From Novosphingobium percolationis (GTDB lineage Bacteria > Pseudomonadota > Alphaproteobacteria > Sphingomonadales > Sphingomonadaceae): a stretch of 64,000 bases of DNA. Location of the stretch: positions 1-64,000 of the forward strand of contig NZ_JAILYM010000007.1 in NCBI RefSeq assembly GCF_020179425.1, in the 5' to 3' direction. Shown one piece after another: positions 1 through 64,000 of the stretch. How positions within the stretch are numbered: the first letter of the stretch is position 1; every line of letters starts with the position of its first letter. Below the pieces are notes generated by a model. The model was given only the letters and a program-made list of their open reading frames with translations. It was not told the origin of the DNA and made no database searches. A program made the translations under genes and the position numbers.

Positions 1-443
1 GTTACGTTAGGACATGCAAACGTGACGACTATCTAACTGCCACCCCGAGCCCTGAAGCCCCAGGAGCAGGCGCCGTCGCCCACATGTCCCTTCATCTTTT
101 CCTACAATGTCAAAGAACCACTCAACCCACCTCAACCCGATATACACCGGAGAGACGAAATCGGCCGGACAACCTTCCCTCCCCATCTTCCGATCGGGAA
201 AACCAGGTGTCCGTCCTATGTGGCGACCAGCAATTCAGCGCCTCAAAGGCGGCGTCCCTGCCGGTGAACACGCCTCTAGATACCACCCTCGATTCGGTCA
301 ACACTCAAATTGCAGAAAAATGGCAGGCATCCCAAAATGGCCGGGTTCCGGGCTTTGCGTGTGCCCTCACGCTTTTTTTACGGTAAATGCTCTAACCGGC
401 ACGAGCGCAGGCGCGCTGGCGTGCTGCTAACGCCGGAACCCGA
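1..443. other. Gene-free, lower-GC leader region
   Basis: No convincing gene was found here. The short open frames have no coding-type GC wobble pattern and match no family I know. Base composition is visibly lower in GC than everything downstream, with runs such as AAATTGCAGAAAAATGG near 306-322. A short hairpin with a T tract lies at 357-379. The region precedes a glycosyltransferase and flippase pair, so it may be the leader of a polysaccharide cluster or the edge of a different DNA segment; the window start prevents a decision. Confidence 0.5.
357..379 (+). terminator. Weak intrinsic-terminator-like hairpin
   Basis: GCGTG at 357-361 pairs with CACGC at 368-372 across a six-base loop and is followed directly by seven T residues (373-379). 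The stem is only five base pairs, so termination would be inefficient. It would end a plus-strand transcript entering from the left, or act in the leader of the glycosyltransferase gene at 444. Confidence 0.35.
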
Positions 444-1442
444 ATGCCGACCGACAATCCCCGCATCAGTGTCGCGCTCAGCGTCTACAATGGCGAGCGT
501 TTCCTCGCGCAGGCGATCGAGAGCGTGCTGGGGCAGACCTGCGGGGACTTCGAGTTCCTGATTCTCGACGATGGTTCGCGCGATGCGACGCCTGCGATCA
601 TCGCCGACCATGCCGCTCGCGATCCGCGCATCCGCCCGATCGTGCGCGAAAACCGCGGCCTTGTCGCCAGCCTCAACCAGTTGCTGGCCGAGGCGCGCGC
701 GCCGCTGGTGGCGCGCATGGATGCAGACGATCTCTGCCTGCCCGAGCGGCTCGGCCGCCAGCTGGCCTATCTCGATGCGCACCCCGAAATCGGCGTCCTT
801 GGCACTTGGACCGAGGATATCGACGAACTGGGCGGCCCCCACCCGGTCCTCGCCCCGGATCACCCGCTCGGCCACGAGGACTTCCTGCGGGCGGTCGAAC
901 TTGGCCTGCCCCTGCTGTGCCACCCAGCGGTGATGTATCGCCGCGACGTGGTGCTGTCGGTCGGCGGCTATCACGCCGCCTTCCGCCATTGCGAGGATCT
1001 CGACCTGTGGCTGCGGCTGGCGGCGGTGACGCGCATCGCCAACCTGCCCGAGCGGCTGCTGCGCTATCGCCATTACGAAGAGCAGGTCTCGAGCCGACAC
1101 GCCACGGTGCAGCAGGTCGGCGCGGCAGTGGCCCGCATCGCACATGGCGAACGACAGGCAGGACGCCCCGATCCTACGGCAGATCTCGACGTCCTCCCCC
1201 CTATCGACCAGCTCGATGCCCTGTTCGGGCGCGAAGGCGTCGCTCGCGCCGTGCGCGCACGTGTCGCGCCGGGGTTGCTCTATTCGCGGAGCGCGCTGCG
1301 CGACGACGGCTTCGACATCCTTCAGCGCTATATTCGCGAAGGCGGTTCGCGCGACGGCCTGTGGCGGACCGTGGGCAGGCTGGTCCGCTTCGGCGAACCG
1401 CTGCGGGCGGTTCAGCTCGCGGCGACTCTGGCGCTGGGGTGA
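444..1442 (+). CDS. Family 2 glycosyltransferase
   Basis: A 332-residue cytoplasmic or peripheral GT-A fold glycosyltransferase that would move a sugar from a nucleotide donor to a lipid-linked or polysaccharide acceptor. The N-terminus opens with the SVYNGE strand (residues 13-18) typical of GT2 enzymes. The donor-binding DDG is at 42-44 and the metal-binding DADD at 93-96. The C-terminal third is helical and unassigned. GGAA lies about 8 bases before the ATG. The flippase gene begins 5 bases after the stop, so the two are probably cotranscribed and act on the same surface polysaccharide. Donor and acceptor cannot be deduced. Confidence 0.9.
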   Translation: MPTDNPRISVALSVYNGERFLAQAIESVLGQTCGDFEFLILDDGSRDATPAIIADHAARDPRIRPIVRENRGLVASLNQLLAEARAPLVARMDADDLCLPERLGRQLAYLDAHPEIGVLGTWTEDIDELGGPHPVLAPDHPLGHEDFLRAVELGLPLLCHPAVMYRRDVVLSVGGYHAAFRHCEDLDLWLRLAAVTRIANLPERLLRYRHYEEQVSSRHATVQQVGAAVARIAHGERQAGRPDPTADLDVLPPIDQLDALFGREGVARAVRARVAPGLLYSRSALRDDGFDILQRYIREGGSRDGLWRTVGRLVRFGEPLRAVQLAATLALG

Positions 1443-1447
1443 CTTCC

Positions 1448-2938
1448 ATGGAGAACGACACCCGCGAACCCGCAGCAATGAGCGTGCGCGGGGCCGCAGT
1501 CTGGGCCATGGCCGGGCAATACCTGTCGTTCGCGATCCAGTTCGCGACCTCGGTCGTGATCTCGCGCCTGTTCCTCAGCCCTGCAGAAGTCGGCCTCTTC
1601 TCGATCGCCATGGCGGCTGCGCTGGTCGTCGCGGTGCTGCAGGACTTCGGCCTTGCGCGCTATATTTCAGGGCTGCCAAGCCTCGACCGCGACGAGATCG
1701 CGCGCTGCGGGTCGGTGGCGTTCCTGTTCGCCTTTACCATCGCGGGCGTGCTGGCGCTGGCGAGCGGCGTGCTGGCACGCTTCTATGGTCAGATGGCGCT
1801 GGCTCCCCTGCTACGGATCATCGCCGCCAGTTACCTGTTCGTGCCGCTGTCGGTGATCCCGATGGCGCTGATGGCGCGAGCGATGCAGTTTCGCGGGCAT
1901 TTCGTGGTCAACCTGTCGGGCGCACTGGCGCAAGGGGCGGTCGCCCTGGCCCTTGCAGCGGCGGGCTCGTCGGCCTTCGCGCTCGCCTGGGCGACGGTGG
2001 CCGCCGCCGCCGCGCGCGGGATCGCCGCGCAAGTGCTGCGCCCCAGCCTGCCGCGCCGGGTGCGGCTGGACGGCATCGCCCCGGTGCTCGGCTTTGGCGC
2101 GCGCTCAAGCCTGCTCTACCTGTCGGGCGCTCTTGGCACACGCACGCCCGACCTGATCGTGGGCAAGGCGCTGGGCACGTTTGCAGTCGGCCTGTTCAGC
2201 CGCGCGGCGAGCCTGTCGGACCAGTTCCGGATGCTGATCTCTGGCGCGATCGGCAGCGTGTTCTACCCCGCCTTCGCGCGCATCCGCGACCGGGGCGAGC
2301 CGCTCGGCCCGGCGTATCTGCGCGTCTGCGCGGGCTATTCGGGGGTGATCTGGCCGGGCATGGCGGGCCTCGCGCTCGCGTCCGAACCGTTGATCCGCGC
2401 GCTCTACGGCCCGGCGTGGAGCGCGACGGCCATGCCGCTCACCCTGATCGCGCTGACCGAAGTGCTGCTGGTTGCGCTGCCATTGCACATCGACCTGCCG
2501 ATTCTGGCGGGCAAGCTCAACCCGCTGCTGGCGCGCAACGTGATCGACACCGCCATGTCGGTGCTGCTGCTGGCGATCGGCTGCCGCTGGGGCATTGCCG
2601 GGGCCGCGGCCTCACGGCTGGTCTACGGCGCGTGCTGGTACCTGCTCTACTTCGGGTTCCTGAAGCGCATCATCGGCTTTGATGCGCGCGCGCTGCTTGC
2701 CATCTATGTCCGCAGCGCGCTGGCGACGCTGGCGGCGCTGGCCCCGCTGGCGCTCGCCTATGTCCTGTGGAGCCCGCCTGCGACCATGGGCTTTGCCCCG
2801 CTGGCGCTCGCCGCGCTGGCCGGAGGCCTGTGCTGGCTCGCTGCGCTGGCGTTGCTGCGGCATCCGGTTCTGGACGAACTGATCGGCATCGCGCGACAGG
2901 TGCCGCTGCTTTCGCAGGTAATCCCCGTCCCGCGCTGA
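1448..2938 (+). CDS. Oligosaccharide flippase, Wzx/PST-like (MOP superfamily)
   Basis: A 496-residue polytopic inner-membrane protein of the polysaccharide flippase branch of the MOP superfamily, expected to flip undecaprenyl-linked oligosaccharide or teichuronic-type repeats to the periplasmic face. About 12-14 hydrophobic segments run from residue 20 to the C-terminus. The region around residues 8-60 (AAVWAMAGQYLSF followed by RLFLSPAEVGLFS) is the usual start of this family. The ATG at 1448 was chosen because it sits 5 bases after the glycosyltransferase stop and puts the first membrane segment near the N-terminus. An upstream in-frame extension would run back through the glycosyltransferase gene and is not credible. 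Confidence 0.88.
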   Translation: MENDTREPAAMSVRGAAVWAMAGQYLSFAIQFATSVVISRLFLSPAEVGLFSIAMAAALVVAVLQDFGLARYISGLPSLDRDEIARCGSVAFLFAFTIAGVLALASGVLARFYGQMALAPLLRIIAASYLFVPLSVIPMALMARAMQFRGHFVVNLSGALAQGAVALALAAAGSSAFALAWATVAAAAARGIAAQVLRPSLPRRVRLDGIAPVLGFGARSSLLYLSGALGTRTPDLIVGKALGTFAVGLFSRAASLSDQFRMLISGAIGSVFYPAFARIRDRGEPLGPAYLRVCAGYSGVIWPGMAGLALASEPLIRALYGPAWSATAMPLTLIALTEVLLVALPLHIDLPILAGKLNPLLARNVIDTAMSVLLLAIGCRWGIAGAAASRLVYGACWYLLYFGFLKRIIGFDARALLAIYVRSALATLAALAPLALAYVLWSPPATMGFAPLALAALAGGLCWLAALALLRHPVLDELIGIARQVPLLSQVIPVPR

Positions 2939-3005
2939 GACCATAGCGCAAATCCGTGGCGTCCGGCCCCGCGCAGGCGTATGCTGCGTGCGGGAGTACG
3001 ATGCC

Positions 3006-3953
3006 ATGAACCTGCGATCGCATAAGGCGACGGGGTTGCTGCTGGCGCTGGTCACGCTGTGGCCGGCGACCGTTGCTGCGCAACCCCTGCCAGCCGCTGA
3101 AATGATGCCAGCCCCGGAAACGAACCCCACCGAGACCGTCATTCTCGGCCGCGACGGCGGGCAGCGCCTGACCGTGCCCGTGCGGATCGGCACGGCGGGG
3201 CCCTTCGAATTCCTGGTCGATACCGGCGCGGAACGCACCGTGCTGGCGCGCAACATCGCAACGCGGCTCGGCCTTGTCGCGCAAGGCACCGCGCGCATGA
3301 TCGGTGTGGCGGGCGAACAGCAGGTCGATCTGGTCGACGTGGCCGAAATCGGGCTTGGCGCGCGCAGCTTCTTCGATCTGTCTGCGCCGCTGCTCGAAGG
3401 CGGCAACATCGGTGCCGACGGCATCGTCGGATTGGACAGCCTGCAAGGCCAGCGCGTGCTGATCGACTTCGATCGCAATCGCATGGCCATCGGCGAGGCG
3501 GCGGAACTGGGCGGCAGCAAGGGGTTCGAGATCGTCGTCACCGCGCGCCGCCGGTCGGGCCAGCTGATCATGACCGACGCCGTGATCGACGGCGTGCGCA
3601 CCGCGGTCGTGGTCGATACCGGCTCGGACACCTCGATCGGCAACCGCGCGCTGCAAAACGCGCTCGTGCGCCGCCATTCGCACCAGCAGGCGGAACTGCT
3701 CTCGGTCACCGGGCAGACGATCTTTGCCGACATCGGCATCGCCCGCAGGCTGGAACTCGGGCAGCTGGTGATGACCAACACCCAGCTGGTCTTTGCCGAC
3801 GCGCCGCCGTTCGAACGGCTGGGCCTGGCGCGCAGGCCCGCGCTGCTGCTGGGCATGAACCAGCTGCGGATGTTCCACCGCGTTGCCATCGACTTTGCCG
3901 CGCGGCGCATCCTGTTCGACATGCCCGAAGGCGCGGGCTTGCCGCCGATCTGA
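3006..3953 (+). CDS. Secreted retropepsin-like aspartic protease with two DTG motifs
   Basis: A 315-residue exported protein. Residues 1-26 form a signal peptide ending at a VAAQ-type site. Two aspartic-protease active-site motifs are visible: LVDTGAERTVL (DTG at residues 72-74) and VVDTGSDTSIG (DTG at 204-206), each starting a retropepsin-like lobe, so one chain could form a complete bilobal active site. The family is aspartyl protease/clan AA; the substrate is unknown, periplasmic proteolysis being the likely role. The ATG at 3006 has GGGAG about 8 bases upstream. A GTG 18 bases earlier would add six residues before the signal peptide. It precedes the ABC exporter gene with no obvious functional link. 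Confidence 0.82.
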   Translation: MNLRSHKATGLLLALVTLWPATVAAQPLPAAEMMPAPETNPTETVILGRDGGQRLTVPVRIGTAGPFEFLVDTGAERTVLARNIATRLGLVAQGTARMIGVAGEQQVDLVDVAEIGLGARSFFDLSAPLLEGGNIGADGIVGLDSLQGQRVLIDFDRNRMAIGEAAELGGSKGFEIVVTARRRSGQLIMTDAVIDGVRTAVVVDTGSDTSIGNRALQNALVRRHSHQQAELLSVTGQTIFADIGIARRLELGQLVMTNTQLVFADAPPFERLGLARRPALLLGMNQLRMFHRVAIDFAARRILFDMPEGAGLPPI

Positions 3954-4011
3954 GGAGTTCAATTCCCAAGGGGACTGGCGCGCGGGGGGAAAGCGCCTAT
4001 CTGGAAAGGCG

Positions 4012-5829
4012 ATGCCGCCAGATACCGCCACCGACCGCAACGCCCGTCACGACGGCTGGATGACGCTCCAGCGTTTCCTCCCTTACCTCTGGCCGCGCGA
4101 CAATCCGGCGCTGCGGCGGCGGATCGTCGCCGCCTGCGTGCTGATCCTGCTTTCGACGGGCGTGCAGCTTTCGCTGCCCTACGCGCTCAAATGGGCGGTC
4201 GACGCGATGAACGTCACTGGCCCGCGCGCGCTGCAGTTCGTGATGCTGACGGTGCTCGCTTATGGCGCGGGGCGCTTTATCGGCATCGCCTTCGACAACA
4301 TGCGCAACATCGTGTTCGAACGCGTCGGGCAGGATGCGACGCGGCATCTGGCCGAAAACGTCTTCGCACGCCTGCACCGCCTGTCGATGCGCTTCCACCT
4401 CGCCCGTCGCACCGGCGAAGTGACCAAGGTGATCGAGCGCGGCACCAAGAGCATCGACACGATGCTCTACTTCATGCTGTTCAACATCGCGCCGACAGTG
4501 CTGCAGCTGGTGGTGGTGGCGGTGATCTTCCAGCTCAACTTCGGCTGGGGACTGGTCGCCGCGACCGGGCTTGCGATCGTCGCCTATATCTGGGTGACGC
4601 GCACGATCACCGAATGGCGCACGCACTTGCGCGAAAAGATGAACCGGCTCGACGGGCAGGCGCTGTCGCGCGCGGTCGATTCGCTGCTCAACTACGAGAC
4701 GGTGAAGTACTTCGGCGCCGAGGCGCGCGAGGAAGCGCGCTACGCGGCGGCCACGCGCGCCTATGCCGATGCCGCGGTCAAGAGCGAGAACAGCCTCGGC
4801 CTGCTCAACATCGCGCAGGCGCTGGTGGTCAACCTGCTGATGGCGGGCGCGCTTGCCTATACGGTGTGGGGTTGGTCGAAGGGGCAGTACACCGCCGGGC
4901 AGCTCGTGTTCGTGCAGACCTACCTTACCCAGCTGTTCCGCCCGCTCGACATGCTCGGCATGGTCTATCGCACGATCCGGCAGGGGCTGATCGACATGGC
5001 CGAGATGTTCCGCCTGATCGACACGCAAGTCGAAGTGGACGACGCGCCCGGCGCGCCCGCGCTGGTCGTGCGCCGTCCCTCGGTCACGTTCGACAACGTG
5101 GTGTTCGGCTACGATCCCGATCGCACGATCCTGCACGGGCTGTCGTTCGAGGTTCCAGCCGGCAACCGCGTCGCCATCGTCGGGCCTTCGGGCGCGGGCA
5201 AGAGCACGATCGCGCGCCTGCTGTTCCGCTTCTACGATCCGCAGGCCGGGCGCATCCTGATCGACGGGCAGGACATCCGCACCGCAACGCAGGCGAGCGT
5301 GCGTGCGGCCATCGGCATCGTTCCGCAGGATTCGGTGCTGTTCAACGACACCATCGGCTACAACATCGGCTACGGCCGCGAAGGATCGGGGCAGGACGAA
5401 ATCGAGGCGGCGGCACGCGGCGCGGCCATTGCCGACTTCATCGCTCGCCTGCCCGCAGGCTATGCGACCGAAGTCGGCGAACGCGGCCTGAAGCTGTCGG
5501 GTGGCGAGAAGCAGCGCGTGGCCATTGCCCGCACGCTGCTGAAGAACCCGCCGATCCTGCTGTTCGACGAAGCGACCAGCGCGCTCGACACGCGCACCGA
5601 ACAGGAAATCCTCGGCACGATGCGCGACGTCGCCCGCGACCGGACGACGATTTCGATCGCGCACCGCCTGTCGACGATCGCGGATTCGGACACGATCCTC
5701 GTGCTGGATCAGGGCCGCCTCGCCGAACAGGGCAGCCATGCCGACCTGCTGCGCCGCAATGGCCTCTACGCCGAAATGTGGACGCGCCAGCTGGCCGAAA
5801 GCGACGAGGTCAGCGAAGCGGCGGAGTAA
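4012..5829 (+). CDS. atm1: Atm1/ABCB7-type glutathione-linked ABC exporter
   Basis: A 605-residue half-transporter with one membrane domain (about residues 35-330) and one nucleotide-binding domain: Walker A GPSGAGKST 391-399, signature LSGGE 495-499, Walker B ILLFDE 515-520, H-loop His551. It would act as an inner-membrane homodimer. From memory the sequence is nearly colinear with NaAtm1 of N. aromaticivorans, which exports glutathione, oxidised glutathione and metal-thiol conjugates. Positions equivalent to its glutathione contacts look retained (Tyr192, Arg203, Arg207, Asn266, Gln269, Arg320, numbering offset of three). The start at 4012 gives the same MPP N-terminus and has GGAAAGG just upstream. 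It probably serves heavy-metal tolerance or thiol homeostasis. Confidence 0.93.
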   Translation: MPPDTATDRNARHDGWMTLQRFLPYLWPRDNPALRRRIVAACVLILLSTGVQLSLPYALKWAVDAMNVTGPRALQFVMLTVLAYGAGRFIGIAFDNMRNIVFERVGQDATRHLAENVFARLHRLSMRFHLARRTGEVTKVIERGTKSIDTMLYFMLFNIAPTVLQLVVVAVIFQLNFGWGLVAATGLAIVAYIWVTRTITEWRTHLREKMNRLDGQALSRAVDSLLNYETVKYFGAEAREEARYAAATRAYADAAVKSENSLGLLNIAQALVVNLLMAGALAYTVWGWSKGQYTAGQLVFVQTYLTQLFRPLDMLGMVYRTIRQGLIDMAEMFRLIDTQVEVDDAPGAPALVVRRPSVTFDNVVFGYDPDRTILHGLSFEVPAGNRVAIVGPSGAGKSTIARLLFRFYDPQAGRILIDGQDIRTATQASVRAAIGIVPQDSVLFNDTIGYNIGYGREGSGQDEIEAAARGAAIADFIARLPAGYATEVGERGLKLSGGEKQRVAIARTLLKNPPILLFDEATSALDTRTEQEILGTMRDVARDRTTISIAHRLSTIADSDTILVLDQGRLAEQGSHADLLRRNGLYAEMWTRQLAESDEVSEAAE

Positions 5830-5832
5830 GCG

Positions 5833-6033
5833 TCACTTCACCACGTCGGCTTCGTGCCAGACCACGGCCTGCGCCACCTTGATGCAGTCCATGCCGCCGT
5901 CATAGGTCATCGCGGGCGAGCCATGAAGCCGCCAGCCCTGTTCCAGCGCTTCGGACACGCGTTCGCAGAAGGCGCGGTCGTCCTTGCCGGTGAGCAGGCG
6001 GTAGATCGGGCGGTTCTCAGGCGTTTCGTACAT
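5833..6033 (-). CDS. DUF1737 domain protein
   Basis: A 66-residue protein matching DUF1737 along its length: YRLLTGKDDRAFCERVSEAL, then GWRLHGSP, ending in the QAVVWHEADV block. Small stand-alone versions are common in proteobacteria and have no known function. It lies downstream of hslU on the same strand, separated by 126 bases that contain a nested hairpin, so it may be transcribed separately. It ends 3 bases after the exporter gene, convergent with it. Confidence 0.82.
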   Translation of the reverse strand: MYETPENRPIYRLLTGKDDRAFCERVSEALEQGWRLHGSPAMTYDGGMDCIKVAQAVVWHEADVVK

Positions 6034-6104
6034 GATCTTTGCACCTTGCGCGGTGGGGTCGAACCCGGTCTAGTTGATGAAACACCTGCGTCCAGCAGCG
6101 TTTC

Positions 6105-6148
6105 GGGGGCTTCAACATGACCATTGGTCATATGGCAGAGGAGCCCCC
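6105..6148 (-). terminator. Nested inverted repeat after hslU
   Basis: GGGGGCT at 6105-6111 pairs with AGCCCCC at 6142-6148. Inside lies a second perfect hairpin, ATGACC (6117-6122) with GGTCAT (6126-6131). It sits 11 bases beyond the hslU stop on the minus strand. No T tract follows, so it may be a Rho-dependent end, an mRNA 3'-stabilising structure or a regulatory structure for the downstream DUF1737 gene rather than a classical intrinsic terminator. Confidence 0.45.
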
Positions 6149-6159
6149 TCGTTGCTGCG

Positions 6160-7461
6160 TCAGAGGATGTACTTCGACAGGTCCGCGTTGGCCGCAAGGC
6201 CGCCCAGCCGCTCGGCGACATAGGCTTCGTCCACTATCACCGTTTCACCCTTGCGGTCCTCGGCGTCGAAGCTGACGTCCTCGAGCAGCTTTTCCATCAC
6301 CGTCTGCAAGCGCCGCGCGCCGATGTTCTCTACGCTTTCGTTGACTTGCGCAGCGGTGCGCGCGACCGCGCGGATCGCGCCCGGCGTGAAATCGAGCGTG
6401 ACCTCCTCGGTGGCGATCAGCGCGCGGTACTGTTCGACCAGATTGGCCCGCGTTTCCGACAGGATGCGCACGAAGTCGTCCTCGGTCAGCGCCTGCAATT
6501 CCACACGGATCGGCAGGCGGCCCTGCAATTCGGGCAACATGTCGCTCGGCTTGGCGACGTGGAACGCGCCCGAGGCGATGAACAGCACGTGGTCTGTCTT
6601 CATCGGCCCGTACTTGGTCGAAACCGTGGTGCCTTCGATCAGCGGCAGCAGATCGCGCTGCACGCCTTCGCGGCTGACCGATCCGCCGCGCACGTCGCTG
6701 ACCGCGATCTTGTCGATCTCGTCAAGGAAGACGATGCCGTTGGTCTCGGCGTTCTGCAGCGCCACGCGGGCGACGTCGTCCTGGTCCATGCGCTTTTCGG
6801 CTTCTTCATCGACCAGCTTGTCCCACGCGTCGGCCACGCGCATCTTGCGCCGCTTCATCTGCTGCCGACCGAAGGCCTTGCCCATCATGTCGCTGAGATT
6901 GATCATGCCGACATTGCCGCCCATGCCGGGAATCTCCATCGGCATCGAGGGTGCGTCCTCGACCTCGATCTCGACTTCGACGTCGTTCATCGAACCATCG
7001 GCCAGCCGGGCCTTGAAGCTCTCGCGCGTCGCTTCGCTGGCGCCGTCGCCGACCAGCGCCTTGAGCAGCCGGTCCATCGCGGCCTTGCTCGCCGCATCGC
7101 GCACCGCATCGCGGCGGCGTTCCTTTTCCAGCCGGATCGCCTCTTCCACCAGGTCGCGTGCGATCTGCTCCACGTCGCGGCCGACATAGCCGACCTCGGT
7201 GAACTTGGTCGCCTCCACCTTTACGAACGGCGCATCGGCCAGCTTGGCGAGGCGGCGGCTGATCTCGGTCTTGCCGCAGCCGGTCGGCCCGATCATCAGG
7301 ATGTTCTTCGGGGAAACCTCGTCGCGCAGGTCGGCTGACAGGCGCTGGCGCCGCCAGCGGTTGCGCAGCGCGACGGCCACGGCCTTCTTGGCATCGGTCT
7401 GGCCGACGATGTGTTCGTCCAGCGCGCGGACAATGGCCTTGGGGGTGAGGGTATCGGTCAT
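6160..7461 (-). CDS. hslU: HslU, ATPase subunit of the HslVU protease
   Basis: A 433-residue AAA+ unfoldase that feeds substrates into the HslV peptidase chamber in the cytoplasm. Visible landmarks: Walker A GPTGCGKT at residues 58-65, pore loop GYVGRD 91-96, an I-domain insertion at about 110-235, Walker B IVFLDE 243-248, and the C-terminal tail SKYIL that docks into HslV pockets. Length is normal for the family. It follows hslV by 5 bases, so the two are one transcript, which fits the heat-shock-type promoter in front of hslV. Confidence 0.98.
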
Positions 7462-7466
7462 GGGGA

Positions 7467-8054
<588 letters not shown>

Positions 8055-8062
8055 GCACCGCG

Positions 8063-8090
8063 ATATGAGGGGCGCATGTTGGATTTCAAG
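8063..8090 (-). promoter_or_regulatory. Sigma32 (RpoH)-type heat-shock promoter of hslVU
   Basis: On the minus strand CTTGAAA (8090-8084) is followed after 11 bases by CCCCTCATAT (8072-8063), close to the heat-shock consensus CTTGAAA plus CCCCATnT. From CTTG the distance to the CTCAT part is 17 bases, as in alphaproteobacterial RpoH promoters. It lies in the gap between bamE and hslV. Known regulation of hslVU by RpoH supports the call. Transcription would begin around 8056, almost at the hslV ATG. Confidence 0.7.
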
Positions 8091-8110
8091 CAGGCGATTT
8101 CAGGCGGGGA

Positions 8111-8608
8111 TCAGCTGCCGTTCGGGCCCGACCCTGCCGGGCCACCCTGCTGGGCGCCGCCGCCCGGCAGCGCGCCGACCGCGCCGATGTTGCCGAACAG
8201 GTCTTCGAAGAAGCTGCGATCGCGGCCCAGCGTCGGCGTCTTGTCGCCATCGGGGCTGATACGCACGACCTTTTCCATGCCTTCGCGGCTGACGCTCGAC
8301 ACGTTGCCCTTGGGATCGAAGTCGATCTTGATGATCTTCTCGTCCTTGGTGCGCGGGCGCGTGAAGGGGGCCTGCTTCGTATCGATCGACACGTAGTACC
8401 AGGTCTGCTTGCCGAACTGGCTCTTGAACGTGGGCTGGCCCAGCGCACGTTCGACCGAGAGGCGGTTGTCGATGCCCGGCTGCATCGAATCGGTCAGCGC
8501 CGGATCGATCAGGTAACCGCGATGATCGCGGATGCTGGAGCAGCCGGAGGCCAGCACGGCAAGGCCGACAATCGCCATCGCGCGCAGGCCAACCTCGGTA
8601 TTTCGCAT
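8111..8608 (-). CDS. bamE: BamE, outer-membrane assembly lipoprotein (SmpA/OmlA)
   Basis: A 165-residue lipoprotein of the BAM complex, which inserts beta-barrel proteins into the outer membrane. A signal peptide ends in the lipobox LASGC with the lipidated Cys23. The BamE core follows (YLIDPAL, then a GxD-type turn, RALGQPT and the TWYYVS strand). The C-terminus is a Gly/Pro-rich tail that E. coli BamE lacks. The start at 8608 was preferred because GGAG stands 6 bases upstream and the signal peptide then begins at once; a frame extending 30 codons upstream gives a poor leader. It is divergent from the bc1-chaperone gene, an arrangement I associate with alphaproteobacteria. Confidence 0.92.
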   Translation of the reverse strand: MRNTEVGLRAMAIVGLAVLASGCSSIRDHRGYLIDPALTDSMQPGIDNRLSVERALGQPTFKSQFGKQTWYYVSIDTKQAPFTRPRTKDEKIIKIDFDPKGNVSSVSREGMEKVVRISPDGDKTPTLGRDRSFFEDLFGNIGAVGALPGGGAQQGGPAGSGPNGS

Positions 8609-8788
8609 TCTTCGCTCCGATCCATCGATCCGGGCACCCTCCCGGACAATTGCCATGCGCCCCGGTGTCCCTATATCGCGGCAAGCCTTAGGGTCCAAAC
8701 GGCATTACCGCAATGGCGCGGTTGCGCTGGGGCCCCCCGCTTGAATTGGCCCTGAACGGGCGCACCGCTGATGAAAGGTTCCTTCGCC

Positions 8789-9304
8789 ATGTCGCTGCTC
8801 TCCCGCCTGTTCGGCCAGACGCAGGATGATCGCGCCGTCGCGCGGCCGCTGTGGCACAAGGTGGTGGAAATCGCGCGCGAGCCCGAATGGTATCGCGACT
8901 GCGGCATTGCCGACAGCGTCGCCGGGCGCTTCGATGCGATCACGCTGATCCTGTCGGTCGTGCTGCTGCGCATGGAGCGCGAACAGGAATTGATCGAGCC
9001 CTCGGTGCGGCTGACCGAACTGTTCGTCGAGGACATGGACGGCCAGCTGCGCGAAAGCGGCGTGGGCGACCTGATGGTGGGCAAGCACGTGGGCAAGCTG
9101 ATGAGCACGCTGGGCGGCAGGCTCGGCGCCTATCGCACCGGGTTGGAAGCAGGCGAGGCGGCGATGGCCGAGGCCGTGGCACGCAACGTCACGTTGAAGG
9201 ACGGGGCCGACCCGCTGCTGGCCGCGCAGCGCGCGCGCGCCTTCGCCGCAGGCCTCGCGCTGGTGCCGGCGCATCGCGTGCTGGCGGCGGAGATCGGCAA
9301 GTGA
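8789..9304 (+). CDS. Ubiquinol-cytochrome c chaperone (CBP3 family)
   Basis: A 171-residue protein of the ubiquinol-cytochrome c chaperone family, related to mitochondrial CBP3, implied in assembly of the cytochrome bc1 complex. The PLWHKVVEIAREPEWY segment and the later GVGDLMVGKHVGKLM helix are typical of the family. The ATG at 8789 is preceded by AAAGG at a good distance; another ATG 18 bases upstream is possible. The stop overlaps the GTG of the next gene, indicating translational coupling. Confidence 0.85.
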   Translation: MSLLSRLFGQTQDDRAVARPLWHKVVEIAREPEWYRDCGIADSVAGRFDAITLILSVVLLRMEREQELIEPSVRLTELFVEDMDGQLRESGVGDLMVGKHVGKLMSTLGGRLGAYRTGLEAGEAAMAEAVARNVTLKDGADPLLAAQRARAFAAGLALVPAHRVLAAEIGK

Positions 9305-9825
9305 GCGCGCCCCTGCCCCCGCCCGAATTCTCGCGCCTGATCGACCTGCGCCAGGTCACCGACGCGCCCTTCGTGCTCGAACCCGATGCCGCCGAACGCC
9401 GCAAGCTGGCCGGGCGCTTCGGCATCAGCGCGGTCGATGCCCTGCGCGCCGAGGTCAAGCTGGTGCGTGAGGGCGACAAGGTCAGCGCCAGCGGCCGCCT
9501 CGTCGCCGATATCGTGCAGGCCTGCGCCATTTCGGGCGAGGACTTCCCGGTGCACATCGACGAGCCGATTGCGCTGCGCTTCGTGCCGCCGGGCCACCAT
9601 GCCCCGGACGAGGAACTGGAGATCGGCGCCGACGAATGCGACGAGATCGAGTTCGAGGGCCTGACCATCGACATCGGCGAAGCCGTGGCGCAGACCCTCG
9701 CGCTGGCCATCGATCCCTTCGCCGAAGGCCCGGAGGCCGAACGCGCGCGGATCGAACACAACCTGGCGGGCGATCCTTCCAGCGGGCCGTTCGCCGCGCT
9801 CGCCGCGCTCAAGCAGAAGGACTGA
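9301..9825 (+). CDS. DUF177 / YceD family protein
   Basis: A 174-residue protein of the YceD/DUF177 family, implicated in other bacteria in 23S rRNA accumulation. Seen: FSRLIDL at the N-terminus, the VQACAISGEDFP block around the family cysteine, and an acidic mid-section (DECDEIEFEG). The GTG start overlaps the preceding stop by four bases (GTGA), and no better start exists. In many bacteria yceD lies beside rpmF and plsX; here a MATE transporter follows instead. Confidence 0.85.
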   Translation: MSAPLPPPEFSRLIDLRQVTDAPFVLEPDAAERRKLAGRFGISAVDALRAEVKLVREGDKVSASGRLVADIVQACAISGEDFPVHIDEPIALRFVPPGHHAPDEELEIGADECDEIEFEGLTIDIGEAVAQTLALAIDPFAEGPEAERARIEHNLAGDPSSGPFAALAALKQKD

Positions 9826-9830
9826 GCGCG

Positions 9831-11279
9831 ATGGCGGCCCCGCGCGCCGGGAACCACCGCGACCTGACGCAAGGGCCGATCCTGCGCACGCTGGTCGCCT
9901 TTTCCGCGCCGACCCTGCTGTCCAACGTGCTGCAATCGCTCAACGGCTCGGTCAACGCCGTCTGGGTGGGAAAGCTGCTGGGCGAAAACGCGCTGGCTGC
10001 CACTGCCAATGCCAACGTGGTGATGTTCCTCGTCTTTGCCGGCGTGTTCGGCTTCGGCATGGCCGCCACGATCAAGGTCGGGCAGGCCTTCGGCGCGGGC
10101 AACGTCGATGCCGCGCGCCGCACGTTCGGCAGTGCGCTGGGGCTGTGCGTGGGACTGTCGGCGATCGTCGCGGGCGCGGGCTGGGTCTTTGCGCCGGCGC
10201 TGCTGCGCGCCATGGCGACCCCGCCCGAGGTCTTTCATTTCGCGCTCGATTACCTGCGCGTGATCTTCGTCTCGATGCCCGCGTCGATGATCACGCTGAT
10301 GATCGGCATGGGCCTGCGCGGCGCAGGCGATGCGCAGACCAGCTTGCGCTTCATGATCCTGTCGGTGGCGCTCGACGTGGGCCTCAACCCGCTGCTGATC
10401 GCCGGGATCGGGCCCTTCCCCAAGCTCGGCATCGCGGGCGCGGCGCTCGCGACGACGATCTCGGCGCTGGTCTCGATGGCGGCGCTGCTGGTCTATGTCT
10501 ATGCGCGCAACCTGCCGCTGCGGCTAAAGGGCGCGGAGCTTGGCTACCTGATGCCGCGTGCCGACGAGTTGCGCTACATCCTGGGCAAAGGCCTGCCGAT
10601 GGGCGCGCAGATGCTGATCGTCTCGCTTGCCGGGATCATCATGGTCGGCCTCGTCAACCGCGAAGGCGCGATGTTCAGCGCGGCCTATGGCGCATCGCTG
10701 CAATTGTGGGCCTATCTGCAGATGCCCGCGATGGCGATTTCCGCCGCCGTTTCGGCCATGGCCGCGCAGGCGATCGGCGCTGGCCTGCCCGAGCGGCTGG
10801 GCCGGATCACGCGGTCGGGGATCGTGCTGAACCTTGCCATGACCGGCACGATGACCGCGCTGGTGCTGCTGTTCGACCGGCCCGTGCTGGGGCTGTTCCT
10901 GGGCAGTGGCAGCCCGGCGGTGGAGCTTGCCCGCCATATCCAGTATCTGGCGATCTGGAGCTATGTGCTGTTCGGGGTGACGATCGTGCTGTTCGGCACG
11001 ATGCGCGCAGGGGGCGTGGTCGTCGCGCCGCTCGTGATCCTGTCGATCAGCATGTACCCGGTGCGACTGGGATTCTATGCCCTGACGAAGGGCGCGTTGG
11101 GATCGGACGCGCTGTGGCTGTCGTTCTCGGTGGGCTCGACCGTCTCGATGGCGCTGGCAATCCTCGCCTATCGCCGCTCCGGCTGGCGCGCGCAGGGCCG
11201 TGCGGTCCCGCCCGAGGAATGCGCCGAGGAAACCCACGCCGATGGCGAAGCCGCAGGGCGCATGGCGCCCGCGCTCTGA
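9831..11279 (+). CDS. MATE family efflux transporter
   Basis: A 482-residue inner-membrane protein with about 12 membrane segments in two six-helix halves, as in multidrug and toxic compound extrusion transporters that use Na+ or H+ gradients. Family features include the QGPILRTLVAFSAPTLLSN opening and GMGLRGAGDAQTSL in the first half. The hydrophilic C-terminal tail of about 30 residues is rich in Glu. The ATG lies 5 bases after the DUF177 stop. Substrate is not predictable. Confidence 0.9.
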   Translation: MAAPRAGNHRDLTQGPILRTLVAFSAPTLLSNVLQSLNGSVNAVWVGKLLGENALAATANANVVMFLVFAGVFGFGMAATIKVGQAFGAGNVDAARRTFGSALGLCVGLSAIVAGAGWVFAPALLRAMATPPEVFHFALDYLRVIFVSMPASMITLMIGMGLRGAGDAQTSLRFMILSVALDVGLNPLLIAGIGPFPKLGIAGAALATTISALVSMAALLVYVYARNLPLRLKGAELGYLMPRADELRYILGKGLPMGAQMLIVSLAGIIMVGLVNREGAMFSAAYGASLQLWAYLQMPAMAISAAVSAMAAQAIGAGLPERLGRITRSGIVLNLAMTGTMTALVLLFDRPVLGLFLGSGSPAVELARHIQYLAIWSYVLFGVTIVLFGTMRAGGVVVAPLVILSISMYPVRLGFYALTKGALGSDALWLSFSVGSTVSMALAILAYRRSGWRAQGRAVPPEECAEETHADGEAAGRMAPAL

Positions 11280-12941
11280 TCAGCGCGATTGCGCGCGCCA
11301 GCGCTGCACGGTGCGCTCGACCGCTTCCTCCTCGCCGCCCACCTGGTTCCACAGCTGCGCGAACGAGGGATCGTCCGAAGCCGGGCGCAATCCGGCGTCC
11401 AGCTCGTCGAAGGTGACGCGCACAGGAATCGACACGCCTTCGCCGCAGATGATGCATTCGCGGTTCTTCAGCGCCGGGATCGAATCGAGGAAGCCGCGCG
11501 CGCCTTCGGGCATGGCCGCACGCACGAAGGCCTGGTCGCGGTCGTTGTTGAGCCGCATGGCGACGATCGTGCCGCACTGCGACAGCACGCCTTCGGCAAG
11601 GTCGGACGGACGCTGGGTGATCAGGCCCAGGCTGACGCCGTACTTGCGCCCTTCCTTGGCGATGCGCGACAGGATGCGCCCGACCGAGGAGCCATCGGCG
11701 TTCTTCTCGTTGGGCACGTAGCGGTGCGCTTCCTCGCATACCAGCAGCACGGGCCGGGTCTGCTCGTCACGCGCCCAGATGGCATGGTCGAACACGAGGC
11801 GGCTGAGCACCGCGACCACGGTCGAGGTGATGTCGCTCGGCACGCCCGAAACGTCGATGATCGAGATCGGCTTGCCGTTGGCGGGCAGGCGGAACACCTT
11901 GGCGATGAATTCGGCCATGGTGTCGCCCACCAGCATGCCGGAAAACATGAACTGGTAGCGCGGGTCGGCCTTGATCTCGTCGAGCTTGGACCGGATGCGC
12001 ATATAGGGGATCGAATTGGTGCCCTTGTCGAGCTTGCCCATCTCATTCGACAGGATCGTGGCGAGATCGGACAGCAGGTAGGGGATCGGCGAATCGACCG
12101 TGATCTTGCCGATCTCGGCGGCAAGGCGGTTGCGCTGGCGCGCGGCCAGCAGCACGCGGCCGAGGATGTCGGCATCGATCTGGCGGTCGGCGCCGCTGGA
12201 GGTCAGGAACACCTCGCAGTGCTCCTCGAAGTTCATCAGCCAATAGGGCATCTGCAGGTTCGACACGTCGAGCAACTGGCCGATCCCGCGGAAGGCCTGC
12301 GCATATTCGCCGTGCGGGTCGATCATCACGACGTGCCCCTGCGGCGTGGTCTCGCAGATGCGGTGCAGGATCAGCGCCGCGCTGGTCGACTTGCCGGTGC
12401 CGGTCGAGCCCAGCAGCGCGAAATGCTTGCCAAGGAACGCGTCGATGTAGAGCCCGGCGCGGATGTCGCGGCTGGGAAAGACCGTGCCGATCGAGATGCT
12501 GGCGCGCCCGTCGCCCGCATAGATCTGGCGCAAGTCGCCGCTGGTAGCCGGATAGACCAGCGAGCCGGGGATGGGATAGCGGGTGACGCCGCGCCGGAAC
12601 GCGAAGATGCGCCCGGTCAGCCGCTCCTCCTCGCCTTCGCCCAGAAAGTCGACGCGCGCGACGATGGCGTTGTCGAGCCCGTTTTCCTGCCGCTGTGTGC
12701 GCACGCTGGCGAGCAGCCAGGAATTGCCGACGCGGATCTTGATCTGGCTGCCGACCTGCCCGGACAGCGAAACCGAGGGGTCGGCATCGGCCATGCATTG
12801 TTCGATCCGCTTGAGATCAAGCGCGATCAGGCTGCCCGAGCCTGCGACGTCGATCACCGTGCCGATCGGCAGGCGCGCGTTGTCTTCCACCGCGTCCATG
12901 CCTTGCGTTGCCGCAAACCCCTGCACGTTCATCTCGCTCAT
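11280..12941 (-). CDS. HerA-like hexameric ATPase/translocase (DUF87)
   Basis: A 553-residue protein with an N-terminal HAS-barrel-like beta domain (about 20-135) and a FtsK/HerA ATPase core: Walker A GSTGTGKS 178-185, IDPHGEY 207-213, Walker B VLLVCEEAH 398-406, and the ITQRPSDL sensor segment 441-448. HerA proteins form hexameric rings that move DNA and usually partner with a nuclease (NurA in archaea, others in bacterial defence). No nuclease gene is adjacent, so this is a stand-alone bacterial HerA of unknown role. It ends convergent with and directly beside the MATE gene. Confidence 0.85.
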   Translation of the reverse strand: MSEMNVQGFAATQGMDAVEDNARLPIGTVIDVAGSGSLIALDLKRIEQCMADADPSVSLSGQVGSQIKIRVGNSWLLASVRTQRQENGLDNAIVARVDFLGEGEEERLTGRIFAFRRGVTRYPIPGSLVYPATSGDLRQIYAGDGRASISIGTVFPSRDIRAGLYIDAFLGKHFALLGSTGTGKSTSAALILHRICETTPQGHVVMIDPHGEYAQAFRGIGQLLDVSNLQMPYWLMNFEEHCEVFLTSSGADRQIDADILGRVLLAARQRNRLAAEIGKITVDSPIPYLLSDLATILSNEMGKLDKGTNSIPYMRIRSKLDEIKADPRYQFMFSGMLVGDTMAEFIAKVFRLPANGKPISIIDVSGVPSDITSTVVAVLSRLVFDHAIWARDEQTRPVLLVCEEAHRYVPNEKNADGSSVGRILSRIAKEGRKYGVSLGLITQRPSDLAEGVLSQCGTIVAMRLNNDRDQAFVRAAMPEGARGFLDSIPALKNRECIICGEGVSIPVRVTFDELDAGLRPASDDPSFAQLWNQVGGEEEAVERTVQRWRAQSR

Positions 12942-13043
12942 CGCCCAGCCAAGCCCCCGGCGCGCGGGAACGCTGCGCCATGTGCCTGTGAGATTAGGAG
13001 AAGCAGGGTTAACAAGCCGATAAGCCGACCCCGCGGCGCGGGC

Positions 13044-13817
13044 TCAGACCAGCGCGAACAGCCGCCCCGCCAGCCAGCCCATGCCGACCGACAGCAGCAC
13101 CGCGAACAGGCCGTAGATCAGTCCGTTGGTCTCGGCATTGACCGCGACGAAGCGCTCGAACCCTTCCTTGCGCACGTCCACCTGCGTGATTGCCGAAGCC
13201 ACCACCTTGCCCTTGCGGATGGCGAATGTTTCGGCGGTATAGGTGCCGGTCTGGACGCTCGACGGCAGCGAGATCCGCGCCTGATAGAGTACGTCGCCGC
13301 TGGTCTTCACCGCGCCTTCGTTCTCCTGGTACAGCCCCTGCCGCCGCATCAGGTCGACCAGCCCTGCCGAAAAGCGCGCCTGTTCGGCAGGGTCGATCAC
13401 CCCGATCGGCGAAAGCTGCAGCCACTTGAGCCCCAGTTCGTAGATCGCAGCGGTCTTGTCGTCGACGATATCGGCGATGGGCCGGGTCGAAGCCACCGCG
13501 AAGAAGGCGGGCGCGGAGCGGAACTGGGTGCTGTCGGCATTGACCCAGACGCCCGCGACCTTTTGCTTTTCGCGCAGCACGATCGAGCGCACCGGTCCTT
13601 CGAGCACGACGACGATATCGGTGTCCTTGGCCGCGCGCGCGCCTTCGGGCGAAAGGATCGCGCCATAGAGCAGCAGGTCGGCCCCGGTGAAGCCCTGCCG
13701 CACCTCGATCTCGTGCTGCGAGATTTCGGGCACCAGCACCATGTCGCGCGCGCCACCGAGCAGCAGCGCGCACAGGCCGAGGAACAGTGCGCGAAAGCCC
13801 GTCACCCCGACTGTCAC
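13044..13817 (-). CDS. TIGR02186 family membrane-anchored protein
   Basis: A 257-residue protein with an N-terminal signal or anchor (residues 7-22), a periplasmic beta-rich body and one C-terminal membrane helix (about 230-252). It matches the TIGR02186 family (ISQHEIEVRQGFTGADLLLYG; IVVVLEGP), whose members are typically next to a TauE/SafE permease. That is the case here: the permease stop overlaps this start by four bases. The joint role is unknown; a sulfur-anion or metabolite export partner is the usual suggestion. Confidence 0.78.
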   Translation of the reverse strand: MTVGVTGFRALFLGLCALLLGGARDMVLVPEISQHEIEVRQGFTGADLLLYGAILSPEGARAAKDTDIVVVLEGPVRSIVLREKQKVAGVWVNADSTQFRSAPAFFAVASTRPIADIVDDKTAAIYELGLKWLQLSPIGVIDPAEQARFSAGLVDLMRRQGLYQENEGAVKTSGDVLYQARISLPSSVQTGTYTAETFAIRKGKVVASAITQVDVRKEGFERFVAVNAETNGLIYGLFAVLLSVGMGWLAGRLFALV

Positions 13818-14728
13818 AGGGGCACCACGGTATAGATCTCGTCGGGCCGGTAGCCGAGGCCCAGCGCCATCCGCACCGCCACGCCCAGCACGATCACGGC
13901 GAGGATCAGCCGCAATTGCTCGGGCTTGGCCTTCTGCGCGAACTGCGCGCCGACCTGCGCGCCCGAAACCGAGCCGAGCAGCAGCAGCGAGGCGAGCACG
14001 ATATCGACCGCGCGCGTGGTCAGCGCGTGCATCATCGTCGTCGCCATCGTCACGAACAGGATCTGGAACAGCGACGTGCCCACCACCACGCTCGCCCCCA
14101 TGCCGAGGATGTAGAGCATCGCCGGCACGAGAATGAAGCCGCCGCCGATGCCCATCAGCATCGTCAGCACGCCCGTCGCCATGCCCAGCAGCAGCGGCGC
14201 CAGCGGCGAAATGTAGAGCCCCGAGCGGTAGAACCGCCAGCGCAAGGGCAGGCTGGCGACCAACGGATGGTGCCGCCGCTTCCTTGCGGGCAGGGGGATG
14301 CCGCTGCGCTGCGCGCGGATCGCGGTCACGCTTTCATGCGCCATCAACCCGCCGATCCCGCCCAGCAGCAGCACGTAGAGGATGTTGATGACCGTATCGA
14401 TCTGGCCGAGCGATTGAAGCAGGCGGAACAGCAGCGCGCCGATGCCCGTCCCCAGCACCCCGCCTGCCACCAGCACGCCGCCCATCTGGTAGTCGATGCC
14501 GCCGCGCCGGGCATGGGCGAAAGCGCCCGAAACGCTCGCCCCTGTCACCTGGCTCGCCGCCGAAGCCGCCGCCACCGTGGGCGGCACGCCGTAGAAGATC
14601 AGCAGCGGCGTCGTCAGGAACCCGCCGCCGACGCCGAACATCCCCGACAGGATGCCCGTGAGCGCACCGAGCCCGACGATGACGAGGCCGTTGACCGCAA
14701 GGTTGGCGATGGGGAGGTAGACATCCAT
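13814..14728 (-). CDS. TauE/SafE family anion permease
   Basis: A 304-residue inner-membrane protein of the TauE/SafE (DUF81) family with about 8 membrane segments and the two glycine-rich repeats characteristic of the family: GILSGMFGVGGGFLTTPLL in the first half and LTMLMGIGGGFILVPAML in the second. Members export sulfite, sulfoacetate or related organic anions. It is translationally coupled to the TIGR02186 gene by an ATGA overlap. No sulfonate catabolic genes are nearby, so the substrate is open. Confidence 0.88.
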   Translation of the reverse strand: MDVYLPIANLAVNGLVIVGLGALTGILSGMFGVGGGFLTTPLLIFYGVPPTVAAASAASQVTGASVSGAFAHARRGGIDYQMGGVLVAGGVLGTGIGALLFRLLQSLGQIDTVINILYVLLLGGIGGLMAHESVTAIRAQRSGIPLPARKRRHHPLVASLPLRWRFYRSGLYISPLAPLLLGMATGVLTMLMGIGGGFILVPAMLYILGMGASVVVGTSLFQILFVTMATTMMHALTTRAVDIVLASLLLLGSVSGAQVGAQFAQKAKPEQLRLILAVIVLGVAVRMALGLGYRPDEIYTVVPL

Positions 14729-14800
14729 CTCGGCAGCGACGCTAGCGCAGGCGCGCCGCGATGGGAACCGGCCCCGCCTCTTTTCCCAAGGCCCGCTCTA

Positions 14801-15922
14801 TCAGAAGCCCGTCGAAAGCGTCACCGCCGGGCCCGATCCCGGCGCGGCATGACCGGCGATGCGGAAACGGTAGTCGGCCGAAACCTGCACCGGCCAGCCC
14901 TTCATATGGGTGCGGATGCTGGCGCGCGGGCCGACATCCAGCCGCACCGCGCCCTTCTGCCCACCGCCCCAGACGCCCCCGCCCAGCCGCACGTCGGTTC
15001 CCCGCCAAGCGCGCACCACGCCCCGGTCCACCACGGCCTGCGCATCGAAGAACGGCGTCGCCCCGCGCCCGCCGACCCAGCCCGCCTGCCCATAGACGTC
15101 GCCCGTCAGACCCAGCGGCAGCTTCACCGGCGGCACTTCGCTGACCAGCGCCGCCGCCGGGCGCACGTGCTTGCCATAGAGGTCTTGCTGCAACCGGCCT
15201 TCGGCCAGCACCGCCACCGGCACCGCGCGCAAGGGTCGCACGCCCAGCCCCAGCGCCACCTGCCGGTCGAGCACTTCGGTCGCGCCTGCCACGCGCGCAT
15301 AGGCGAAGGCGCGCGGGCGCGGCCCCGAGCCGAAGGCGCGGCGCACCACCACGCCGTACTGGCTGGCTCCATAGAACGGCGTCATCGTGCCCAGCGTCAG
15401 CGCACCTTCGCCGCGCCGCACGAACATCCACGCATCGACCGACCAGCGCCGCCGCCCGCTGCGCGGTTCGCCCGCCAGCGCGGCTGGGGAGACCGAAGCG
15501 GGCGTCGGCACGTCCTCGCGCACCGTTGCGACAGGCTTCTGCCCCTCGTGCCCCGGCGCCAGCATGAACCCGTGATCGATGATCGCACCCGGCGCACCGC
15601 TTGCCCCGGCAGCAGAGGGAGGCACGCTGCCCCCCGCCAGGCGCACCGGCTCTGCCGCCGTTCCGCAACGCGCCGCGATGGGCGCAAGGTCGACCACTGG
15701 CGGCACGAGAGGGCACCACCCCGCCAGTTGCACCTCCGCCGCGGGCGCCCCGCTCACCCCGCTGCTGACGCCACCGCTGAACCGCGCCACACCGGGCGCT
15801 GCGATCGCCTGCGCCTCGCCCGTCAGCACCATCGCCCGAATCCCGATCCACCCGCCCAGCAGCAGCACCAGCGCCATTACCGGATGACCGCGCCTGCGCG
15901 GACGATCGGGGACGGGCGCCAC
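14801..15922 (-). CDS. Membrane-anchored protein with NfrA-C-like terminal domain
   Basis: A 373-residue protein with a short basic N-terminus, one membrane anchor (about residues 15-32), a Pro/Ala-rich linker, and a C-terminal half (about 140-373) of alternating hydrophobic strands ending in an aromatic residue (TLSTGF), as outer-membrane barrels do. The motifs YGQAGWVGGR and RLDVGPRAS remind me of the C-terminal domain of NfrA, partner of NfrB in phage N4 adsorption; this is inference. The GTG at 15922 overlaps the glycosyltransferase stop region; an ATG at 15877 is an alternative start. Confidence 0.55.
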   Translation of the reverse strand: MAPVPDRPRRRGHPVMALVLLLGGWIGIRAMVLTGEAQAIAAPGVARFSGGVSSGVSGAPAAEVQLAGWCPLVPPVVDLAPIAARCGTAAEPVRLAGGSVPPSAAGASGAPGAIIDHGFMLAPGHEGQKPVATVREDVPTPASVSPAALAGEPRSGRRRWSVDAWMFVRRGEGALTLGTMTPFYGASQYGVVVRRAFGSGPRPRAFAYARVAGATEVLDRQVALGLGVRPLRAVPVAVLAEGRLQQDLYGKHVRPAAALVSEVPPVKLPLGLTGDVYGQAGWVGGRGATPFFDAQAVVDRGVVRAWRGTDVRLGGGVWGGGQKGAVRLDVGPRASIRTHMKGWPVQVSADYRFRIAGHAAPGSGPAVTLSTGF

Positions 15923-15924
15923 GC

Positions 15925-17301
15925 TCAAGCCGCTGCGACCAGCGTCGGATGGCCGAAGTGCGCGGTATGGTCCCAGCGCACGCGCCCGCTGCGCCATGCG
16001 CGCAGATAGGCGAACAGCGCGCGCCGCCCGGCCATGATCGCCACCACGTTGGCCAGCGGCATCCGCACCACCGCGCGCGCGCCTTCGGCCCAGCCATATT
16101 CGCGCGCGGTGAAGGCGACCCGCATCGCCAGTCGCCAGACCAGCGCGACGAAGTTGAACGCGATCAGGGCGCGCAGGAGCGGATCGACCGGCGGCGGCGT
16201 CCACGCCCCGCTCCACGCCGCGAAGGCCGTCACCGGCGCGATCGCAAACAGCAGGTAGCCTGCCGCCAGCACCACCGCGATCAGCGGCCCGCGCCGGTCG
16301 CGCAGCCGCATCCACAGTTCCACCGCGCTGCCGTTCCAGCCCAGCCGTTCCCACCCCTGAAAGGCGATGCCGTGCAGCCAGCGCGTCTTCTGCCGCACCG
16401 CGCTGCCCAGCCGACCGGGAAAGAACTCGCGCGTGGCGACCAGCGCACCATCCGCATCGCGCAACCGCAGGAAGCGCGCGCGGCGGCCGATCTCGCCCAC
16501 CAGCAGGCCGAATTCGTAGTCTTCGGTCAGGCATTCGGCGGCGAAGGGATCGCGCACCCCGCGCCGCCGGGCGATGGCCTCGATCGCCTCGCGCCGGAAC
16601 GCGCAGCCGACGCCCGCAGCGGGCAGGCCCACCCCCAGCCAGTCGCGCACGACCATGCCCTTGCCGTGGCTTTCGGCAAATTCGTCGCAGTAATGCCCGG
16701 CGATCCAGCGCGAGGAGCGCTGCGGTTCGGGCCGCACCGGCAGTTGCACGAAGTCGGCCTCGTCGAGCGCGCGGTCGAGCGCGGCGAGCGCGGCGGGATG
16801 CACCATGTCCTCAGCATCGTGGAGGATCACGCTGCGCACGGCAAAGCCGCCGCGCCGTTCGTCCTGCCGCATCGCGGCGTAGAGCCGGTTGAGGCAATCG
16901 GCCTTGGTCGTGGGGCCATCGGCATCGTGGACGACGATGCGCAGGCGCGGATCATGCCCGACCGCGACCATCGCGGCCAGCGTCGCCGGATCGTTGCGAT
17001 AGCATCCGGCATAGATGCGCAGGTTGGCCTGCGGCCAGACCGACAGGCAGTGGCGCAGCATCGCGCCGACCACGCCGGCTTCCTGCCACGCGGGCACGAA
17101 CACGGCGGCCACGCCGCGCAAGGGCGCGCCCCGATCGGCCAGCACCTGCCCGGTCCGCACGCGCCCGGTCAGCCGCAGCCAGAGGTAGAGCGCGTCGATC
17201 CCGAACTCGTCGATCGCGCCGATCGCGAACCACACGCCCGCGAACAGCAGCAGTTCGTGCTCGGCACGACCCAGCCAGTCCAGAGCCATTTCCAACGGCA
17301 T
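15925..17301 (-). CDS. NfrB-like inner-membrane glycosyltransferase
   Basis: A 458-residue membrane glycosyltransferase of the GT2 processive type. An N-terminal hydrophobic helix (about 17-40) is followed by a cytoplasmic catalytic domain with VFVPAWQE, HDAEDMV (the donor-metal DxD-like site near residue 180), ECLTEDYEFG (catalytic ED) and QKTRWLHG (QxxRW), then two or three C-terminal membrane helices. This QxxRW/ED architecture matches NfrB and related synthases. E. coli NfrB makes a secreted polysaccharide used by phage N4. The partner gene starts within 4 bases of this stop, so they form a two-gene unit. Confidence 0.82.
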   Translation of the reverse strand: MPLEMALDWLGRAEHELLLFAGVWFAIGAIDEFGIDALYLWLRLTGRVRTGQVLADRGAPLRGVAAVFVPAWQEAGVVGAMLRHCLSVWPQANLRIYAGCYRNDPATLAAMVAVGHDPRLRIVVHDADGPTTKADCLNRLYAAMRQDERRGGFAVRSVILHDAEDMVHPAALAALDRALDEADFVQLPVRPEPQRSSRWIAGHYCDEFAESHGKGMVVRDWLGVGLPAAGVGCAFRREAIEAIARRRGVRDPFAAECLTEDYEFGLLVGEIGRRARFLRLRDADGALVATREFFPGRLGSAVRQKTRWLHGIAFQGWERLGWNGSAVELWMRLRDRRGPLIAVVLAAGYLLFAIAPVTAFAAWSGAWTPPPVDPLLRALIAFNFVALVWRLAMRVAFTAREYGWAEGARAVVRMPLANVVAIMAGRRALFAYLRAWRSGRVRWDHTAHFGHPTLVAAA

Positions 17302-17317
17302 TTGCGTCCAGTCTCCG

Positions 17318-17368
17318 AACGGCCCATCTGCGGGCCGTTGCAGTCCCCATCGGGTTTGACGGAACCCG
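17318..17368. promoter_or_regulatory. Two hairpins in the divergent nfrB-like/nhaA intergenic region
   Basis: AACGGCCC (17318-17325) pairs perfectly with GGGCCGTT (17332-17339), and CGGGTT (17351-17356) with AACCCG (17363-17368); each has a six-base loop. They occupy the leader side of the minus-strand glycosyltransferase gene within the 138-base divergent gap, where both promoters must lie. They may be leader-RNA structures or protein-binding palindromes. Confidence 0.4.
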
Positions 17369-17439
17369 CCCCTGCGTTGCAGAGTATGGACCGGGCGGGC
17401 CGAATGGCAACGCGAGCAGCACGGGGTTTTGGTTCGAAT

Positions 17440-18618
17440 ATGGCGGGAATCCGCGACTCTCGCCGCGCACTGGCGCGGCTGCTGCACAGCGAGGCCGCGC
17501 CGGGACTGGTGCTGATGGCCTGCGCCGCGCTGGCGCTGGCGCTTGCCAATTCACCGCTGGCGCACGGCTGGCACGCGCTGTTCCACGGCACCTTGCCATG
17601 GACGCCGATCGCCAAGCTCGACAGCGCGCACCTGTGGATCAACGACGCGCTGATGGCGGTGTTCTTCTTCGTCGTCGGCCTTGAAATCAAGCGCGAGGTG
17701 CTGGCAGGCGCGCTCGCCGATGCGCAGCGCCGCCGCCTGCCGGTGATCGCCGCGCTGGCGGGGATGGCGGTGCCCGCACTGGTCTACCTCGCGGTGACGC
17801 GCGACCACGCCGGTCTCCATGCCGGCTGGGCGATCCCGGCGGCGACCGACATCGCCTTTGCCATCGGCGTGCTGGCGCTGGTGGGCAAGCGCGCGCCGCC
17901 TTCGGTGCGGCTGTTCCTGCTGACCGTGGCGATCGTCGACGACCTGGGCGCGGTCGCCGTGATCGCGCTGTTCTACACGGCCAAGATCAGCGTGGCTTGG
18001 CTGGGCGCGGCGGGCGCGGTGCTGGCCGCGATGGTGCTGCTCAACCGCCTGAACGTGCGGGCCACCTGGCCCTACATGCTGCTGGCCGTGGTGCTGTGGT
18101 ACGCCGTCCTGCATTCGGGCATCCACGCCACGGTGGCGGGCGTGCTGGCGGCGCTGACCGTGCCGATGGCGCTCAACGCCCACCACGACAGCCCGCTGCT
18201 GCGGCTGGAACACGCGCTGGTTGCGCCCAACGGCTTCGTCATCGTGCCGCTGTTCGGCCTTGCCAACGCGGGCGTCGCGCTGGGGGGCACAGGCGGCAGC
18301 CCGCTCGCCCCCCTGCCGCTGGGGATCGCAGCGGGGCTGTTCCTCGGCAAGCAGGCGGGCGTGCTCGCGGCGGTGCTGGGGGCGGAAAATCTCGGCCTTG
18401 CGCAGCGCCCCGAAGGCACCACCTTCGCGCACCTGTGGGGCATGGCGCTGCTGTGCGGCATCGGCTTCACCATGAGCCTGTTCATCGCAGGGCTCGCCTT
18501 CCCCGGCGCGCCCGCGCTTGCCGAAGAGGCCAAGGTCGGCATTCTTGCCGGCTCGCTGCTCTCGGCGCTGGGCGGCGCACTGGTGCTGCGTTTCGCTCGA
18601 TCACACGCGATTGATTGA
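17440..18618 (+). CDS. nhaA: NhaA Na+/H+ antiporter
   Basis: A 392-residue inner-membrane antiporter that exchanges internal Na+ or Li+ for protons. The transport-site aspartates are visible: VAIVDDLGA with Asp167/Asp168 (E. coli 163/164) and AATDIAFA with Asp137 (E. coli 133). VVGLEIKREVL and GIGFTMSLFI are further family signatures. Length is standard. The ATG at 17440 gives the usual N-terminal helix; upstream in-frame sequence has no homology. It is divergent from the NfrB-like gene and followed by dps. Confidence 0.96.
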   Translation: MAGIRDSRRALARLLHSEAAPGLVLMACAALALALANSPLAHGWHALFHGTLPWTPIAKLDSAHLWINDALMAVFFFVVGLEIKREVLAGALADAQRRRLPVIAALAGMAVPALVYLAVTRDHAGLHAGWAIPAATDIAFAIGVLALVGKRAPPSVRLFLLTVAIVDDLGAVAVIALFYTAKISVAWLGAAGAVLAAMVLLNRLNVRATWPYMLLAVVLWYAVLHSGIHATVAGVLAALTVPMALNAHHDSPLLRLEHALVAPNGFVIVPLFGLANAGVALGGTGGSPLAPLPLGIAAGLFLGKQAGVLAAVLGAENLGLAQRPEGTTFAHLWGMALLCGIGFTMSLFIAGLAFPGAPALAEEAKVGILAGSLLSALGGALVLRFARSHAID

Positions 18619-18716
18619 GCGGATCGATCACAGCAAGGCGGCATTTGCGTGAAACCTTTGCGCCTGCCCGGCGTATCAAGCCCCGACCAGACCGACCACG
18701 TCCAAGGGGAATATCC

Positions 18717-19172
18717 ATGCCGGGTGACAACGCCACGAAGGCCCTGATCGACAGCCTCAACGGGCTGCTAGCCGACTATTTCGCGCTCTATCTCAAGACC
18801 AAGAACTACCACTGGCACGTCGCCGGGCCGCAGTTCCGCGATCTCCACCTGCTGTTCGATGAACAGGCGGCGGAACTGTTCGCGCTGACCGACGTGATCG
18901 GCGAACGCGTGCGCAAGAACGGCGGCGCGACGTTGACCTCGATCGGGTCGATCGCGGGCAAGACCGTGATCAAGGACGACGACCGGCCCAAGGTCGACGC
19001 CATCGCCATGGTCAAGGCGCTGCGCGACGACAACGCCACGCTGGTCGACCGCATCCGCGCGGCCAAGGCGGCGGCCACCGAAGCGGGCGACAATGCCACG
19101 GAAGGCATGGCCGACGACTGGACCGACGAGGCCCAGAAGCGCGTGTGGTTCCTGACGCAGATCGCCAGCTGA
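18717..19172 (+). CDS. dps: Dps-family ferritin-like DNA-protection protein
   Basis: A 151-residue four-helix ferritin-like protein that forms dodecamers, oxidises Fe2+ with peroxide and protects DNA. The interfacial ferroxidase ligands are visible in KNYHWHVAGPQFRDLHLLFD and the next few residues (two His, Asp, Glu). The start at 18717 is marked by AAGGGGA 7 bases upstream. The N-terminus is short, with few basic residues, so DNA binding may be weak. It lies 98 bases after nhaA and likely has its own stress-responsive promoter. Confidence 0.95.
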   Translation: MPGDNATKALIDSLNGLLADYFALYLKTKNYHWHVAGPQFRDLHLLFDEQAAELFALTDVIGERVRKNGGATLTSIGSIAGKTVIKDDDRPKVDAIAMVKALRDDNATLVDRIRAAKAAATEAGDNATEGMADDWTDEAQKRVWFLTQIAS

Positions 19173-19175
19173 GGC

Positions 19176-19871
19176 CTAGAACCGACCGCCCGTCCTGAGC
19201 ACGAGACCATCGGGGCGGGCGGCCAGCCCCGCCGCGCGCAAGGGTGCGGCGGCTTCGGGCGAAAGCCCCGACAGCACGAGATCGGCACGCCAGCGGCCAT
19301 CGCCCTGCAAGCGCAGGTCGAGCCGCTCCATGCCGCCAGGCCCACGCAAGGGCAGCAGCAGCACGGCTCCCGCACACCGCGCCTCGCCCGACAGCACCAG
19401 CGACGAGACACCGGGAATGGCGAGCGTGAGGCCGACGCGGCCTTGCGCCGCATCGCAGGCGCCGTCGTGGAACACCACCGTGACATGATCGAAGGCCGCT
19501 GACTCGACAGGCAGCGCGCCCAGCCCACCGCGCAAGGGCAGCGTACCGCTCGCCTCGCGCACACCGGCGCGCGACAGTCGCGCGGCAAAGCCTTCGCCGC
19601 GCAAGGCAATTTCGGCCCGGCCCAGCAGCAGCGGCCAAAGCGCAAGTCGGGCATCGAGATCGCCCAGCGTCAGCGGGCCATAAGCCGCATCCTGCAAGCG
19701 CCCGGCCCACACCGAACCCTGCGCCGCCTGCGCCGAAAGCCCAGCAACCCGGCCCGCCACCACGCGCAAGGGCAACAGCGCCACCAGCGCCACGACGAAC
19801 AGCGCGATCAGCCCCGCCTTTGCTCCCATCGGCGCGCGCGCATCGCGCAAGGCGATCAGCCGACCGATCAT
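19176..19871 (-). CDS. gspN: Type II secretion protein GspN
   Basis: A 231-residue bitopic protein: a cytoplasmic N-terminus of about 17 residues, one membrane helix (18-38), then a periplasmic beta-rich domain. The pattern LQDAAYGPLTLGDLDARLAL and its position as last gene of the gsp operon identify GspN, an accessory component of the inner-membrane platform. Its start overlaps the gspM stop by four bases. The coding sequence uses the triplet run CCC-TTG-CGC (Pro-Leu-Arg) unusually often. Confidence 0.82.
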   Translation of the reverse strand: MIGRLIALRDARAPMGAKAGLIALFVVALVALLPLRVVAGRVAGLSAQAAQGSVWAGRLQDAAYGPLTLGDLDARLALWPLLLGRAEIALRGEGFAARLSRAGVREASGTLPLRGGLGALPVESAAFDHVTVVFHDGACDAAQGRVGLTLAIPGVSSLVLSGEARCAGAVLLLPLRGPGGMERLDLRLQGDGRWRADLVLSGLSPEAAAPLRAAGLAARPDGLVLRTGGRF

Positions 19872-20329
19872 GGCCGACGCACCACCAGATCGAGCATGAC
19901 CGTGCCGTCGGGCGCTGGCCGCAACGTCAGGCCCTCCACGGCAAGGCCCATGCCGCCCAGACGGTCGAGCCAGCGCAGCGCGGACGAAGCCGGGACGCTG
20001 GCAATCGCGACCGCCACCCGCGCAGACCCGCGCGGCTGGAGCGACTGCACGACCAGCCCCGCCTCCTGCGCGGTTGCGGCCACCTGCTGGTCGATCGGGC
20101 CGGACGCCTTCGCCAACGGCGCGGCTTCCAGCGCCTTGATGTTTGCCACCAGCGCCGCGCTGCGCCGCACCGCCGCATCGTGCCGCGCCGTCGCGGCATC
20201 ATAGGCCGCGCCGAGCGGCAGGATCAGGCCATAGACCAGCACGATCGATGCGGTCAGCGCGGCGGCAAAATCGACCATGCGCCGTTCGCGCAACGTCAGG
20301 CCCGTTCGCCATTGGATCACCCGGTTCAT
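19868..20329 (-). CDS. gspM: Type II secretion protein GspM
   Basis: A 153-residue bitopic inner-membrane protein: basic N-terminus with LRERRMV, a membrane helix at about residues 19-42, then a ferredoxin-like periplasmic domain. LTLRERRMVDFAAALTA is the usual GspM opening (RER plus helix). It partners GspL to link the ATPase to the pseudopilus. The ATG overlaps the gspL stop as ATGA. Confidence 0.87.
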   Translation of the reverse strand: MNRVIQWRTGLTLRERRMVDFAAALTASIVLVYGLILPLGAAYDAATARHDAAVRRSAALVANIKALEAAPLAKASGPIDQQVAATAQEAGLVVQSLQPRGSARVAVAIASVPASSALRWLDRLGGMGLAVEGLTLRPAPDGTVMLDLVVRRP

Positions 20330-21435
20330 GGCGCGCGCACCGTCATCGCCGCGACTGTCGCGCCGGTGGGATCGGGCGCGAGCGCGGGCGGCACCGTCAC
20401 CTTCCATCCCTGCCTTTGCAGCGCGACCAGCACGAGATTGATCTCCTCGGCCCGAGGGGCGGCGGCGGTGAAGCGCAAGATGCCGTCCTCGCCAAAGCCG
20501 ATGTCGCGCAAGGAGACGCCGGGCACCGGACGCATCGCCGCCAGCAGCGCCGCCGTCGGTGCGGCAAAGCCCACCGCACCCTGCCCGTGCCGCGCCGCAT
20601 CTGCCGCAACCAGCCGTTCCGCACTGTCGAGATCGCTGGCAGAGGGGAAGCGCTGCTGCACCAGTTCCAGCGCGACATCTTCACGCGCGGCGGCGTCCCG
20701 ATCGAGGCGCACGATCAGCACCAGCATCAGCACGAGCGCGAGCAGCGCCGCGCTCGCCGCCATGCGCGCAAGGCCGCGCCAGTCGGGCAGTGTGAAGAAC
20801 GAAACGCGCGGAGCGGCATAGCGTCCCTGTCTCAGATCAAGCGGCGGCGCGGCGTGGAGCGCCAGCAGGGCGACCTCGATATCGGCAGCGGCAAGGACCA
20901 GCGGTGTCCCCTCGCCCAGCATATCGAGCAGCGCCGGCTCTGCGGCAAAGGCAGCCTGCCCCGTGCGCGCCAGAGGCTGGTCGCCGAGGTCGGTCAAGAC
21001 AACGCCGCTTTCGGGACGCGGCAGCACCAGCGCCGCCGGAACCAGCGCCTTTGGCACCAACCCCGCCGCAGCAGCCCCGGCGAGCCACAGGTCCATGTCG
21101 GCAGGACTCGCCACGGCGGTCAGCAAGCGGCCGTCCTGCGTCGAAGCCGCGACATGCCGATCGGCCTCAAGCTCGCCCTTCGCCGCGCCGATCCGCGCGG
21201 CGGCCAGCACCTGCGGCACCGGCAGGTCGGGCAGCGGCGCATCGCTGACCGGCGCGGCGGCGGCAGGTACCAGCAGCGTCGCGAAAGTCCCCGCAACCCA
21301 CGGCGCAGGCTCATCGGGCGACCATGCACGCTCGTCGCCCAGCGCGCCGCCCGTCACCGCGCACCAGCGCCACGGTGCGCCCGCCACGGCAGGCAGCAGC
21401 GCGATCACGCCATCGGGAGGGCCTGCGACCTCCAC
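20326..21435 (-). CDS. gspL: Type II secretion protein GspL
   Basis: About 369 residues: a cytoplasmic actin-like N-terminal domain (to about residue 230) that binds GspE, one membrane helix (near 240-260, ALLALVLMLVLIV), and a periplasmic ferredoxin-like domain. Seen in the N-terminus are IALLPAVAGAPWRWCAV and the LTDLGDQPLA segment. The GTG at 21435 directly follows the gspG stop; an ATG at 21465 inside gspG is the alternative, and neither has a clear ribosome-binding site. In most gsp operons gspH-I-J-K lie between gspG and gspL; here the two genes abut. Confidence 0.83.
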   Translation of the reverse strand: MEVAGPPDGVIALLPAVAGAPWRWCAVTGGALGDERAWSPDEPAPWVAGTFATLLVPAAAAPVSDAPLPDLPVPQVLAAARIGAAKGELEADRHVAASTQDGRLLTAVASPADMDLWLAGAAAAGLVPKALVPAALVLPRPESGVVLTDLGDQPLARTGQAAFAAEPALLDMLGEGTPLVLAAADIEVALLALHAAPPLDLRQGRYAAPRVSFFTLPDWRGLARMAASAALLALVLMLVLIVRLDRDAAAREDVALELVQQRFPSASDLDSAERLVAADAARHGQGAVGFAAPTAALLAAMRPVPGVSLRDIGFGEDGILRFTAAAPRAEEINLVLVALQRQGWKVTVPPALAPDPTGATVAAMTVRAP

Positions 21436-21436
21436 C

Positions 21437-21919
21437 TCAGTCCTTCTTTGCGGTGACGTCGGCATCGAGGCCCGACCCACCGGGCTGGCCATCGGCGCCG
21501 AGCGAGTACACCTCGAACGGATGCCCTTCGTCGCCCGGAACCTTGTACTGATAGGGATGACCCCAGGGATCGTTGGGCAAGTCCTTGATGTAGCCGCCGC
21601 TGCGATAGTCCTGCGGGCTGGCGAGCCCTGCCGGAGCGGTGCGCAAGGCGGCGAGACCCTCTGCCTGCGAGGGGTAGGTTCCGAGGTCGAGGCGATACAT
21701 TTCGAGCGACTGGTCGAGCGTCGCGATATCGGCGCGCGCCGCGACCACCTTGGCCTTGTCGCCCACCGGAATCACATTGTAGGCGACCACCGCCGCGAGC
21801 AGCGCCATGATGAACAGAACGACCATCAGTTCGACCAGGCTGAAGCCGCTGTCAGAGGCCTTCCCGCGCCGGCAGGCGTCGTTCTGTACCCCGTAGGTGT
21901 CGTTCGGTCGGTGGCGCAT
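21437..21919 (-). CDS. gspG: GspG, major pseudopilin of type II secretion
   Basis: A 160-residue class III prepilin. The cleavage site is GFSLVELMVVL: peptidase would cut after Gly25, leaving Phe+1 and the essential Glu+5 (Glu30). The 25-residue leader is long for a pseudopilin. After the hydrophobic helix come the GspG motifs LGTYPSQAEGL and GGYIKDLPNDPWGHPYQY. No prepilin peptidase gene (gspO/pilD) is present in the window. Confidence 0.96.
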   Translation of the reverse strand: MRHRPNDTYGVQNDACRRGKASDSGFSLVELMVVLFIMALLAAVVAYNVIPVGDKAKVVAARADIATLDQSLEMYRLDLGTYPSQAEGLAALRTAPAGLASPQDYRSGGYIKDLPNDPWGHPYQYKVPGDEGHPFEVYSLGADGQPGGSGLDADVTAKKD

Positions 21920-21922
21920 TTT

Positions 21923-23151
21923 CTATAGTCCGGTGAGGTTCTGGAGCTGCAGGATCGGCAGCAGGATCGCAAGGATGATCAGCGCCACGACCACGCCCAT
22001 CACCACGATGATCGCAGGTTCGAGCAGCGCCATGGCAGCAGCGGTGAAGCTCTCGAACTCGCGCTCGAGATAGTCGGCGGCGCGTTCGAGCATCAGCGCC
22101 AGCTGACCCGCCGCCTCGCCGCTCGCCGCCAGATAGACCAGCAGCGGCGGGAACGTGCCCGCATCGCGCAAGCCCGTGGACAGCGAGCCGCCCGCGCGCA
22201 CCTTCTCGGTGATCGCCGAAAGCGCGGCGCGCTGCACGGTGTTGGACACGGTGCGCGTGGCAAGGCGCAGGCCATCGACCAGCGGCAACCGCGCCTCGAT
22301 CATCGTCGCCAACGTGCGGGCAAGGCTCGCGGCGTGAAGATCGCGCACCAGCCGCCCGGCGAAGGGCAGGCGCAATACCATGGTATCGACGCGCAGGCGG
22401 AAGGCGGGATCGCGCAAGGCGCGAACGAAACCGGCGATGCCCAGCGCCAGCGCCAGCGCGATGGCCCACCACCAGCCCGCCAGCACCTGCGACACCGCGA
22501 TCACCGCGCGGGTCAGCAGCGGCAGTTGGCGGCTGGCGTTGTCGAACTGTTCGACCACGCGCGGCACGACCGAGATCATCAGCCCCGAAACGACCGCCAG
22601 CGCCACCAGCGACAGGACGATGGGATAGGCCAGCGCGGCTAGGATCTTCGCGCGCACCGCCGCCTGCCGTTCGAGCAGGTCGGCCAGCCGCAGCGCGATC
22701 GACGGCAGGCTGCCCGAGTTCTCGCCCGCCGCGACCATCGCGCGGTAGACCGGGGGAAAGCTCGCTTCCTCGCGCCGCATCGCCTCGGCCAGCGGCAGGC
22801 CCTCGACCACGCCCGCATGGACATTGCCGAGAATCGCCCGCGCGCGATCCTTCTCGGTCTGGCGGGCGATCGTGCGCAGGGACTCTTCGAGCGGCGTCAC
22901 CAGCATCAGCGAGGCGAGTTGGCGCGTGAACAGCGCGAGCTGCTTGGCCGAAAGGCGGGGCGCGAACCACCACAGCCCGCTGGTGGTGGTCGCGGCATGG
23001 CGCGCAGAGGCCGCCGAATCGGCGTGGAGCGCCAGAACGTGCCACTGGCGCTGGGCCAGCTTGGCGCTGGCGGCGGCTTCGTCCGCAGCCTCCACCGCGC
23101 CGCGCTTCTCCTGCCCCTTCGGGTCGATGGCGTGATAGGCAAAGCGCGCCA

Positions 23152-23152
<1 letters not shown>
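21923..23152 (-). CDS. gspF: Type II secretion platform protein GspF
   Basis: A 409-residue polytopic protein with two repeated T2SSF domains (about 75-195 and 275-398), each a cytoplasmic helical bundle followed by membrane helices (three in total, near 170-190, 220-245 and 375-400). LALFTRQLASLMLVTPLEESL is the classical first repeat. It is the inner-membrane core that couples GspE to pseudopilus assembly. Its ATG overlaps the gspE stop. Confidence 0.96.
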
Positions 23153-24699
<1,547 letters not shown>

Positions 24700-24703
24700 C
24701 GGG

Positions 24704-26881
24704 TCAGGGCTTGGGCTTCGGGGTGATCACGGTGTCGGTCGCCGCCGGCGCGGGCGCCGTGGGCAGCGCGGCGCCCATGTAGTCGACGATCAGTTCGTCG
24801 ATGTTCGGTTCGCGCTTGGGATCGAACGCGGTCTGTGCATCGCGGATCACGCCGTAGCGGCGGGCGGTCAGCGCGGCGCGATCGGCGCCATTCCGCATGA
24901 TCGTGGGGCGGATGAAGACCATCAGGTTGGTCTTCACGTGGCTCTTGCCCCGCGATTTGAACAGTTCGCCCAGCAGGGGGACGTCGCCCAGCAGCGGCAC
25001 CTTCTCGATCGTGCGGCGCTCGTTGTCGTCGAGCAGCCCGCCCAGCACCACGATCTCGCGGTCGCCCACGGTGACGGTGGTCTTGATCTCGCGCTTGTTG
25101 ATGATCAGCTCGCTGTTCTGCGACGAGACAGGCCCGGCGATGGACGAAACCTGCTGGCGCAGATCGAGCCGCACCTGATCGCCCGCGTTGATCTGCGGGG
25201 TGACGTCGAGTTCGATGCCCACGTTCTGGCGCTGGATGGTGCGGAAGGTGTTGTTGTAGTTGGCCGAAGAGAGCGCCTCGCCCGTCGCCACCGGGATTTC
25301 CTTGCCGAACAGGATCGAGGCGGGGACGTTGTTGTTGGTGGTGATGTGCGGCGTCGACAGGATGTTCGAGTTCGTATCGGCCTGCACCGCGTTGATCAGC
25401 GCGCCGAAGAAGCGGTCCTTGCCGATATCGGTGGCAAAGCCGCCGAAGCCGCCCGATGCGCCGAGGATCGCGCTGGCCGCGTTCTGGCGCAGCAGGTCTG
25501 CCGTGGGCGAATTGGTGCTGGTGGTGACGGTGCTGCCGTTGATCACCGTGGTCGTCTGGTCGAGCCTGTCGGCATAGAGCCCGCCCGCCACGTCGATGAT
25601 GTTGGGCGAGACGTTGGAGAAGTTGGTGACGGCAAAGGGAATGTCCTTGCCGCCGATCAGCATCTGCACGCCCAGCTTGCGCGCGACATCGTTGCTGATT
25701 TCGACGATGATCGCTTCGACCAGCACCTGTTCCTGCGGCACGTCGAGCTGGCGGACCAGTTCGGTCAGGCGGCGCTGTTCGTCGGCCGGGGCCGCGATGA
25801 TCACCGCATTGGCGCCGGGATAGCGCGTGATCGTGGCGGTGCCGCGCCCGCCTTCCAGCTTGATCGGGCCGGAGCCAAGACCGCCGCTGGTGCCGCCGGT
25901 GGGGTTTATCCCTTGCGCGCCCGCCGCCTGCCCACCTGCGGCCATGGTCGAACCTTGCGTACCGCCCGTCGAGGTGCTGGAGCCGCCGACGCCGCCGAGC
26001 GAGACCGGGGCCTGCGAGCCCGAAGCCACTTCGCTGCCGCCGCTGCCGCCGACGAGGCGTTCGAGCACGGGCACGAGCACGGCGGCATCGGCATAGTCGA
26101 GCCACAGCACCTTGATCTCGCCCCCGTGCGCGGCGCGCGCATCAAGCTGGCGGGCCATGGCTTCGAGCCGGCCGAGCGTGGCGGCATCGCCGCGCAGCAG
26201 CAGCGCGTTCGAACTGTCGACCGCGACCACGCTGGCAAGCGAACGCCCGCCCTCGCCGCCCGCCGGGACCAGTTGCGTCAGCGCGGTGGCGATTTCGCGC
26301 GCCCCGGCATGTTCCAGCATCACGGTGCGGGTGGAGGACTGGTCGCGGTCGATCGAGCGGACCAGTGCGCGGATGCGGGCGAGGTTGTCGGCATAATCGA
26401 CCACCACCAGCGAATTGCCCGCCTTGTTCGCGGTGATCGAGCCGTCCTTGCTGACCAGCGGGCGCAGCGTTTCGACGGCCTGCGCGGCGTCGATGGTGGA
26501 GAGGCGCACGATCTCGGTCACCATCTGGTTGCGCGCCGCGCCCTTGCTGCCGATGCGCATGGGCTGGCTGGCCGCGCCTTCGACCGGCTGGATGCGGAAC
26601 GCGCCGTTGCCGGTGGGCACCGCAAGCAACCCGTTGGCGCGCAGGGTGGACAGGAACACCTCGAAATATTCCGAACGCGATAGCGCGCGATCGCTGACCA
26701 CGCTGACTTTGCCCTGCACCCGCGCATCGACGATGAAGGTGCGGCCCGTGACTTCGGCGGCATCGGCGATGAAGGCGCGGATATCCGCCTCGCGCACGTT
26801 GAGCGTGTATTGCGCGTGGGCCATCGACGGGACGACGAGCGCGGTGGCGCAAAGCGCGGTGAGGAAGTGTCGCAGATTCAT
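24704..26881 (-). CDS. gspD: Type II secretion secretin GspD
   Basis: A 725-residue outer-membrane secretin with a signal peptide ending in MAHA (about residue 23), N0 domain (LNVREADIRAFI), N1-N3 repeats (about 95-420) and the C-terminal secretin barrel (about 420-680, including QRQNVGIELDVTPQI and TVGDREIVVLGGLL). N3 contains a long Gly/Ser/Thr-rich insertion at about residues 280-345. The C-terminus is short and Pro/Ala-rich, and no pilotin gene is visible. It is the exit pore of the system. Confidence 0.97.
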   Translation of the reverse strand: MNLRHFLTALCATALVVPSMAHAQYTLNVREADIRAFIADAAEVTGRTFIVDARVQGKVSVVSDRALSRSEYFEVFLSTLRANGLLAVPTGNGAFRIQPVEGAASQPMRIGSKGAARNQMVTEIVRLSTIDAAQAVETLRPLVSKDGSITANKAGNSLVVVDYADNLARIRALVRSIDRDQSSTRTVMLEHAGAREIATALTQLVPAGGEGGRSLASVVAVDSSNALLLRGDAATLGRLEAMARQLDARAAHGGEIKVLWLDYADAAVLVPVLERLVGGSGGSEVASGSQAPVSLGGVGGSSTSTGGTQGSTMAAGGQAAGAQGINPTGGTSGGLGSGPIKLEGGRGTATITRYPGANAVIIAAPADEQRRLTELVRQLDVPQEQVLVEAIIVEISNDVARKLGVQMLIGGKDIPFAVTNFSNVSPNIIDVAGGLYADRLDQTTTVINGSTVTTSTNSPTADLLRQNAASAILGASGGFGGFATDIGKDRFFGALINAVQADTNSNILSTPHITTNNNVPASILFGKEIPVATGEALSSANYNNTFRTIQRQNVGIELDVTPQINAGDQVRLDLRQQVSSIAGPVSSQNSELIINKREIKTTVTVGDREIVVLGGLLDDNERRTIEKVPLLGDVPLLGELFKSRGKSHVKTNLMVFIRPTIMRNGADRAALTARRYGVIRDAQTAFDPKREPNIDELIVDYMGAALPTAPAPAATDTVITPKPKP

Positions 26882-27777
26882 TGTCCCAGGGTGATCGCGA
26901 GGGGAAGCTGGCGGTCGCCGCGCTGGACGGTGACCGTGACGGTGGCGCCGGGCTTGAGCGCGCCGGCGACGAGCGCGGCGTCGCCCGCAGAGCGCACCGG
27001 CTGGCCATTGACGGCGGTGACAAGATCGCCCGGCTGGAACCCGGCAGCGCGGAAGGTCTGGCCATAGCCCTGCTGCAGCACTTCCAGACCGATGACGCGC
27101 CCGCCCGCCGCATGGGGGCCGAAACCGATCCCGCGGCGCACGGTTTCGACGGTGATCTCCCCCGCTTCGGCACGCGCGATCTTTGTCGCGCGGACGGGAT
27201 TTTCGGCGACGAGCGCCTCGGCAGCGGGCGCGGGGCCCGACTGGTCGAGATAGAGCATCTCGCGCGCGCCATTGCGCGACAGCACGACGTGATCGAACGC
27301 GACGGCGGCGAGCGGGACGCCGGGCTGGACTTCGCCGCCTGCCCGAATCACCTGCTGCACCCCGTCCGCGCCCGCGATGATGGCGCTGCCCCCGCCGCCC
27401 GGCGTGGCGCGGGTGGCATAGAGCGTGAGCGCGAGGGTGGTGACGGCGCCGCTATCGGCCGGTGCGGCAGAGACCGTGCGGTGGAAGGGATCGAACGCGG
27501 CGTAGAGCGCGGCGCGCTCGGCTTGCGGGATCAGCCGGACGCTCGCGGGTTGCCAATCTCCGAGCGGCGAGAGCGGCGTCACCAGCGCCCAGACAATCGC
27601 AGCGGCGAGCAGGGCATTGATCGCGGCGAGCAGCCACCAGAGCAGGTCGTGAAAGGTCAGCGGGCGCAGTGCCGCCAGCGCCAAGCCGCGCCGTGCCACG
27701 CCATCATCCGCCGTTCGCGCCAAGGCCGCCCGATCCCCCGTCTGCAGACACGCGCCTGCGCCTGCCCCCTGTCGCAT
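26878..27777 (-). CDS. gspC: Type II secretion protein GspC
   Basis: A 299-residue bitopic protein: cytoplasmic N-terminus, membrane helix (about residues 47-68), a homology-region domain that contacts the secretin N0 domain (VRLIPQAERAALYAAFDPF and the LTLYATRA strand), and a C-terminal PDZ domain (FQPGDLVTAVNGQPV near residue 255). It is the first gene of the gsp operon and overlaps gspD by four bases. The ATG at 27777 was preferred; a TTG 12 bases upstream is possible. A 10-base palindrome CAAGCGCTTG lies at 27787-27796 just before the start. Confidence 0.93.
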   Translation of the reverse strand: MRQGAGAGACLQTGDRAALARTADDGVARRGLALAALRPLTFHDLLWWLLAAINALLAAAIVWALVTPLSPLGDWQPASVRLIPQAERAALYAAFDPFHRTVSAAPADSGAVTTLALTLYATRATPGGGGSAIIAGADGVQQVIRAGGEVQPGVPLAAVAFDHVVLSRNGAREMLYLDQSGPAPAAEALVAENPVRATKIARAEAGEITVETVRRGIGFGPHAAGGRVIGLEVLQQGYGQTFRAAGFQPGDLVTAVNGQPVRSAGDAALVAGALKPGATVTVTVQRGDRQLPLAITLGQ

Positions 27778-27829
27778 CAGCCATAACAAGCGCTTGGCGA
27801 ATTACAAACGATGGCTGGCGGTGACGGGG

Positions 27830-28195
27830 TTAGCTGGTGGCAAAGTCTGCCTGCGCCGGGCATTCGGCGAGGCGGGATTCGAGCAGGGCCTGCGCCGCAT
27901 CGGGGGCGGGGCTGTCCATGACCTGGCGGGCTAGGCCTTCGGTTTCGCGCGCCAGCGCAGCGCCTTGCGCCTGTTCGCCCGAACGTGCGCGCCAGCTTTC
28001 GGCCTCGGCGCGGAAGCTGGCGGCGCTGGCACGGTCGGTCGGCGAGGCATCGGGCGCGCTGTCGAGCATGGCGGCCAAGACGGCATTGGTGGCGGCGCAG
28101 CGCAGCGCATGCGCTGCGGCAGCAGCAGGCAGGGCCGGCGCTGGCGGATGCGGCGCGGAAAGCGTGGCGGCGGCGAGCAGCAGGAGCGTGTTCAT
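27830..28195 (-). CDS. Small exported protein of unknown function
   Basis: A 121-residue protein with a signal peptide (MNTLLLLAAATLSA). The mature part is Ala-rich and helical with two cysteines (about 33 and 113) that could form a disulfide. I recognise no family. It lies upstream of gspC on the same strand with a 52-base gap, so cotranscription with the secretion operon is possible but unproved. Confidence 0.55.
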   Translation of the reverse strand: MNTLLLLAAATLSAPHPPAPALPAAAAAHALRCAATNAVLAAMLDSAPDASPTDRASAASFRAEAESWRARSGEQAQGAALARETEGLARQVMDSPAPDAAQALLESRLAECPAQADFATS

Positions 28196-28314
28196 GCGTG
28201 GACCGTGCCGCGCACGCGCAAGTCCGTCGAGAGCGTTAACCAGATGAAAACCACGCCCGTTTCGCAGCGGGACAGACTTGCCGATTTCCTTGCGCGGGCG
28301 CAGACCGGAACGTG

Positions 28315-28812
28315 ATGTTCCACCGCCTGCCCGCCCCCGTCCACCGCTGGCTGCTGCGCACGGCGCAACCCGTGCGGCTGCGCGTGTGGGGGCTGCTGCG
28401 GCTGAAGGTGCGCGGCGCGAGCGTGCTGGCGTTCGATCCGCAAGGGCGCGTGCTGCTGGTGCGCCACAGCTATCACCGGCCCGACTGGTGGATGCTGCCG
28501 GGCGGCGGCATGGGGCGCGATCGCGATCCGGTGCGCGTGGCCACGCGCGAATTGCGCGAGGAAACCGGCTGTCGGCTCGACGGCCCGGCATGGTTCGCCA
28601 CGCATCCGATGCCGACCGCGCAAGGGTGGACCAACGTGACCGAACTGGTCGCGGGAACCACGGCGGATGCCCCGCGCGTCGATGGGCGCGAATTGCGCGA
28701 GGCGCGCTTCTTCGCGCTCGACGCGCTGCCCGAACGGACCTGCGAGGGGCCGCTATACTACATCGGGCTGTGGCAGGCGTGGATGGCCGGTCAGAACGGC
28801 AATTCGGCCTGA
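28315..28812 (+). CDS. Nudix hydrolase
   Basis: A 165-residue Nudix-fold pyrophosphohydrolase. The Nudix box begins GGGMGRDRDP and ends in the catalytic helix RELREETGC, so the metal-binding Glu residues of REUxEExGU are all present. The first conserved Glu of the Gx5E part is replaced by Arg, flanked by Asp on both sides. The substrate cannot be named. The ATG at 28315 follows CGGAA; a GTG just before it is possible. Its end overlaps the convergent dinB by 22 bases. Confidence 0.88.
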   Translation: MFHRLPAPVHRWLLRTAQPVRLRVWGLLRLKVRGASVLAFDPQGRVLLVRHSYHRPDWWMLPGGGMGRDRDPVRVATRELREETGCRLDGPAWFATHPMPTAQGWTNVTELVAGTTADAPRVDGRELREARFFALDALPERTCEGPLYYIGLWQAWMAGQNGNSA

Positions 28813-29960
28813 GGCGGCGGTGCGGGCGCGCCTGGCCCGGGCGCGATCTCCTCCTCGTCATCGTCGTGCGCGCCGTCGAGCGCGGACAGCGTCAGGCCCA
28901 TCAGCCGGATCGGCTGGGGCAGCGGCAGCACCGAATCGAGAATGGCGCGCGCGATGGCCGCGAACTCGGCCTTGTCGGCGACGTGACGCGGCAGCGAGCG
29001 GGCGCGAGTCATCGGCTGGAAGTCGGTGTACTTGACCTTGAGCGTCACCGTGCGGCCCTTGGCCCCGCTGCGCTCTATGCGGTCCCACACGATGTCGATG
29101 ATCGTCTCCAGCGTCTCGCGCAGCACCGTGCCCGAGGACAGGTCGCGGTCGAAGGTGCGCTCGCCCCCCACCGACTTGCGCGGGCGGTCGGCGCGCACGG
29201 TGCGCAAGTCGATCGCCCGCGCCGCGCGGTAGAGGTAGTCGGCGAAGCTGCCGAAGTGTTCGCGCAAGGTCGCGATGTCGAGCGCGCGAAGGTCCGCGCC
29301 GGTGTGAATGCCCAGCCGCTCCATCTTCTCCGCGCCGCGCGGGCCGACGCCGTGGAAACGCTTGACCGGCAGGCCTGCGACGAAGGCCGCACCCTCGCCG
29401 GGGCGGATCACGCAAAGGCCGTCGGGCTTGTTCTGGTCGCTGGCGAGCTTGGCGAGGAACTTGTTGTAGGAAACGCCCGCGCTTGCGGTCAGCCCGGTTT
29501 CGGCGCGGATGCGCGCGCGGATCAGCTCGGCGATGCGCGTCGCCGACCCGATGCCCTTAAGGTCCTCGGTGACGTCGAGATAGGCCTCGTCGAGCGAGAG
29601 CGGTTCGACGTGTGGGGTGTAGTCGAGGAAGACGCGACGGATCTGCTGGCTCACGCCGCGATAGACGTCGAAGCGCGGGCGGCGGAAGATCAGGTCCGGG
29701 CACAGCCGCGCCGCGCGCACCGAGGGCATGGCCGAGCGCACGCCGAACCGGCGCGCTTCATAGCTGGCGGCGGCGACCACGCCGCGTTCCGACGAACCGC
29801 CCACGGCCACCGGCCTGCCCCGCAGCGAAGGGTCGTCGCGCTGTTCGACGCTGGCGTAGAAGGCATCCATGTCGACATGGATGATCTTGCGGAAGGCACC
29901 GCCCGAATCGACGGGCGCGCCTGCCATCCTGCCGTCCAGTTCGTGTCGATCGCCGCTCAT
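28791..29960 (-). CDS. dinB: DNA polymerase IV (DinB), Y-family
   Basis: A 389-residue translesion polymerase. The palm catalytic acids are in VDMDAFYASVE (near residue 29) and SLDEAYLDV (near 120); helix-hairpin-helix (RFHGVGPRGAEKM) and little-finger domains follow. The C-terminus ends in QAELPF, a beta-clamp-binding peptide. Length is slightly above E. coli DinB because of an acidic Pro/Ala linker before that peptide. No clear alphaproteobacterial SOS box (GTTC-N7-GTTC) was found upstream. Confidence 0.96.
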   Translation of the reverse strand: MSGDRHELDGRMAGAPVDSGGAFRKIIHVDMDAFYASVEQRDDPSLRGRPVAVGGSSERGVVAAASYEARRFGVRSAMPSVRAARLCPDLIFRRPRFDVYRGVSQQIRRVFLDYTPHVEPLSLDEAYLDVTEDLKGIGSATRIAELIRARIRAETGLTASAGVSYNKFLAKLASDQNKPDGLCVIRPGEGAAFVAGLPVKRFHGVGPRGAEKMERLGIHTGADLRALDIATLREHFGSFADYLYRAARAIDLRTVRADRPRKSVGGERTFDRDLSSGTVLRETLETIIDIVWDRIERSGAKGRTVTLKVKYTDFQPMTRARSLPRHVADKAEFAAIARAILDSVLPLPQPIRLMGLTLSALDGAHDDDEEEIAPGPGAPAPPPQAELPF

Positions 29961-30037
29961 CGCGTGTTGAATATACGATTTCGCGCTGCGGCATAAAGTC
30001 TTGGCAGTGCTGGCGAAGGGGCCCTAAGGCCTGCGCC

Positions 30038-31315
30038 ATGTCGGGGAAGAATCAGCAAGCCGCGCCGCCTTCCACACCGGGCGCGATGGCCTATCGCGAA
30101 TTCGTGGCGATGATGGCGATGATGATGGCGCTGCAAGCGCTGGCGATCGACACCATGCTGCCCTCGCTGGGCCAGATCGCCGACGATCTTGGCGTGTCCG
30201 ATCCCAACCGCCGCCAGCTGGTGGTGGGCACGTTCCTGCTGGCCAGCGGCATCGGCTCGCTGGTGCCCGGCGCGCTGGCCGATCGCTATGGCCGCCGCCC
30301 GGTCGCGCTGGTCGCGCTGGCAAGCTACATCGTGCTGTCGATCGCCTGTGCCCTCGCCACCGATTTCACCGTGCTGCTGGTGCTGCGCGTGATCCACGGC
30401 TTCACTTGTGCCGGGCTGACCGTGGTGCCGAGCGCGATCATCCGCGACCGCCACGGCGGCGACCGCATGGCGCGGATGCTGTCGACCGTGTCGATGGTGT
30501 TCATGATCGTGCCGATACTTGCGCCCATGATCGGGCAGAGCGTGCTGCTGTTCGCGGGGTGGCGCTGGATCTTTGCGCTGCTGGCGGTGCTGGCCTGCGT
30601 GATGGGCGCTTGGGTGTGGTTCCGGCTGGAAGAGACGCTCCACCCCGAATTCCGGCAGGCGATCCGCCCGGCCACGATCGCGACCAACATGGGCCGCGCC
30701 GCCACCACGCGCTCGTCGATCGGCTATGTGCTGGGGTCGAGCCTCGTGCTGGCGGGGATGTTCGGCTACGTCAATTCCGTGCAACAGCTGGTGGGCGAAC
30801 ACTTCGGCGCGGGCGAGATGATGCCGCTGTGCTTCGGCATCACTGGCCTTGCACTGTCGCTCGCCAACTTCTTCAACGCGCGCATCGTCGAGCGCTTCGG
30901 CGCGCGGCGCGTGTCGCACACCGCGCTGGTCGCCTTCATCCTCACCGCCAGTTTGCAGGTCCTGCTGGCGATGCAGCCGCACGAAACGCTGTGGCAGTTC
31001 CTGCCGGTGATGGCGATCAACGTGTGCCTGATGGGCTTCATCGGCGCGAACTTCAGCTCGATCGCATTGCAGCCCTTCGCCGCGACGGCGGGGGCAGCCA
31101 GTTCGGTGCAGGCCTTCCTGCGCATGGCCATCGCCTCGCTGCTGGGCATGGTGATCGGGCAGGCCTACGACGGCAGCGCGCGGCCACTGGCGCTGTCGCT
31201 GCTGCTGGGCGGCCTCGCTTCTCTCGCGCTGGTGCTGTGGAGCGAACATGGGCGACTGTTCCGCCGCGTGCTGCCACCAGGCGCCGCGCGCGAAACGGTG
31301 ATCGACTTTCACTGA
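30038..31315 (+). CDS. MFS drug-resistance transporter, Bcr/CflA type
   Basis: A 425-residue, 12-helix major facilitator. The DHA1 family motif ADRYGRRPV lies between helices 2 and 3, DTMLPSLGQIADDL after helix 1 is typical of Bcr/CflA transporters, and VVPSAIIRDRHGG is the matching helix 4-5 segment. Members export bicyclomycin, chloramphenicol or sulfonamides; the natural substrate here is unknown. It is divergent from dinB with a 77-base gap. Confidence 0.9.
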   Translation: MSGKNQQAAPPSTPGAMAYREFVAMMAMMMALQALAIDTMLPSLGQIADDLGVSDPNRRQLVVGTFLLASGIGSLVPGALADRYGRRPVALVALASYIVLSIACALATDFTVLLVLRVIHGFTCAGLTVVPSAIIRDRHGGDRMARMLSTVSMVFMIVPILAPMIGQSVLLFAGWRWIFALLAVLACVMGAWVWFRLEETLHPEFRQAIRPATIATNMGRAATTRSSIGYVLGSSLVLAGMFGYVNSVQQLVGEHFGAGEMMPLCFGITGLALSLANFFNARIVERFGARRVSHTALVAFILTASLQVLLAMQPHETLWQFLPVMAINVCLMGFIGANFSSIALQPFAATAGAASSVQAFLRMAIASLLGMVIGQAYDGSARPLALSLLLGGLASLALVLWSEHGRLFRRVLPPGAARETVIDFH

Positions 31316-31328
31316 ACGCCCCCGTGGC

Positions 31329-33332
31329 TCAGGCGACGGCGCGTTCTCCCGATGCCAGCGCTTCGCCGATCGTGCCGGGGCGACCGAACAGATAGCCCTG
31401 CATCAGCCGGATGCCGAGCCCGCGCGCAGCCGCGACCTGGTCCTCGGTCTCAACGCCTTCCAGCGTGCAATCGATGCCAAGCTGCCACGACAGCGCCACG
31501 ATCATGCCCGCAATGGCGCGCGCGCCGGGATCGGTGGGCAGCGCCGCCGACAGCGTGCGATCGAGCTTGATCATGTCGAGCGGCAGTTCGCGCAGTTGCG
31601 ACAGGCTGGACCAGCCCGCGCCGAAATCGTCGAGCGCGATGCGAAAGCCGTGGTCGCGGAAGGCGCGCAACTGCAGCGCGGCCCGGCGCGGATCGGCCAG
31701 GATCGCGCGCTCGGTGACTTCGAGCGTGATCGACTGTGGCGAGGCCCCGGCATCGCGGACGATGGCGGCGATGGTGGCGGCTGCGCCATCGCGGATGACG
31801 TCGCGCGGTGAAAGGTTGATGGCAAGGCCCAGCCCGGTTTCCCACGGGCGGCATTCGGCCAGCGCGCGGGCGAGCACCACGCGGGTCAGTTCGCCGGTGC
31901 GGCGGGTCGCTTCCGCCACCGCGAGGAAGGCCGCCGGGCTCTGCCAGGTCACGCCATCGGGTGACCAGCGCGCCAGCGCCTCGACCGCGACGACGCGTCC
32001 ATCCTGCGCATTGCGGATCGGCTGGTAGAGCAGGCGCAGCCGGTCATCGAGCGCGCAATCGTTGAAGCGGCGGGTGACGTCGATGCGCTGCTGCAACGCC
32101 ACTTCGTCCTCAGGCCCGAACAGCACGACCGAGCCATCGCCCCGGTCCTTGGCCTTGTAGAGCGCGGCGTCGGCGCGTTCGAGCGCGCCGCTGACGCCCT
32201 GTGCACAGATCCGGTGCAGCCCGACCGATGCCGACAGGCGCAGGCTGGCGCCGTTGTGCGGGATTTCGCGGCGGATCGCATCGATCAGGCCCGCGGCGGC
32301 GGCAGCGACTGCCGGACCTTCCAGCGCGGCATCGAACATGACCGCGAACTCGTCGCCCCCGAGCCGCCCGTGCGCCACGACTCCCGACAGGGCGCCAAGA
32401 CGCGCGCTGATCGTCTTCAGCGCTTCGTCACCCGCTGCGTGACCGTAAGTGTCGTTGACGTGCTTGAAACCGTCGAGATCGATCAATGCCAGCCAGGGGT
32501 GCGGCGCATCGTCCTGCGCGGCGGCAGCCATCTCCAGTTCCAGCCGATCGAGGATCGCCCGGCGATTGAGCCCCCCGGTCAGCGCATCGATCGTCGCCTG
32601 CCGCTGCGCCTCGCCCGCCAGTTGCGCGGTCTCGGCCTCGCGCTCGACCAGTTCCTGGCGTGAAAGTTCGAGTTGAACGAAATCGCGATGGTGGCCCTGC
32701 GTGATGAACAACAGGATCACGGTGACGATCACCTGCACCAGCGAGACGTAGACCGCGTTGGGGTGCCCTGCGAGCAGGAAGAACAGGCTGCTCGGAATGA
32801 CGAAGGACAAGGCGAGGCGCAGCGCGGTCTGCGGCGCATGGGTCAGGCCCAGAATGCCCGAGATCATCGTGACCGCAAGCATGTAGTGGACAAGGCTGCG
32901 CGCGTCGGCGTCGCCGAACGGGTAGAGCGCAAGGCCCCAGCTGACGAACAGCAGGCCGGAAAAGCCCCCGATCCGGCTCATGTTTTCGAGATCGCGGCGC
33001 AACTGCCGCAAGCTGCGACGGCGTACGCGATACGGCAGCCAATGCACCGCACGGGAAGCCCCGAACAGGCACAGCGCGGGCCCCGCCAATACCAGCACCG
33101 TCGGCGCGCGGCCGAGGAAGCGGATCGACAACAGCAGCAGGTCGACCACCACGACCATGTAGAGCAGCGGCAGGCGTCGCGAGAGCGACTGCGCGTAGGC
33201 GCGGGTGAATGATTCGCCCTGGTGCTGGCGGAACCTCAGGCGCAGCCGGGCAAGCCTGCGCAACAGGCGCACGCGCAGCGGCCGGGCACCATGCCCCGCT
33301 TCGTCGCCCGCTTGGAGATTGCCCGTTCCCAT
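31329..33332 (-). CDS. Membrane GGDEF-EAL cyclic-di-GMP enzyme
   Basis: A 667-residue protein. Residues 52-212 form about six membrane segments (possible MASE-type sensor), followed by a coiled helix (215-245), a diguanylate cyclase domain with intact GGDEF at 325-329, and a phosphodiesterase domain with intact EAL at 451-453, AINLSP, LDDFGAGWSSL and QGYLFGRP. The inhibitory RxxD site expected five residues before GGDEF is absent. Both activities look possible on sequence. It lies convergent with the MFS gene. Confidence 0.93.
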   Translation of the reverse strand: MGTGNLQAGDEAGHGARPLRVRLLRRLARLRLRFRQHQGESFTRAYAQSLSRRLPLLYMVVVVDLLLLSIRFLGRAPTVLVLAGPALCLFGASRAVHWLPYRVRRRSLRQLRRDLENMSRIGGFSGLLFVSWGLALYPFGDADARSLVHYMLAVTMISGILGLTHAPQTALRLALSFVIPSSLFFLLAGHPNAVYVSLVQVIVTVILLFITQGHHRDFVQLELSRQELVEREAETAQLAGEAQRQATIDALTGGLNRRAILDRLELEMAAAAQDDAPHPWLALIDLDGFKHVNDTYGHAAGDEALKTISARLGALSGVVAHGRLGGDEFAVMFDAALEGPAVAAAAAGLIDAIRREIPHNGASLRLSASVGLHRICAQGVSGALERADAALYKAKDRGDGSVVLFGPEDEVALQQRIDVTRRFNDCALDDRLRLLYQPIRNAQDGRVVAVEALARWSPDGVTWQSPAAFLAVAEATRRTGELTRVVLARALAECRPWETGLGLAINLSPRDVIRDGAAATIAAIVRDAGASPQSITLEVTERAILADPRRAALQLRAFRDHGFRIALDDFGAGWSSLSQLRELPLDMIKLDRTLSAALPTDPGARAIAGMIVALSWQLGIDCTLEGVETEDQVAAARGLGIRLMQGYLFGRPGTIGEALASGERAVA

Positions 33333-33406
33333 TGCGCAGGAGTAGGGCCACCGAGGTTAACGCAGAGTCAAGACTTGCAATCGTCTGGTCGCAGGAATCA
33401 TGCGGC

Positions 33407-34213
33407 TCAAGCGTGTGAAAGCGCGTCGATCAGCGCCTTGACCTTCTTCTGGCGCCACTGCGGCAGCGGCGCGACCAGCCAGTAACTGCGGCGGCCCGAT
33501 TCGGCACCACCCAGCGCCACGACCTTGCCCGAATCGATCGCGCCCTGCGCCAGCAGCAGCGGCACGCGCGCGCGGCCAAGCCCCGCCGCCGCCGCGCTGA
33601 TCGCGGTTCCGGCATCGCCGACCGAGAACTGCACCTCGCCCACGCCGCCATCGGGCGCGGGATCGCCCGGCCAGCCGATCCACGGCGCATCATCGGGCGA
33701 ATCCGGCGCGACCACGGTGACCATCTCGGGCGCGCCCAGCGCGATCCCTTCGAGATCGCCCGGCCCTTCGGCCCAGCGCACCGCGAGATCGAGATTGGCC
33801 TCGGTAAAGTCGACATTGCCATCGCTTCCGACAAGGAAGAAGCGCAGCTGCGGGTTCTGGCTGCGGAACGCGGCAAGGCGGGGGGACAGCCAGGCCGCGA
33901 AGAAATCGCGCGGGCAGGCGATGGTGTAGACGTGGCTGGACTGGCCCGCCTGGATTGCCTGCACGCCCTCCTCGAAGCGCAGGAAGCCTTCGCGAAGCGC
34001 GTCGAGCCCGGCCAGCGCCTCGTCGGTCAGTTCCAGACCTTTCGAGGTGCGGCGGAACAGGACCACGCCGAGCAGGTCTTCGAGCGCGCGGATCTGCTGG
34101 CCGACGGCGGCAGGCGTCACCGCGAGTTCGTCCGCCGCGCGGGTGAACGAGAGGTGGCGCGCGGCTGCATCGAGCACGCGCAGGCCGTTCAGGGGCAGGT
34201 GCGTCCGCTTCAT
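33407..34213 (-). CDS. LysR-family regulator, GcvA-like
   Basis: A 268-residue transcription factor. The winged helix-turn-helix is at residues 8-65 (LNGLRVLDAAARHLSFTRAA, then GQQIRALEDLLGVVLFRR), closest to GcvA/AmpR-type regulators. The effector domain (about 93-265) is shorter than the roughly 200 residues usual for the family. It is divergent from no known target: apaG lies upstream on the same strand. Regulated genes are unknown. Confidence 0.87.
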   Translation of the reverse strand: MKRTHLPLNGLRVLDAAARHLSFTRAADELAVTPAAVGQQIRALEDLLGVVLFRRTSKGLELTDEALAGLDALREGFLRFEEGVQAIQAGQSSHVYTIACPRDFFAAWLSPRLAAFRSQNPQLRFFLVGSDGNVDFTEANLDLAVRWAEGPGDLEGIALGAPEMVTVVAPDSPDDAPWIGWPGDPAPDGGVGEVQFSVGDAGTAISAAAAGLGRARVPLLLAQGAIDSGKVVALGGAESGRRSYWLVAPLPQWRQKKVKALIDALSHA

Positions 34214-34286
34214 GGCGCTCCCTTCCGGTGCACGGCGCGGAATGTCAATCCGCGCACGTCAGGCCGCGCCCTTCAGGCCGCACGCT

Positions 34287-34688
34287 TCACCGACCGGCGG
34301 TGGCAGGGGCGGCCAGCGGGAAGAAGGGTATCGCCACGTCGAACAGCGACCCGTCGGCGCGCTGCATCGTGTAGTGGCCCTGCATGCTGCCATGCGGCGT
34401 GCCCAGCGGGCAGCCCGAAACATAATCGTGCGCCTGCCCGTGCCGCAGCACCGGCTGTTCGCCCACGACGCCATCGCCATCGACAAAGTTGACGAGGCCG
34501 CGACCGTCGGTGATGCGCCAGTGCCGGGTGAGCAGTTGTACCGGATCATCCCCATCGTTCTCGATGCGGATGTGATAGACCCAGAACCACTTGCCCGCAT
34601 CGACCCGCGACTGTTCCGGCAGGAAGTTGACGGCGACCCGCACGGTCACCCCTTCCGTCGTCGCGGCGTGCTGGAAGAGCTGTTTCAT
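34287..34688 (-). CDS. apaG: ApaG domain protein
   Basis: A 133-residue Fn3-like beta-sandwich protein (Co2+/Mg2+ efflux-associated ApaG). The family block WVYHIRIENDG, then LLTRHWRITDGRG and PLGTPHGSMQGHYTM, is complete. Its biochemical role is unclear in all bacteria; some homologues bind pyrophosphate. The ATG at 34688 was chosen as it begins where the family begins. It is divergent from recO with an 89-base gap. Confidence 0.93.
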   Translation of the reverse strand: MKQLFQHAATTEGVTVRVAVNFLPEQSRVDAGKWFWVYHIRIENDGDDPVQLLTRHWRITDGRGLVNFVDGDGVVGEQPVLRHGQAHDYVSGCPLGTPHGSMQGHYTMQRADGSLFDVAIPFFPLAAPATAGR

Positions 34689-34777
34689 GGCGTCCAAACT
34701 ACTCCACAAGGCTCTGCGTTCCAACGACATAAATTGTCCCGCTTGCCACCGTTCCCGAGTAAACGCACAGGGGCCCG

Positions 34778-35383
34778 ATGAACCTTCGCGTCCCTGCGAT
34801 CCTGTGTGCCGCGCGCGCCCACGGCGAACATGGCGCGGTCGTGCGCCTGCTGACTGAGGATCACGGGCTGCTGGCCGCCTATGTCGCAGGCGCAAGGGGC
34901 CGCGAGTTGCGGCCCGTGCTGATCCCCGGCAACCGCGTCGAGGCCGAGATGCGCGTGCGCGGCGCCAGCCAGCTGCCCTCGGCGCGGGTCGAACTGACCG
35001 AAAGCCGCGGCGCGTGGCTGGGCGAACCGCTGGCGAGCGCCGGGATCGGCTGGGCCGTTGCGCTCACCGCCGCCACGCTGCCCGAAGGCCATCCCTACCC
35101 CGCGCTGTATGCCGCGCTGGGCGCGCTGCTCGATGCGATCTGCCATGCTCCTTCGGCGCGCGGCTGGGCGCGGGCGCTCGCCGCCTATGAAGCGCTGCTG
35201 CTGCGCGAGGTGGGCTATGGCCAGGCAGGAATGCCCCCGGCCGAGGAAGCCTGGCCTGATCTGCTCGCCCGACTCGATCGGCAGGGCAAGGCGATCGGGA
35301 ACCGGCTGCTTGCCGATCGGGCCCGCGATGTTATGGGGCTGCGCGCGATTCTTCTCGACAGGTTGAAGCGCATTCCGGGCTGA
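34778..35383 (+). CDS. recO: DNA repair protein RecO
   Basis: A 201-residue mediator of RecF-pathway recombination: N-terminal OB fold (about 1-75, with AILCAARAHGEHGAVVRLLTE and GNRVEAEM) and C-terminal helical region. It helps load RecA onto SSB-covered DNA. It is shorter than the usual 240 residues at the C-terminal end. leuB follows 36 bases downstream. Confidence 0.93.
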   Translation: MNLRVPAILCAARAHGEHGAVVRLLTEDHGLLAAYVAGARGRELRPVLIPGNRVEAEMRVRGASQLPSARVELTESRGAWLGEPLASAGIGWAVALTAATLPEGHPYPALYAALGALLDAICHAPSARGWARALAAYEALLLREVGYGQAGMPPAEEAWPDLLARLDRQGKAIGNRLLADRARDVMGLRAILLDRLKRIPG

Positions 35384-35419
35384 CCAAGGGGTGCCCGGGT
35401 TAACGAAGGGGTTACGTCC

Positions 35420-36475
35420 ATGAAGGTTGCGGTTCTGCCGGGCGACGGCATCGGTCCCGAAGTCACGCACGAAGCGGTTCGCGTGATCGAGGCGCTGGCC
35501 CTTGGCATCGAGCTGAAGCACGCCCCCGTGGGCGGCGCGGCCTACAAGGCCTATGGCCACCCCCTGCCGCCTGAAACGCTGGAAATCGCGCGCGCCTCGG
35601 ACGGCGTGCTGTTCGGCGCGGTGGGCGATCCCGATTGCGATTCGCTCGATCGCCACCTGCGCCCCGAACAGGCCATCCTCGGCCTGCGCAAGGAGCTGAC
35701 GCTGTTCGCCAACCTGCGCCCGGCCAAGGTGTTCAAGGGGCTGGAGGACCATTCGGCGCTGCGCCCCGAAGTCGCCTCGGCGATCGACCTTTTGATCGTG
35801 CGCGAGCTGAACGGGGACGTCTACTTCGGCGAAAAGGGCTTCCGCACCACCCCGAACGGGGAGCGCGAGGGCTATGACATCATGTCCTATGCGACAAGCG
35901 AAGTGCGCCGCATCGCGCATGTCGCCTTCCGCGCCGCGCAGGGCCGTGGCCAGCGCCTGTGTTCGGTGGACAAGGCGAACGTGCTGGAAACCAGCCAGCT
36001 GTGGCGCGACGTGGTGATCGAGGTGGCCAAGGAATACCCCGACGTGGCGCTGAGCCACATGTACGTCGATAACGCCGCGATGCAGCTGGTGCGCAACCCC
36101 GGCCAGTTCGACGTCGTCGTCACCGGCAACCTGTTCGGCGATATCCTGTCCGATCAGGCCAGCATGTGCGTCGGCTCGATCGGGATGCTCGCCTCGGCCT
36201 CGCTGGGCGAGCGCACCACCGCACACGGCACCTTCGGCCTCTACGAGCCGATCCACGGTTCGGCGCCCGACATTGCCGGCAAGGGCTTTGCCAACCCGAT
36301 GGCGACGATCCTGTCCGCGGCCATGCTGTTGCGCCATTCGCTGGGGCAGGCTGACGCCGCCGACCGCGTCGAAGCCGCCGTGGGCAAGGCGCTGGAGGAC
36401 GGTGTCCTGGGCCGGGATCTGGGGGGCAGTGCGGGAACTACGGAAATTGGTGACGCGGTGCTCGAACGCCTGTAA
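35420..36475 (+). CDS. leuB: 3-isopropylmalate dehydrogenase
   Basis: A 351-residue cytoplasmic NAD+-dependent decarboxylating dehydrogenase for the third step of leucine synthesis. Seen: GDGIGPEV near the N-terminus, the [15 protein letters not shown] substrate-loop region, and [21 protein letters not shown] at the NAD site. GAAGG-type ribosome-binding sequence lies before the ATG. The glycosyltransferase gene follows after 11 bases and may be read through. Confidence 0.97.
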
Positions 36476-36486
36476 GCGCGCCCGTC

Positions 36487-37611
36487 ATGCTGCAACTCGC
36501 TGTCATCCTGCCGACCTTCAACGAACGCAAGAACATCGGCCTGATGGTCGAACGGCTCGACGCCGCGCTCCAGGGCATCGCCTGGGAAGCCGTGTTCGTT
36601 GATGACAACAGCCCCGATGGCACCGCCGACGAGGCGCGCCGCATTGCGCGCGAGGACCCGCGCGTGCGCGTGCTGGAACGCATCGGCCGGCGCGGGCTTG
36701 CCTCCGCCGCGATCGAAGGGATGTGCGCCACTGCCGCGCCGATTGTCGCGGTGATGGACGCCGATGGCCAGCACGACGAAAAGCTGCTGCCGCAGATGTT
36801 CGCGGCGATCAACGGCGGCGACTACGACGTGGCCTATGCCAGCCGCTTCGCCGAAGGTGCCAGCACCGAGGCCTGGGGCCGCCCCGACCGGGTGAAGGCG
36901 TCGGGCGTCGCCAACTCGATCGCGCGCAAGGTCACGGGCGTCGACCTGTCCGACCCGATGAGCGGCTTCTTCATGCTCAAGGGCGAAACGCTGCGCGCCG
37001 ACGCGCACCGCCTGTCGGGCGTGGGCTTCAAGATCCTGCTCGACATCCTCGCGACCGTCGAAGCACCGCTGCGGATCAAGGAGTTCCCGATGAACTTCTC
37101 GGCGCGGATGGAAGGCGAATCCAAGCTCGACCGCACCGTCGTGTTCGAGTTCCTGATCGGCCTCTACGACAAGTGGCTGGGCCGGATCATCCCGACCCGC
37201 TTTGCGCTGTTCGGCACCGTCGGCGCGCTGGGCGCGGTGGTTCACCTGACCATGCTGTCGCTGGTGCTGCGTCTGTTCGGGACCGAGCTGCAGGTCAGCC
37301 ATTATCCCAAGGAAACCGCGTTCATCGTCGGCCAGACCGTGGCCGCGCTGACCGCGATGACCTTCAACTTCGTGCTCAACAACGAGCTGACCTATTCCGA
37401 CAAGCGCCTGCGCGGCTGGGGGCCCTATGCGCGCGGCTGGCTCAAGTTCGCGGCAACCTGCGCCTTCGGGATGCTGGCCAACATCGGCGTATCGACCGCG
37501 CTGGTGCGCGTGGGCGTGCACACCTATCCCGCCGCGATCGCGGGCATCGTGCTCGCTTCGGTGTGGAACTTCGCGCTGTCGAGCAAGTTCGTGTGGGGCA
37601 AGTACGGCTGA
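36487..37611 (+). CDS. Polyprenol-phosphate glycosyltransferase fused to GtrA domain
   Basis: A 374-residue protein with an N-terminal GT2 domain of the dolichol-phosphate mannose synthase type (VFVDDNSPDGTAD near residue 40; MDADGQHDEKLLP near 97; DPMSGFFM near 158) and a C-terminal four-helix GtrA domain (about 238-370). It would place a sugar on a polyprenyl phosphate and assist its translocation. A PMT-type transferase, which uses such donors, ends 12 bases away on the opposite strand, suggesting a donor-acceptor pair. Confidence 0.9.
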   Translation: MLQLAVILPTFNERKNIGLMVERLDAALQGIAWEAVFVDDNSPDGTADEARRIAREDPRVRVLERIGRRGLASAAIEGMCATAAPIVAVMDADGQHDEKLLPQMFAAINGGDYDVAYASRFAEGASTEAWGRPDRVKASGVANSIARKVTGVDLSDPMSGFFMLKGETLRADAHRLSGVGFKILLDILATVEAPLRIKEFPMNFSARMEGESKLDRTVVFEFLIGLYDKWLGRIIPTRFALFGTVGALGAVVHLTMLSLVLRLFGTELQVSHYPKETAFIVGQTVAALTAMTFNFVLNNELTYSDKRLRGWGPYARGWLKFAATCAFGMLANIGVSTALVRVGVHTYPAAIAGIVLASVWNFALSSKFVWGKYG

Positions 37612-37623
37612 TGTGCCCCGCCG

Positions 37624-38928
37624 TCAGCGCCAGCTCCTGAGCCACATCCAGTCGACGTAGGAGTTGGCGCGCGGCAGTGCCGCCGCCGACAGGATCGGGT
37701 AGAAACCCACGAACAGGACAAGCGCCAGTCCTACACTGGCGCGCACCGGCCAGCGCCGCCCGGTCTCCCACCAGCGCGCCAGCACCAGGGCCAGCGCCGC
37801 GACGAGGAACATGCTGGCGAGCGCGTAATGGTAGTAGAACTGCACCGGCTTGCCGTTGGTCGCCCAGAACACCAGCGCCAGCGCATAGAGCAGCGCCACG
37901 CCCCGCCGCAGCCTGTCGCCCTTGAGCCCGTCCCACGCGCACAGGGCCAGCGCGGGCAGGCCCGCCAGCATGGTGAACGGGTTGCCCAGCATCAGCACCC
38001 CGCGCTGTGCGCCGTCGATGTTCTCGTAGAGGAACCAGATCGGGCGGATATCGAGCACCCACTGCCACCACCGGCTCATGTAGGTGTGCGGCTTCACCAC
38101 GCTGTCCTGCAGTTGCAGCATGTAGCCCTGCCAGGGGATGAGTCCGCGCAGCGTCATCGGCTGGACCTGATAGAAGAAGGCAGGCGCGAACGTGGCGAGG
38201 TAGACCACCACCGGCCACAGCCCCAGCCATACCCCCGCCTCGATCAGCGAGACCCCCGGCACCGGCCCCGCGCCGCGCGCGATCAGGACGCGCCCGCGCT
38301 CGCCCCGGCCGAGTGCCTGCCAGCGATCCCATGCGAACAGCAGGCCGGGCGCGACCAGCAGCGGCGCGCCGTTCCACTTGGCCCCCAGCGACAGGCCCAT
38401 GAACAGCCCGCACAGGATGAGGTGCAGGCGGCTGCCTTTGCGCCACGCCAGCGCCCACTGCCAGAACGCGCACGCCATCATCGCCAGCATCGTCATGTCG
38501 AGCATGGCGATACGGCTGAGGATGAACCACACGAAATCCGAGGCGAGCAGCACCGCGAACAGCAGCGTCGCCGCGCGCGACCCGCTGGCCCACCATACCG
38601 CGCGGGCCGCAGCGAACAGGCCGATCGCGCCCAGCACCGCGCTGGGGAAGCGCCAACCGAAGGGCACGTCGCCGAACGCGCGCATCCCCAGCGATATCAT
38701 CTCTTTGGCCAGCAGCGGGTGTTCGGGATTGAACCGCCGGGTCAGGTCGATCAGCCGCCGCGCTGCGGGCAGGTAGTGGATTTCGTCGAACATCGGCTTC
38801 GACGGGATGGCAAGGCGATGCAGCGCCAGCGCGAAGAACGCAGCGGTGATTGCCAACAGCCAGGGAAGCGGGTCGCGCGCATGCGACGAAGGGGGCGAAA
38901 ACGTCATCTGGGCAGGCAGATAGGCCAT
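37624..38928 (-). CDS. PMT-family polyprenyl-phosphate-sugar glycosyltransferase
   Basis: A 434-residue GT39-like membrane enzyme. KPMFDEIHYL in the first periplasmic loop and NPEHPLLAKEM nearby match the catalytic DE and HPPLxK features of protein O-mannosyltransferases, and DIRPIWFLYE in the C-terminal half fits the PMT four-helix domain. It would transfer a sugar from a lipid carrier to protein or envelope glycan in the periplasm. The ATG at 38928 has GGGGGGCGG upstream; an ATG at 38907 is possible. It is divergent from metZ. Confidence 0.82.
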   Translation of the reverse strand: MAYLPAQMTFSPPSSHARDPLPWLLAITAAFFALALHRLAIPSKPMFDEIHYLPAARRLIDLTRRFNPEHPLLAKEMISLGMRAFGDVPFGWRFPSAVLGAIGLFAAARAVWWASGSRAATLLFAVLLASDFVWFILSRIAMLDMTMLAMMACAFWQWALAWRKGSRLHLILCGLFMGLSLGAKWNGAPLLVAPGLLFAWDRWQALGRGERGRVLIARGAGPVPGVSLIEAGVWLGLWPVVVYLATFAPAFFYQVQPMTLRGLIPWQGYMLQLQDSVVKPHTYMSRWWQWVLDIRPIWFLYENIDGAQRGVLMLGNPFTMLAGLPALALCAWDGLKGDRLRRGVALLYALALVFWATNGKPVQFYYHYALASMFLVAALALVLARWWETGRRWPVRASVGLALVLFVGFYPILSAAALPRANSYVDWMWLRSWR

Positions 38929-38993
38929 TTGCCGCCCCCCAAGCAATCCCGCCCGCTTGCGCCTTGCCGCACCGGAAACTAAGGCCATGCCCC

Positions 38994-40202
38994 ATGAAGC
39001 GCACAACCGGCCAGGACCGTTCGATCACCACCCAGTGGCGTCCCGCAACCCAGGCGATCCGCGCCGGCACCTGGCGTTCGGACATGGGCGAGACCAGCGA
39101 GGCGCTGTTCCTGACCTCGGGCTTTTCCTACGACAGCGCAGGCGTGGTCGCCGCGCGCTTTGCCGGCGAAGACGACGGCATGACCTATTCGCGGGTGCAG
39201 AACCCGACGGTGCAGATGCTGGAAGAGCGCATCGCCGTGCTGGAAGGCGCGCAAAGCTGCCGCGCGCAGGCGAGCGGCATGGCCGCTATGACCACCGCCC
39301 TGCTGTGCCAGCTTTCGGCAGGCGACCACGTGGTCGCCGCCAAGGCCGCGTTCGGATCGTGCCGCTGGCTGGTCGACAACCTGCTGCCGCGCTTCGGCAT
39401 CACCGGCACCACCATCGACGCCGCCGACAATGCCGCGTGGGAAGCCGCGATCCGGCCGAACACCAAGGTGTTCTTCTTCGAAAGCCCGGCCAACCCGACG
39501 ATGGGGCTGGTCGACCTCGAATTCGTCTGCGGCCTCGCCCGCAAGCACGGCATCGTCACCGTGGTCGACAACGCCTTTGCCACCAGCGCGCTGCAGCGCC
39601 CGATGGACTTCGGCGCGGACGTGGTTGCCTATTCCGCCACCAAGATGATGGACGGACAGGGCCGCGTGCTGGCGGGCGCGGTCTGCGGTTCGCGCGATTT
39701 CATCGAAGGCGTGCTGCACCCCTTCCAGCGCAACACCGGTCCGAATTGCGCGCCGTTCAATGCGTGGGTTGTGCTCAAGGGGCTGGAAACGCTGGACCTG
39801 CGCATCCATCGCCAGAGCGAGAACGCGCTCAAGGTCGCGCGCTTCCTCGAAACCCGCGTGCCGCGCGTGCTCTACCCGTTCCTGGAAAGCCACCCGCAGT
39901 TCGCGCTGGCGCAAAGGCAGATGAAGGCGGGCGGCTCGATCCTGTCGATCGAACTCGATGGTGGCCGCGCCCAGGCCCACGCCCTGCTCGACGCGCTGGA
40001 GCTGATCGACATTTCGAACAACATCGGCGATTCGCGCTCGCTGATGTGCCACCCGGCCTCGACCACCCACCACGGCGTCGGCCCCGAAACCCGCGCCGAC
40101 ATGGGCGTGGGCGAAGGGATGCTGCGCCTCAACGTCGGACTCGAGGATGCCGACGACGTGATCGACGATCTTGATCAAGCCCTGATCAAAGCAGGTCTGT
40201 AA
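38994..40202 (+). CDS. metZ: O-succinylhomoserine sulfhydrylase
   Basis: A 402-residue PLP enzyme of the cystathionine gamma-synthase family. It shows the SRVQNPTVQMLEERIAVLEG opening, a PLP lysine in YSATKMMDGQGR (about residue 214) and CHPASTTHHGV near the C-terminus. The MetZ subgroup makes homocysteine directly from O-succinylhomoserine and sulfide. O-acetylhomoserine use cannot be excluded by sequence alone. The start at 38994 leaves 65 bases to the divergent PMT gene. Confidence 0.9.
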   Translation: MKRTTGQDRSITTQWRPATQAIRAGTWRSDMGETSEALFLTSGFSYDSAGVVAARFAGEDDGMTYSRVQNPTVQMLEERIAVLEGAQSCRAQASGMAAMTTALLCQLSAGDHVVAAKAAFGSCRWLVDNLLPRFGITGTTIDAADNAAWEAAIRPNTKVFFFESPANPTMGLVDLEFVCGLARKHGIVTVVDNAFATSALQRPMDFGADVVAYSATKMMDGQGRVLAGAVCGSRDFIEGVLHPFQRNTGPNCAPFNAWVVLKGLETLDLRIHRQSENALKVARFLETRVPRVLYPFLESHPQFALAQRQMKAGGSILSIELDGGRAQAHALLDALELIDISNNIGDSRSLMCHPASTTHHGVGPETRADMGVGEGMLRLNVGLEDADDVIDDLDQALIKAGL

Positions 40203-40209
40203 AATACTG

Positions 40210-40225
40210 TAAAAACAAGTTTTTA
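40210..40225. promoter_or_regulatory. AT-rich palindrome between metZ and HWE kinase
   Basis: TAAAAAC (40210-40216) and GTTTTTA (40219-40225) are perfect inverse complements separated by two A residues, in an otherwise very GC-rich sequence. It lies 7 bases after the metZ stop and 52 bases before the kinase start. It could be an operator, an UP-element-like AT tract, or the end of the metZ transcript. Confidence 0.4.
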
Positions 40226-40277
40226 TCCGATTGCATCCCCTCCGCGAGCGCGTAGAGTGCTGGCGGGTGGGGTTGTC

Positions 40278-41633
40278 ATGGGAGCGCGCGCATTGCTGGC
40301 GGAAGCCCACCTCTCCGCAATCATCCAGTCTTCCGACGACGCGATCATCAGCAAGCGGCTGGATGGGACGGTGATCAGCTGGAATCCGGCGGCGACCCGC
40401 ATCTTCGGCTGGTCCGAGGACGAGATGGTCGGCCAGTCGATCCGCAAGCTGATCCCCGCCGACCGCCAGGCCGAAGAAGACGAAATCCTTGCCCGCATCG
40501 GCCGGGGCGAACGCGTGCGCAGTTTCGAGACGATCCGCCAGCGCAAGGACGGCAGTCCGCTTTACGTGTCGCTGACGGTCTCTCCCATCCTCGATCCCGA
40601 TGGCACGATCATCGGCGCGAGCAAGATCGCGCGCGACGTGACCGAGCGCCACGCGGTGCAGGCCGCGCGCGACGAAAGCGAGCTGAAGTTCCGGATGCTG
40701 GCGGACAACATCTCGCAACTGGCGTGGATCGCCGCGCCCGATGGCGGCCTGATCTGGTACAACCGGCGCTGGTACGATTTCACCGGCACCACCTTCGACC
40801 AGATGAAGGGCTGGGGCTGGGTCACCGTCCATCACCCCGATCATCTGAGCCGCGTGCGCGAACATTACGACACCTGCATCGCGACGGGCACGGAGTGGGA
40901 GGACACGTTTCCGTTGCGCGGCAAGGATGGGCAGTTCCGCTGGTTCCTGTCGCGTTCCAAGCCGATCAAGGACGCCGCCGGCCACATCGTCAACTGGTTC
41001 GGCACCAATACCGACGTCACCGAACTGCTTGAAAAGGAAGAGCAGATCCGCGTTCTGCTGATGGAAGTGAACCATCGGTCGAAAAACCTGCTCTCGGTGG
41101 TCCAGGCGCTCGCCCGGCGTTCGGGCAGCGGCGACACGGCTTTCCTCGAACGCTTCGAGAACCGGCTGGCCAGCATGTCGGCCAACCAGGACCTGCTGGT
41201 GCGGCGCGGCTGGGCCACGATCCCGATGCGCGAGCTGGTCGAGGCGCAGCTGGCCATCCTCGGCAACGAAAGCCGTGGCCTCGCCAAGACCTGCGGCCCT
41301 GACTTCGACCTTTCGCCGCGCAGTGCCGAGATCATCGGCATGGCGCTGCACGAACTGGCCACCAATGCGCTCAAATACGGCGCGCTGTCGAAGACCGGCG
41401 GCGAAGTGTGGCTTTCGTGGGAAACCACCGCAGCCGACCGGCTGCGGATCGAATGGCGCGAAACGGGTGGCCCGGTGGTGCGCGCGCCCGAGGCTTCCGG
41501 CTTTGGCACGACGCTGATCCGCCACATTCCGGCGCGCAGCCTCAAGGCGGATGTCACGCTGGACTACGCCCCCACGGGCCTCGTCTGGCGGCTGGAGTGC
41601 GAGGGCGCTATTGCGCGCAGCCTTTCGAGCTGA
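40278..41633 (+). CDS. PAS-domain HWE-family histidine kinase
   Basis: A 451-residue soluble sensor kinase with two PAS domains (about 8-125 and 135-258, the second ending VTELLEKEEQ) and an HWE kinase domain: phosphoacceptor His in EVNHRSKNLLSVVQ, N-box HELATNALKYGALS and the WRETGG motif that gives the family its name. No membrane helix is seen and no response regulator is adjacent, so it is an orphan cytoplasmic kinase, perhaps sensing light, redox or a ligand. GGTGGGG precedes the ATG at 40278. Confidence 0.9.
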   Translation: MGARALLAEAHLSAIIQSSDDAIISKRLDGTVISWNPAATRIFGWSEDEMVGQSIRKLIPADRQAEEDEILARIGRGERVRSFETIRQRKDGSPLYVSLTVSPILDPDGTIIGASKIARDVTERHAVQAARDESELKFRMLADNISQLAWIAAPDGGLIWYNRRWYDFTGTTFDQMKGWGWVTVHHPDHLSRVREHYDTCIATGTEWEDTFPLRGKDGQFRWFLSRSKPIKDAAGHIVNWFGTNTDVTELLEKEEQIRVLLMEVNHRSKNLLSVVQALARRSGSGDTAFLERFENRLASMSANQDLLVRRGWATIPMRELVEAQLAILGNESRGLAKTCGPDFDLSPRSAEIIGMALHELATNALKYGALSKTGGEVWLSWETTAADRLRIEWRETGGPVVRAPEASGFGTTLIRHIPARSLKADVTLDYAPTGLVWRLECEGAIARSLSS

Positions 41634-41642
41634 GCCCGGGCC

Positions 41643-41933
41643 TCAGGCCCGAGCGGGGTCTCGGACCGGAACTTGCCCGCGGGCATCCTGCCCGGCGGCT
41701 TCGTCCAGTTCCTGCCGGTCGCGGGTGATCAGTGCGTTTTCGCCGCGCCCCATGGTCCAGTTGCGGCCGAGGCGCACCTTGTGGTTGGGCGCGCACCAGA
41801 TCTCGCCGGTGGCGTCGATCGCGGTGACCCAGATCAGGTTATGCTCTTGGCCATAGTCGATCATGCCGATCGCATAACCATCGCCTTTGCCCAGGACGTG
41901 TAGCGGAATCGTCGGGTTGAGTTGCGTAAACAC
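41643..41933 (-). CDS. Small conserved protein of unknown function
   Basis: A 96-residue acidic-to-neutral protein with no signal peptide. The core YGQEHNLIWVTAIDATGEIWCAP followed by NHKVRLGRNWTMGR looks like a compact beta fold. I believe similar proteins occur across sphingomonads but know no function. It ends 9 bases after the convergent HWE kinase gene. Codon use is normal for the window. Confidence 0.65.
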   Translation of the reverse strand: MFTQLNPTIPLHVLGKGDGYAIGMIDYGQEHNLIWVTAIDATGEIWCAPNHKVRLGRNWTMGRGENALITRDRQELDEAAGQDARGQVPVRDPARA

Positions 41934-42013
41934 GGGAAGCGGGACTCCATTGGATCGGAAATCCCAACTTCGCAGACATGGCTGTGGTTCCGCGCGCTGT
42001 GCCGCGGCCGCGT

Positions 42014-42301
42014 TCAGCCGACGGCGGTGTCGCTGGCGGCGGCGCCCGGATCGACCGCGGTGGTCTTGCCTTCGAGCGCGGCCAGCCGCTCCTTGAGCGC
42101 ATCGACTTCCTCGCGCGCGGTCACGGCCATTTCCTTAACCGCGTCGAATTCCTCGCGGCTGACGAAATCGAGACCGCCCATCGCCTCGCGCAGCTTTTCG
42201 CGTGCGGTGGCCCCGGCTTCACGGCTCATGCCGGCGAACGTGCCGGCGGCGCCGTTCAGCAGCTTGACGAAATCGGCGATCAGCGGGTTTTCGCTCTGCA
42301 T
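42014..42301 (-). CDS. ubiK: UbiK-type accessory factor (BMFP/YqiC family)
   Basis: A 95-residue protein: amphipathic N-terminal region (NPLIADFVKLLNGAAGTFAGM) and C-terminal coiled coil (VSREEFDAVKEMAVTAREEV to about residue 78), the arrangement of the BMFP family. E. coli UbiK assists aerobic ubiquinone synthesis with UbiJ and binds membranes. Length is slightly below the E. coli protein. It is downstream of tspO on the minus strand with a 143-base gap holding a short direct repeat. Confidence 0.82.
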   Translation of the reverse strand: MQSENPLIADFVKLLNGAAGTFAGMSREAGATAREKLREAMGGLDFVSREEFDAVKEMAVTAREEVDALKERLAALEGKTTAVDPGAAASDTAVG

Positions 42302-42392
42302 TGTATGACCTTCGCAACGGTTGCGCCGCGTCAGGCTGCGCGGCGGGGATCGTCTCGCCTAGATGGTCGCAAGCCCCCACCCGCGCAAGCCC

Positions 42393-42430
42393 CACCTGCC
42401 ATGCCAGCCCCCACACCTGCCATTCCAGCC
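42393..42430. repeat. 17-base direct repeat with 21-base period
   Basis: CACCTGCCATGCCAGCC (42393-42409) recurs as CACCTGCCATTCCAGCC (42414-42430) with one mismatch. It lies in the 143-base gap between tspO and ubiK, with no gene inside. Nothing else recognisable was seen in this gap. Confidence 0.6.
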
Positions 42431-42444
42431 AACGCGCAAGCGCG

Positions 42445-42999
42445 TCAAAGCTCGACCCGCACCGCCGCGCCGCTGCCGCGCACCTGTTCGGCATCGGGGT
42501 TCAGTTCGACGAACTGCCAGTTGAGCACGGCGGCAAAGCAGATCCACGCAAGGTAGGGCAGGAGCAGCAGCCCGGCCAGCGGGCGGATGCGGGTGAACGC
42601 CACGAAGGTGACCAGCACCGCCACGATCATCGCCACGATCACGCCAAGGGCCAGCCGGGGCTGGTGCAGCGCGAAGAACACCGGGCTCCACGCCAGGTTG
42701 AGCGCCAGTTGCAGGACAAACAGCACGATGGCGAGCCCGCGCAGCCGCGCGCCCCACGCCGCGATGACCATGGCCAGCGCCACGCCCATCAGCACATAGA
42801 GCACGCTCCACACGATCCCGAAGGCAGCGGGCGGCGGATAGATCGCAGGCTTTTCCAACGCGGCGAACCACGCGTTGGCCGGGCCGCTGCCCGCCGCGAA
42901 ACCCGACAGCAGGCCAAGGCCGAGCACCAGCGGTACGGTGAAGAGGGACCAGCGCAGCAGGCTGGCGCGCAACTGCGCGCGGGAAGCGAGATATCTCAT
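42445..42999 (-). CDS. tspO: TspO/MBR family tryptophan-rich sensory protein
   Basis: A 184-residue five-helix membrane protein related to the mitochondrial translocator protein. AWFAALEKPAIYPPPAAFG, then the VWSVLYVLMG and NLAWSPVFF segments, are the family signatures (tetrapyrrole-binding cleft residues). In Rhodobacter TspO tunes photosynthesis genes in response to oxygen and porphyrin. Here the role is likely porphyrin or stress handling. The ATG at 42999 gives the usual length plus a basic N-terminus. Confidence 0.93.
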   Translation of the reverse strand: MRYLASRAQLRASLLRWSLFTVPLVLGLGLLSGFAAGSGPANAWFAALEKPAIYPPPAAFGIVWSVLYVLMGVALAMVIAAWGARLRGLAIVLFVLQLALNLAWSPVFFALHQPRLALGVIVAMIVAVLVTFVAFTRIRPLAGLLLLPYLAWICFAAVLNWQFVELNPDAEQVRGSGAAVRVEL

Positions 43000-43111
43000 G
43001 ATGCCCTTGCGACGACCCCCTCGATTCGTGCCGGTTCGGCAACGCATATGGGCGGGGATATTGGCGGGAGGCTGCCGATCAGGCAATTCCCCCTATGGTC
43101 CGGTGCGGCGT

Positions 43112-43894
43112 TCAATCCCGGGACGCCGAAATCAGGAACTCGATATTGCCTTCCGGGCCGGTGATCGGGCTTTCGACAATGCCCTGGATGGCCCAGCCCT
43201 CGCCTTCCAGCCACTGCCGCACTTCGTCGCAGACGCGCGCGTGCAGGCTTGCATCGCGCACCACCCCGCCCTTGCCCACTTCCGTGCGGCCCACTTCGAA
43301 CTGCGGCTTGATCAGCGCGACCAGCCGCGTCGGCCGTGCCGCCAGCGCCAGCGGCACTTCCAGCACCTTGCGCAGGCCGATGAAGCTGGCATCGCACACC
43401 ACCCATGTCGCGGGGCGATCGATGTGGCCGGGCGTCAGGATGCGCGCGCTGGTCTGTTCGAGCACCGTCACGCGCGGGTCCTGCCGCAGCTTCCACGCCA
43501 GCTGGTTCGTGCCCGAATCAACCGCGAAGACATGCTCGGCACCCTTTTGCAGCAGCACGTCGGTGAAGCCGCCGGTCGAACTGCCGATGTCCATCGCGGT
43601 GACGCCTGCGGGATCGAGGCCGAAATGCTCGATCGCGTGGGCGAGCTTGATGCCCCCGCGCGAGACCCACGGATGATCGCGCCCGCGCACGTCGAGCGGC
43701 GCATCGGCGGCGATCGGCTGGCCTGCCTTGGCGATCTTGGTCTCGCCCGAAAAGACGAGGCCAGCCAGGATCAGCGCCTGTGCGCGGGTGCGGCTTTCGA
43801 CAAGGCCGCGATCGACCAGCAGCTGGTCGACGCGCTGCTTGGGCCCTGCCGAAGCTTTGGGAGGACGGGGCGAGGCTGGGCGGGTTGAGGTCAC
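43112..43894 (-). CDS. tlyA: TlyA family rRNA methyltransferase
   Basis: A 260-residue protein with an N-terminal S4 RNA-binding domain (QRVDQLLVDRGLVESRTRAQ) and an FtsJ-like SAM methyltransferase domain (MDIGSSTGGFTDVLLQKGA; LIKPQFEVGR). TlyA 2'-O-methylates ribosomal RNA and sets capreomycin sensitivity in mycobacteria. The GTG at 43894 was chosen because GGAAGAG sits at an ideal distance; an ATG at 43921 would overlap the divergent lipoprotein start exactly. The N-terminal tail is basic and Pro-rich. Confidence 0.9.
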   Translation of the reverse strand: MTSTRPASPRPPKASAGPKQRVDQLLVDRGLVESRTRAQALILAGLVFSGETKIAKAGQPIAADAPLDVRGRDHPWVSRGGIKLAHAIEHFGLDPAGVTAMDIGSSTGGFTDVLLQKGAEHVFAVDSGTNQLAWKLRQDPRVTVLEQTSARILTPGHIDRPATWVVCDASFIGLRKVLEVPLALAARPTRLVALIKPQFEVGRTEVGKGGVVRDASLHARVCDEVRQWLEGEGWAIQGIVESPITGPEGNIEFLISASRD

Positions 43895-43919
43895 GGCACG
43901 TCTCTTCCATAAGCCGGGC

Positions 43920-44471
43920 ATGAAGATCAACCACGCGCACCTTGCCTCGTTCGTTTCGCTTGCGCTTTCGGCCACGCTGGCGGGCTGCGCGGCAGTGCCC
44001 GTGGCCGCTCCGCCCCCGCCGCCCGCGCCCGCGCCGCGTCCCGCTCTCCCACCGCCCGCCGCCGCGCCCGCGCCGAAGGATTGGCGCGATGCGCCGCAAA
44101 CGCCGGGGGATTGGCGCTATGCACCCGTCGCAGGCGGCAGCGAGGCGCGCTTCGGGCCGGCAGGCGGCGAGGCGCTGGCCGTCTTGCGCTGCGACCGGGT
44201 CGCGCGGCGGGTGACCCTGGCCCGCAACGGCGCCGCCAGCGCGCCCGTGCCCGCCTCGATCACCACCACGAGCGAGACCCGCCCGCTGAGCGCCGCGCCG
44301 GTCGCCGGGGCCAGTCCGCCGATGGTGGCGATGGCGTTCGCCAGCAGCGACCGCCTGCTCGATGCCATGGCCTTCAGCCGGGGCCGTTTCATCTTGGATG
44401 TCAATGGCTTGCCCACGCTGGTCCTGCCCGCGTGGGCCGAAGTGGGCCGCGTGGTGGAGGATTGTCGCTGA
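43920..44471 (+). CDS. Putative proline-rich lipoprotein
   Basis: A 183-residue exported lipoprotein: signal peptide with lipobox ATLAGC (Cys22), followed by a Pro/Ala-rich tether (about residues 28-53) and a folded domain beginning WRYAPVAGGSEARFG. A pair of cysteines (about 93 and 182) could form a disulfide. I know no family name. It is divergent from tlyA and there is no obvious operon partner. Confidence 0.7.
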   Translation: MKINHAHLASFVSLALSATLAGCAAVPVAAPPPPPAPAPRPALPPPAAAPAPKDWRDAPQTPGDWRYAPVAGGSEARFGPAGGEALAVLRCDRVARRVTLARNGAASAPVPASITTTSETRPLSAAPVAGASPPMVAMAFASSDRLLDAMAFSRGRFILDVNGLPTLVLPAWAEVGRVVEDCR

Positions 44472-44641
44472 TCGCGGGAGCCGCAGCCGGAACGCGGCGC
44501 GAAGCCCCTATCCTGACGTCAAAATAATTTCATGCAAGACTTGTTGTTGGCCTCCGGATGACTCACATTGCCTTCAAGATCGAAGCAGGCTGAAGGCCTT
44601 TCGATCCAGCCACGAGAGTGGTGACTTTGGCTCAACAGCGC

Positions 44642-44656
44642 GAAAGGAGGTGATCC
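44642..44656 (+). promoter_or_regulatory. Near-perfect extended Shine-Dalgarno sequence
   Basis: GAAAGGAGGTGATCC is the exact complement of the 16S rRNA 3' end (GGATCACCTCCTTTC) over 15 bases. It ends one base before an ATG; the GGAGG core is 7 bases from that ATG. No other gene in the window has such an extended match. It decides the start of the small ORF at 44658. Confidence 0.75.
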
Positions 44657-44657
44657 G

Positions 44658-44714
44658 ATGTCTCATGGTTCAGCAGAGAGGTCGGTACAGTCCCGCGCGA
44701 GGCATTATCGCTGA
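44658..44714 (+). CDS. Short ORF with extended Shine-Dalgarno (18 aa)
   Basis: Encodes [18 protein letters not shown]. The product is small, basic and without a membrane segment. Placement behind the strongest ribosome-binding site in the window argues for real, high-level translation. A second overlapping frame in another register (44665-44763, 32 residues, ending [11 protein letters not shown]) begins 7 bases later and ends 6 bases before the following hairpin, and might be the functional product instead. Neither matches a family I can name. Confidence 0.45.
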   Translation: MSHGSAERSVQSRARHYR

Positions 44715-44763
44715 GTTTCGATTAAGCGATAAAGGCTTCGTGGGCGGCACTTCCGGCCGCTGA
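44665..44763 (+). CDS. Overlapping short ORF (32 aa), alternative product
   Basis: ATG GTT CAG opens a 32-codon frame, one base out of register with the 18-residue ORF and sharing the same ribosome-binding site at a longer 14-base spacing. The C-terminal part, [13 protein letters not shown], reads like a compact conserved peptide, and the stop is directly in front of the hairpin at 44770. The product is basic. Which of the two frames is used, or whether both are, cannot be told from sequence alone. Confidence 0.35.
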
Positions 44764-44769
44764 CCATGC

Positions 44770-44804
44770 GAAGGGCCGCTCCGGATTGACCGGCGCGGCC
44801 CTTC
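44770..44804 (+). terminator. Strong hairpin upstream of ilvE
   Basis: GAAGGGCCGC (44770-44779) pairs perfectly with GCGGCCCTTC (44795-44804); inside the loop CCGG and CCGG can pair further. The downstream sequence ACATTTATTA is AT-rich but has no uniform T run. It may end the short-ORF transcript or act as an attenuator before ilvE, whose start is 87 bases downstream. Confidence 0.6.
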
Positions 44805-44890
44805 ACATTTATTACATTCCCCTTGCTTCTTACGCAACAATCGTTCACGGAGCCGGCTCCATTACGATTCCAGGCAAGGAAATCCAAGCA

Positions 44891-45991
44891 ATGGCGACGA
44901 CCGCCGAAACCGCCCTTTCCTTCAAGCATCATCCCCACCCCGCCCCGCTGGCGGTGGATGCGCGGGCAGCGGTGCTGGCGGATCCCGGGTTCGGCCGCGC
45001 CTTCACCGATCACATGGTGGAGATCGACTACACCGAGGGACGCGGCTGGCATGATGCGCGCGTGGCGCCCTATGGTCCGATCCCGCTCGATCCGGCAGCG
45101 GCGGTGCTGCACTATGCCCAGGAAATCTTCGAAGGGCTGAAGGCTTACCGGCTTGCCGATGGCGGCATCGCGCTGTTCCGTCCGCACGCCAACGCCGCGC
45201 GCTTCAACGCCTCGGCCCGGCGCCTTGCCATGCCCGAACTGCCCGAACACCTGTTCGTCGAAGCCGTGCGCCAGCAGGTGCTGGTCGACAAGGACTGGTT
45301 CCCCACGGTCGAGGGCGGCTCGATGTACCTGCGCCCGTTCATGTTCGCCTCTGAGGCGTTCCTCGGCGTTCGCCCGGCGAAGGAGTACAAGTTCCTCGTC
45401 ATCGCCAGCCCTGCGGGCAACTACTTCAAGTCGGGTTCGCCCGCCGTGTCGATCTGGGTGTCGGACTACACCCGCGCGGCGCCGGGCGGGACGGGCGCGG
45501 CCAAGTGCGGCGGCAACTATGCCGCCAGCCTCGTCCCCACCGCCGAAGCGTTCGCGCGCGGGCATGATCAGGTGCTGTTCCTCGATGCCGCGGAGCACAA
45601 GTGGATCGAGGAACTGGGGGGCATGAACCTGTTCTTCGTGTTCGACGACGGCTCGATCCTGACGCCCGAACTGACCGGCACGATCCTGCCCGGCATCACG
45701 CGCGAAAGCCTGCTGAAGCTGGCGGCCGAGGAAGGCCTGACCGTGCGCGAGGGGCGCTACAGCCTCGACCAGTGGAAGGCCGACGCCGCTTCGGGCAAGC
45801 TGCTGGAAACGTTCGCTTGTGGCACCGCTGCGGTGGTGACGCCGGTGGGCAAGGTCGCGGGCCGCGATGGCGAATTCACGATCGGTTCGGGCGGGCCCGG
45901 CCAGCTGACGCAGAAGCTGCGGCAGAAGCTGGTGGCGATCCAGCGCGGCGATGCCGAGGACACCCACGGCTGGGTGGAGCGCATCGCGTAA
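44891..45991 (+). CDS. ilvE: Branched-chain amino acid aminotransferase
   Basis: A 366-residue fold-type IV PLP transaminase that interconverts valine, leucine and isoleucine with their 2-oxo acids. The [13 protein letters not shown] motif, [13 protein letters not shown], and the PLP lysine in [12 protein letters not shown] are visible. It is of the longer eukaryotic-like class II. The ATG at 44891 follows AGGAA at 10 bases. The upstream leader with hairpin suggests attenuation or separate transcription. Confidence 0.96.
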
Positions 45992-45992
45992 G

Positions 45993-46034
45993 CGACACCT
46001 AGAGGCACCTGAACGACACCTAACGGCACCTGAC
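45993..46034. repeat. 21-base tandem repeat (two copies)
   Basis: The unit starting CGACACCTAGAGGCACCTGA (45993) is repeated immediately from 46014 with 18 of 21 positions identical; the element GGCACCTGA occurs in both. It fills most of the 59-base gap between ilvE and the SDR gene. Confidence 0.65.
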
Positions 46035-46050
46035 CGCACCGGAGACGCAC

Positions 46051-46959
46051 ATGACCATATCGTTCGAAGGCCGCGTGGCCATCGTCACCGGCGCGGGCGG
46101 CGGGCTGGGCCGCGACTATGCGCTCGAACTCGCGCGGCGCGGCGCAAAAGTGGTCGTCAACGACCTCGGCGGCAGCCGCGACGGCATGGGTGCGTCGGAT
46201 AGCGCGTTGAAAGTCGTGGAAGAAATCGAGGCGCTGGGCGGCGAGGCCATGGCCAACGGCGGCTCGGTGACCGAATACGAGCAGATGGTCGAGATGGCCG
46301 CGCGCGTGAAGGAAAGGTGGGGGGGGATTCACATCCTCGTCAACAACGCCGGGATCCTGCGCGACAAGAGCTTTTCCAAGATGGACCCGGTCGATTTCGA
46401 GACCGTGGTCAAGGTTCACCTGACGGGCGCCGCCTTTGCCACCAAGGCGGTGTGGGACACGATGCGCGAGCAGGCCTATGGCCGCATCCTGATGACGTCG
46501 TCCTCGACCGGGCTGTTCGGCAACTTCGGCCAGACCAACTATGGCGGGGCCAAGCTGGGCGTCGCGGGCATGACCAAGACGTTGTATCTGGAGGGGGCCA
46601 AGTACAACATCCGCGTCAACACGCTGGCCCCGGTGGCGGCGACGCGGCTGACCGAGGACATCTTCCCCGAAGCCGCCTTCGCCGCGTTCTCGCCCGAAAA
46701 GGTGGTGCCGGCCGCGCTCTACCTCGTGTCCGAGGATGCGCCGACCAACGCCATCGTGGGCGCGGGTGGCGGGGCGTTCCATTGTTCATGGGTGACCATG
46801 AACCCGCCGGTGGTCCTGCCCGAAGACGAGCAGACGCTGGAAGGCTTTGCCGCCGCGTGGAACCGCATTTCCGACCGCATCGGCGACTTCGTGCCGCAAT
46901 CGGGCGGCGAGCAATCGGGCGTGATCCTGAACGCGCTGGCCGCCGCGCTGAAGGGGTAG
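46051..46959 (+). CDS. SDR-family dehydrogenase (MFE-2 / HSD17B4-like)
   Basis: A 302-residue NAD(P)-dependent short-chain dehydrogenase. Cofactor motif TGAGGGLGRD (residues 13-22), NNAG 98-101, and the catalytic Ser around 151 with Tyr164 and Lys168 in NYGGAK. The conserved ND(L/F)GG after the second strand and the long C-terminal extension resemble the 3-hydroxyacyl-CoA dehydrogenase part of peroxisomal multifunctional enzyme 2. A role in fatty-acid or steroid side-chain oxidation is likely but no CoA genes are adjacent. Confidence 0.85.
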   Translation: MTISFEGRVAIVTGAGGGLGRDYALELARRGAKVVVNDLGGSRDGMGASDSALKVVEEIEALGGEAMANGGSVTEYEQMVEMAARVKERWGGIHILVNNAGILRDKSFSKMDPVDFETVVKVHLTGAAFATKAVWDTMREQAYGRILMTSSSTGLFGNFGQTNYGGAKLGVAGMTKTLYLEGAKYNIRVNTLAPVAATRLTEDIFPEAAFAAFSPEKVVPAALYLVSEDAPTNAIVGAGGGAFHCSWVTMNPPVVLPEDEQTLEGFAAAWNRISDRIGDFVPQSGGEQSGVILNALAAALKG

Positions 46960-47035
46960 CTTGCCCGCATCGGGGTTTTCCTTGCCCTTTACCCCGCCGC
47001 ACTTAAGTTCTGTGGCCGGAGAGGAAGAAAACGCC

Positions 47036-47650
47036 ATGCCCGACGAGATCGAAGCGCCCCGGCTGCCCCCGCTGATCAAGGCTGCGCGGCGCCTGCGCTG
47101 GTTGCTGCCGCTGTTCGGCATTTCGCTCGCCGCGTTCACGCTGCTCGACCGGATGGGCCTGGCCGATCCAGCGCATGGCGCGGTGGCGGTGACGGCCAGC
47201 GTCGCGCTGGTCCAGCTGGCCGCGGCATTCCTGTGCGTGGTGGTCTCCGCCATGTGGCTGCACGCGGCGAGCGCCAACCTCGCCGCGCGCGGGGTGGCGA
47301 TGCAGCATTCGCCGCGTGGCGCCTGGGCCTGGTACTTCCTGCCCATCGCCAACTTGTTCATGCCCTATCGCGCGATGAAGGAGATCTGGGCGGAAAGCCT
47401 GGGTGCGGACGACAGTTTCGCCGGATCTTCCGACCCGCTGCTGGTGCGCTGGTGGTCGGCCTGGATCGTGGGCAACATGGCGATGTCGATGGCGGCGCGG
47501 ATCGACGCGATCGGCGGCAGGAGCATGGGCATGGTGCTGGACGCGGTGGGCGTGGCCGCGCTGTTCGCGGCAGGGCTGTTCTTTGCCCGCATCGTCGCCA
47601 CGGTGACGCGCGCGCAGACCGGGCAAGCCGAAGCGGCTACGTTCGCCTGA
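47036..47650 (+). CDS. DUF4328 membrane protein
   Basis: A 204-residue protein with four membrane segments (about 20-40, 52-76, 130-150, 165-188). The segment AWAWYFLPIANLFMPYRAMKE followed by a WW pair is the signature of DUF4328. Function is unknown; some members are joined to kinases or zinc ribbons, not here. GAGAGGAAG precedes the ATG at 47036. Its end overlaps the convergent lipoprotein gene by 14 bases. Confidence 0.8.
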   Translation: MPDEIEAPRLPPLIKAARRLRWLLPLFGISLAAFTLLDRMGLADPAHGAVAVTASVALVQLAAAFLCVVVSAMWLHAASANLAARGVAMQHSPRGAWAWYFLPIANLFMPYRAMKEIWAESLGADDSFAGSSDPLLVRWWSAWIVGNMAMSMAARIDAIGGRSMGMVLDAVGVAALFAAGLFFARIVATVTRAQTGQAEAATFA

Positions 47651-47975
47651 GGGCGGCGTCCCTGACCGGCTTGTTCTCGCAGGTGCCGGGTGTAGCGCCG
47701 ACGATCCGCATGGTCCGCAGCCGCGCGACGACTTCCTGCGGGCCAAGCGCATGGGCCGCGCCCGTGACGGGATCGATCAGCAGCGGGGCGGCACAATCGC
47801 GCGAGGGCCGGGGCCCATCGGGGCCGGACGGCTGCGTGAGCAGCATCAAGGCGGCATTCCCGTGCGCATCGTCGCGATAGAGCACGCGCAGAACCGGCGT
47901 TGCGCCCGATGCGGGCTGGCGCGGCTGCGGCTGCGGAGAGCAGGCGGCGAGCGCCAAGCACGCGCCGAGCAGCAT
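47637..47975 (-). CDS. Small putative lipoprotein
   Basis: A 112-residue exported protein: MLLGACLALAAC is a short signal peptide with lipobox LAAC (Cys12). The remainder shows LRVLYRDDAHGNAALM and a PLLIDPVTGAAHALG segment; two Cys (about 58 and 102) are in the mature part. No family recognised. A TTG 12 bases upstream could start it and would couple it to the DUF2794 stop. Confidence 0.6.
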   Translation of the reverse strand: MLLGACLALAACSPQPQPRQPASGATPVLRVLYRDDAHGNAALMLLTQPSGPDGPRPSRDCAAPLLIDPVTGAAHALGPQEVVARLRTMRIVGATPGTCENKPVRDAALRRT

Positions 47976-47989
47976 GGACAAGCGCAAGG

Positions 47990-48364
47990 TCAGTCCTCGA
48001 CCACTTTCAGCAGCTTGCGTTCGAGCAGGGCGAGCACGCCGGGAAGATCGTGCCCACGCTTGAGCACCTGCCCCGCTTCGCCATAGAGCGCCCACATGCC
48101 CTGCCGCTGGCGCAGCGCGGGGCGCTTTTCGATCCGCGCGGTGGCGCGATCGGCGCTGCGGCGATAGGCGGAGAAGCTGGCCGCGTCCTTGTCGAAATTG
48201 AGCGCGTAGTCCTTCCACAATCCCGCCGCGACCATGCGCCCGTAAAGATCGAGGATGCGCATCAGCTCCAGCCGGTCGAACCCGACCTGCAAGACCGGGC
48301 GCGCAACCGGGAGCGGAACGACGTTGGCGAGCGAGATCGCCGGGTCTGGTCCCTGCCCGCTCAG
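47990..48364 (-). CDS. DUF2794 protein, probable CTG start
   Basis: A DUF2794 protein (FDRLELMRILDLYGRMVAAG, then RPALRQRQGMWALYGEAGQV and ending LERKLLKVVED), an alphaproteobacterial family of unknown function. No ATG is available: the frame reaches back from a TTG at 48292 (100 residues) to the cysE stop, where CTG at 48364 overlaps that stop as CTGA and has GAGGA 8 bases upstream, giving 124 residues. The TTG has no ribosome-binding site. The N-terminal extension is neutral and Pro-rich. Confidence 0.7.
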   Translation of the reverse strand: MSGQGPDPAISLANVVPLPVARPVLQVGFDRLELMRILDLYGRMVAAGLWKDYALNFDKDAASFSAYRRSADRATARIEKRPALRQRQGMWALYGEAGQVLKRGHDLPGVLALLERKLLKVVED

Positions 48365-49068
48365 TTGCGGCTTCCTCGACGGGTACTGGTGGGCGCAGGC
48401 TCGGGCGCTTCACGCGCGATCAGCGCCGCGACTTGCGCCTTGAGCGTGGCGACTTCGGCTTCGAGTTCATCGACCCGGCTACCGCCATCGGGCTCGCACG
48501 GTTCCCGGCACGGGGTGCCGTACGGAATGAAGTCCTTGAGCCAGGTTTCGACGGGGACGAGCGTCGAGCGCGCCTTGAGCCCGATCATGGTCGCGCCTTC
48601 GGGCACGTCATCCGTCACGACCGCGTTGGCGCCGACGCGAGCACGCGCGCCGACGGTGATCGGCCCGAGCACTTGCGCGCCCGAACCGAGGATCACGTTG
48701 TCGCACAGCGTGGGGTGACGCTTGCCCGGCACGCCATTGGCGGGGTTGGTGCCGCCCAGCGTGACGCACTGGTAGATTGTCACGTTGTCCCCGATCTCCG
48801 CCGTTTCGCCGATCACGGTGAACCCGTGATCGATGAACAGGTGGCGGCCGATCTTCGCACCCGGATGGATATCGATCGCGGTCAGTATCCGCGAGACGTG
48901 GTTGACGAGGCGGGCGAGGAAGTACAGCTCGGCTTCGAACAGCCAGTGCGCGACGCGGTGGAAGGCCACCGCCCACAGCCCCGGATAGAGCAGGATTTCC
49001 CAGCGCGAACGCGGCGCGGGATCGCGCGCGCGGATCGAATCCAGATAGGCGATCAGGCTGTCGAACAT
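48361..49068 (-). CDS. cysE: Serine O-acetyltransferase
   Basis: A 235-residue left-handed beta-helix acetyltransferase that makes O-acetylserine for cysteine synthesis. Helical N-terminal part (MFDSLIAYLDSIRARDPAPR), then hexapeptide repeats from about residue 70, with IDHGFTVIGETAEIGDNVTI and the active His in GGTNPANGVPGKRHPT. A C-terminal coiled helix (VDELEAEVATLKAQVAALI) extends beyond the core. It lacks the long N-terminal domain of E. coli CysE, as in many alphaproteobacteria. Confidence 0.93.
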   Translation of the reverse strand: MFDSLIAYLDSIRARDPAPRSRWEILLYPGLWAVAFHRVAHWLFEAELYFLARLVNHVSRILTAIDIHPGAKIGRHLFIDHGFTVIGETAEIGDNVTIYQCVTLGGTNPANGVPGKRHPTLCDNVILGSGAQVLGPITVGARARVGANAVVTDDVPEGATMIGLKARSTLVPVETWLKDFIPYGTPCREPCEPDGGSRVDELEAEVATLKAQVAALIAREAPEPAPTSTRRGSRN

Positions 49069-49142
49069 GGTACGCGCAATCTTCCCCTGTTTTGTTCCGC
49101 TTGGCAAGCCGCGTTGCCGAATGCCCACCCCGCTGCGACTAA

Positions 49143-49192
49143 CGCTTGCTGCGCAAGCGCAAGTCTCGCTCCCCTCCCGCAGGCGGGAGGGG
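49143..49192. repeat. Two adjacent palindromes, REP-like intergenic element
   Basis: CGCTTGC (49143-49149) pairs with GCAAGCG (49153-49159), and CCCCTCCCGC (49171-49180) with GCGGGAGGGG (49183-49192) across a two-base loop. They lie in the 163-base gap between hda and cysE, both minus-strand genes. The second palindrome continues into GCTGGGGGTGGG, a form I associate with dispersed palindromic repeats in alphaproteobacterial genomes. It may stabilise or terminate the hda transcript. Confidence 0.65.
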
Positions 49193-49231
49193 CTGGGGGT
49201 GGGTCTTCACAGCGCGATGCTGCCAAGCCCC

Positions 49232-49861
49232 CTAGAGCAAGCGCGGCTGGAATTCGCCGCCGGTCGCGCCGTGCACGCGCTCGGCCAGAGCGTCGCGCAC
49301 GAGCGATATGGTGACGCCCGCCTTGCGCTCAAGGGAGAGGCGGTCGATTGTTTCGACCAGTGCCTCGGCGGCGGCGTGGCTGCGTTCGATGCGGGGCAGC
49401 AGCCATGCGAGGACGCCCTCGCCCAGCACCAGCGAGCGCCGGGCGGCGTGTTCCTCGATCAGCGCGCGCAGCATCAGGTCGTCGGGGGCGGCGATCTCGA
49501 TCAACAGCGCTGCACCGATGCGCGAGGCGAGATCGGGCAGCGTGATCTTCCATTCGCCGGGCAGGCGGGAACTGACCAGGAGCAGCGGACGCCCTTCGGC
49601 CTGGGCGCGGTTCCAGCGGTGGAAAAGGGCGTTCTCTTCCATGCGATCGGCATCGTCGACCACATCGCCCGCGCCCGATTGCGCAAACCAGCGCGCCAGC
49701 AGGCTCTTGCCCGAACGCGGCGGTCCGGCGAGCACGGCGGTGTGGAAAGGCCAGTCCATGCTCGCACCCAGTGCGGCCAGCACGGGATCGAGCGAGGGCC
49801 CGGTGACGATCCGGCCCGCGCCGGTGGCGGCACTGGAGAGGGGAAGCGCGATCTGGCTCAT
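49232..49861 (-). CDS. hda: Hda/HdaA-type regulator of DnaA
   Basis: A 209-residue AAA+ protein that binds the DNA clamp and stimulates ATP hydrolysis by DnaA. The N-terminal clamp-binding peptide QIALPL (residues 3-8) is intact. The P-loop is GPPRSGKS (46-53) and the Walker B part DDAD (69-72). The C-terminal lid region ends near residue 200, with no DNA-binding domain, as expected. It is a third protein in this window with clamp or polymerase III ties, beside DinB and HolC. Confidence 0.9.
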   Translation of the reverse strand: MSQIALPLSSAATGAGRIVTGPSLDPVLAALGASMDWPFHTAVLAGPPRSGKSLLARWFAQSGAGDVVDDADRMEENALFHRWNRAQAEGRPLLLVSSRLPGEWKITLPDLASRIGAALLIEIAAPDDLMLRALIEEHAARRSLVLGEGVLAWLLPRIERSHAAAEALVETIDRLSLERKAGVTISLVRDALAERVHGATGGEFQPRLL

Positions 49862-49883
49862 GGTTGAGCGGGGTGCCTGCCGC

Positions 49884-51149
49884 CTACTTGCGGATGACGA
49901 GGGCGCCCGCGCCTTGCGTCACCTTCCAGCCTTGCGCGCGCAGGGCGGCGGCGAGTGCGTCCAGTTCGCCCGCATACGTCACGCGCATGACCGACATGCC
50001 GCCGACCGCAAGCGAGGTGACGGTTGCGCCCTGCACGCCCGGCACGGAACGCACCGCGACGAGACCGCCATCGAGCGCGGCGGCATCGGGGGTGACGAAC
50101 TGGACGGTAAAAGCCTGCGCCTGCGCGGCGGTGGTGGCCGTGGGCGCCGGCTGGCCCGCCTCTGCCGTGGTCGGCGCGGTGCGCGTGAGCGCGCCGGACT
50201 TTGCCAGCACCTCGTCGATCAGCTTCGGGTCGATCTCTGGCTGGACCAGGAGCGTCGAATCGGGCGCCAGGCGTCCGGCGGTAAGCGCCTGTGCGTAAAG
50301 GCCGTCGATGCGCCGGACCGCTTCGGCCAGCATCGCGGGGAGCTTGTCCTCGCTCTCCGCCGTCATCTGGAAGCTGCCGAGGAACTGGTTGTCCGGGCCA
50401 AAGCGCGCGGCGAAGGTGCCGCGCACGGGGCCGCCGGGGAACTGCCGTTCCAGCCGGGCGATCGGGATGACGACGTCGGCCGCGCCGAATTCGTCGAGGA
50501 TCAGGCGCCACCAGTTGCGGCTGCGGCGGGTCAGCTGGCCTTCGGTGAGCAGCAGCGAATCGGCGCCCGAGCCGGTGGGGCGGACGTAGTCGATCACGCT
50601 CTGCCCGGTGCGGAACTCGGCCCACGCCTTCTGCCAGGGGGTGCGCGTCTCGAACACCGAGCCGACGCCGCCCTGATAAAGCACCGGGATCACCAGCATC
50701 GGCGCGGAATGCGCGATCTGCCCCTGCATCCCGAGGTAGCCGCCGGTACGCGCGCGATCGAAAATCACGCCAAGCTTCGCGATGTAACGGTGCGGGCCGA
50801 CCTGTTCGTTTTCGACGACGATGGCCGAGACCATGCCATCGAGCGTGCCCGCATCGAGCGCGGGGGCGGCGCCGCCTGCTCCGTTTTTCGCCCACAGCTG
50901 TTCCCAGCCTTTGCGCTGCGCCTCGCGCCAGCCCGCGGCGCGCGCGGCTTCGGCGTTGTCGCCGGTGGCGTTGACCTCGATCCCCGAGACTTCGAAGTCG
51001 CCCGTGCTGGCGATCGGCGGGATGCCGCGATCACCTTCGATCTGCGCATAAAGCGCAACGCCCGCAAGACCGAGCGCCGCCGCTCCGGCGAGACCGAGCA
51101 GCGCCTTGCGCGGGAACGACACTCGATTCGGCAGGCTGGAAACGGCCAA
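49884..51149 (-). CDS. DUF2066 membrane-anchored protein
   Basis: About 421 residues: N-terminal helix ([20 protein letters not shown], about residues 16-35), then a periplasmic region with the DUF2066 pattern [11 protein letters not shown] and [10 protein letters not shown], and two similar C-terminal halves with ferredoxin-like strands. No function is established for the family. The TTG at 51149 has GGAG 5 bases upstream; a GTG at 51122 is the alternative. It is upstream of hda in the same orientation (22-base gap) and divergent from purM. Confidence 0.68.
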
Positions 51150-51265
51150 GGGAACTCCGCAAGGACAGCGGCAGGCCACGAAAATCCGCAAGCTGCCGAA
51201 AGCTCCGCCGCTTTTGCCCAAGGGCGAGTGGAAATCCAAGCGGAAAGGCGCTAGGCGCTCGGGCC

Positions 51266-52372
51266 ATGGCTTCCGACGACAACAAGCAGCAGTCCTATTC
51301 CTACGAACAGGCAGGGGTGAACATCGCCGCCGGCAACGCGCTGGTGAAGGCGATCGGCCCGCTCGCCAAGGCGACGGCGCGGCCCGGCGCCGATGCCGAG
51401 CTGGGCGGCTTCGGCGGGTTCTTCGATCCGCGTGCGGCAGGTTATAAGGACCCGCTGCTGGTGGCCGGCAACGACGGCGTGGGCACCAAGGTCAAGCTCG
51501 CCATCGACCACGACCGGCACGATGCGATCGGCATCGACCTCGTGGCGATGTGCGTCAACGACCTGATCGTGCAGGGCGCAGAACCGCTGTTCTTCCTCGA
51601 TTACTTCGCGACCGGAAAGCTCGACAACGGCGTGGCCGAGCGCGTGGTGGCGGGCATCGCAGATGGCTGCAAGCTGGCCGGTTGCGCGCTGATCGGCGGC
51701 GAAACGGCGGAAATGCCGGGGATGTACGGCGATGGCGACTACGACCTGGCAGGCTTCTGCGTGGGCGCGGTGGAGCGCGGCGAGCAGCTGACCGGCGACA
51801 AGGTGGCGGCCGGCGACGTGCTGCTGGGCCTTGCTTCGTCGGGCGTGCATTCGAACGGCTATTCGCTGGTCCGCCGCCTGGCCGCCGACAAGGGCTGGAA
51901 GCTCGACCGTCCGGCGCTGTTCGACAACGAACGGCTGCTGATCGATTATCTTATCGAACCGACGCGGATCTACGTGAAGACACTGCTGCCGTTCATTCGT
52001 GCGAACCGCATCCATGCGCTGGCGCACATCACCGGCGGCGGGCTGCTGGAGAACGTGCCGCGCGTTCTCCCTGCGGGCCTGCACGCCCGCATCGACGCCG
52101 ATTCGTGGGAGCAGTCACGACTGATGGCGTTCCTGCAGGCGCAGGGCAACATCGAGCCGAAGGAAATGGCACGTACCTTCAACTGTGGCATCGGCATGGT
52201 GCTGGCAGTGGCGGCGGACGAGGCCGACCAGTTGGCGCGCGATCTGGGCGCGGCCGGCGAGACCGTGTTCCGCATCGGCGAGATCGTAGCAGGCGACAAG
52301 GGCTGCACCGTGTTCGGCAGCGCCGAGGCGTGGTCGGCGCGCGAGCCGTGGGAAGCTGTGCATCTTGGCTGA
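51266..52372 (+). CDS. purM: Phosphoribosylformylglycinamidine cyclo-ligase (AIR synthetase)
   Basis: A 368-residue ATP-dependent cyclo-ligase, fifth step of purine synthesis, producing aminoimidazole ribonucleotide. Seen: [57 protein letters not shown] and [13 protein letters not shown]. The start is at 51266. It is coupled to purN by an overlap of eight bases. Confidence 0.98.
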
Positions 52373-53306
52373 AAAGGCGAAAGTCGCCGTCCTGATTTCG
52401 GGCAGTGGCACCAATATGGCGGCGCTGCTTTATGCCAGCCGCCTGCCCGATTGTCCTTACGAGATCGTGCTGGTCGGCTCGAACAAGGCCGAGGCGGCGG
52501 GGCTGCGACTGGCCGAAGCCGAGGGCGTGCCCACGTTCGCGCTGCCGCACAAGGGTATGAGCCGCGAGGAGCATGACGCGGCGATGGAAGCGGTGGTAGT
52601 GGAGCACGGCGCGCGGTTCATCGCGCTGGCGGGCTACATGCGCATCCTGTCCGAAGGCTTCGTCGAACGCTGGGAAGGACGGATGCTCAACATCCATCCC
52701 TCGCTGCTGCCCAAGTACACCGGACTGCACACGCACGACCGCGCCATCGCGGCAGGCGATTCGCATGGCGGCTGCACGGTGCATCTGGTGACGGCGGACC
52801 TGGATGAAGGGCCGGTGCTGGGGCAGGTCCCGGTGGCGATCCTGCCGGGCGACACTGCCGATACGCTGGCCGCGCGCGTGCTGTTTGCCGAACACCAGCT
52901 CTATGCGCGATGCCTTGCGGCGCTGGTCCGGCGCGAAACCTCGCCCGAGTGGCTGATCGGGCAAGTGCGCGAGCGCGCGCTGGCCTTGCCCGATGCCGAC
53001 GAGACGCTGAGCCACGGCATGGCCTGCTTCGGCGTGATCAAGGGCAAGAAGTTTGCCTATGTCTCCAACGACCATCACGGCGACGGGCGCGTGGCACTGC
53101 TGGTGAAGATCAGCGGTGCGGACGAGCAGGAACAGCTGGTCGAGAGCGATCCGGTGCGCTTCTACCGCCCCGCCTATTTCGGCGACGGCTGGATCGCCAT
53201 GCGCCTTGATCTTGGGGATGTGGACTGGGACGACGTGGCCGACCGGCTCCGCCGTTCGTGGCTGGCCGTCGCACCGCGCAAGCTCGCCGCGATGATGGAC
53301 GTCTGA
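52365..53306 (+). CDS. purN: PurN fused to a YjbR/MmcQ-like C-terminal domain
   Basis: A 313-residue protein. Residues 1-190 are glycinamide ribonucleotide formyltransferase (SGSGTN; catalytic Asn109 and His111 in [12 protein letters not shown]; Asp147 in DLDEGPV), which uses 10-formyltetrahydrofolate. Residues about 195-313 continue in one frame into a MmcQ/YjbR (CyaY-like) domain: [15 protein letters not shown], a [12 protein letters not shown] strand and the C-terminal AVAPRKLAA helix. Ordinary PurN ends near 200-210. The TTG start overlaps purM; no other start fits the family N-terminus ([12 protein letters not shown]). Confidence 0.92.
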
Positions 53307-53314
53307 CCCTTACG

Positions 53315-54463
53315 ATGTCGCGCAGTTCTGCCAGCCCCTTGCGCCGCGTTTATCTGCACGCGGGAATGCAATCGTTTGTCGAGTCGAGTGGCGGTATCTT
53401 CGTCGCGGGCTTCCTCGTCTCGCGCGGGTTTTCCTATCCCGCCGCGCTTGCCAGTTTCGCGCTGATCCTGCTGTCGCGCTTCGCCTTGCGCGGGCTGGTG
53501 CTGCCGCTGGCACGGGCCGGCGGCCTGCGCACGACCTTGCTGACCGGCGTGGTGATCCGCGCGGGCAGCTTTGCCCTGCTGCCGTTCGTGACCGGGATCG
53601 GGCCGCTGCTGGCGCTGTTCCTGGCCGTAAGCGGCCTTGGCAGCGTGCTGTACTGGACGGCGTGGCACGCGTTCATGCCCGCGGTGATGGACGAGGCGCG
53701 CGGCGGACGACAGGTGAGCGTGCAGCAGGCGACGAGTGCGGTGGTGGGCATCATCGCGCCGGCGGCGGGCGGGCTGCTGCTGGCGCACGGCGGCGCGAAC
53801 GCGGCGTTCTTCGCCAATGCCGCGCTGCAATTGCTGGCGGCGCTGCCGCTGCTGTACGGCCCCAACCCACGGATCGCGCCCGACGTGGCGCTGGACCGGG
53901 ACGTCGCGCGCCACGCGCGGCGGCTCTATTTCAACGAGGGATTTCACGCTGGCTGCGCGGTGGTGGTGTGGAACCTCGCCCTGTTTGCCTCGCTGGGCGA
54001 ACATTTCGATGCGCTGGGTGGAGCCATGGCCGTTGCAGGCGTGGCAGCGGCGGCGGGCAGCCTGCTGGTTGGGAGGCTGATCGATACCGGCCACCCGCGC
54101 CATTCGCTCGCGGTCGCCTATGGCGCGGCGGCGCTGGCGCTGATGGTCAAGGGCGCGGCCTTCGCGCACCCCGTGCTGGCAATCGTGGCGACCGCGCTGG
54201 GCGCGCTGGTGACGCCGATGACGGCCACGGCGATGCTCGCCCCGCTCTATGCCATGGCGCGGCAATCCCCCTGCGTCCTGCGCTTTTCGATGGCGACGGA
54301 GGGCGGCTGGGACCTGGGCTGTTCGGCGGCCTGCCTGATCACCGCCGCGCTGCTGGCAGGCGGCGCGAGCTTTCGCCTGCCGATCCTGCTGGGACTCGGC
54401 GCGATCGCAGTGATGGCGGCGATGCTGAACCGCTGGTACGTGCGCGCGGCGGAGCGCGCCTAG
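53315..54463 (+). CDS. Major facilitator superfamily transporter
   Basis: A 382-residue protein of about 12 membrane segments. The opening RRVYLHAGMQSFVESSGGIF and the absence of the classic DRxGRR motif between helices 2 and 3 set it apart from the Bcr/CflA exporter in this window. The substrate is not predictable. It starts 9 bases after the purN stop and may be read from the pur operon. The ATG at 53315 has no strong ribosome-binding site. Confidence 0.72.
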   Translation: MSRSSASPLRRVYLHAGMQSFVESSGGIFVAGFLVSRGFSYPAALASFALILLSRFALRGLVLPLARAGGLRTTLLTGVVIRAGSFALLPFVTGIGPLLALFLAVSGLGSVLYWTAWHAFMPAVMDEARGGRQVSVQQATSAVVGIIAPAAGGLLLAHGGANAAFFANAALQLLAALPLLYGPNPRIAPDVALDRDVARHARRLYFNEGFHAGCAVVVWNLALFASLGEHFDALGGAMAVAGVAAAAGSLLVGRLIDTGHPRHSLAVAYGAAALALMVKGAAFAHPVLAIVATALGALVTPMTATAMLAPLYAMARQSPCVLRFSMATEGGWDLGCSAACLITAALLAGGASFRLPILLGLGAIAVMAAMLNRWYVRAAERA

Positions 54464-54705
54464 ATCTGGTCCGCGCTGACGACCGGGCGGCTTTCGCGCG
54501 TGCCGGTGTAGCGCACGCTGGGATCGTTGGCGTCGCCCGCGATCACCACGTGATCATCGGCCACTTCGAGCAGCGTGCCGACGAAAGGCATTCCGTCGAA
54601 GCTGCCGCCACCGATGCGGTAGCTGACCACGTCGCCGACCTTGAAGGTGGCGGCATCGAAGTTGAATTCGAACGGGCAATTGTCGCCCTGACCCATGCCG
54701 AGCAT
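54460..54705 (-). CDS. Small protein of unknown function
   Basis: An 81-residue protein starting MLGMGQGDNCPFEFNF; beta-rich, with FKVGDVVSYRIGGGSFDGMP and TLLEVADDHVVIAGD suggesting a small SH3- or PRC-barrel-like fold. One Cys (residue 10). Family not recognised. GGGAGA lies upstream of the ATG. Convergent overlap of four bases with the MFS gene, and it follows ndk and its terminator on the same strand. Confidence 0.6.
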   Translation of the reverse strand: MLGMGQGDNCPFEFNFDAATFKVGDVVSYRIGGGSFDGMPFVGTLLEVADDHVVIAGDANDPSVRYTGTRESRPVVSADQI

Positions 54706-54755
54706 CGCTTTGTGTCTCCCTTTGCGGGGAGAGATAGCGGCGCCGGTCCCAAACG

Positions 54756-54786
54756 AAAAGGGCCGGAGCTTTTCGCCCCGGCCCTT
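54756..54786 (-). terminator. Intrinsic terminator of ndk
   Basis: On the minus strand AAGGGCCGG (54786-54778) pairs with CCGGCCCTT (54766-54758) and the stem runs into TTTT at 54759-54756. It lies 22 bases past the ndk stop and before the small gene at 54705, so it separates the two. Confidence 0.75.
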
Positions 54787-54808
54787 GTCCGTTGCCCTGT
54801 GCGGGAAA

Positions 54809-55231
54809 TCAGCCGACGATTTCTTCCGGCTTGAAGAAGTAGGCGATCTCGATCGCGGCGTTCTCGTCCGAGTCCGAACCGTGGACGGTGTTGGCTTCGA
54901 TCGATTCGGCCAGTTCCTTGCGGATCGTGCCCGGCTCGGCATTGGCGGGGTTGGTGGCGCCCATCACGTCGCGGTTGCGCTGCATGGCGTTCTCGCCTTC
55001 GAGCACCTGCACGACCACCGGACCCGAGATCATGAATTCGACGAGGTCGTTGAAGAAGGGGCGTTCGCGGTGAACGGCGTAGAAGCCTTCGGCCTGTTCG
55101 CGGGTCATGTGGATGCGCTTCGAAGCGACGACGCGCAGGCCGGCTTCTTCCAGCATCTTGGTGACCGCGCCGGTCAGGTTGCGGCGGGTGGCGTCGGGCT
55201 TGATGATCGAGAAGGTGCGGGTAACCGCCAT
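54809..55231 (-). CDS. ndk: Nucleoside diphosphate kinase
   Basis: A 140-residue enzyme that balances nucleoside triphosphates by transfer of the gamma phosphate through a phospho-histidine. The catalytic His117 is in [17 protein letters not shown] at the N-terminus and [20 protein letters not shown] for nucleotide binding are present. The ATG at 55231 agrees with family length. It is followed by a clear terminator, so it is probably a single-gene transcript or the end of the holC unit. Confidence 0.98.
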
Positions 55232-55314
55232 GGGAATTTCCTTGCGAACTGCGGGGGTTTTGGTTGGGCGCGCCCCTAGCGGGGTTTGTGCTGCACTGCA
55301 AGGCGCGGAGCCTT

Positions 55315-55758
55315 TCAGCCCTTGGGCTTGACCTCTTCCCAGCCGCGTTCGCCCTGCCGCCAATAGCGCAGGTCGGCACCTTCGCGCGCGCGCAGCACCT
55401 TCCAGGTGTTACGAGCATCGTCCACTTGCGCAGGCGGAAACAGCAGGAAGGCACGCTCCATGCCGTCCATGTCGCGGAAACGGCCATCGGCGCAGGCAAG
55501 GTAGGTGGCGCCGTTGGTGGCTTGCGGCCGGTCGGACAGCAGGATCGGCTGGCGCGCATCGTGCTCGCCTCCGGCCCGGCCATGCGCGAGGAACGTTTCG
55601 GGCAGGCGCGTCCACAGCGCTTCGTCGATGCGGGCGAGTTGCGCCTCGTCGTTCGAGACCACCAGCAGCCGCGCGCCCGCACCGAGCGTGGCGCGCGCGA
55701 TCAGCGGCAGCACCAGTTCGGCGGGATCGCGGGTCAGCTGGTAGAAATCGACGCGCAT
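55315..55758 (-). CDS. holC: DNA polymerase III chi subunit
   Basis: A 147-residue protein of the HolC family (MRVDFYQL start; [30 protein letters not shown]). Chi connects the clamp loader to SSB. The start overlaps the stop of the DUF2256 gene as ATGA, so the two are coupled. Length is standard. Confidence 0.93.
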
Positions 55759-55913
55759 CAGACGGCGGCCTTACCCTTGCCCGAACGGCAGCGGTCGGAA
55801 CAGAACTTCACGTTGTCCCAGTCGCGCTCCCACTTCTTGCGCCACGTGAACGGCAAGCCGCAGGCGGCGCAAGTCTTGCTCGGCAAGTCCGACTTGCGCC
55901 GCATCTTCGGCAT
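55758..55913 (-). CDS. DUF2256 zinc-ribbon protein (51 aa)
   Basis: A 51-residue basic protein with four cysteines in two pairs: [20 protein letters not shown] carries C-x2-C and FCSDRCR carries C-x3-C, as in the DUF2256 family (small zinc ribbon, often with cryptochromes or DNA proteins elsewhere). It is coupled to holC by an ATGA overlap and starts 3 bases after the pepA stop, so pepA-DUF2256-holC forms one operon. Confidence 0.88.
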
Positions 55914-55916
55914 GGA

Positions 55917-57377
55917 TCAGGCTTCGAGCACGTCGCGCACGTAGCGATCGAGCAGGCGCACGCCGAAGCCGGTCGCGCCCTTGTCGTGCGTGGCCCCGGC
56001 CTTGTCGACCCAGACCGTGCCCGCGATGTCGAGATGCGCCCAGGCGACACCCTTGTCGATGTAGCGCTGGAGGAACTGCGCCGCGGTGATCGAGCCGCCA
56101 TAGCGCGGGCCGACGTTCTTCATGTCGGCGATCGGGCTGTCGATCAGCTTGTCGTAAGCCGGGCCGATGGGGAAGCGCCACAGGCTGTCGCCGCTTGCCT
56201 TGCCCGCTGCATCGAGCTGGCCTGCCAGCAGATCGTCGTTGCTGAACATCCCGGCGTGTTCGTGGCCGAGCGAGATGATGATCGCGCCGGTCAGCGTGGC
56301 GAGGTCGATCACGGTTGCGGGGGCATATTCCTTCTGCACCCAGGTCAGCGCGTCGCACAGCACGAGGCGGCCTTCGGCGTCAGTGTTGATGACTTCGATG
56401 GTCTGGCCCGACATCGAAGTGACGACATCACCGGGGCGCTGGGCATTGCCGTCGGGCATGTTCTCGACAAGCCCGCACACGCCGATCACGTCGGCCTGCG
56501 CCTTGCGCCTGGCCAGCGCGAGCATGGTGCCCGCGACCGCTGCCGCGCCGCCCATGTCCCACTTCATGTCTTCCATGCCGGCGGCGGGCTTGATCGAGAT
56601 GCCGCCGGTATCGAACGTCACGCCCTTGCCCACGAACGCGGTAGGGCGGGCGCCGGCCTTGCCCTTCCAGCGCATGGCGATGAGGCGCGGTTCGCGCACC
56701 GAACCCTGCGCCACGCCGAGCAGCGCGCCCATGCCGAGCGCGGTCATTTCGGCCTTGTCCAGCACGACGATCTCCACCCCGGTGCCTTCGAGGCGGGCGC
56801 GGCAGCGTTCGACGAAGCTTTCGGGATAGATCACGTTGGCGGGTTCGGTGACCAGTTCGCGGGTGAACTCGACGCCTTCGGCAATGGCGCTTTCGATCTC
56901 CCACGCCGTGGCCGTCCCTTCGGGAGCGTCGAACGCGACGATCTTCGCCACGCTGGGCTTCTGTTCGTCCTTCAACTTGGTGCGATAGACGTCGTGACGC
57001 CAGCCGCGCAGGCGCGCGCCGATGAGGACGGCGGCGGCTTCGTCCGCCGTCAGGCCGCTGCCGGCAAAGTCGATGCCGAGCGCCGGTTCGCCCGAAGTGA
57101 GGAACTTGGCGGTGAGTGCCCCGCCTGCCTTTTCCAGCGCGGCGATGCGGCCCGCAGCGCCCGGCTCGCCGGTGCCGACGAGCGCGTGGCGGACGAGGGC
57201 GCCGCCTTCACCGGCGGCGAAATATTCGAAGACCTGCGCGCTCTTGCCGGTGAAGCGGTGCGCCTCTGCGGCGGCGCGGTTGACCGTGTCGAGATCGGCC
57301 GGAAGCGCCCCCTCTGCAATAAGGCGGGCGACGAGGCGGGGGCGCTCTGCGCCGGGCTGGCCGAATTCAACGATCAT
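55917..57377 (-). CDS. pepA: Leucyl aminopeptidase (M17 family)
   Basis: A 486-residue hexameric cytosolic metallopeptidase. The signature NTDAEGRL and the metal-binding KGVTFDTGGISIKP region are intact; the N-terminal macro-like domain occupies about residues 1-165. It removes N-terminal residues and in E. coli PepA also binds DNA in Xer recombination. GGAG precedes the ATG at 57377. It is divergent from lptD. Confidence 0.96.
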   Translation of the reverse strand: MIVEFGQPGAERPRLVARLIAEGALPADLDTVNRAAAEAHRFTGKSAQVFEYFAAGEGGALVRHALVGTGEPGAAGRIAALEKAGGALTAKFLTSGEPALGIDFAGSGLTADEAAAVLIGARLRGWRHDVYRTKLKDEQKPSVAKIVAFDAPEGTATAWEIESAIAEGVEFTRELVTEPANVIYPESFVERCRARLEGTGVEIVVLDKAEMTALGMGALLGVAQGSVREPRLIAMRWKGKAGARPTAFVGKGVTFDTGGISIKPAAGMEDMKWDMGGAAAVAGTMLALARRKAQADVIGVCGLVENMPDGNAQRPGDVVTSMSGQTIEVINTDAEGRLVLCDALTWVQKEYAPATVIDLATLTGAIIISLGHEHAGMFSNDDLLAGQLDAAGKASGDSLWRFPIGPAYDKLIDSPIADMKNVGPRYGGSITAAQFLQRYIDKGVAWAHLDIAGTVWVDKAGATHDKGATGFGVRLLDRYVRDVLEA

Positions 57378-57492
57378 TGCGTAAGGCTCCTGTCGGATCG
57401 TGCGCGGCCCGGCGCGGCGATGAAGCAACTCGCGGGCGGACGCGCAAAATGTTGGTTTGCAGTTAGGGCGCGCCGGTGCGATAGGCAAGCGC

Positions 57493-59775
57493 ATGCCTTC
57501 GCCCGCGCGGCCGCTGCCGCAAGCCTTTTCCCGATGCTTGCGCCTGCGCCGTTTGGCCGCGGGCGCTTCGCTTTGCGTCCTTTCGCTGGCGCTCGCGCCC
57601 GGCTTTGCCCGGGCGCAGGATGCGCCCGCCCCTCCCGTCCCTGCCCCGGCGACTACCGCGGCAGCGGAGGAGGAAATCCGCTTCGAGGCGGACAAGGTCG
57701 GCTATGCCAACGATTCGGACAAGGTGACCGCCAGCGGCAACGTCCTGCTGCGACGCGCCGAACAGACCGTGCGCGCCGACACGGTGACGTGGGACCGCAA
57801 GACCGGCCAGATCGAAGCCAACGGCAATATCCGCTTCGTCGATCAGGACGGCAACGTCCTCTACACCGACAAGGTCGAGCTTACCGAGGAGCTGAAGGCC
57901 GGCGCGATCGAGGACATGCTGCTGGTGCTGCGCGAAGGAGGGCGGATCGCCGCGCGCAGCGGCGAGCGCGACGCGAGCGGCAATATCGTGCTGCACCAGG
58001 CCGCGTTCACCGGCTGCGCGGTCGAAGGCGAGGACGGCTGCCCGAAGCGCCCGAGCTGGGAAGTAACGGCAGTGCGCATCGTGTTCAACGCGGCGGACAA
58101 GCGCGTGAAGTACAAGGGCGCGACGCTGCACATGTTCGGCGTGCCGATCCTGCCGCTGCCCGGCCTTGGCCACACCAGCGACTTCCGCGCCGAAACCGGC
58201 CTGCTGATCCCCGACTTGCGGCTGGGCGCGTCGAACGGCGTCGAGATTTCCGACACCTGGTACTGGCGCATCGCCGACAACAAGGACCTGGCGGTCACCG
58301 GGTACGTCTACACCGGGTCGCTGCCGATGGTGTCTGCGCGATATCGCCAGCTGATGGACATCGGCGCGTTCCAGGTAACCGACTACGTCACGCGCAGCCA
58401 GCGCATCTCGACCACCTCCACGTCCAGCGCAGGCGATCCCGGCTCCAACCGCTTCCGTGGCTATATCGAAGCCAACGGGCGCCTGCAGTTCTCGCCGACG
58501 TGGAGCCTGACGGGCTATGGCCGCTATGTCAGCGACCGTACTTTCCTGCGCCGCTATGACATCAGCCGCGACGACCGGCTGCGCTCGTCGATCAACCTCG
58601 AACGCATCGACGACCAGAGCTATTTCAGCCTGGCAGGCTGGGCGATCCAGACGCTGCGCCTGGGCGACGTGCAGGGGCAGGTGCCGATCGCGCTGCCGAG
58701 CCTCGAATACCGCCGTCGCATCGACGCGCCACTGGGGCGGTTCGAGCTGGAGGCCAACAGCCTGGCCATCACGCGCACGCAAGGGCAGGACACGCAGCGC
58801 GCGTTCGCCCGCGCGCAGTGGGACATGCGCACGATCACCGGCATGGGCCAGGAAGTGACGCTGACCGCGCTGGTGCGCGGCGACCTCTACCATTCGAGCC
58901 AGAACGAGCTGACCTCGACCGTGATCTATCGCGGCGATCCCGGCTGGCAGACGCGCGGCATCGCGACCGCGGCGATCGACGTGAAGTGGCCTTTCGCGGG
59001 TGAGGCCTTCGGCGGCACGCAAGTACTGACCCCGCGCTTCCAGATCGTGGCCACGCCGCACGTGCGCAACCTGTCGATCCCCAACGAGGATTCGCGCTCG
59101 GTCGACCTTGAAGATTCGAACCTGTTCTCGCTCAACCGCTTCCCCGGCTACGACCGGATCGAGGACGGGGTGCGCTTCACTTATGGCTTCGACTGGCAGT
59201 TGACGCGGCCGGGCTGGCGCGTGGCAACGACGATCGGCCAGAGCTATCGCCTGTCGAAGGACAACACGCTGTTGCCCGACGGCACCGGGCTTTCCACGCG
59301 CATGTCGGACATCGTCGGGCGCACGTCGGTACGGTTCAGGGACGTGGTGCAGTTCACCCATCGCTTCCGGCTGGACAAGGACACGCTGGCGCTGCGCCGC
59401 AACGAGTTCGACGCGACGCTGGGCGGACACCGCACCTATGTCGAGATCGGCTACCTGCGGCTCAACCGCAACATCGCCACCACGTTCGAGGATTTGCGCG
59501 ACCGCGAGGAAGTGCGCGTGGCGGGCCGGGTGGCTTTCGCCAAGTACTGGTCGGCCTTTGCCTCGGCGGTGGTCAACCTGACCGACAAGGCGGAAGACCC
59601 GACCAACACCTCGGACGGGTTCCAGATGCTGCGCCACCGGCTGGGCTTTGCCTATACCGACGATTGCCTCGACCTCGCCGTCACCTGGCGGCGCGACTAT
59701 GTGACGACCGGCGATGCCAGCAAGGGCAACAGCTTCCTCGTCAGCCTGTCGCTGCGCAATCTCGGGACGAAGTGA
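57493..59775 (+). CDS. lptD: LptD, LPS-assembly outer-membrane protein
   Basis: A 760-residue outer-membrane barrel that inserts lipopolysaccharide with LptE. A long, basic signal peptide ends in ARAQ (about residue 42). The N-terminal OstA/LptA-like jellyroll (about 58-190; VTASGNVLLRRAEQTVRADTV) precedes a barrel with 20 or more strands. Two cysteines (TGCAVEGEDGC) lie close together in the jellyroll and two-cysteine barrel pairing typical of E. coli is not evident, so the disulfide pattern may differ. It is followed by surA. Confidence 0.95.
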   Translation: MPSPARPLPQAFSRCLRLRRLAAGASLCVLSLALAPGFARAQDAPAPPVPAPATTAAAEEEIRFEADKVGYANDSDKVTASGNVLLRRAEQTVRADTVTWDRKTGQIEANGNIRFVDQDGNVLYTDKVELTEELKAGAIEDMLLVLREGGRIAARSGERDASGNIVLHQAAFTGCAVEGEDGCPKRPSWEVTAVRIVFNAADKRVKYKGATLHMFGVPILPLPGLGHTSDFRAETGLLIPDLRLGASNGVEISDTWYWRIADNKDLAVTGYVYTGSLPMVSARYRQLMDIGAFQVTDYVTRSQRISTTSTSSAGDPGSNRFRGYIEANGRLQFSPTWSLTGYGRYVSDRTFLRRYDISRDDRLRSSINLERIDDQSYFSLAGWAIQTLRLGDVQGQVPIALPSLEYRRRIDAPLGRFELEANSLAITRTQGQDTQRAFARAQWDMRTITGMGQEVTLTALVRGDLYHSSQNELTSTVIYRGDPGWQTRGIATAAIDVKWPFAGEAFGGTQVLTPRFQIVATPHVRNLSIPNEDSRSVDLEDSNLFSLNRFPGYDRIEDGVRFTYGFDWQLTRPGWRVATTIGQSYRLSKDNTLLPDGTGLSTRMSDIVGRTSVRFRDVVQFTHRFRLDKDTLALRRNEFDATLGGHRTYVEIGYLRLNRNIATTFEDLRDREEVRVAGRVAFAKYWSAFASAVVNLTDKAEDPTNTSDGFQMLRHRLGFAYTDDCLDLAVTWRRDYVTTGDASKGNSFLVSLSLRNLGTK

Positions 59776-59974
59776 GCGCCCTGCCCGCCGGGTTTTCCGG
59801 GGGATTGGCTTTGCAGCCCATTGCAAACGGGTTATCGGGCCGTCTATCCGCTTGCAGGCTCGGCTTGGCCGCTTGCGAAACTCAGCTTGGGTTCAGCGAA
59901 TGGAGCCGATCTGCGGGTGAAACGACAAGGGCAGGCGCAAGCCTTCGCCCCATCGACAGGATGTTGCGATTGCC
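59776..59974 (+). other. lptD-surA intergenic region
   Basis: A 199-base gap with no gene. I see no clear hairpin with T tract and no motif I can name. The surA ATG at 59975 follows GACAGGATG at a distance compatible with a ribosome-binding site. A separate promoter for surA may be present. Confidence 0.4.
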
Positions 59975-61381
59975 ATGAAGCGTAGTTTCCGCCTGCTTGC
60001 CCCGATCGGCTTTTCCACCTTCCGTCGTCCCGCGCTGATGCTGGGGGTGGCGGCGATGGTCGCCACGCCGATCGCAGGCGGGATCGCCCATGCGCAGGCG
60101 GGCGCGCCGGACGCTGTCGAAGGACCTTCGGGCGCCAGCGGCGCGCTCAACATTCCCGCCAATCCGCGCATCTTCGGCAAGAGCGATCCCAACGTGCGCC
60201 GCGCAACGGCGGTCGTGAACGGCGAGATCATCACCGGCACCGACATCGACCAGCGCCTGGCGCTGATCGTCAACGCCAATGGCGGCAAGGTGAACCCGGA
60301 GGAAATGGACCGCCTGCGCCTGCAGGTGCTGCGCAACCTGATCGACGAGACGCTGCAGATCCAGGAGGCCAAGGCCGCCGACATCGACATTCCCGACGAA
60401 GAGGTGATGGACAGCTACACCCGCGTCGCGCAGCAGAACTTCGGCAAGGACGTCGCCGCGCTCGACAAGTACCTCGCCGGGATCGGCTCGTCGGGGGCTT
60501 CGCTCAAGCGCCAGATCAAGGGCGAGATGGCCTGGCAGCGCCTGCTGCGCCGCAACGTGCAGCCCTTCATCAACGTCTCGGACGAAGAAGTGAAGGAAAT
60601 GATGGACCGCCTCAAGGCGGCCAAGGGCACCGAGGAATATCGCATCGGCGAGATCTACCTCTCGGCCAACGACCAGAACCGCACAGCTGTCGAAGCGAAT
60701 GCCCAGAAGATCGTCGACCAGCTGAAGCAGGGCGGCAGCTTCGTCGCCTATGCCCGCCAGTTCTCCGAGGCGTCGACCGCGGCGGTCGGCGGTGACCTAG
60801 GCTGGATCAAGCTGGCGCAGCTTCCGGCCGAACTGGCCGTGGCGGCCGGGCAGATGAGCGCGGGCCAGCTGGTCGGCCCGATCCCGGTCAGCGGCGGTTT
60901 TTCGATCCTCTACCTGATCGACAAGCGCCAGGTGCTGACCGCCGATCCGCGCGATGCGCTGCTCAGCCTCAAGCAGATCTCGATCACCTTCCCCAAGGGC
61001 ATCGCCGAAAAGGACGCGACCACCAAGGCCGCCACCTTCGCCAGCGCGGTCAAGGACATCCACGGCTGCGGCGAGGCGGAAGCGGCTTCGGCCAAGCTGG
61101 GCGCGACGATCGTTGCCAACGACCAGATCAAGGCGCGCGACCTGCCGCCTGCACTGCAGGACATGCTGCTGAAGCTGTCGGTTGGCGAAGCGACGCCGCC
61201 GTTCGGCTCGGTGGAAGACGGCGTGCGCGTGCTGCTGCTGTGCGGTCGCGACGATCCCAAGGAGACTTCGGGCCCGAACTTCGACCAGTTGCAGGCCCAG
61301 ATGGAGGACGAGCGCGTCAACAAGCGCGCCCAGACCTACCTGCGCGACCTGCGCCGCGACGCGGTGATCGAATACGACTGA
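59975..61381 (+). CDS. surA: SurA-type periplasmic peptidyl-prolyl isomerase
   Basis: A 468-residue exported chaperone. The signal peptide ends in AHAQ (about residue 41). The SurA_N domain runs about 75-200 (VVNGEIITGTDIDQRL; LRNLIDETLQIQEA). One parvulin domain is clear (EEYRIGEIYLS and the GGDLGWIKLAQLP segment, about 213-315), and the region after it looks like a second, degenerate one, ending in CGRDDPKE. Its neighbours lptD, pdxA and ksgA match the E. coli order lptD-surA-pdxA-ksgA. Confidence 0.95.
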   Translation: MKRSFRLLAPIGFSTFRRPALMLGVAAMVATPIAGGIAHAQAGAPDAVEGPSGASGALNIPANPRIFGKSDPNVRRATAVVNGEIITGTDIDQRLALIVNANGGKVNPEEMDRLRLQVLRNLIDETLQIQEAKAADIDIPDEEVMDSYTRVAQQNFGKDVAALDKYLAGIGSSGASLKRQIKGEMAWQRLLRRNVQPFINVSDEEVKEMMDRLKAAKGTEEYRIGEIYLSANDQNRTAVEANAQKIVDQLKQGGSFVAYARQFSEASTAAVGGDLGWIKLAQLPAELAVAAGQMSAGQLVGPIPVSGGFSILYLIDKRQVLTADPRDALLSLKQISITFPKGIAEKDATTKAATFASAVKDIHGCGEAEAASAKLGATIVANDQIKARDLPPALQDMLLKLSVGEATPPFGSVEDGVRVLLLCGRDDPKETSGPNFDQLQAQMEDERVNKRAQTYLRDLRRDAVIEYD

Positions 61382-61426
61382 TCGGCACTCTTCCCGCCGA
61401 CGCGCTTCGGCGCTAGGCGGGGAGCC

Positions 61427-62428
61427 ATGATCCAGCCGCTCGCTGTCAGCATTGGCGACCCTGCCGGGGTCGGTCCCGAACTCGCCTGCGCCGCCTGGGC
61501 GCTGAGCGGGACGGCCAACCTGCCGCCGTTCTTTGTCGTCGGCTCAAAGCGCGTGCTGGAGAAGGCGGCGCGCAGGCGCGGCTTGCACATCAAGGTACGC
61601 GCGATCACCGCAGCCCACGAAGCCGCCGCCGTGTTCGATCAGGCGCTGCCGGTGCTGGACCTTGGCGACATCGACTACACGCCCGGCGTGCCCGACGATG
61701 CGGGCGCGGCGCTGGCACTGGCGGCGCTGACCGAGGCGACGCGGCTGGTGCGCGAAGGCCATGCCGGGGCGCTGGTGACCGGGCCGATCGCCAAGAGCCG
61801 CCTCGCACGCGTGGGCTTCGACCATCCGGGGCAGACCGAGTTCGTCGCCGCCGCCTGCGGCATCGCCGCCCAAGACGCGGTGATGATGCTCGCAGGCCCG
61901 AGCCTGCGCGTCGTGCCGGTAACGGTCCACATCGCGCTGTCCGCCGTGCCGGGGCTGTTGTCCGCCGCGCTGATCGAGCGCCGGTCGGCCATCGCCGCGC
62001 GGGCGCTGGTGCGCGACTATGGCATCGCCGCACCCCGGCTTGCCGTCGCGGGCCTCAACCCGCACGCGGGCGAGGACGGGCGCATGGGGTACGAGGACGC
62101 GGCGCTGATCGCGCCCGCCGTCGCGGCCTTGCAGGCGCAGGGGATCGATGCGCGCGGGCCGCTGCCTGCGGACACGATGTTCCATCCCGCCGCGCGCGCG
62201 ACCTATGACGTGGCGATCTGCATGTACCATGACCAGGCGCTGATCCCGATCAAGGCGCTCGATTTCGACGAGGGCGTCAACGTCACGCTCGGCCTGCCGA
62301 TCGTGCGGACCTCGCCCGATCACGGCACCGCCTTCGCCATTGCCGGCACCGCCACCGCGCGGCCCGGCGCGACGGTCGCGGCGATCCGCATGGCGGGCGA
62401 ATGCGCCAACCGGAGGCACGCCGCATGA
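61427..62428 (+). CDS. pdxA: 4-hydroxythreonine-4-phosphate dehydrogenase
   Basis: A 333-residue Zn-dependent dehydrogenase in the DXP-dependent vitamin B6 pathway. Seen: [11 protein letters not shown], the [15 protein letters not shown] block and [20 protein letters not shown] with catalytic and metal-site His residues. Length and context are standard. Its stop overlaps ksgA by four bases (ATGA). Confidence 0.97.
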
Positions 62429-63246
62429 CCGAGCTTCCCCCGCTTCGCGATGTCGTCAATCGTTACGGCCTGATCGCCACGAAGGCGCTGGGCCAGAACT
62501 TCCTGTTCGACGAGCAACTGCTCAGCCGCATTGCGACAGTGCCCGGCAAGCTCAAAGGGCAGAGCGTGCTGGAAGTCGGCCCCGGCCCCGGCGGCCTTAC
62601 CCGTGCACTGCTGCGTGCGGGCGCGAACGTGACCGCGATCGAGATGGACAAGCGCTGCCTGCCAGCGCTCGCCGAACTGGCCGAGGCCTTTCCCGGCCAG
62701 TTGCGCGTGATCGAGGGCGATGCGACCAAGATCGACCCCGCCACGCTGTTCGACGAACCGTGGCACGTCGCGGCGAACCTGCCCTACAACGTCGGCACGA
62801 TGCTGTTCACGGGCTGGCTTTCCGGGCAGGACTGGCCGCCGCAGTGGCGTTCGCTGACGCTGATGTTCCAGCTCGAAGTCGCCGAGCGCATCATCGCGCG
62901 TCCGGGCTCGGATGCCTATGGCCGCCTTGCCGTACTGGCGCAGTGGCGCAGCACCCCGCGCATTGCGATGAAAGTCCACCGCAGCGCCTTCACGCCGCCG
63001 CCCAAGGTGATGTCGGCGATCATCCATGTAGAGCCCGGCACGATGCCCGAGGGCGTATCGGCGCGGATGCTGGAGCGCGTGACCGAGGCCGCGTTCGGCC
63101 AGCGCCGCAAGATGCTGCGCCAGTCGCTGAAGGGCCTGCCCGGCGCATTGGACGCGCTCGAAACGCTGGGGATCGACCCGCAGCGTCGCGCCGAGACGCT
63201 GGATGTGGACGAGTTCGTGGCCATCGCGCGCGTACTGACGAAGTAG
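62425..63246 (+). CDS. rsmA: 16S rRNA dimethyladenosine transferase
   Basis: A 273-residue SAM-dependent N6,N6-dimethyltransferase (KsgA) that modifies A1518 and A1519 in the 3' hairpin of 16S r[28 protein letters not shown] and NLPYNVGT are the SAM and catalytic motifs. The start at 62425 matches the family N-terminus ([15 protein letters not shown]); an upstream frame would only add residues inside pdxA. Confidence 0.97.
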
Positions 63247-63288
63247 CAGGGGTTCACCCCGCGCTCCGGGCGCGCTAGACGGTTGCGG

Positions 63289-64000
63289 ATGAAACAGCTT
63301 TCCGCTGCCGAACAGGCCTTGCTGATGCCGATCGAGGCAGCGCCCATGCTGGCGCAGGTCGAACGCTGGTGCACGATCAATACCGGTACGCGCAACCTTG
63401 CGGGACTTGCGCAACAGGCGGCGCTGCTGGCCGACGCCTTTGCGGCACTGCCGGGCGAAGTGCGGCTGGCGGAGGCAGCGCCAGTCGAGGCCGTGGCCGC
63501 GGACGGCGCGCGGATCGCGCTCGACCACGGGCGGCATCTGGTGCTGTCAGTGCGCCCCGAGGCCAGCCGCCGCTACCTGCTGACCGGGCACATGGACACG
63601 GTCTATCCTGCCGACCATCCTTTCCAGTCGCTGACCTGGCTGGAGCCAGGCGTGCTGGGCGGGCCGGGCGTGGCCGACATGAAGGGCGGGATCGCGGTGA
63701 TCCTTGCCGCGCTGACCGCGTTCGAGCGCAGCCCGGTGGCGGCAAGCGTCGGCTATGACGTGATGATCAATTCGGACGAGGAGACCGGCAGCCTTTCGTC
63801 CGCAGCCCTGATCGCGGCGCTGGCGCGCGGCAAGGCGGCGGCGCTGACGTATGAACCCTCCGCCCTGCCCGATGGCACCTTGGCGGGCGCGCGGCCGGGC
63901 AGCGGCAACTACAGCGCGGTGATCACCGGGCGCAGCGCCCACGCCGGGCGCAACCCGCAGGACGGGCGCAATGCGATCGTGGCGGCGGCCGCGCTGGCGC
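63289..64000 (+). CDS. M20-family metallopeptidase, 3' end beyond window
   Basis: At least 237 residues, cut by the window end. Metal-site residues of the M20 (carboxypeptidase G2-like) family are visible: TGHMDTVYP (His and Asp), GVADMKGG (Asp), SDEETGS (catalytic Glu pair) and YEPSA (Glu), followed by the start of the dimerisation domain (SAHAGRNPQDGRNAI). It would cleave C-terminal glutamate or related amides. The ATG at 63289 begins 42 bases after ksgA. No signal peptide is seen, so it is probably cytoplasmic. Confidence 0.85.
   Translation, partial: MKQLSAAEQALLMPIEAAPMLAQVERWCTINTGTRNLAGLAQQAALLADAFAALPGEVRLAEAAPVEAVAADGARIALDHGRHLVLSVRPEASRRYLLTGHMDTVYPADHPFQSLTWLEPGVLGGPGVADMKGGIAVILAALTAFERSPVAASVGYDVMINSDEETGSLSSAALIAALARGKAAALTYEPSALPDGTLAGARPGSGNYSAVITGRSAHAGRNPQDGRNAIVAAAALA

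Follow-up and report, generated by a model that had tools for sequence, protein, structure and literature searches.

Attenuators of amino-acid biosynthesis combine a short ORF and a hairpin with a run of regulatory codons. The CC2171 family of RNAs (Rfam RF01867), from Caulobacter, reportedly goes back to the work of Landt et al. in 2008. A 215-nt RNA annotated as RF01867 was detected in sequencing products from Mesorhizobium huakuii (PMC5596092); the excerpts of that paper and of PMC11701678 name the family and mention no ORF for it, and those of PMC5521070, PMC12559287, PMC3927594, PMC5082802 and PMC7566282 hold nothing bearing on this RNA. In Sinorhizobium meliloti, 33% of 54 non-annotated translated sORFs are described as lying on annotated sRNAs; SEP1 is the most efficiently translated of these 54 high-confidence sORFs, which the older annotation lacks, and tagged SEP1 is visible on a Western blot (excerpts of PMC10117765).

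Here we describe an element upstream of ilvE in Novosphingobium percolationis, within a 64,000-nucleotide stretch of DNA that was analysed as a whole (hereafter the window). With a probability of about 0.7, we read it as a stand-alone RNA, probably translated at a high level, whose ORF length and engagement with ribosomes, and not its peptide sequence, are under selection.

Results

The original prediction had placed at this site a 15-base complement of the 16S rRNA tail, with its GGAGG 7 nt before an 18-codon ORF, and the sequence of the site and of the 16S gene bears this out. GAAAGGAGGTGATCC at 44642-44656 (+ strand) is an extended Shine-Dalgarno sequence, complementary without mismatch over 15 nt to the 16S tail GGATCACCTCCTTTC of this genome; its GGAGG (44646-44650) stands 7 nt upstream of the ATG at 44658. 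Across the whole genome of 41 contigs, the only sites for the 15-mer GGATCACCTCCTTTC are this element and C8:3856, whose context (...GCGGCTGGATCACCTCCTTTCTAAGG) is the 3' end of the 16S rRNA. When all ATGs of the window, 1598 over the two strands, are ranked by predicted pairing with the 16S tail, 44658 comes first (-24.9 kcal/mol) and 44665 second (-23.9 kcal/mol), because the two share one ribosome-binding site (RBS). The next-strongest predicted pairings belong to the ATGs at 2360 (+) and 58406 (-), at -20.0 and -19.4 kcal/mol.

We then compared the element with described RNA families. Rfam at its curated cut-offs gives no match in the window; RF01867 showed only in E-value mode, where a scan of 421 bases aligned 44634-44801 to the full length of the model (1-159 of 159) with an E-value of 1.8e-9 and 49.5 bits (E 4.5e-9 and 49.5 bits in a whole-genome scan). 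Because this match is full-length and significant and its score lies below the curated RF01867 cut-off of 75 bits, the element is, as judged by the covariance model, a diverged relative of CC2171 and not a filed member of the family. One other weak Rfam match, to IRES_Bip on the minus strand (E 0.17), was set aside as fortuitous. In the class, 61 of the 289 genomes sampled have an RF01867 match, 9 of them above the cut-off, and at E <= 0.001 the model matched 1 of 14 control genomes, that of Caulobacter vibrioides; at E <= 0.01 one unrelated control genome, Deinobacterium chartae, was matched as well, so RF01867 matches near E 0.01 are uncertain.

Many orders of the class carry this RNA gene, in which the extended 16S complement and the frame and rough length of the ORF are kept. 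A blastn search with 44470-44895 against 61 genomes gave matches in 36 of the 37 from the window's genus and in 0 of the 24 from other families; the weaker matches mostly align about bases 155-341 of the 426-base query, which correspond to a core at 44624-44810. The one genus genome without a blastn match also has no RF01867 match. An alignment of 30 oriented genus loci shows a near-invariant core with invariant GCGAAAGGAGGTGA and CCGATGTCTCATGGT and zero indels inside the 18-codon ORF, and the sequence directly 3' of the stop is variable in length. Beyond the genus, the pattern GAAAGGAGGTGRTCCNRTGTC (at most one mismatch) occurs in 83 of the 385 genomes from the class, as a single copy in almost all of them, against 1 genome for the reversed control pattern; in the family, the corresponding counts are 169 of 199 genomes and 2. 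One genome of the family (G072) carries two pattern matches, C1:805112 and C1:2922049, one of which is of a different type (L045, MSHCHALNAASG...).

Among the 30 family genomes that are negative for the pattern, taken together with the blastn-negative genus genome, 16 of 31 match RF01867 at E <= 0.01, and 12 of these 16 at E <= 2.1e-5. Eight pattern-negative relatives that were inspected carry an 18-20-codon MSHGS ORF, but their 16S match is only 12 nt long (GAAAGGAGGTGACCG), which we count against our best reading. The extended complement is also present in RF01867 matches retrieved without any pattern. A further set of named loci, at least 119 stretches (L061-L179, of which 80 served for the first analyses and the other 39 were examined afterwards), was fetched by a pattern containing the RBS and the start; conservation of those letters there is by construction, and ORF length and stop were kept out of the pattern. 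All eight named loci that were scanned (Brevundimonas, Phenylobacterium, another member of the Caulobacteraceae, Methylobacterium, Pseudolabrys, Thioclava, Sphingomonas and an unplaced alphaproteobacterial MAG) match RF01867 at full length, four of them above the cut-off.

Searches of plasmid and phage collections with 44624-44812, and of the plasmid collection with the element of L109, a locus titled Rhizobiaceae, gave no match. Two MAGs stand out by their titles: in one, titled Candidatus Kuenenia (L098), the element encodes exactly the peptide of L040, likely through contamination of the MAG, and the element of a Pararhizobium MAG (L118; MSKAILEIEVRKIGGNGI, 18 codons) is similar to the Rhodobacterales type, which may reflect transfer or misbinning.

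The small ORF with a very strong RBS that had been predicted is real, and the conserved frame is the 18-codon one (44658-44714, + strand), whose start, stop and length are kept in 30 of 30 genus loci; the stop is TGA in 27, TAA in 2 and TAG in 1. The overlapping ORF in the other register (44665-44763) is present as predicted and shares the RBS, but it is 32 codons long in only 12 of the 30 genus loci and runs from 7 to 57 codons elsewhere, and it was rejected. For a wider comparison of ORF length we used 87 non-redundant loci from 137 records (L001-L140, with L053 removed as a duplicate of L001, and L108 and L132 left out for having too little sequence after the start). The ORF has 18-26 codons in 83 of these 87, as against 9 in the +1 frame and 13 in the +2 frame among the loci listed. 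Dinucleotide shuffling of the 87 loci (300 rounds) yields such lengths in 11.6 ± 3.1 loci on average and in 20 at most; loci with fewer than 170 bases downstream of the start entered each round unchanged, and the only possible effect of this is a higher null. The named loci agree: among the matches listed, 108 of the 116 with a stop inside the available sequence have 18-26 codons. The remaining eight have 14, 14, 15, 15, 29, 31, 33 and 56 codons, so the length is not strict (14-15 codons in four of 116, 29-56 in four). In the later-examined 39 loci, a stop falls in the available sequence for 36, with ORF lengths of 18-26 codons in 32 and of 14, 15, 15 and 29 codons in the remaining four. Both GTG and ATG serve as starts in the named loci, and all three stop codons occur. 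In L119 the same extended RBS precedes what is apparently another gene, a 56-codon ORF whose start resembles a signal peptide, and L159 and L175 have alike 15-codon ORFs, MSHG(P/Q)AKRSERVIRG, below the usual range.

The encoded peptide behaves differently from the frame. Over 19 codons of the short ORF, variable sites in the genus are distributed 9/8/3 by codon position, compared with 166/129/342 over 365 codons of ilvE from the same loci; by this comparison, the peptide sequence is unconstrained in the genus. The original prediction had proposed synonymous substitutions as the check on which frame is real: frame and stop are indeed kept, yet nearly all substitutions change the amino acid. Peptides are order-specific (MSHGSA... 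in Sphingomonadaceae, VSREVLERGVGT... in Rhodobacterales, VSHCHQP...TWTVASG in Methylobacterium), and across orders they have little in common beyond an initial MS or VS. The HY near the C-terminus, part of the genus-conserved peptide, sits at the stem of hairpin P3 (TTATCGCT/AGCGATAA, 44705-44732, + strand), which has the stop codon at its stem-loop border. Together, these observations suggest that translation itself may matter more than its product.

The kept frame, start and stop would equally be expected of an ordinary small-protein gene whose 18-aa peptide is the functional product. SEP1 of S. meliloti (23 aa; excerpts of PMC10117765) is a possible counterpart, and the element of L109 contains a 23-codon acidic ORF with a computed pI of 4.05, compared with 4.18 given for SEP1 in that source; the identity of SEP1 with this element is a lead drawn from two properties, length and pI. 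A functional peptide is hard to square with the distribution of variable sites over codon positions and with the dissimilarity of the peptides between orders, and we consider this explanation unlikely.

A second alternative is a base-pairing sRNA in which the short ORF is a safety stop, keeping ribosomes attracted by the site away from the 3' end. The lack of peptide conservation in the genus fits such a role, as does the typing of RF01867 as sRNA in Rfam. Yet a safety stop could be anywhere, and few loci stop before codon 18 (1 of the 87 non-redundant ones, and 4 of the 116 named ones, at codons 14-15); further, the 16S match of the site is far beyond chance and recurs across the class. We therefore regard a mere safety stop as doubtful, and continue with the reading of a stand-alone RNA whose translation is itself selected.

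Codons 3-6 of the ORF are complementary to the sequence directly 5' of the terminator. In the window, this long-range helix, P1, pairs CATGGT with ACCATG; its 5' strand (CATGGTTCAGC) lies at 44664-44674 and its 3' strand (GCTGACCATG) at 44759-44768, adjoining the terminator-like hairpin (both + strand). Elsewhere the pairs are CATTGTC/GACAATG, CATTGCC/GGCAATG, CATCGT/ACGATG, ATGAGATT/AATCTCAT, CATGAAT/ATTCATG and others. Six or more consecutive Watson-Crick P1 pairs form with the locus's own partner region in 48 of 87 loci, compared with a mean of 14.4 and a maximum of 24 when partners are swapped among the 87 (500 rounds). With another window and scoring, applied to 82 of the 87 loci, the own mean is 5.73 versus 4.44 for swapped partners (swapped maximum 4.89); this test omitted the 5 loci in which no terminator was detected, and the count of 48 took all 87. 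In many loci, then, codons 3-6 and the foot of the terminator are linked by a covarying helix. Codons 7-9, taken as a control stretch, reach 22 with their own 3' region versus a swapped mean of 9.4 and maximum of 19, a weaker excess than that of P1; the helix may extend further, or the region may be generally structured, and we count this excess against our best reading. The absence of P1 in this form from Rhodobacterales-type loci counts against it too.

The consensus fold of the 30 genus sequences has 8 of 54 predicted pairs changed on both sides, located in the terminator-like hairpin and in P3, and the wider P3 stem includes two pairs with both-side changes in the genus. On the same 30 sequences, RNAalifold prefers a fold that hides the RBS, in which CACTTCC (44748-44754, + strand) can pair with GGAGGTG of the RBS. 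This preference also counts against our best reading; the CACTTCC/GGAGGTG pairs hardly vary in the genus, so the alternative fold is weakly tested by it. For the window sequence, the probability of P1 pairs is 0.4-0.8 with the 5' leader and 0.02-0.44 without it, and forcing P1 costs 0 with the leader, 0.4 kcal/mol in 44624-44812 and 3.0 kcal/mol in 44634-44806. In these models P1 and other folds appear to compete, and folding is not decisive. A separate candidate, in which the codons for TW(I/V)VAS in Rhizobiales would mimic the 16S tail and hide the RBS, does not generalise, the partners of GGAGG differing between the loci listed.

Upstream of the RBS, the genus alignment contains a conserved promoter-like block at 44520-44569 (+ strand; CAAAATAATTTCATGCAAGACTTGTTGT, then TGACTCACATT), which would place the transcription start at about 44572-44577. 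ACAAGACTTG recurs in 13 Sphingomonas-type loci, and so, less strictly, does TGATTCACAT; in the six Rhodobacterales-type loci checked, TTGAC blocks lie 47-48 nt upstream of the RBS site. That these upstream blocks are conserved both within the genus and among Sphingomonas-type loci, together with the TTGAC blocks of the Rhodobacterales type, suggests that the element has a promoter of its own. At the other end, the perfect 10-bp hairpin that had been predicted is present (44770-44804, + strand; stem 44770-44779/44795-44804), with a further 4 bp possible through CCGG/CCGG, and it is conserved with compensatory changes in the genus. Bounded by such a promoter and this terminator-like hairpin, the transcript would be roughly 230 nt long. 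Against a stand-alone gene count a consensus scan, which found no sigma-70 consensus promoter in 43000-47000, and a terminator scan, which did not list the hairpin at 44770-44804, along with the weak U-tract (ACATTTATT) that follows it. Upstream of the element, 43920-44471 encodes a putative lipoprotein (LAGC near the N-terminus, Pro/Ala-rich) with relatives in genus loci; scanned as 43728-44468, it had no Pfam match.

An ilvE leader peptide with transcription attenuation, which the original prediction had raised with some doubt, is very improbable: ilvE does lie downstream in the same direction in 27 of 30 genus loci, but the two starts lie anywhere between 223 and 919 nt apart, the stretch examined contains no ilvE in the other 3, the space between element and ilvE is occupied in L012 by a convergent, reverse-strand ORF (1711-2364) whose start resembles a signal peptide, the 18 residues include 1 Val and no Leu or Ile, and in other orders the nearest Pfam-matched genes encode ExoD, an M74 peptidase (about 1.7 kb from the element), an acetyl-CoA synthetase, an HI0933-like protein, or SMC and MutS. 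A leader or attenuator of ilvE is for these reasons not supported, and the element keeps no constant position directly before an operon; the remark in the original prediction that the peptide is not rich in branched-chain residues holds. Among the 20 proteins scanned, 9 had no Pfam match.

Discussion

On our preferred reading of a stand-alone RNA selected for ribosome engagement and ORF length, the 18-codon ORF is most likely translated at a high rate. Ribosome profiling of Caulobacter by Schrader et al. bears on this: in the excerpted text, intergenic ncRNA regions are reported as not translated, which we count against our best reading, and two previously predicted ncRNAs as translated (PMC4117421).

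How such an RNA would work can be sketched tentatively as part of this reading. The 30S subunit would dock on the 15-nt site, with initiation in competition with the helix that begins at codon 3. Over its course of about 18-26 codons, a translating ribosome would then open this helix, releasing the helix's 3' strand along with the inner structure. The RNA could in this way alternate between two states, one closed and one opened by the ribosome, and so signal or exploit how available ribosomes are; the peptide would be a by-product. In a more far-reaching version, which we think possible but rather unlikely, a class-wide RNA would sense or titrate free 30S subunits docked on its 15-nt 16S complement, its state following ribosome availability as translation of a mini-ORF, limited in length and free in sequence, opens the conserved long-range helix.

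Whatever the mechanism, an RNA filed as non-coding keeps a near-constant ORF length, and not a peptide, behind the strongest predicted 16S pairing of the window. Selection on translation is thereby separated from selection on its product, and the sRNA and small-protein catalogues of Alphaproteobacteria may partly describe the same genes.

Amino-acid biosynthesis attenuators share with the element a short ORF, a hairpin and, in this genus, a branched-chain gene downstream; they differ in that the element has no run of regulatory codons, stands at a variable distance and has other neighbours elsewhere. In dual-function RNAs such as Spot 42 and rnTrpL/peTrpL of Sinorhizobium (excerpts of PMC10117765), a small RNA likewise carries a short ORF. 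That source describes rnTrpL as a trp attenuator that is leaderless and encodes a functional peptide, whereas the element has an extended RBS and a peptide that is not conserved; the evidence that its ORF is translated is evolutionary, namely that frame, stop and length are kept. With CC2171 there are two differences, the score of the window element below the curated cut-off and the Rfam entry, which types the family as an sRNA gene and as printed names no ORF. The likeness to CC2171 extends from the full-length covariance-model match to the architecture, since RF01867 matches elsewhere, including those in the named Caulobacteraceae, have the same RBS, short ORF and terminator hairpin, and many of them have P1 as well.
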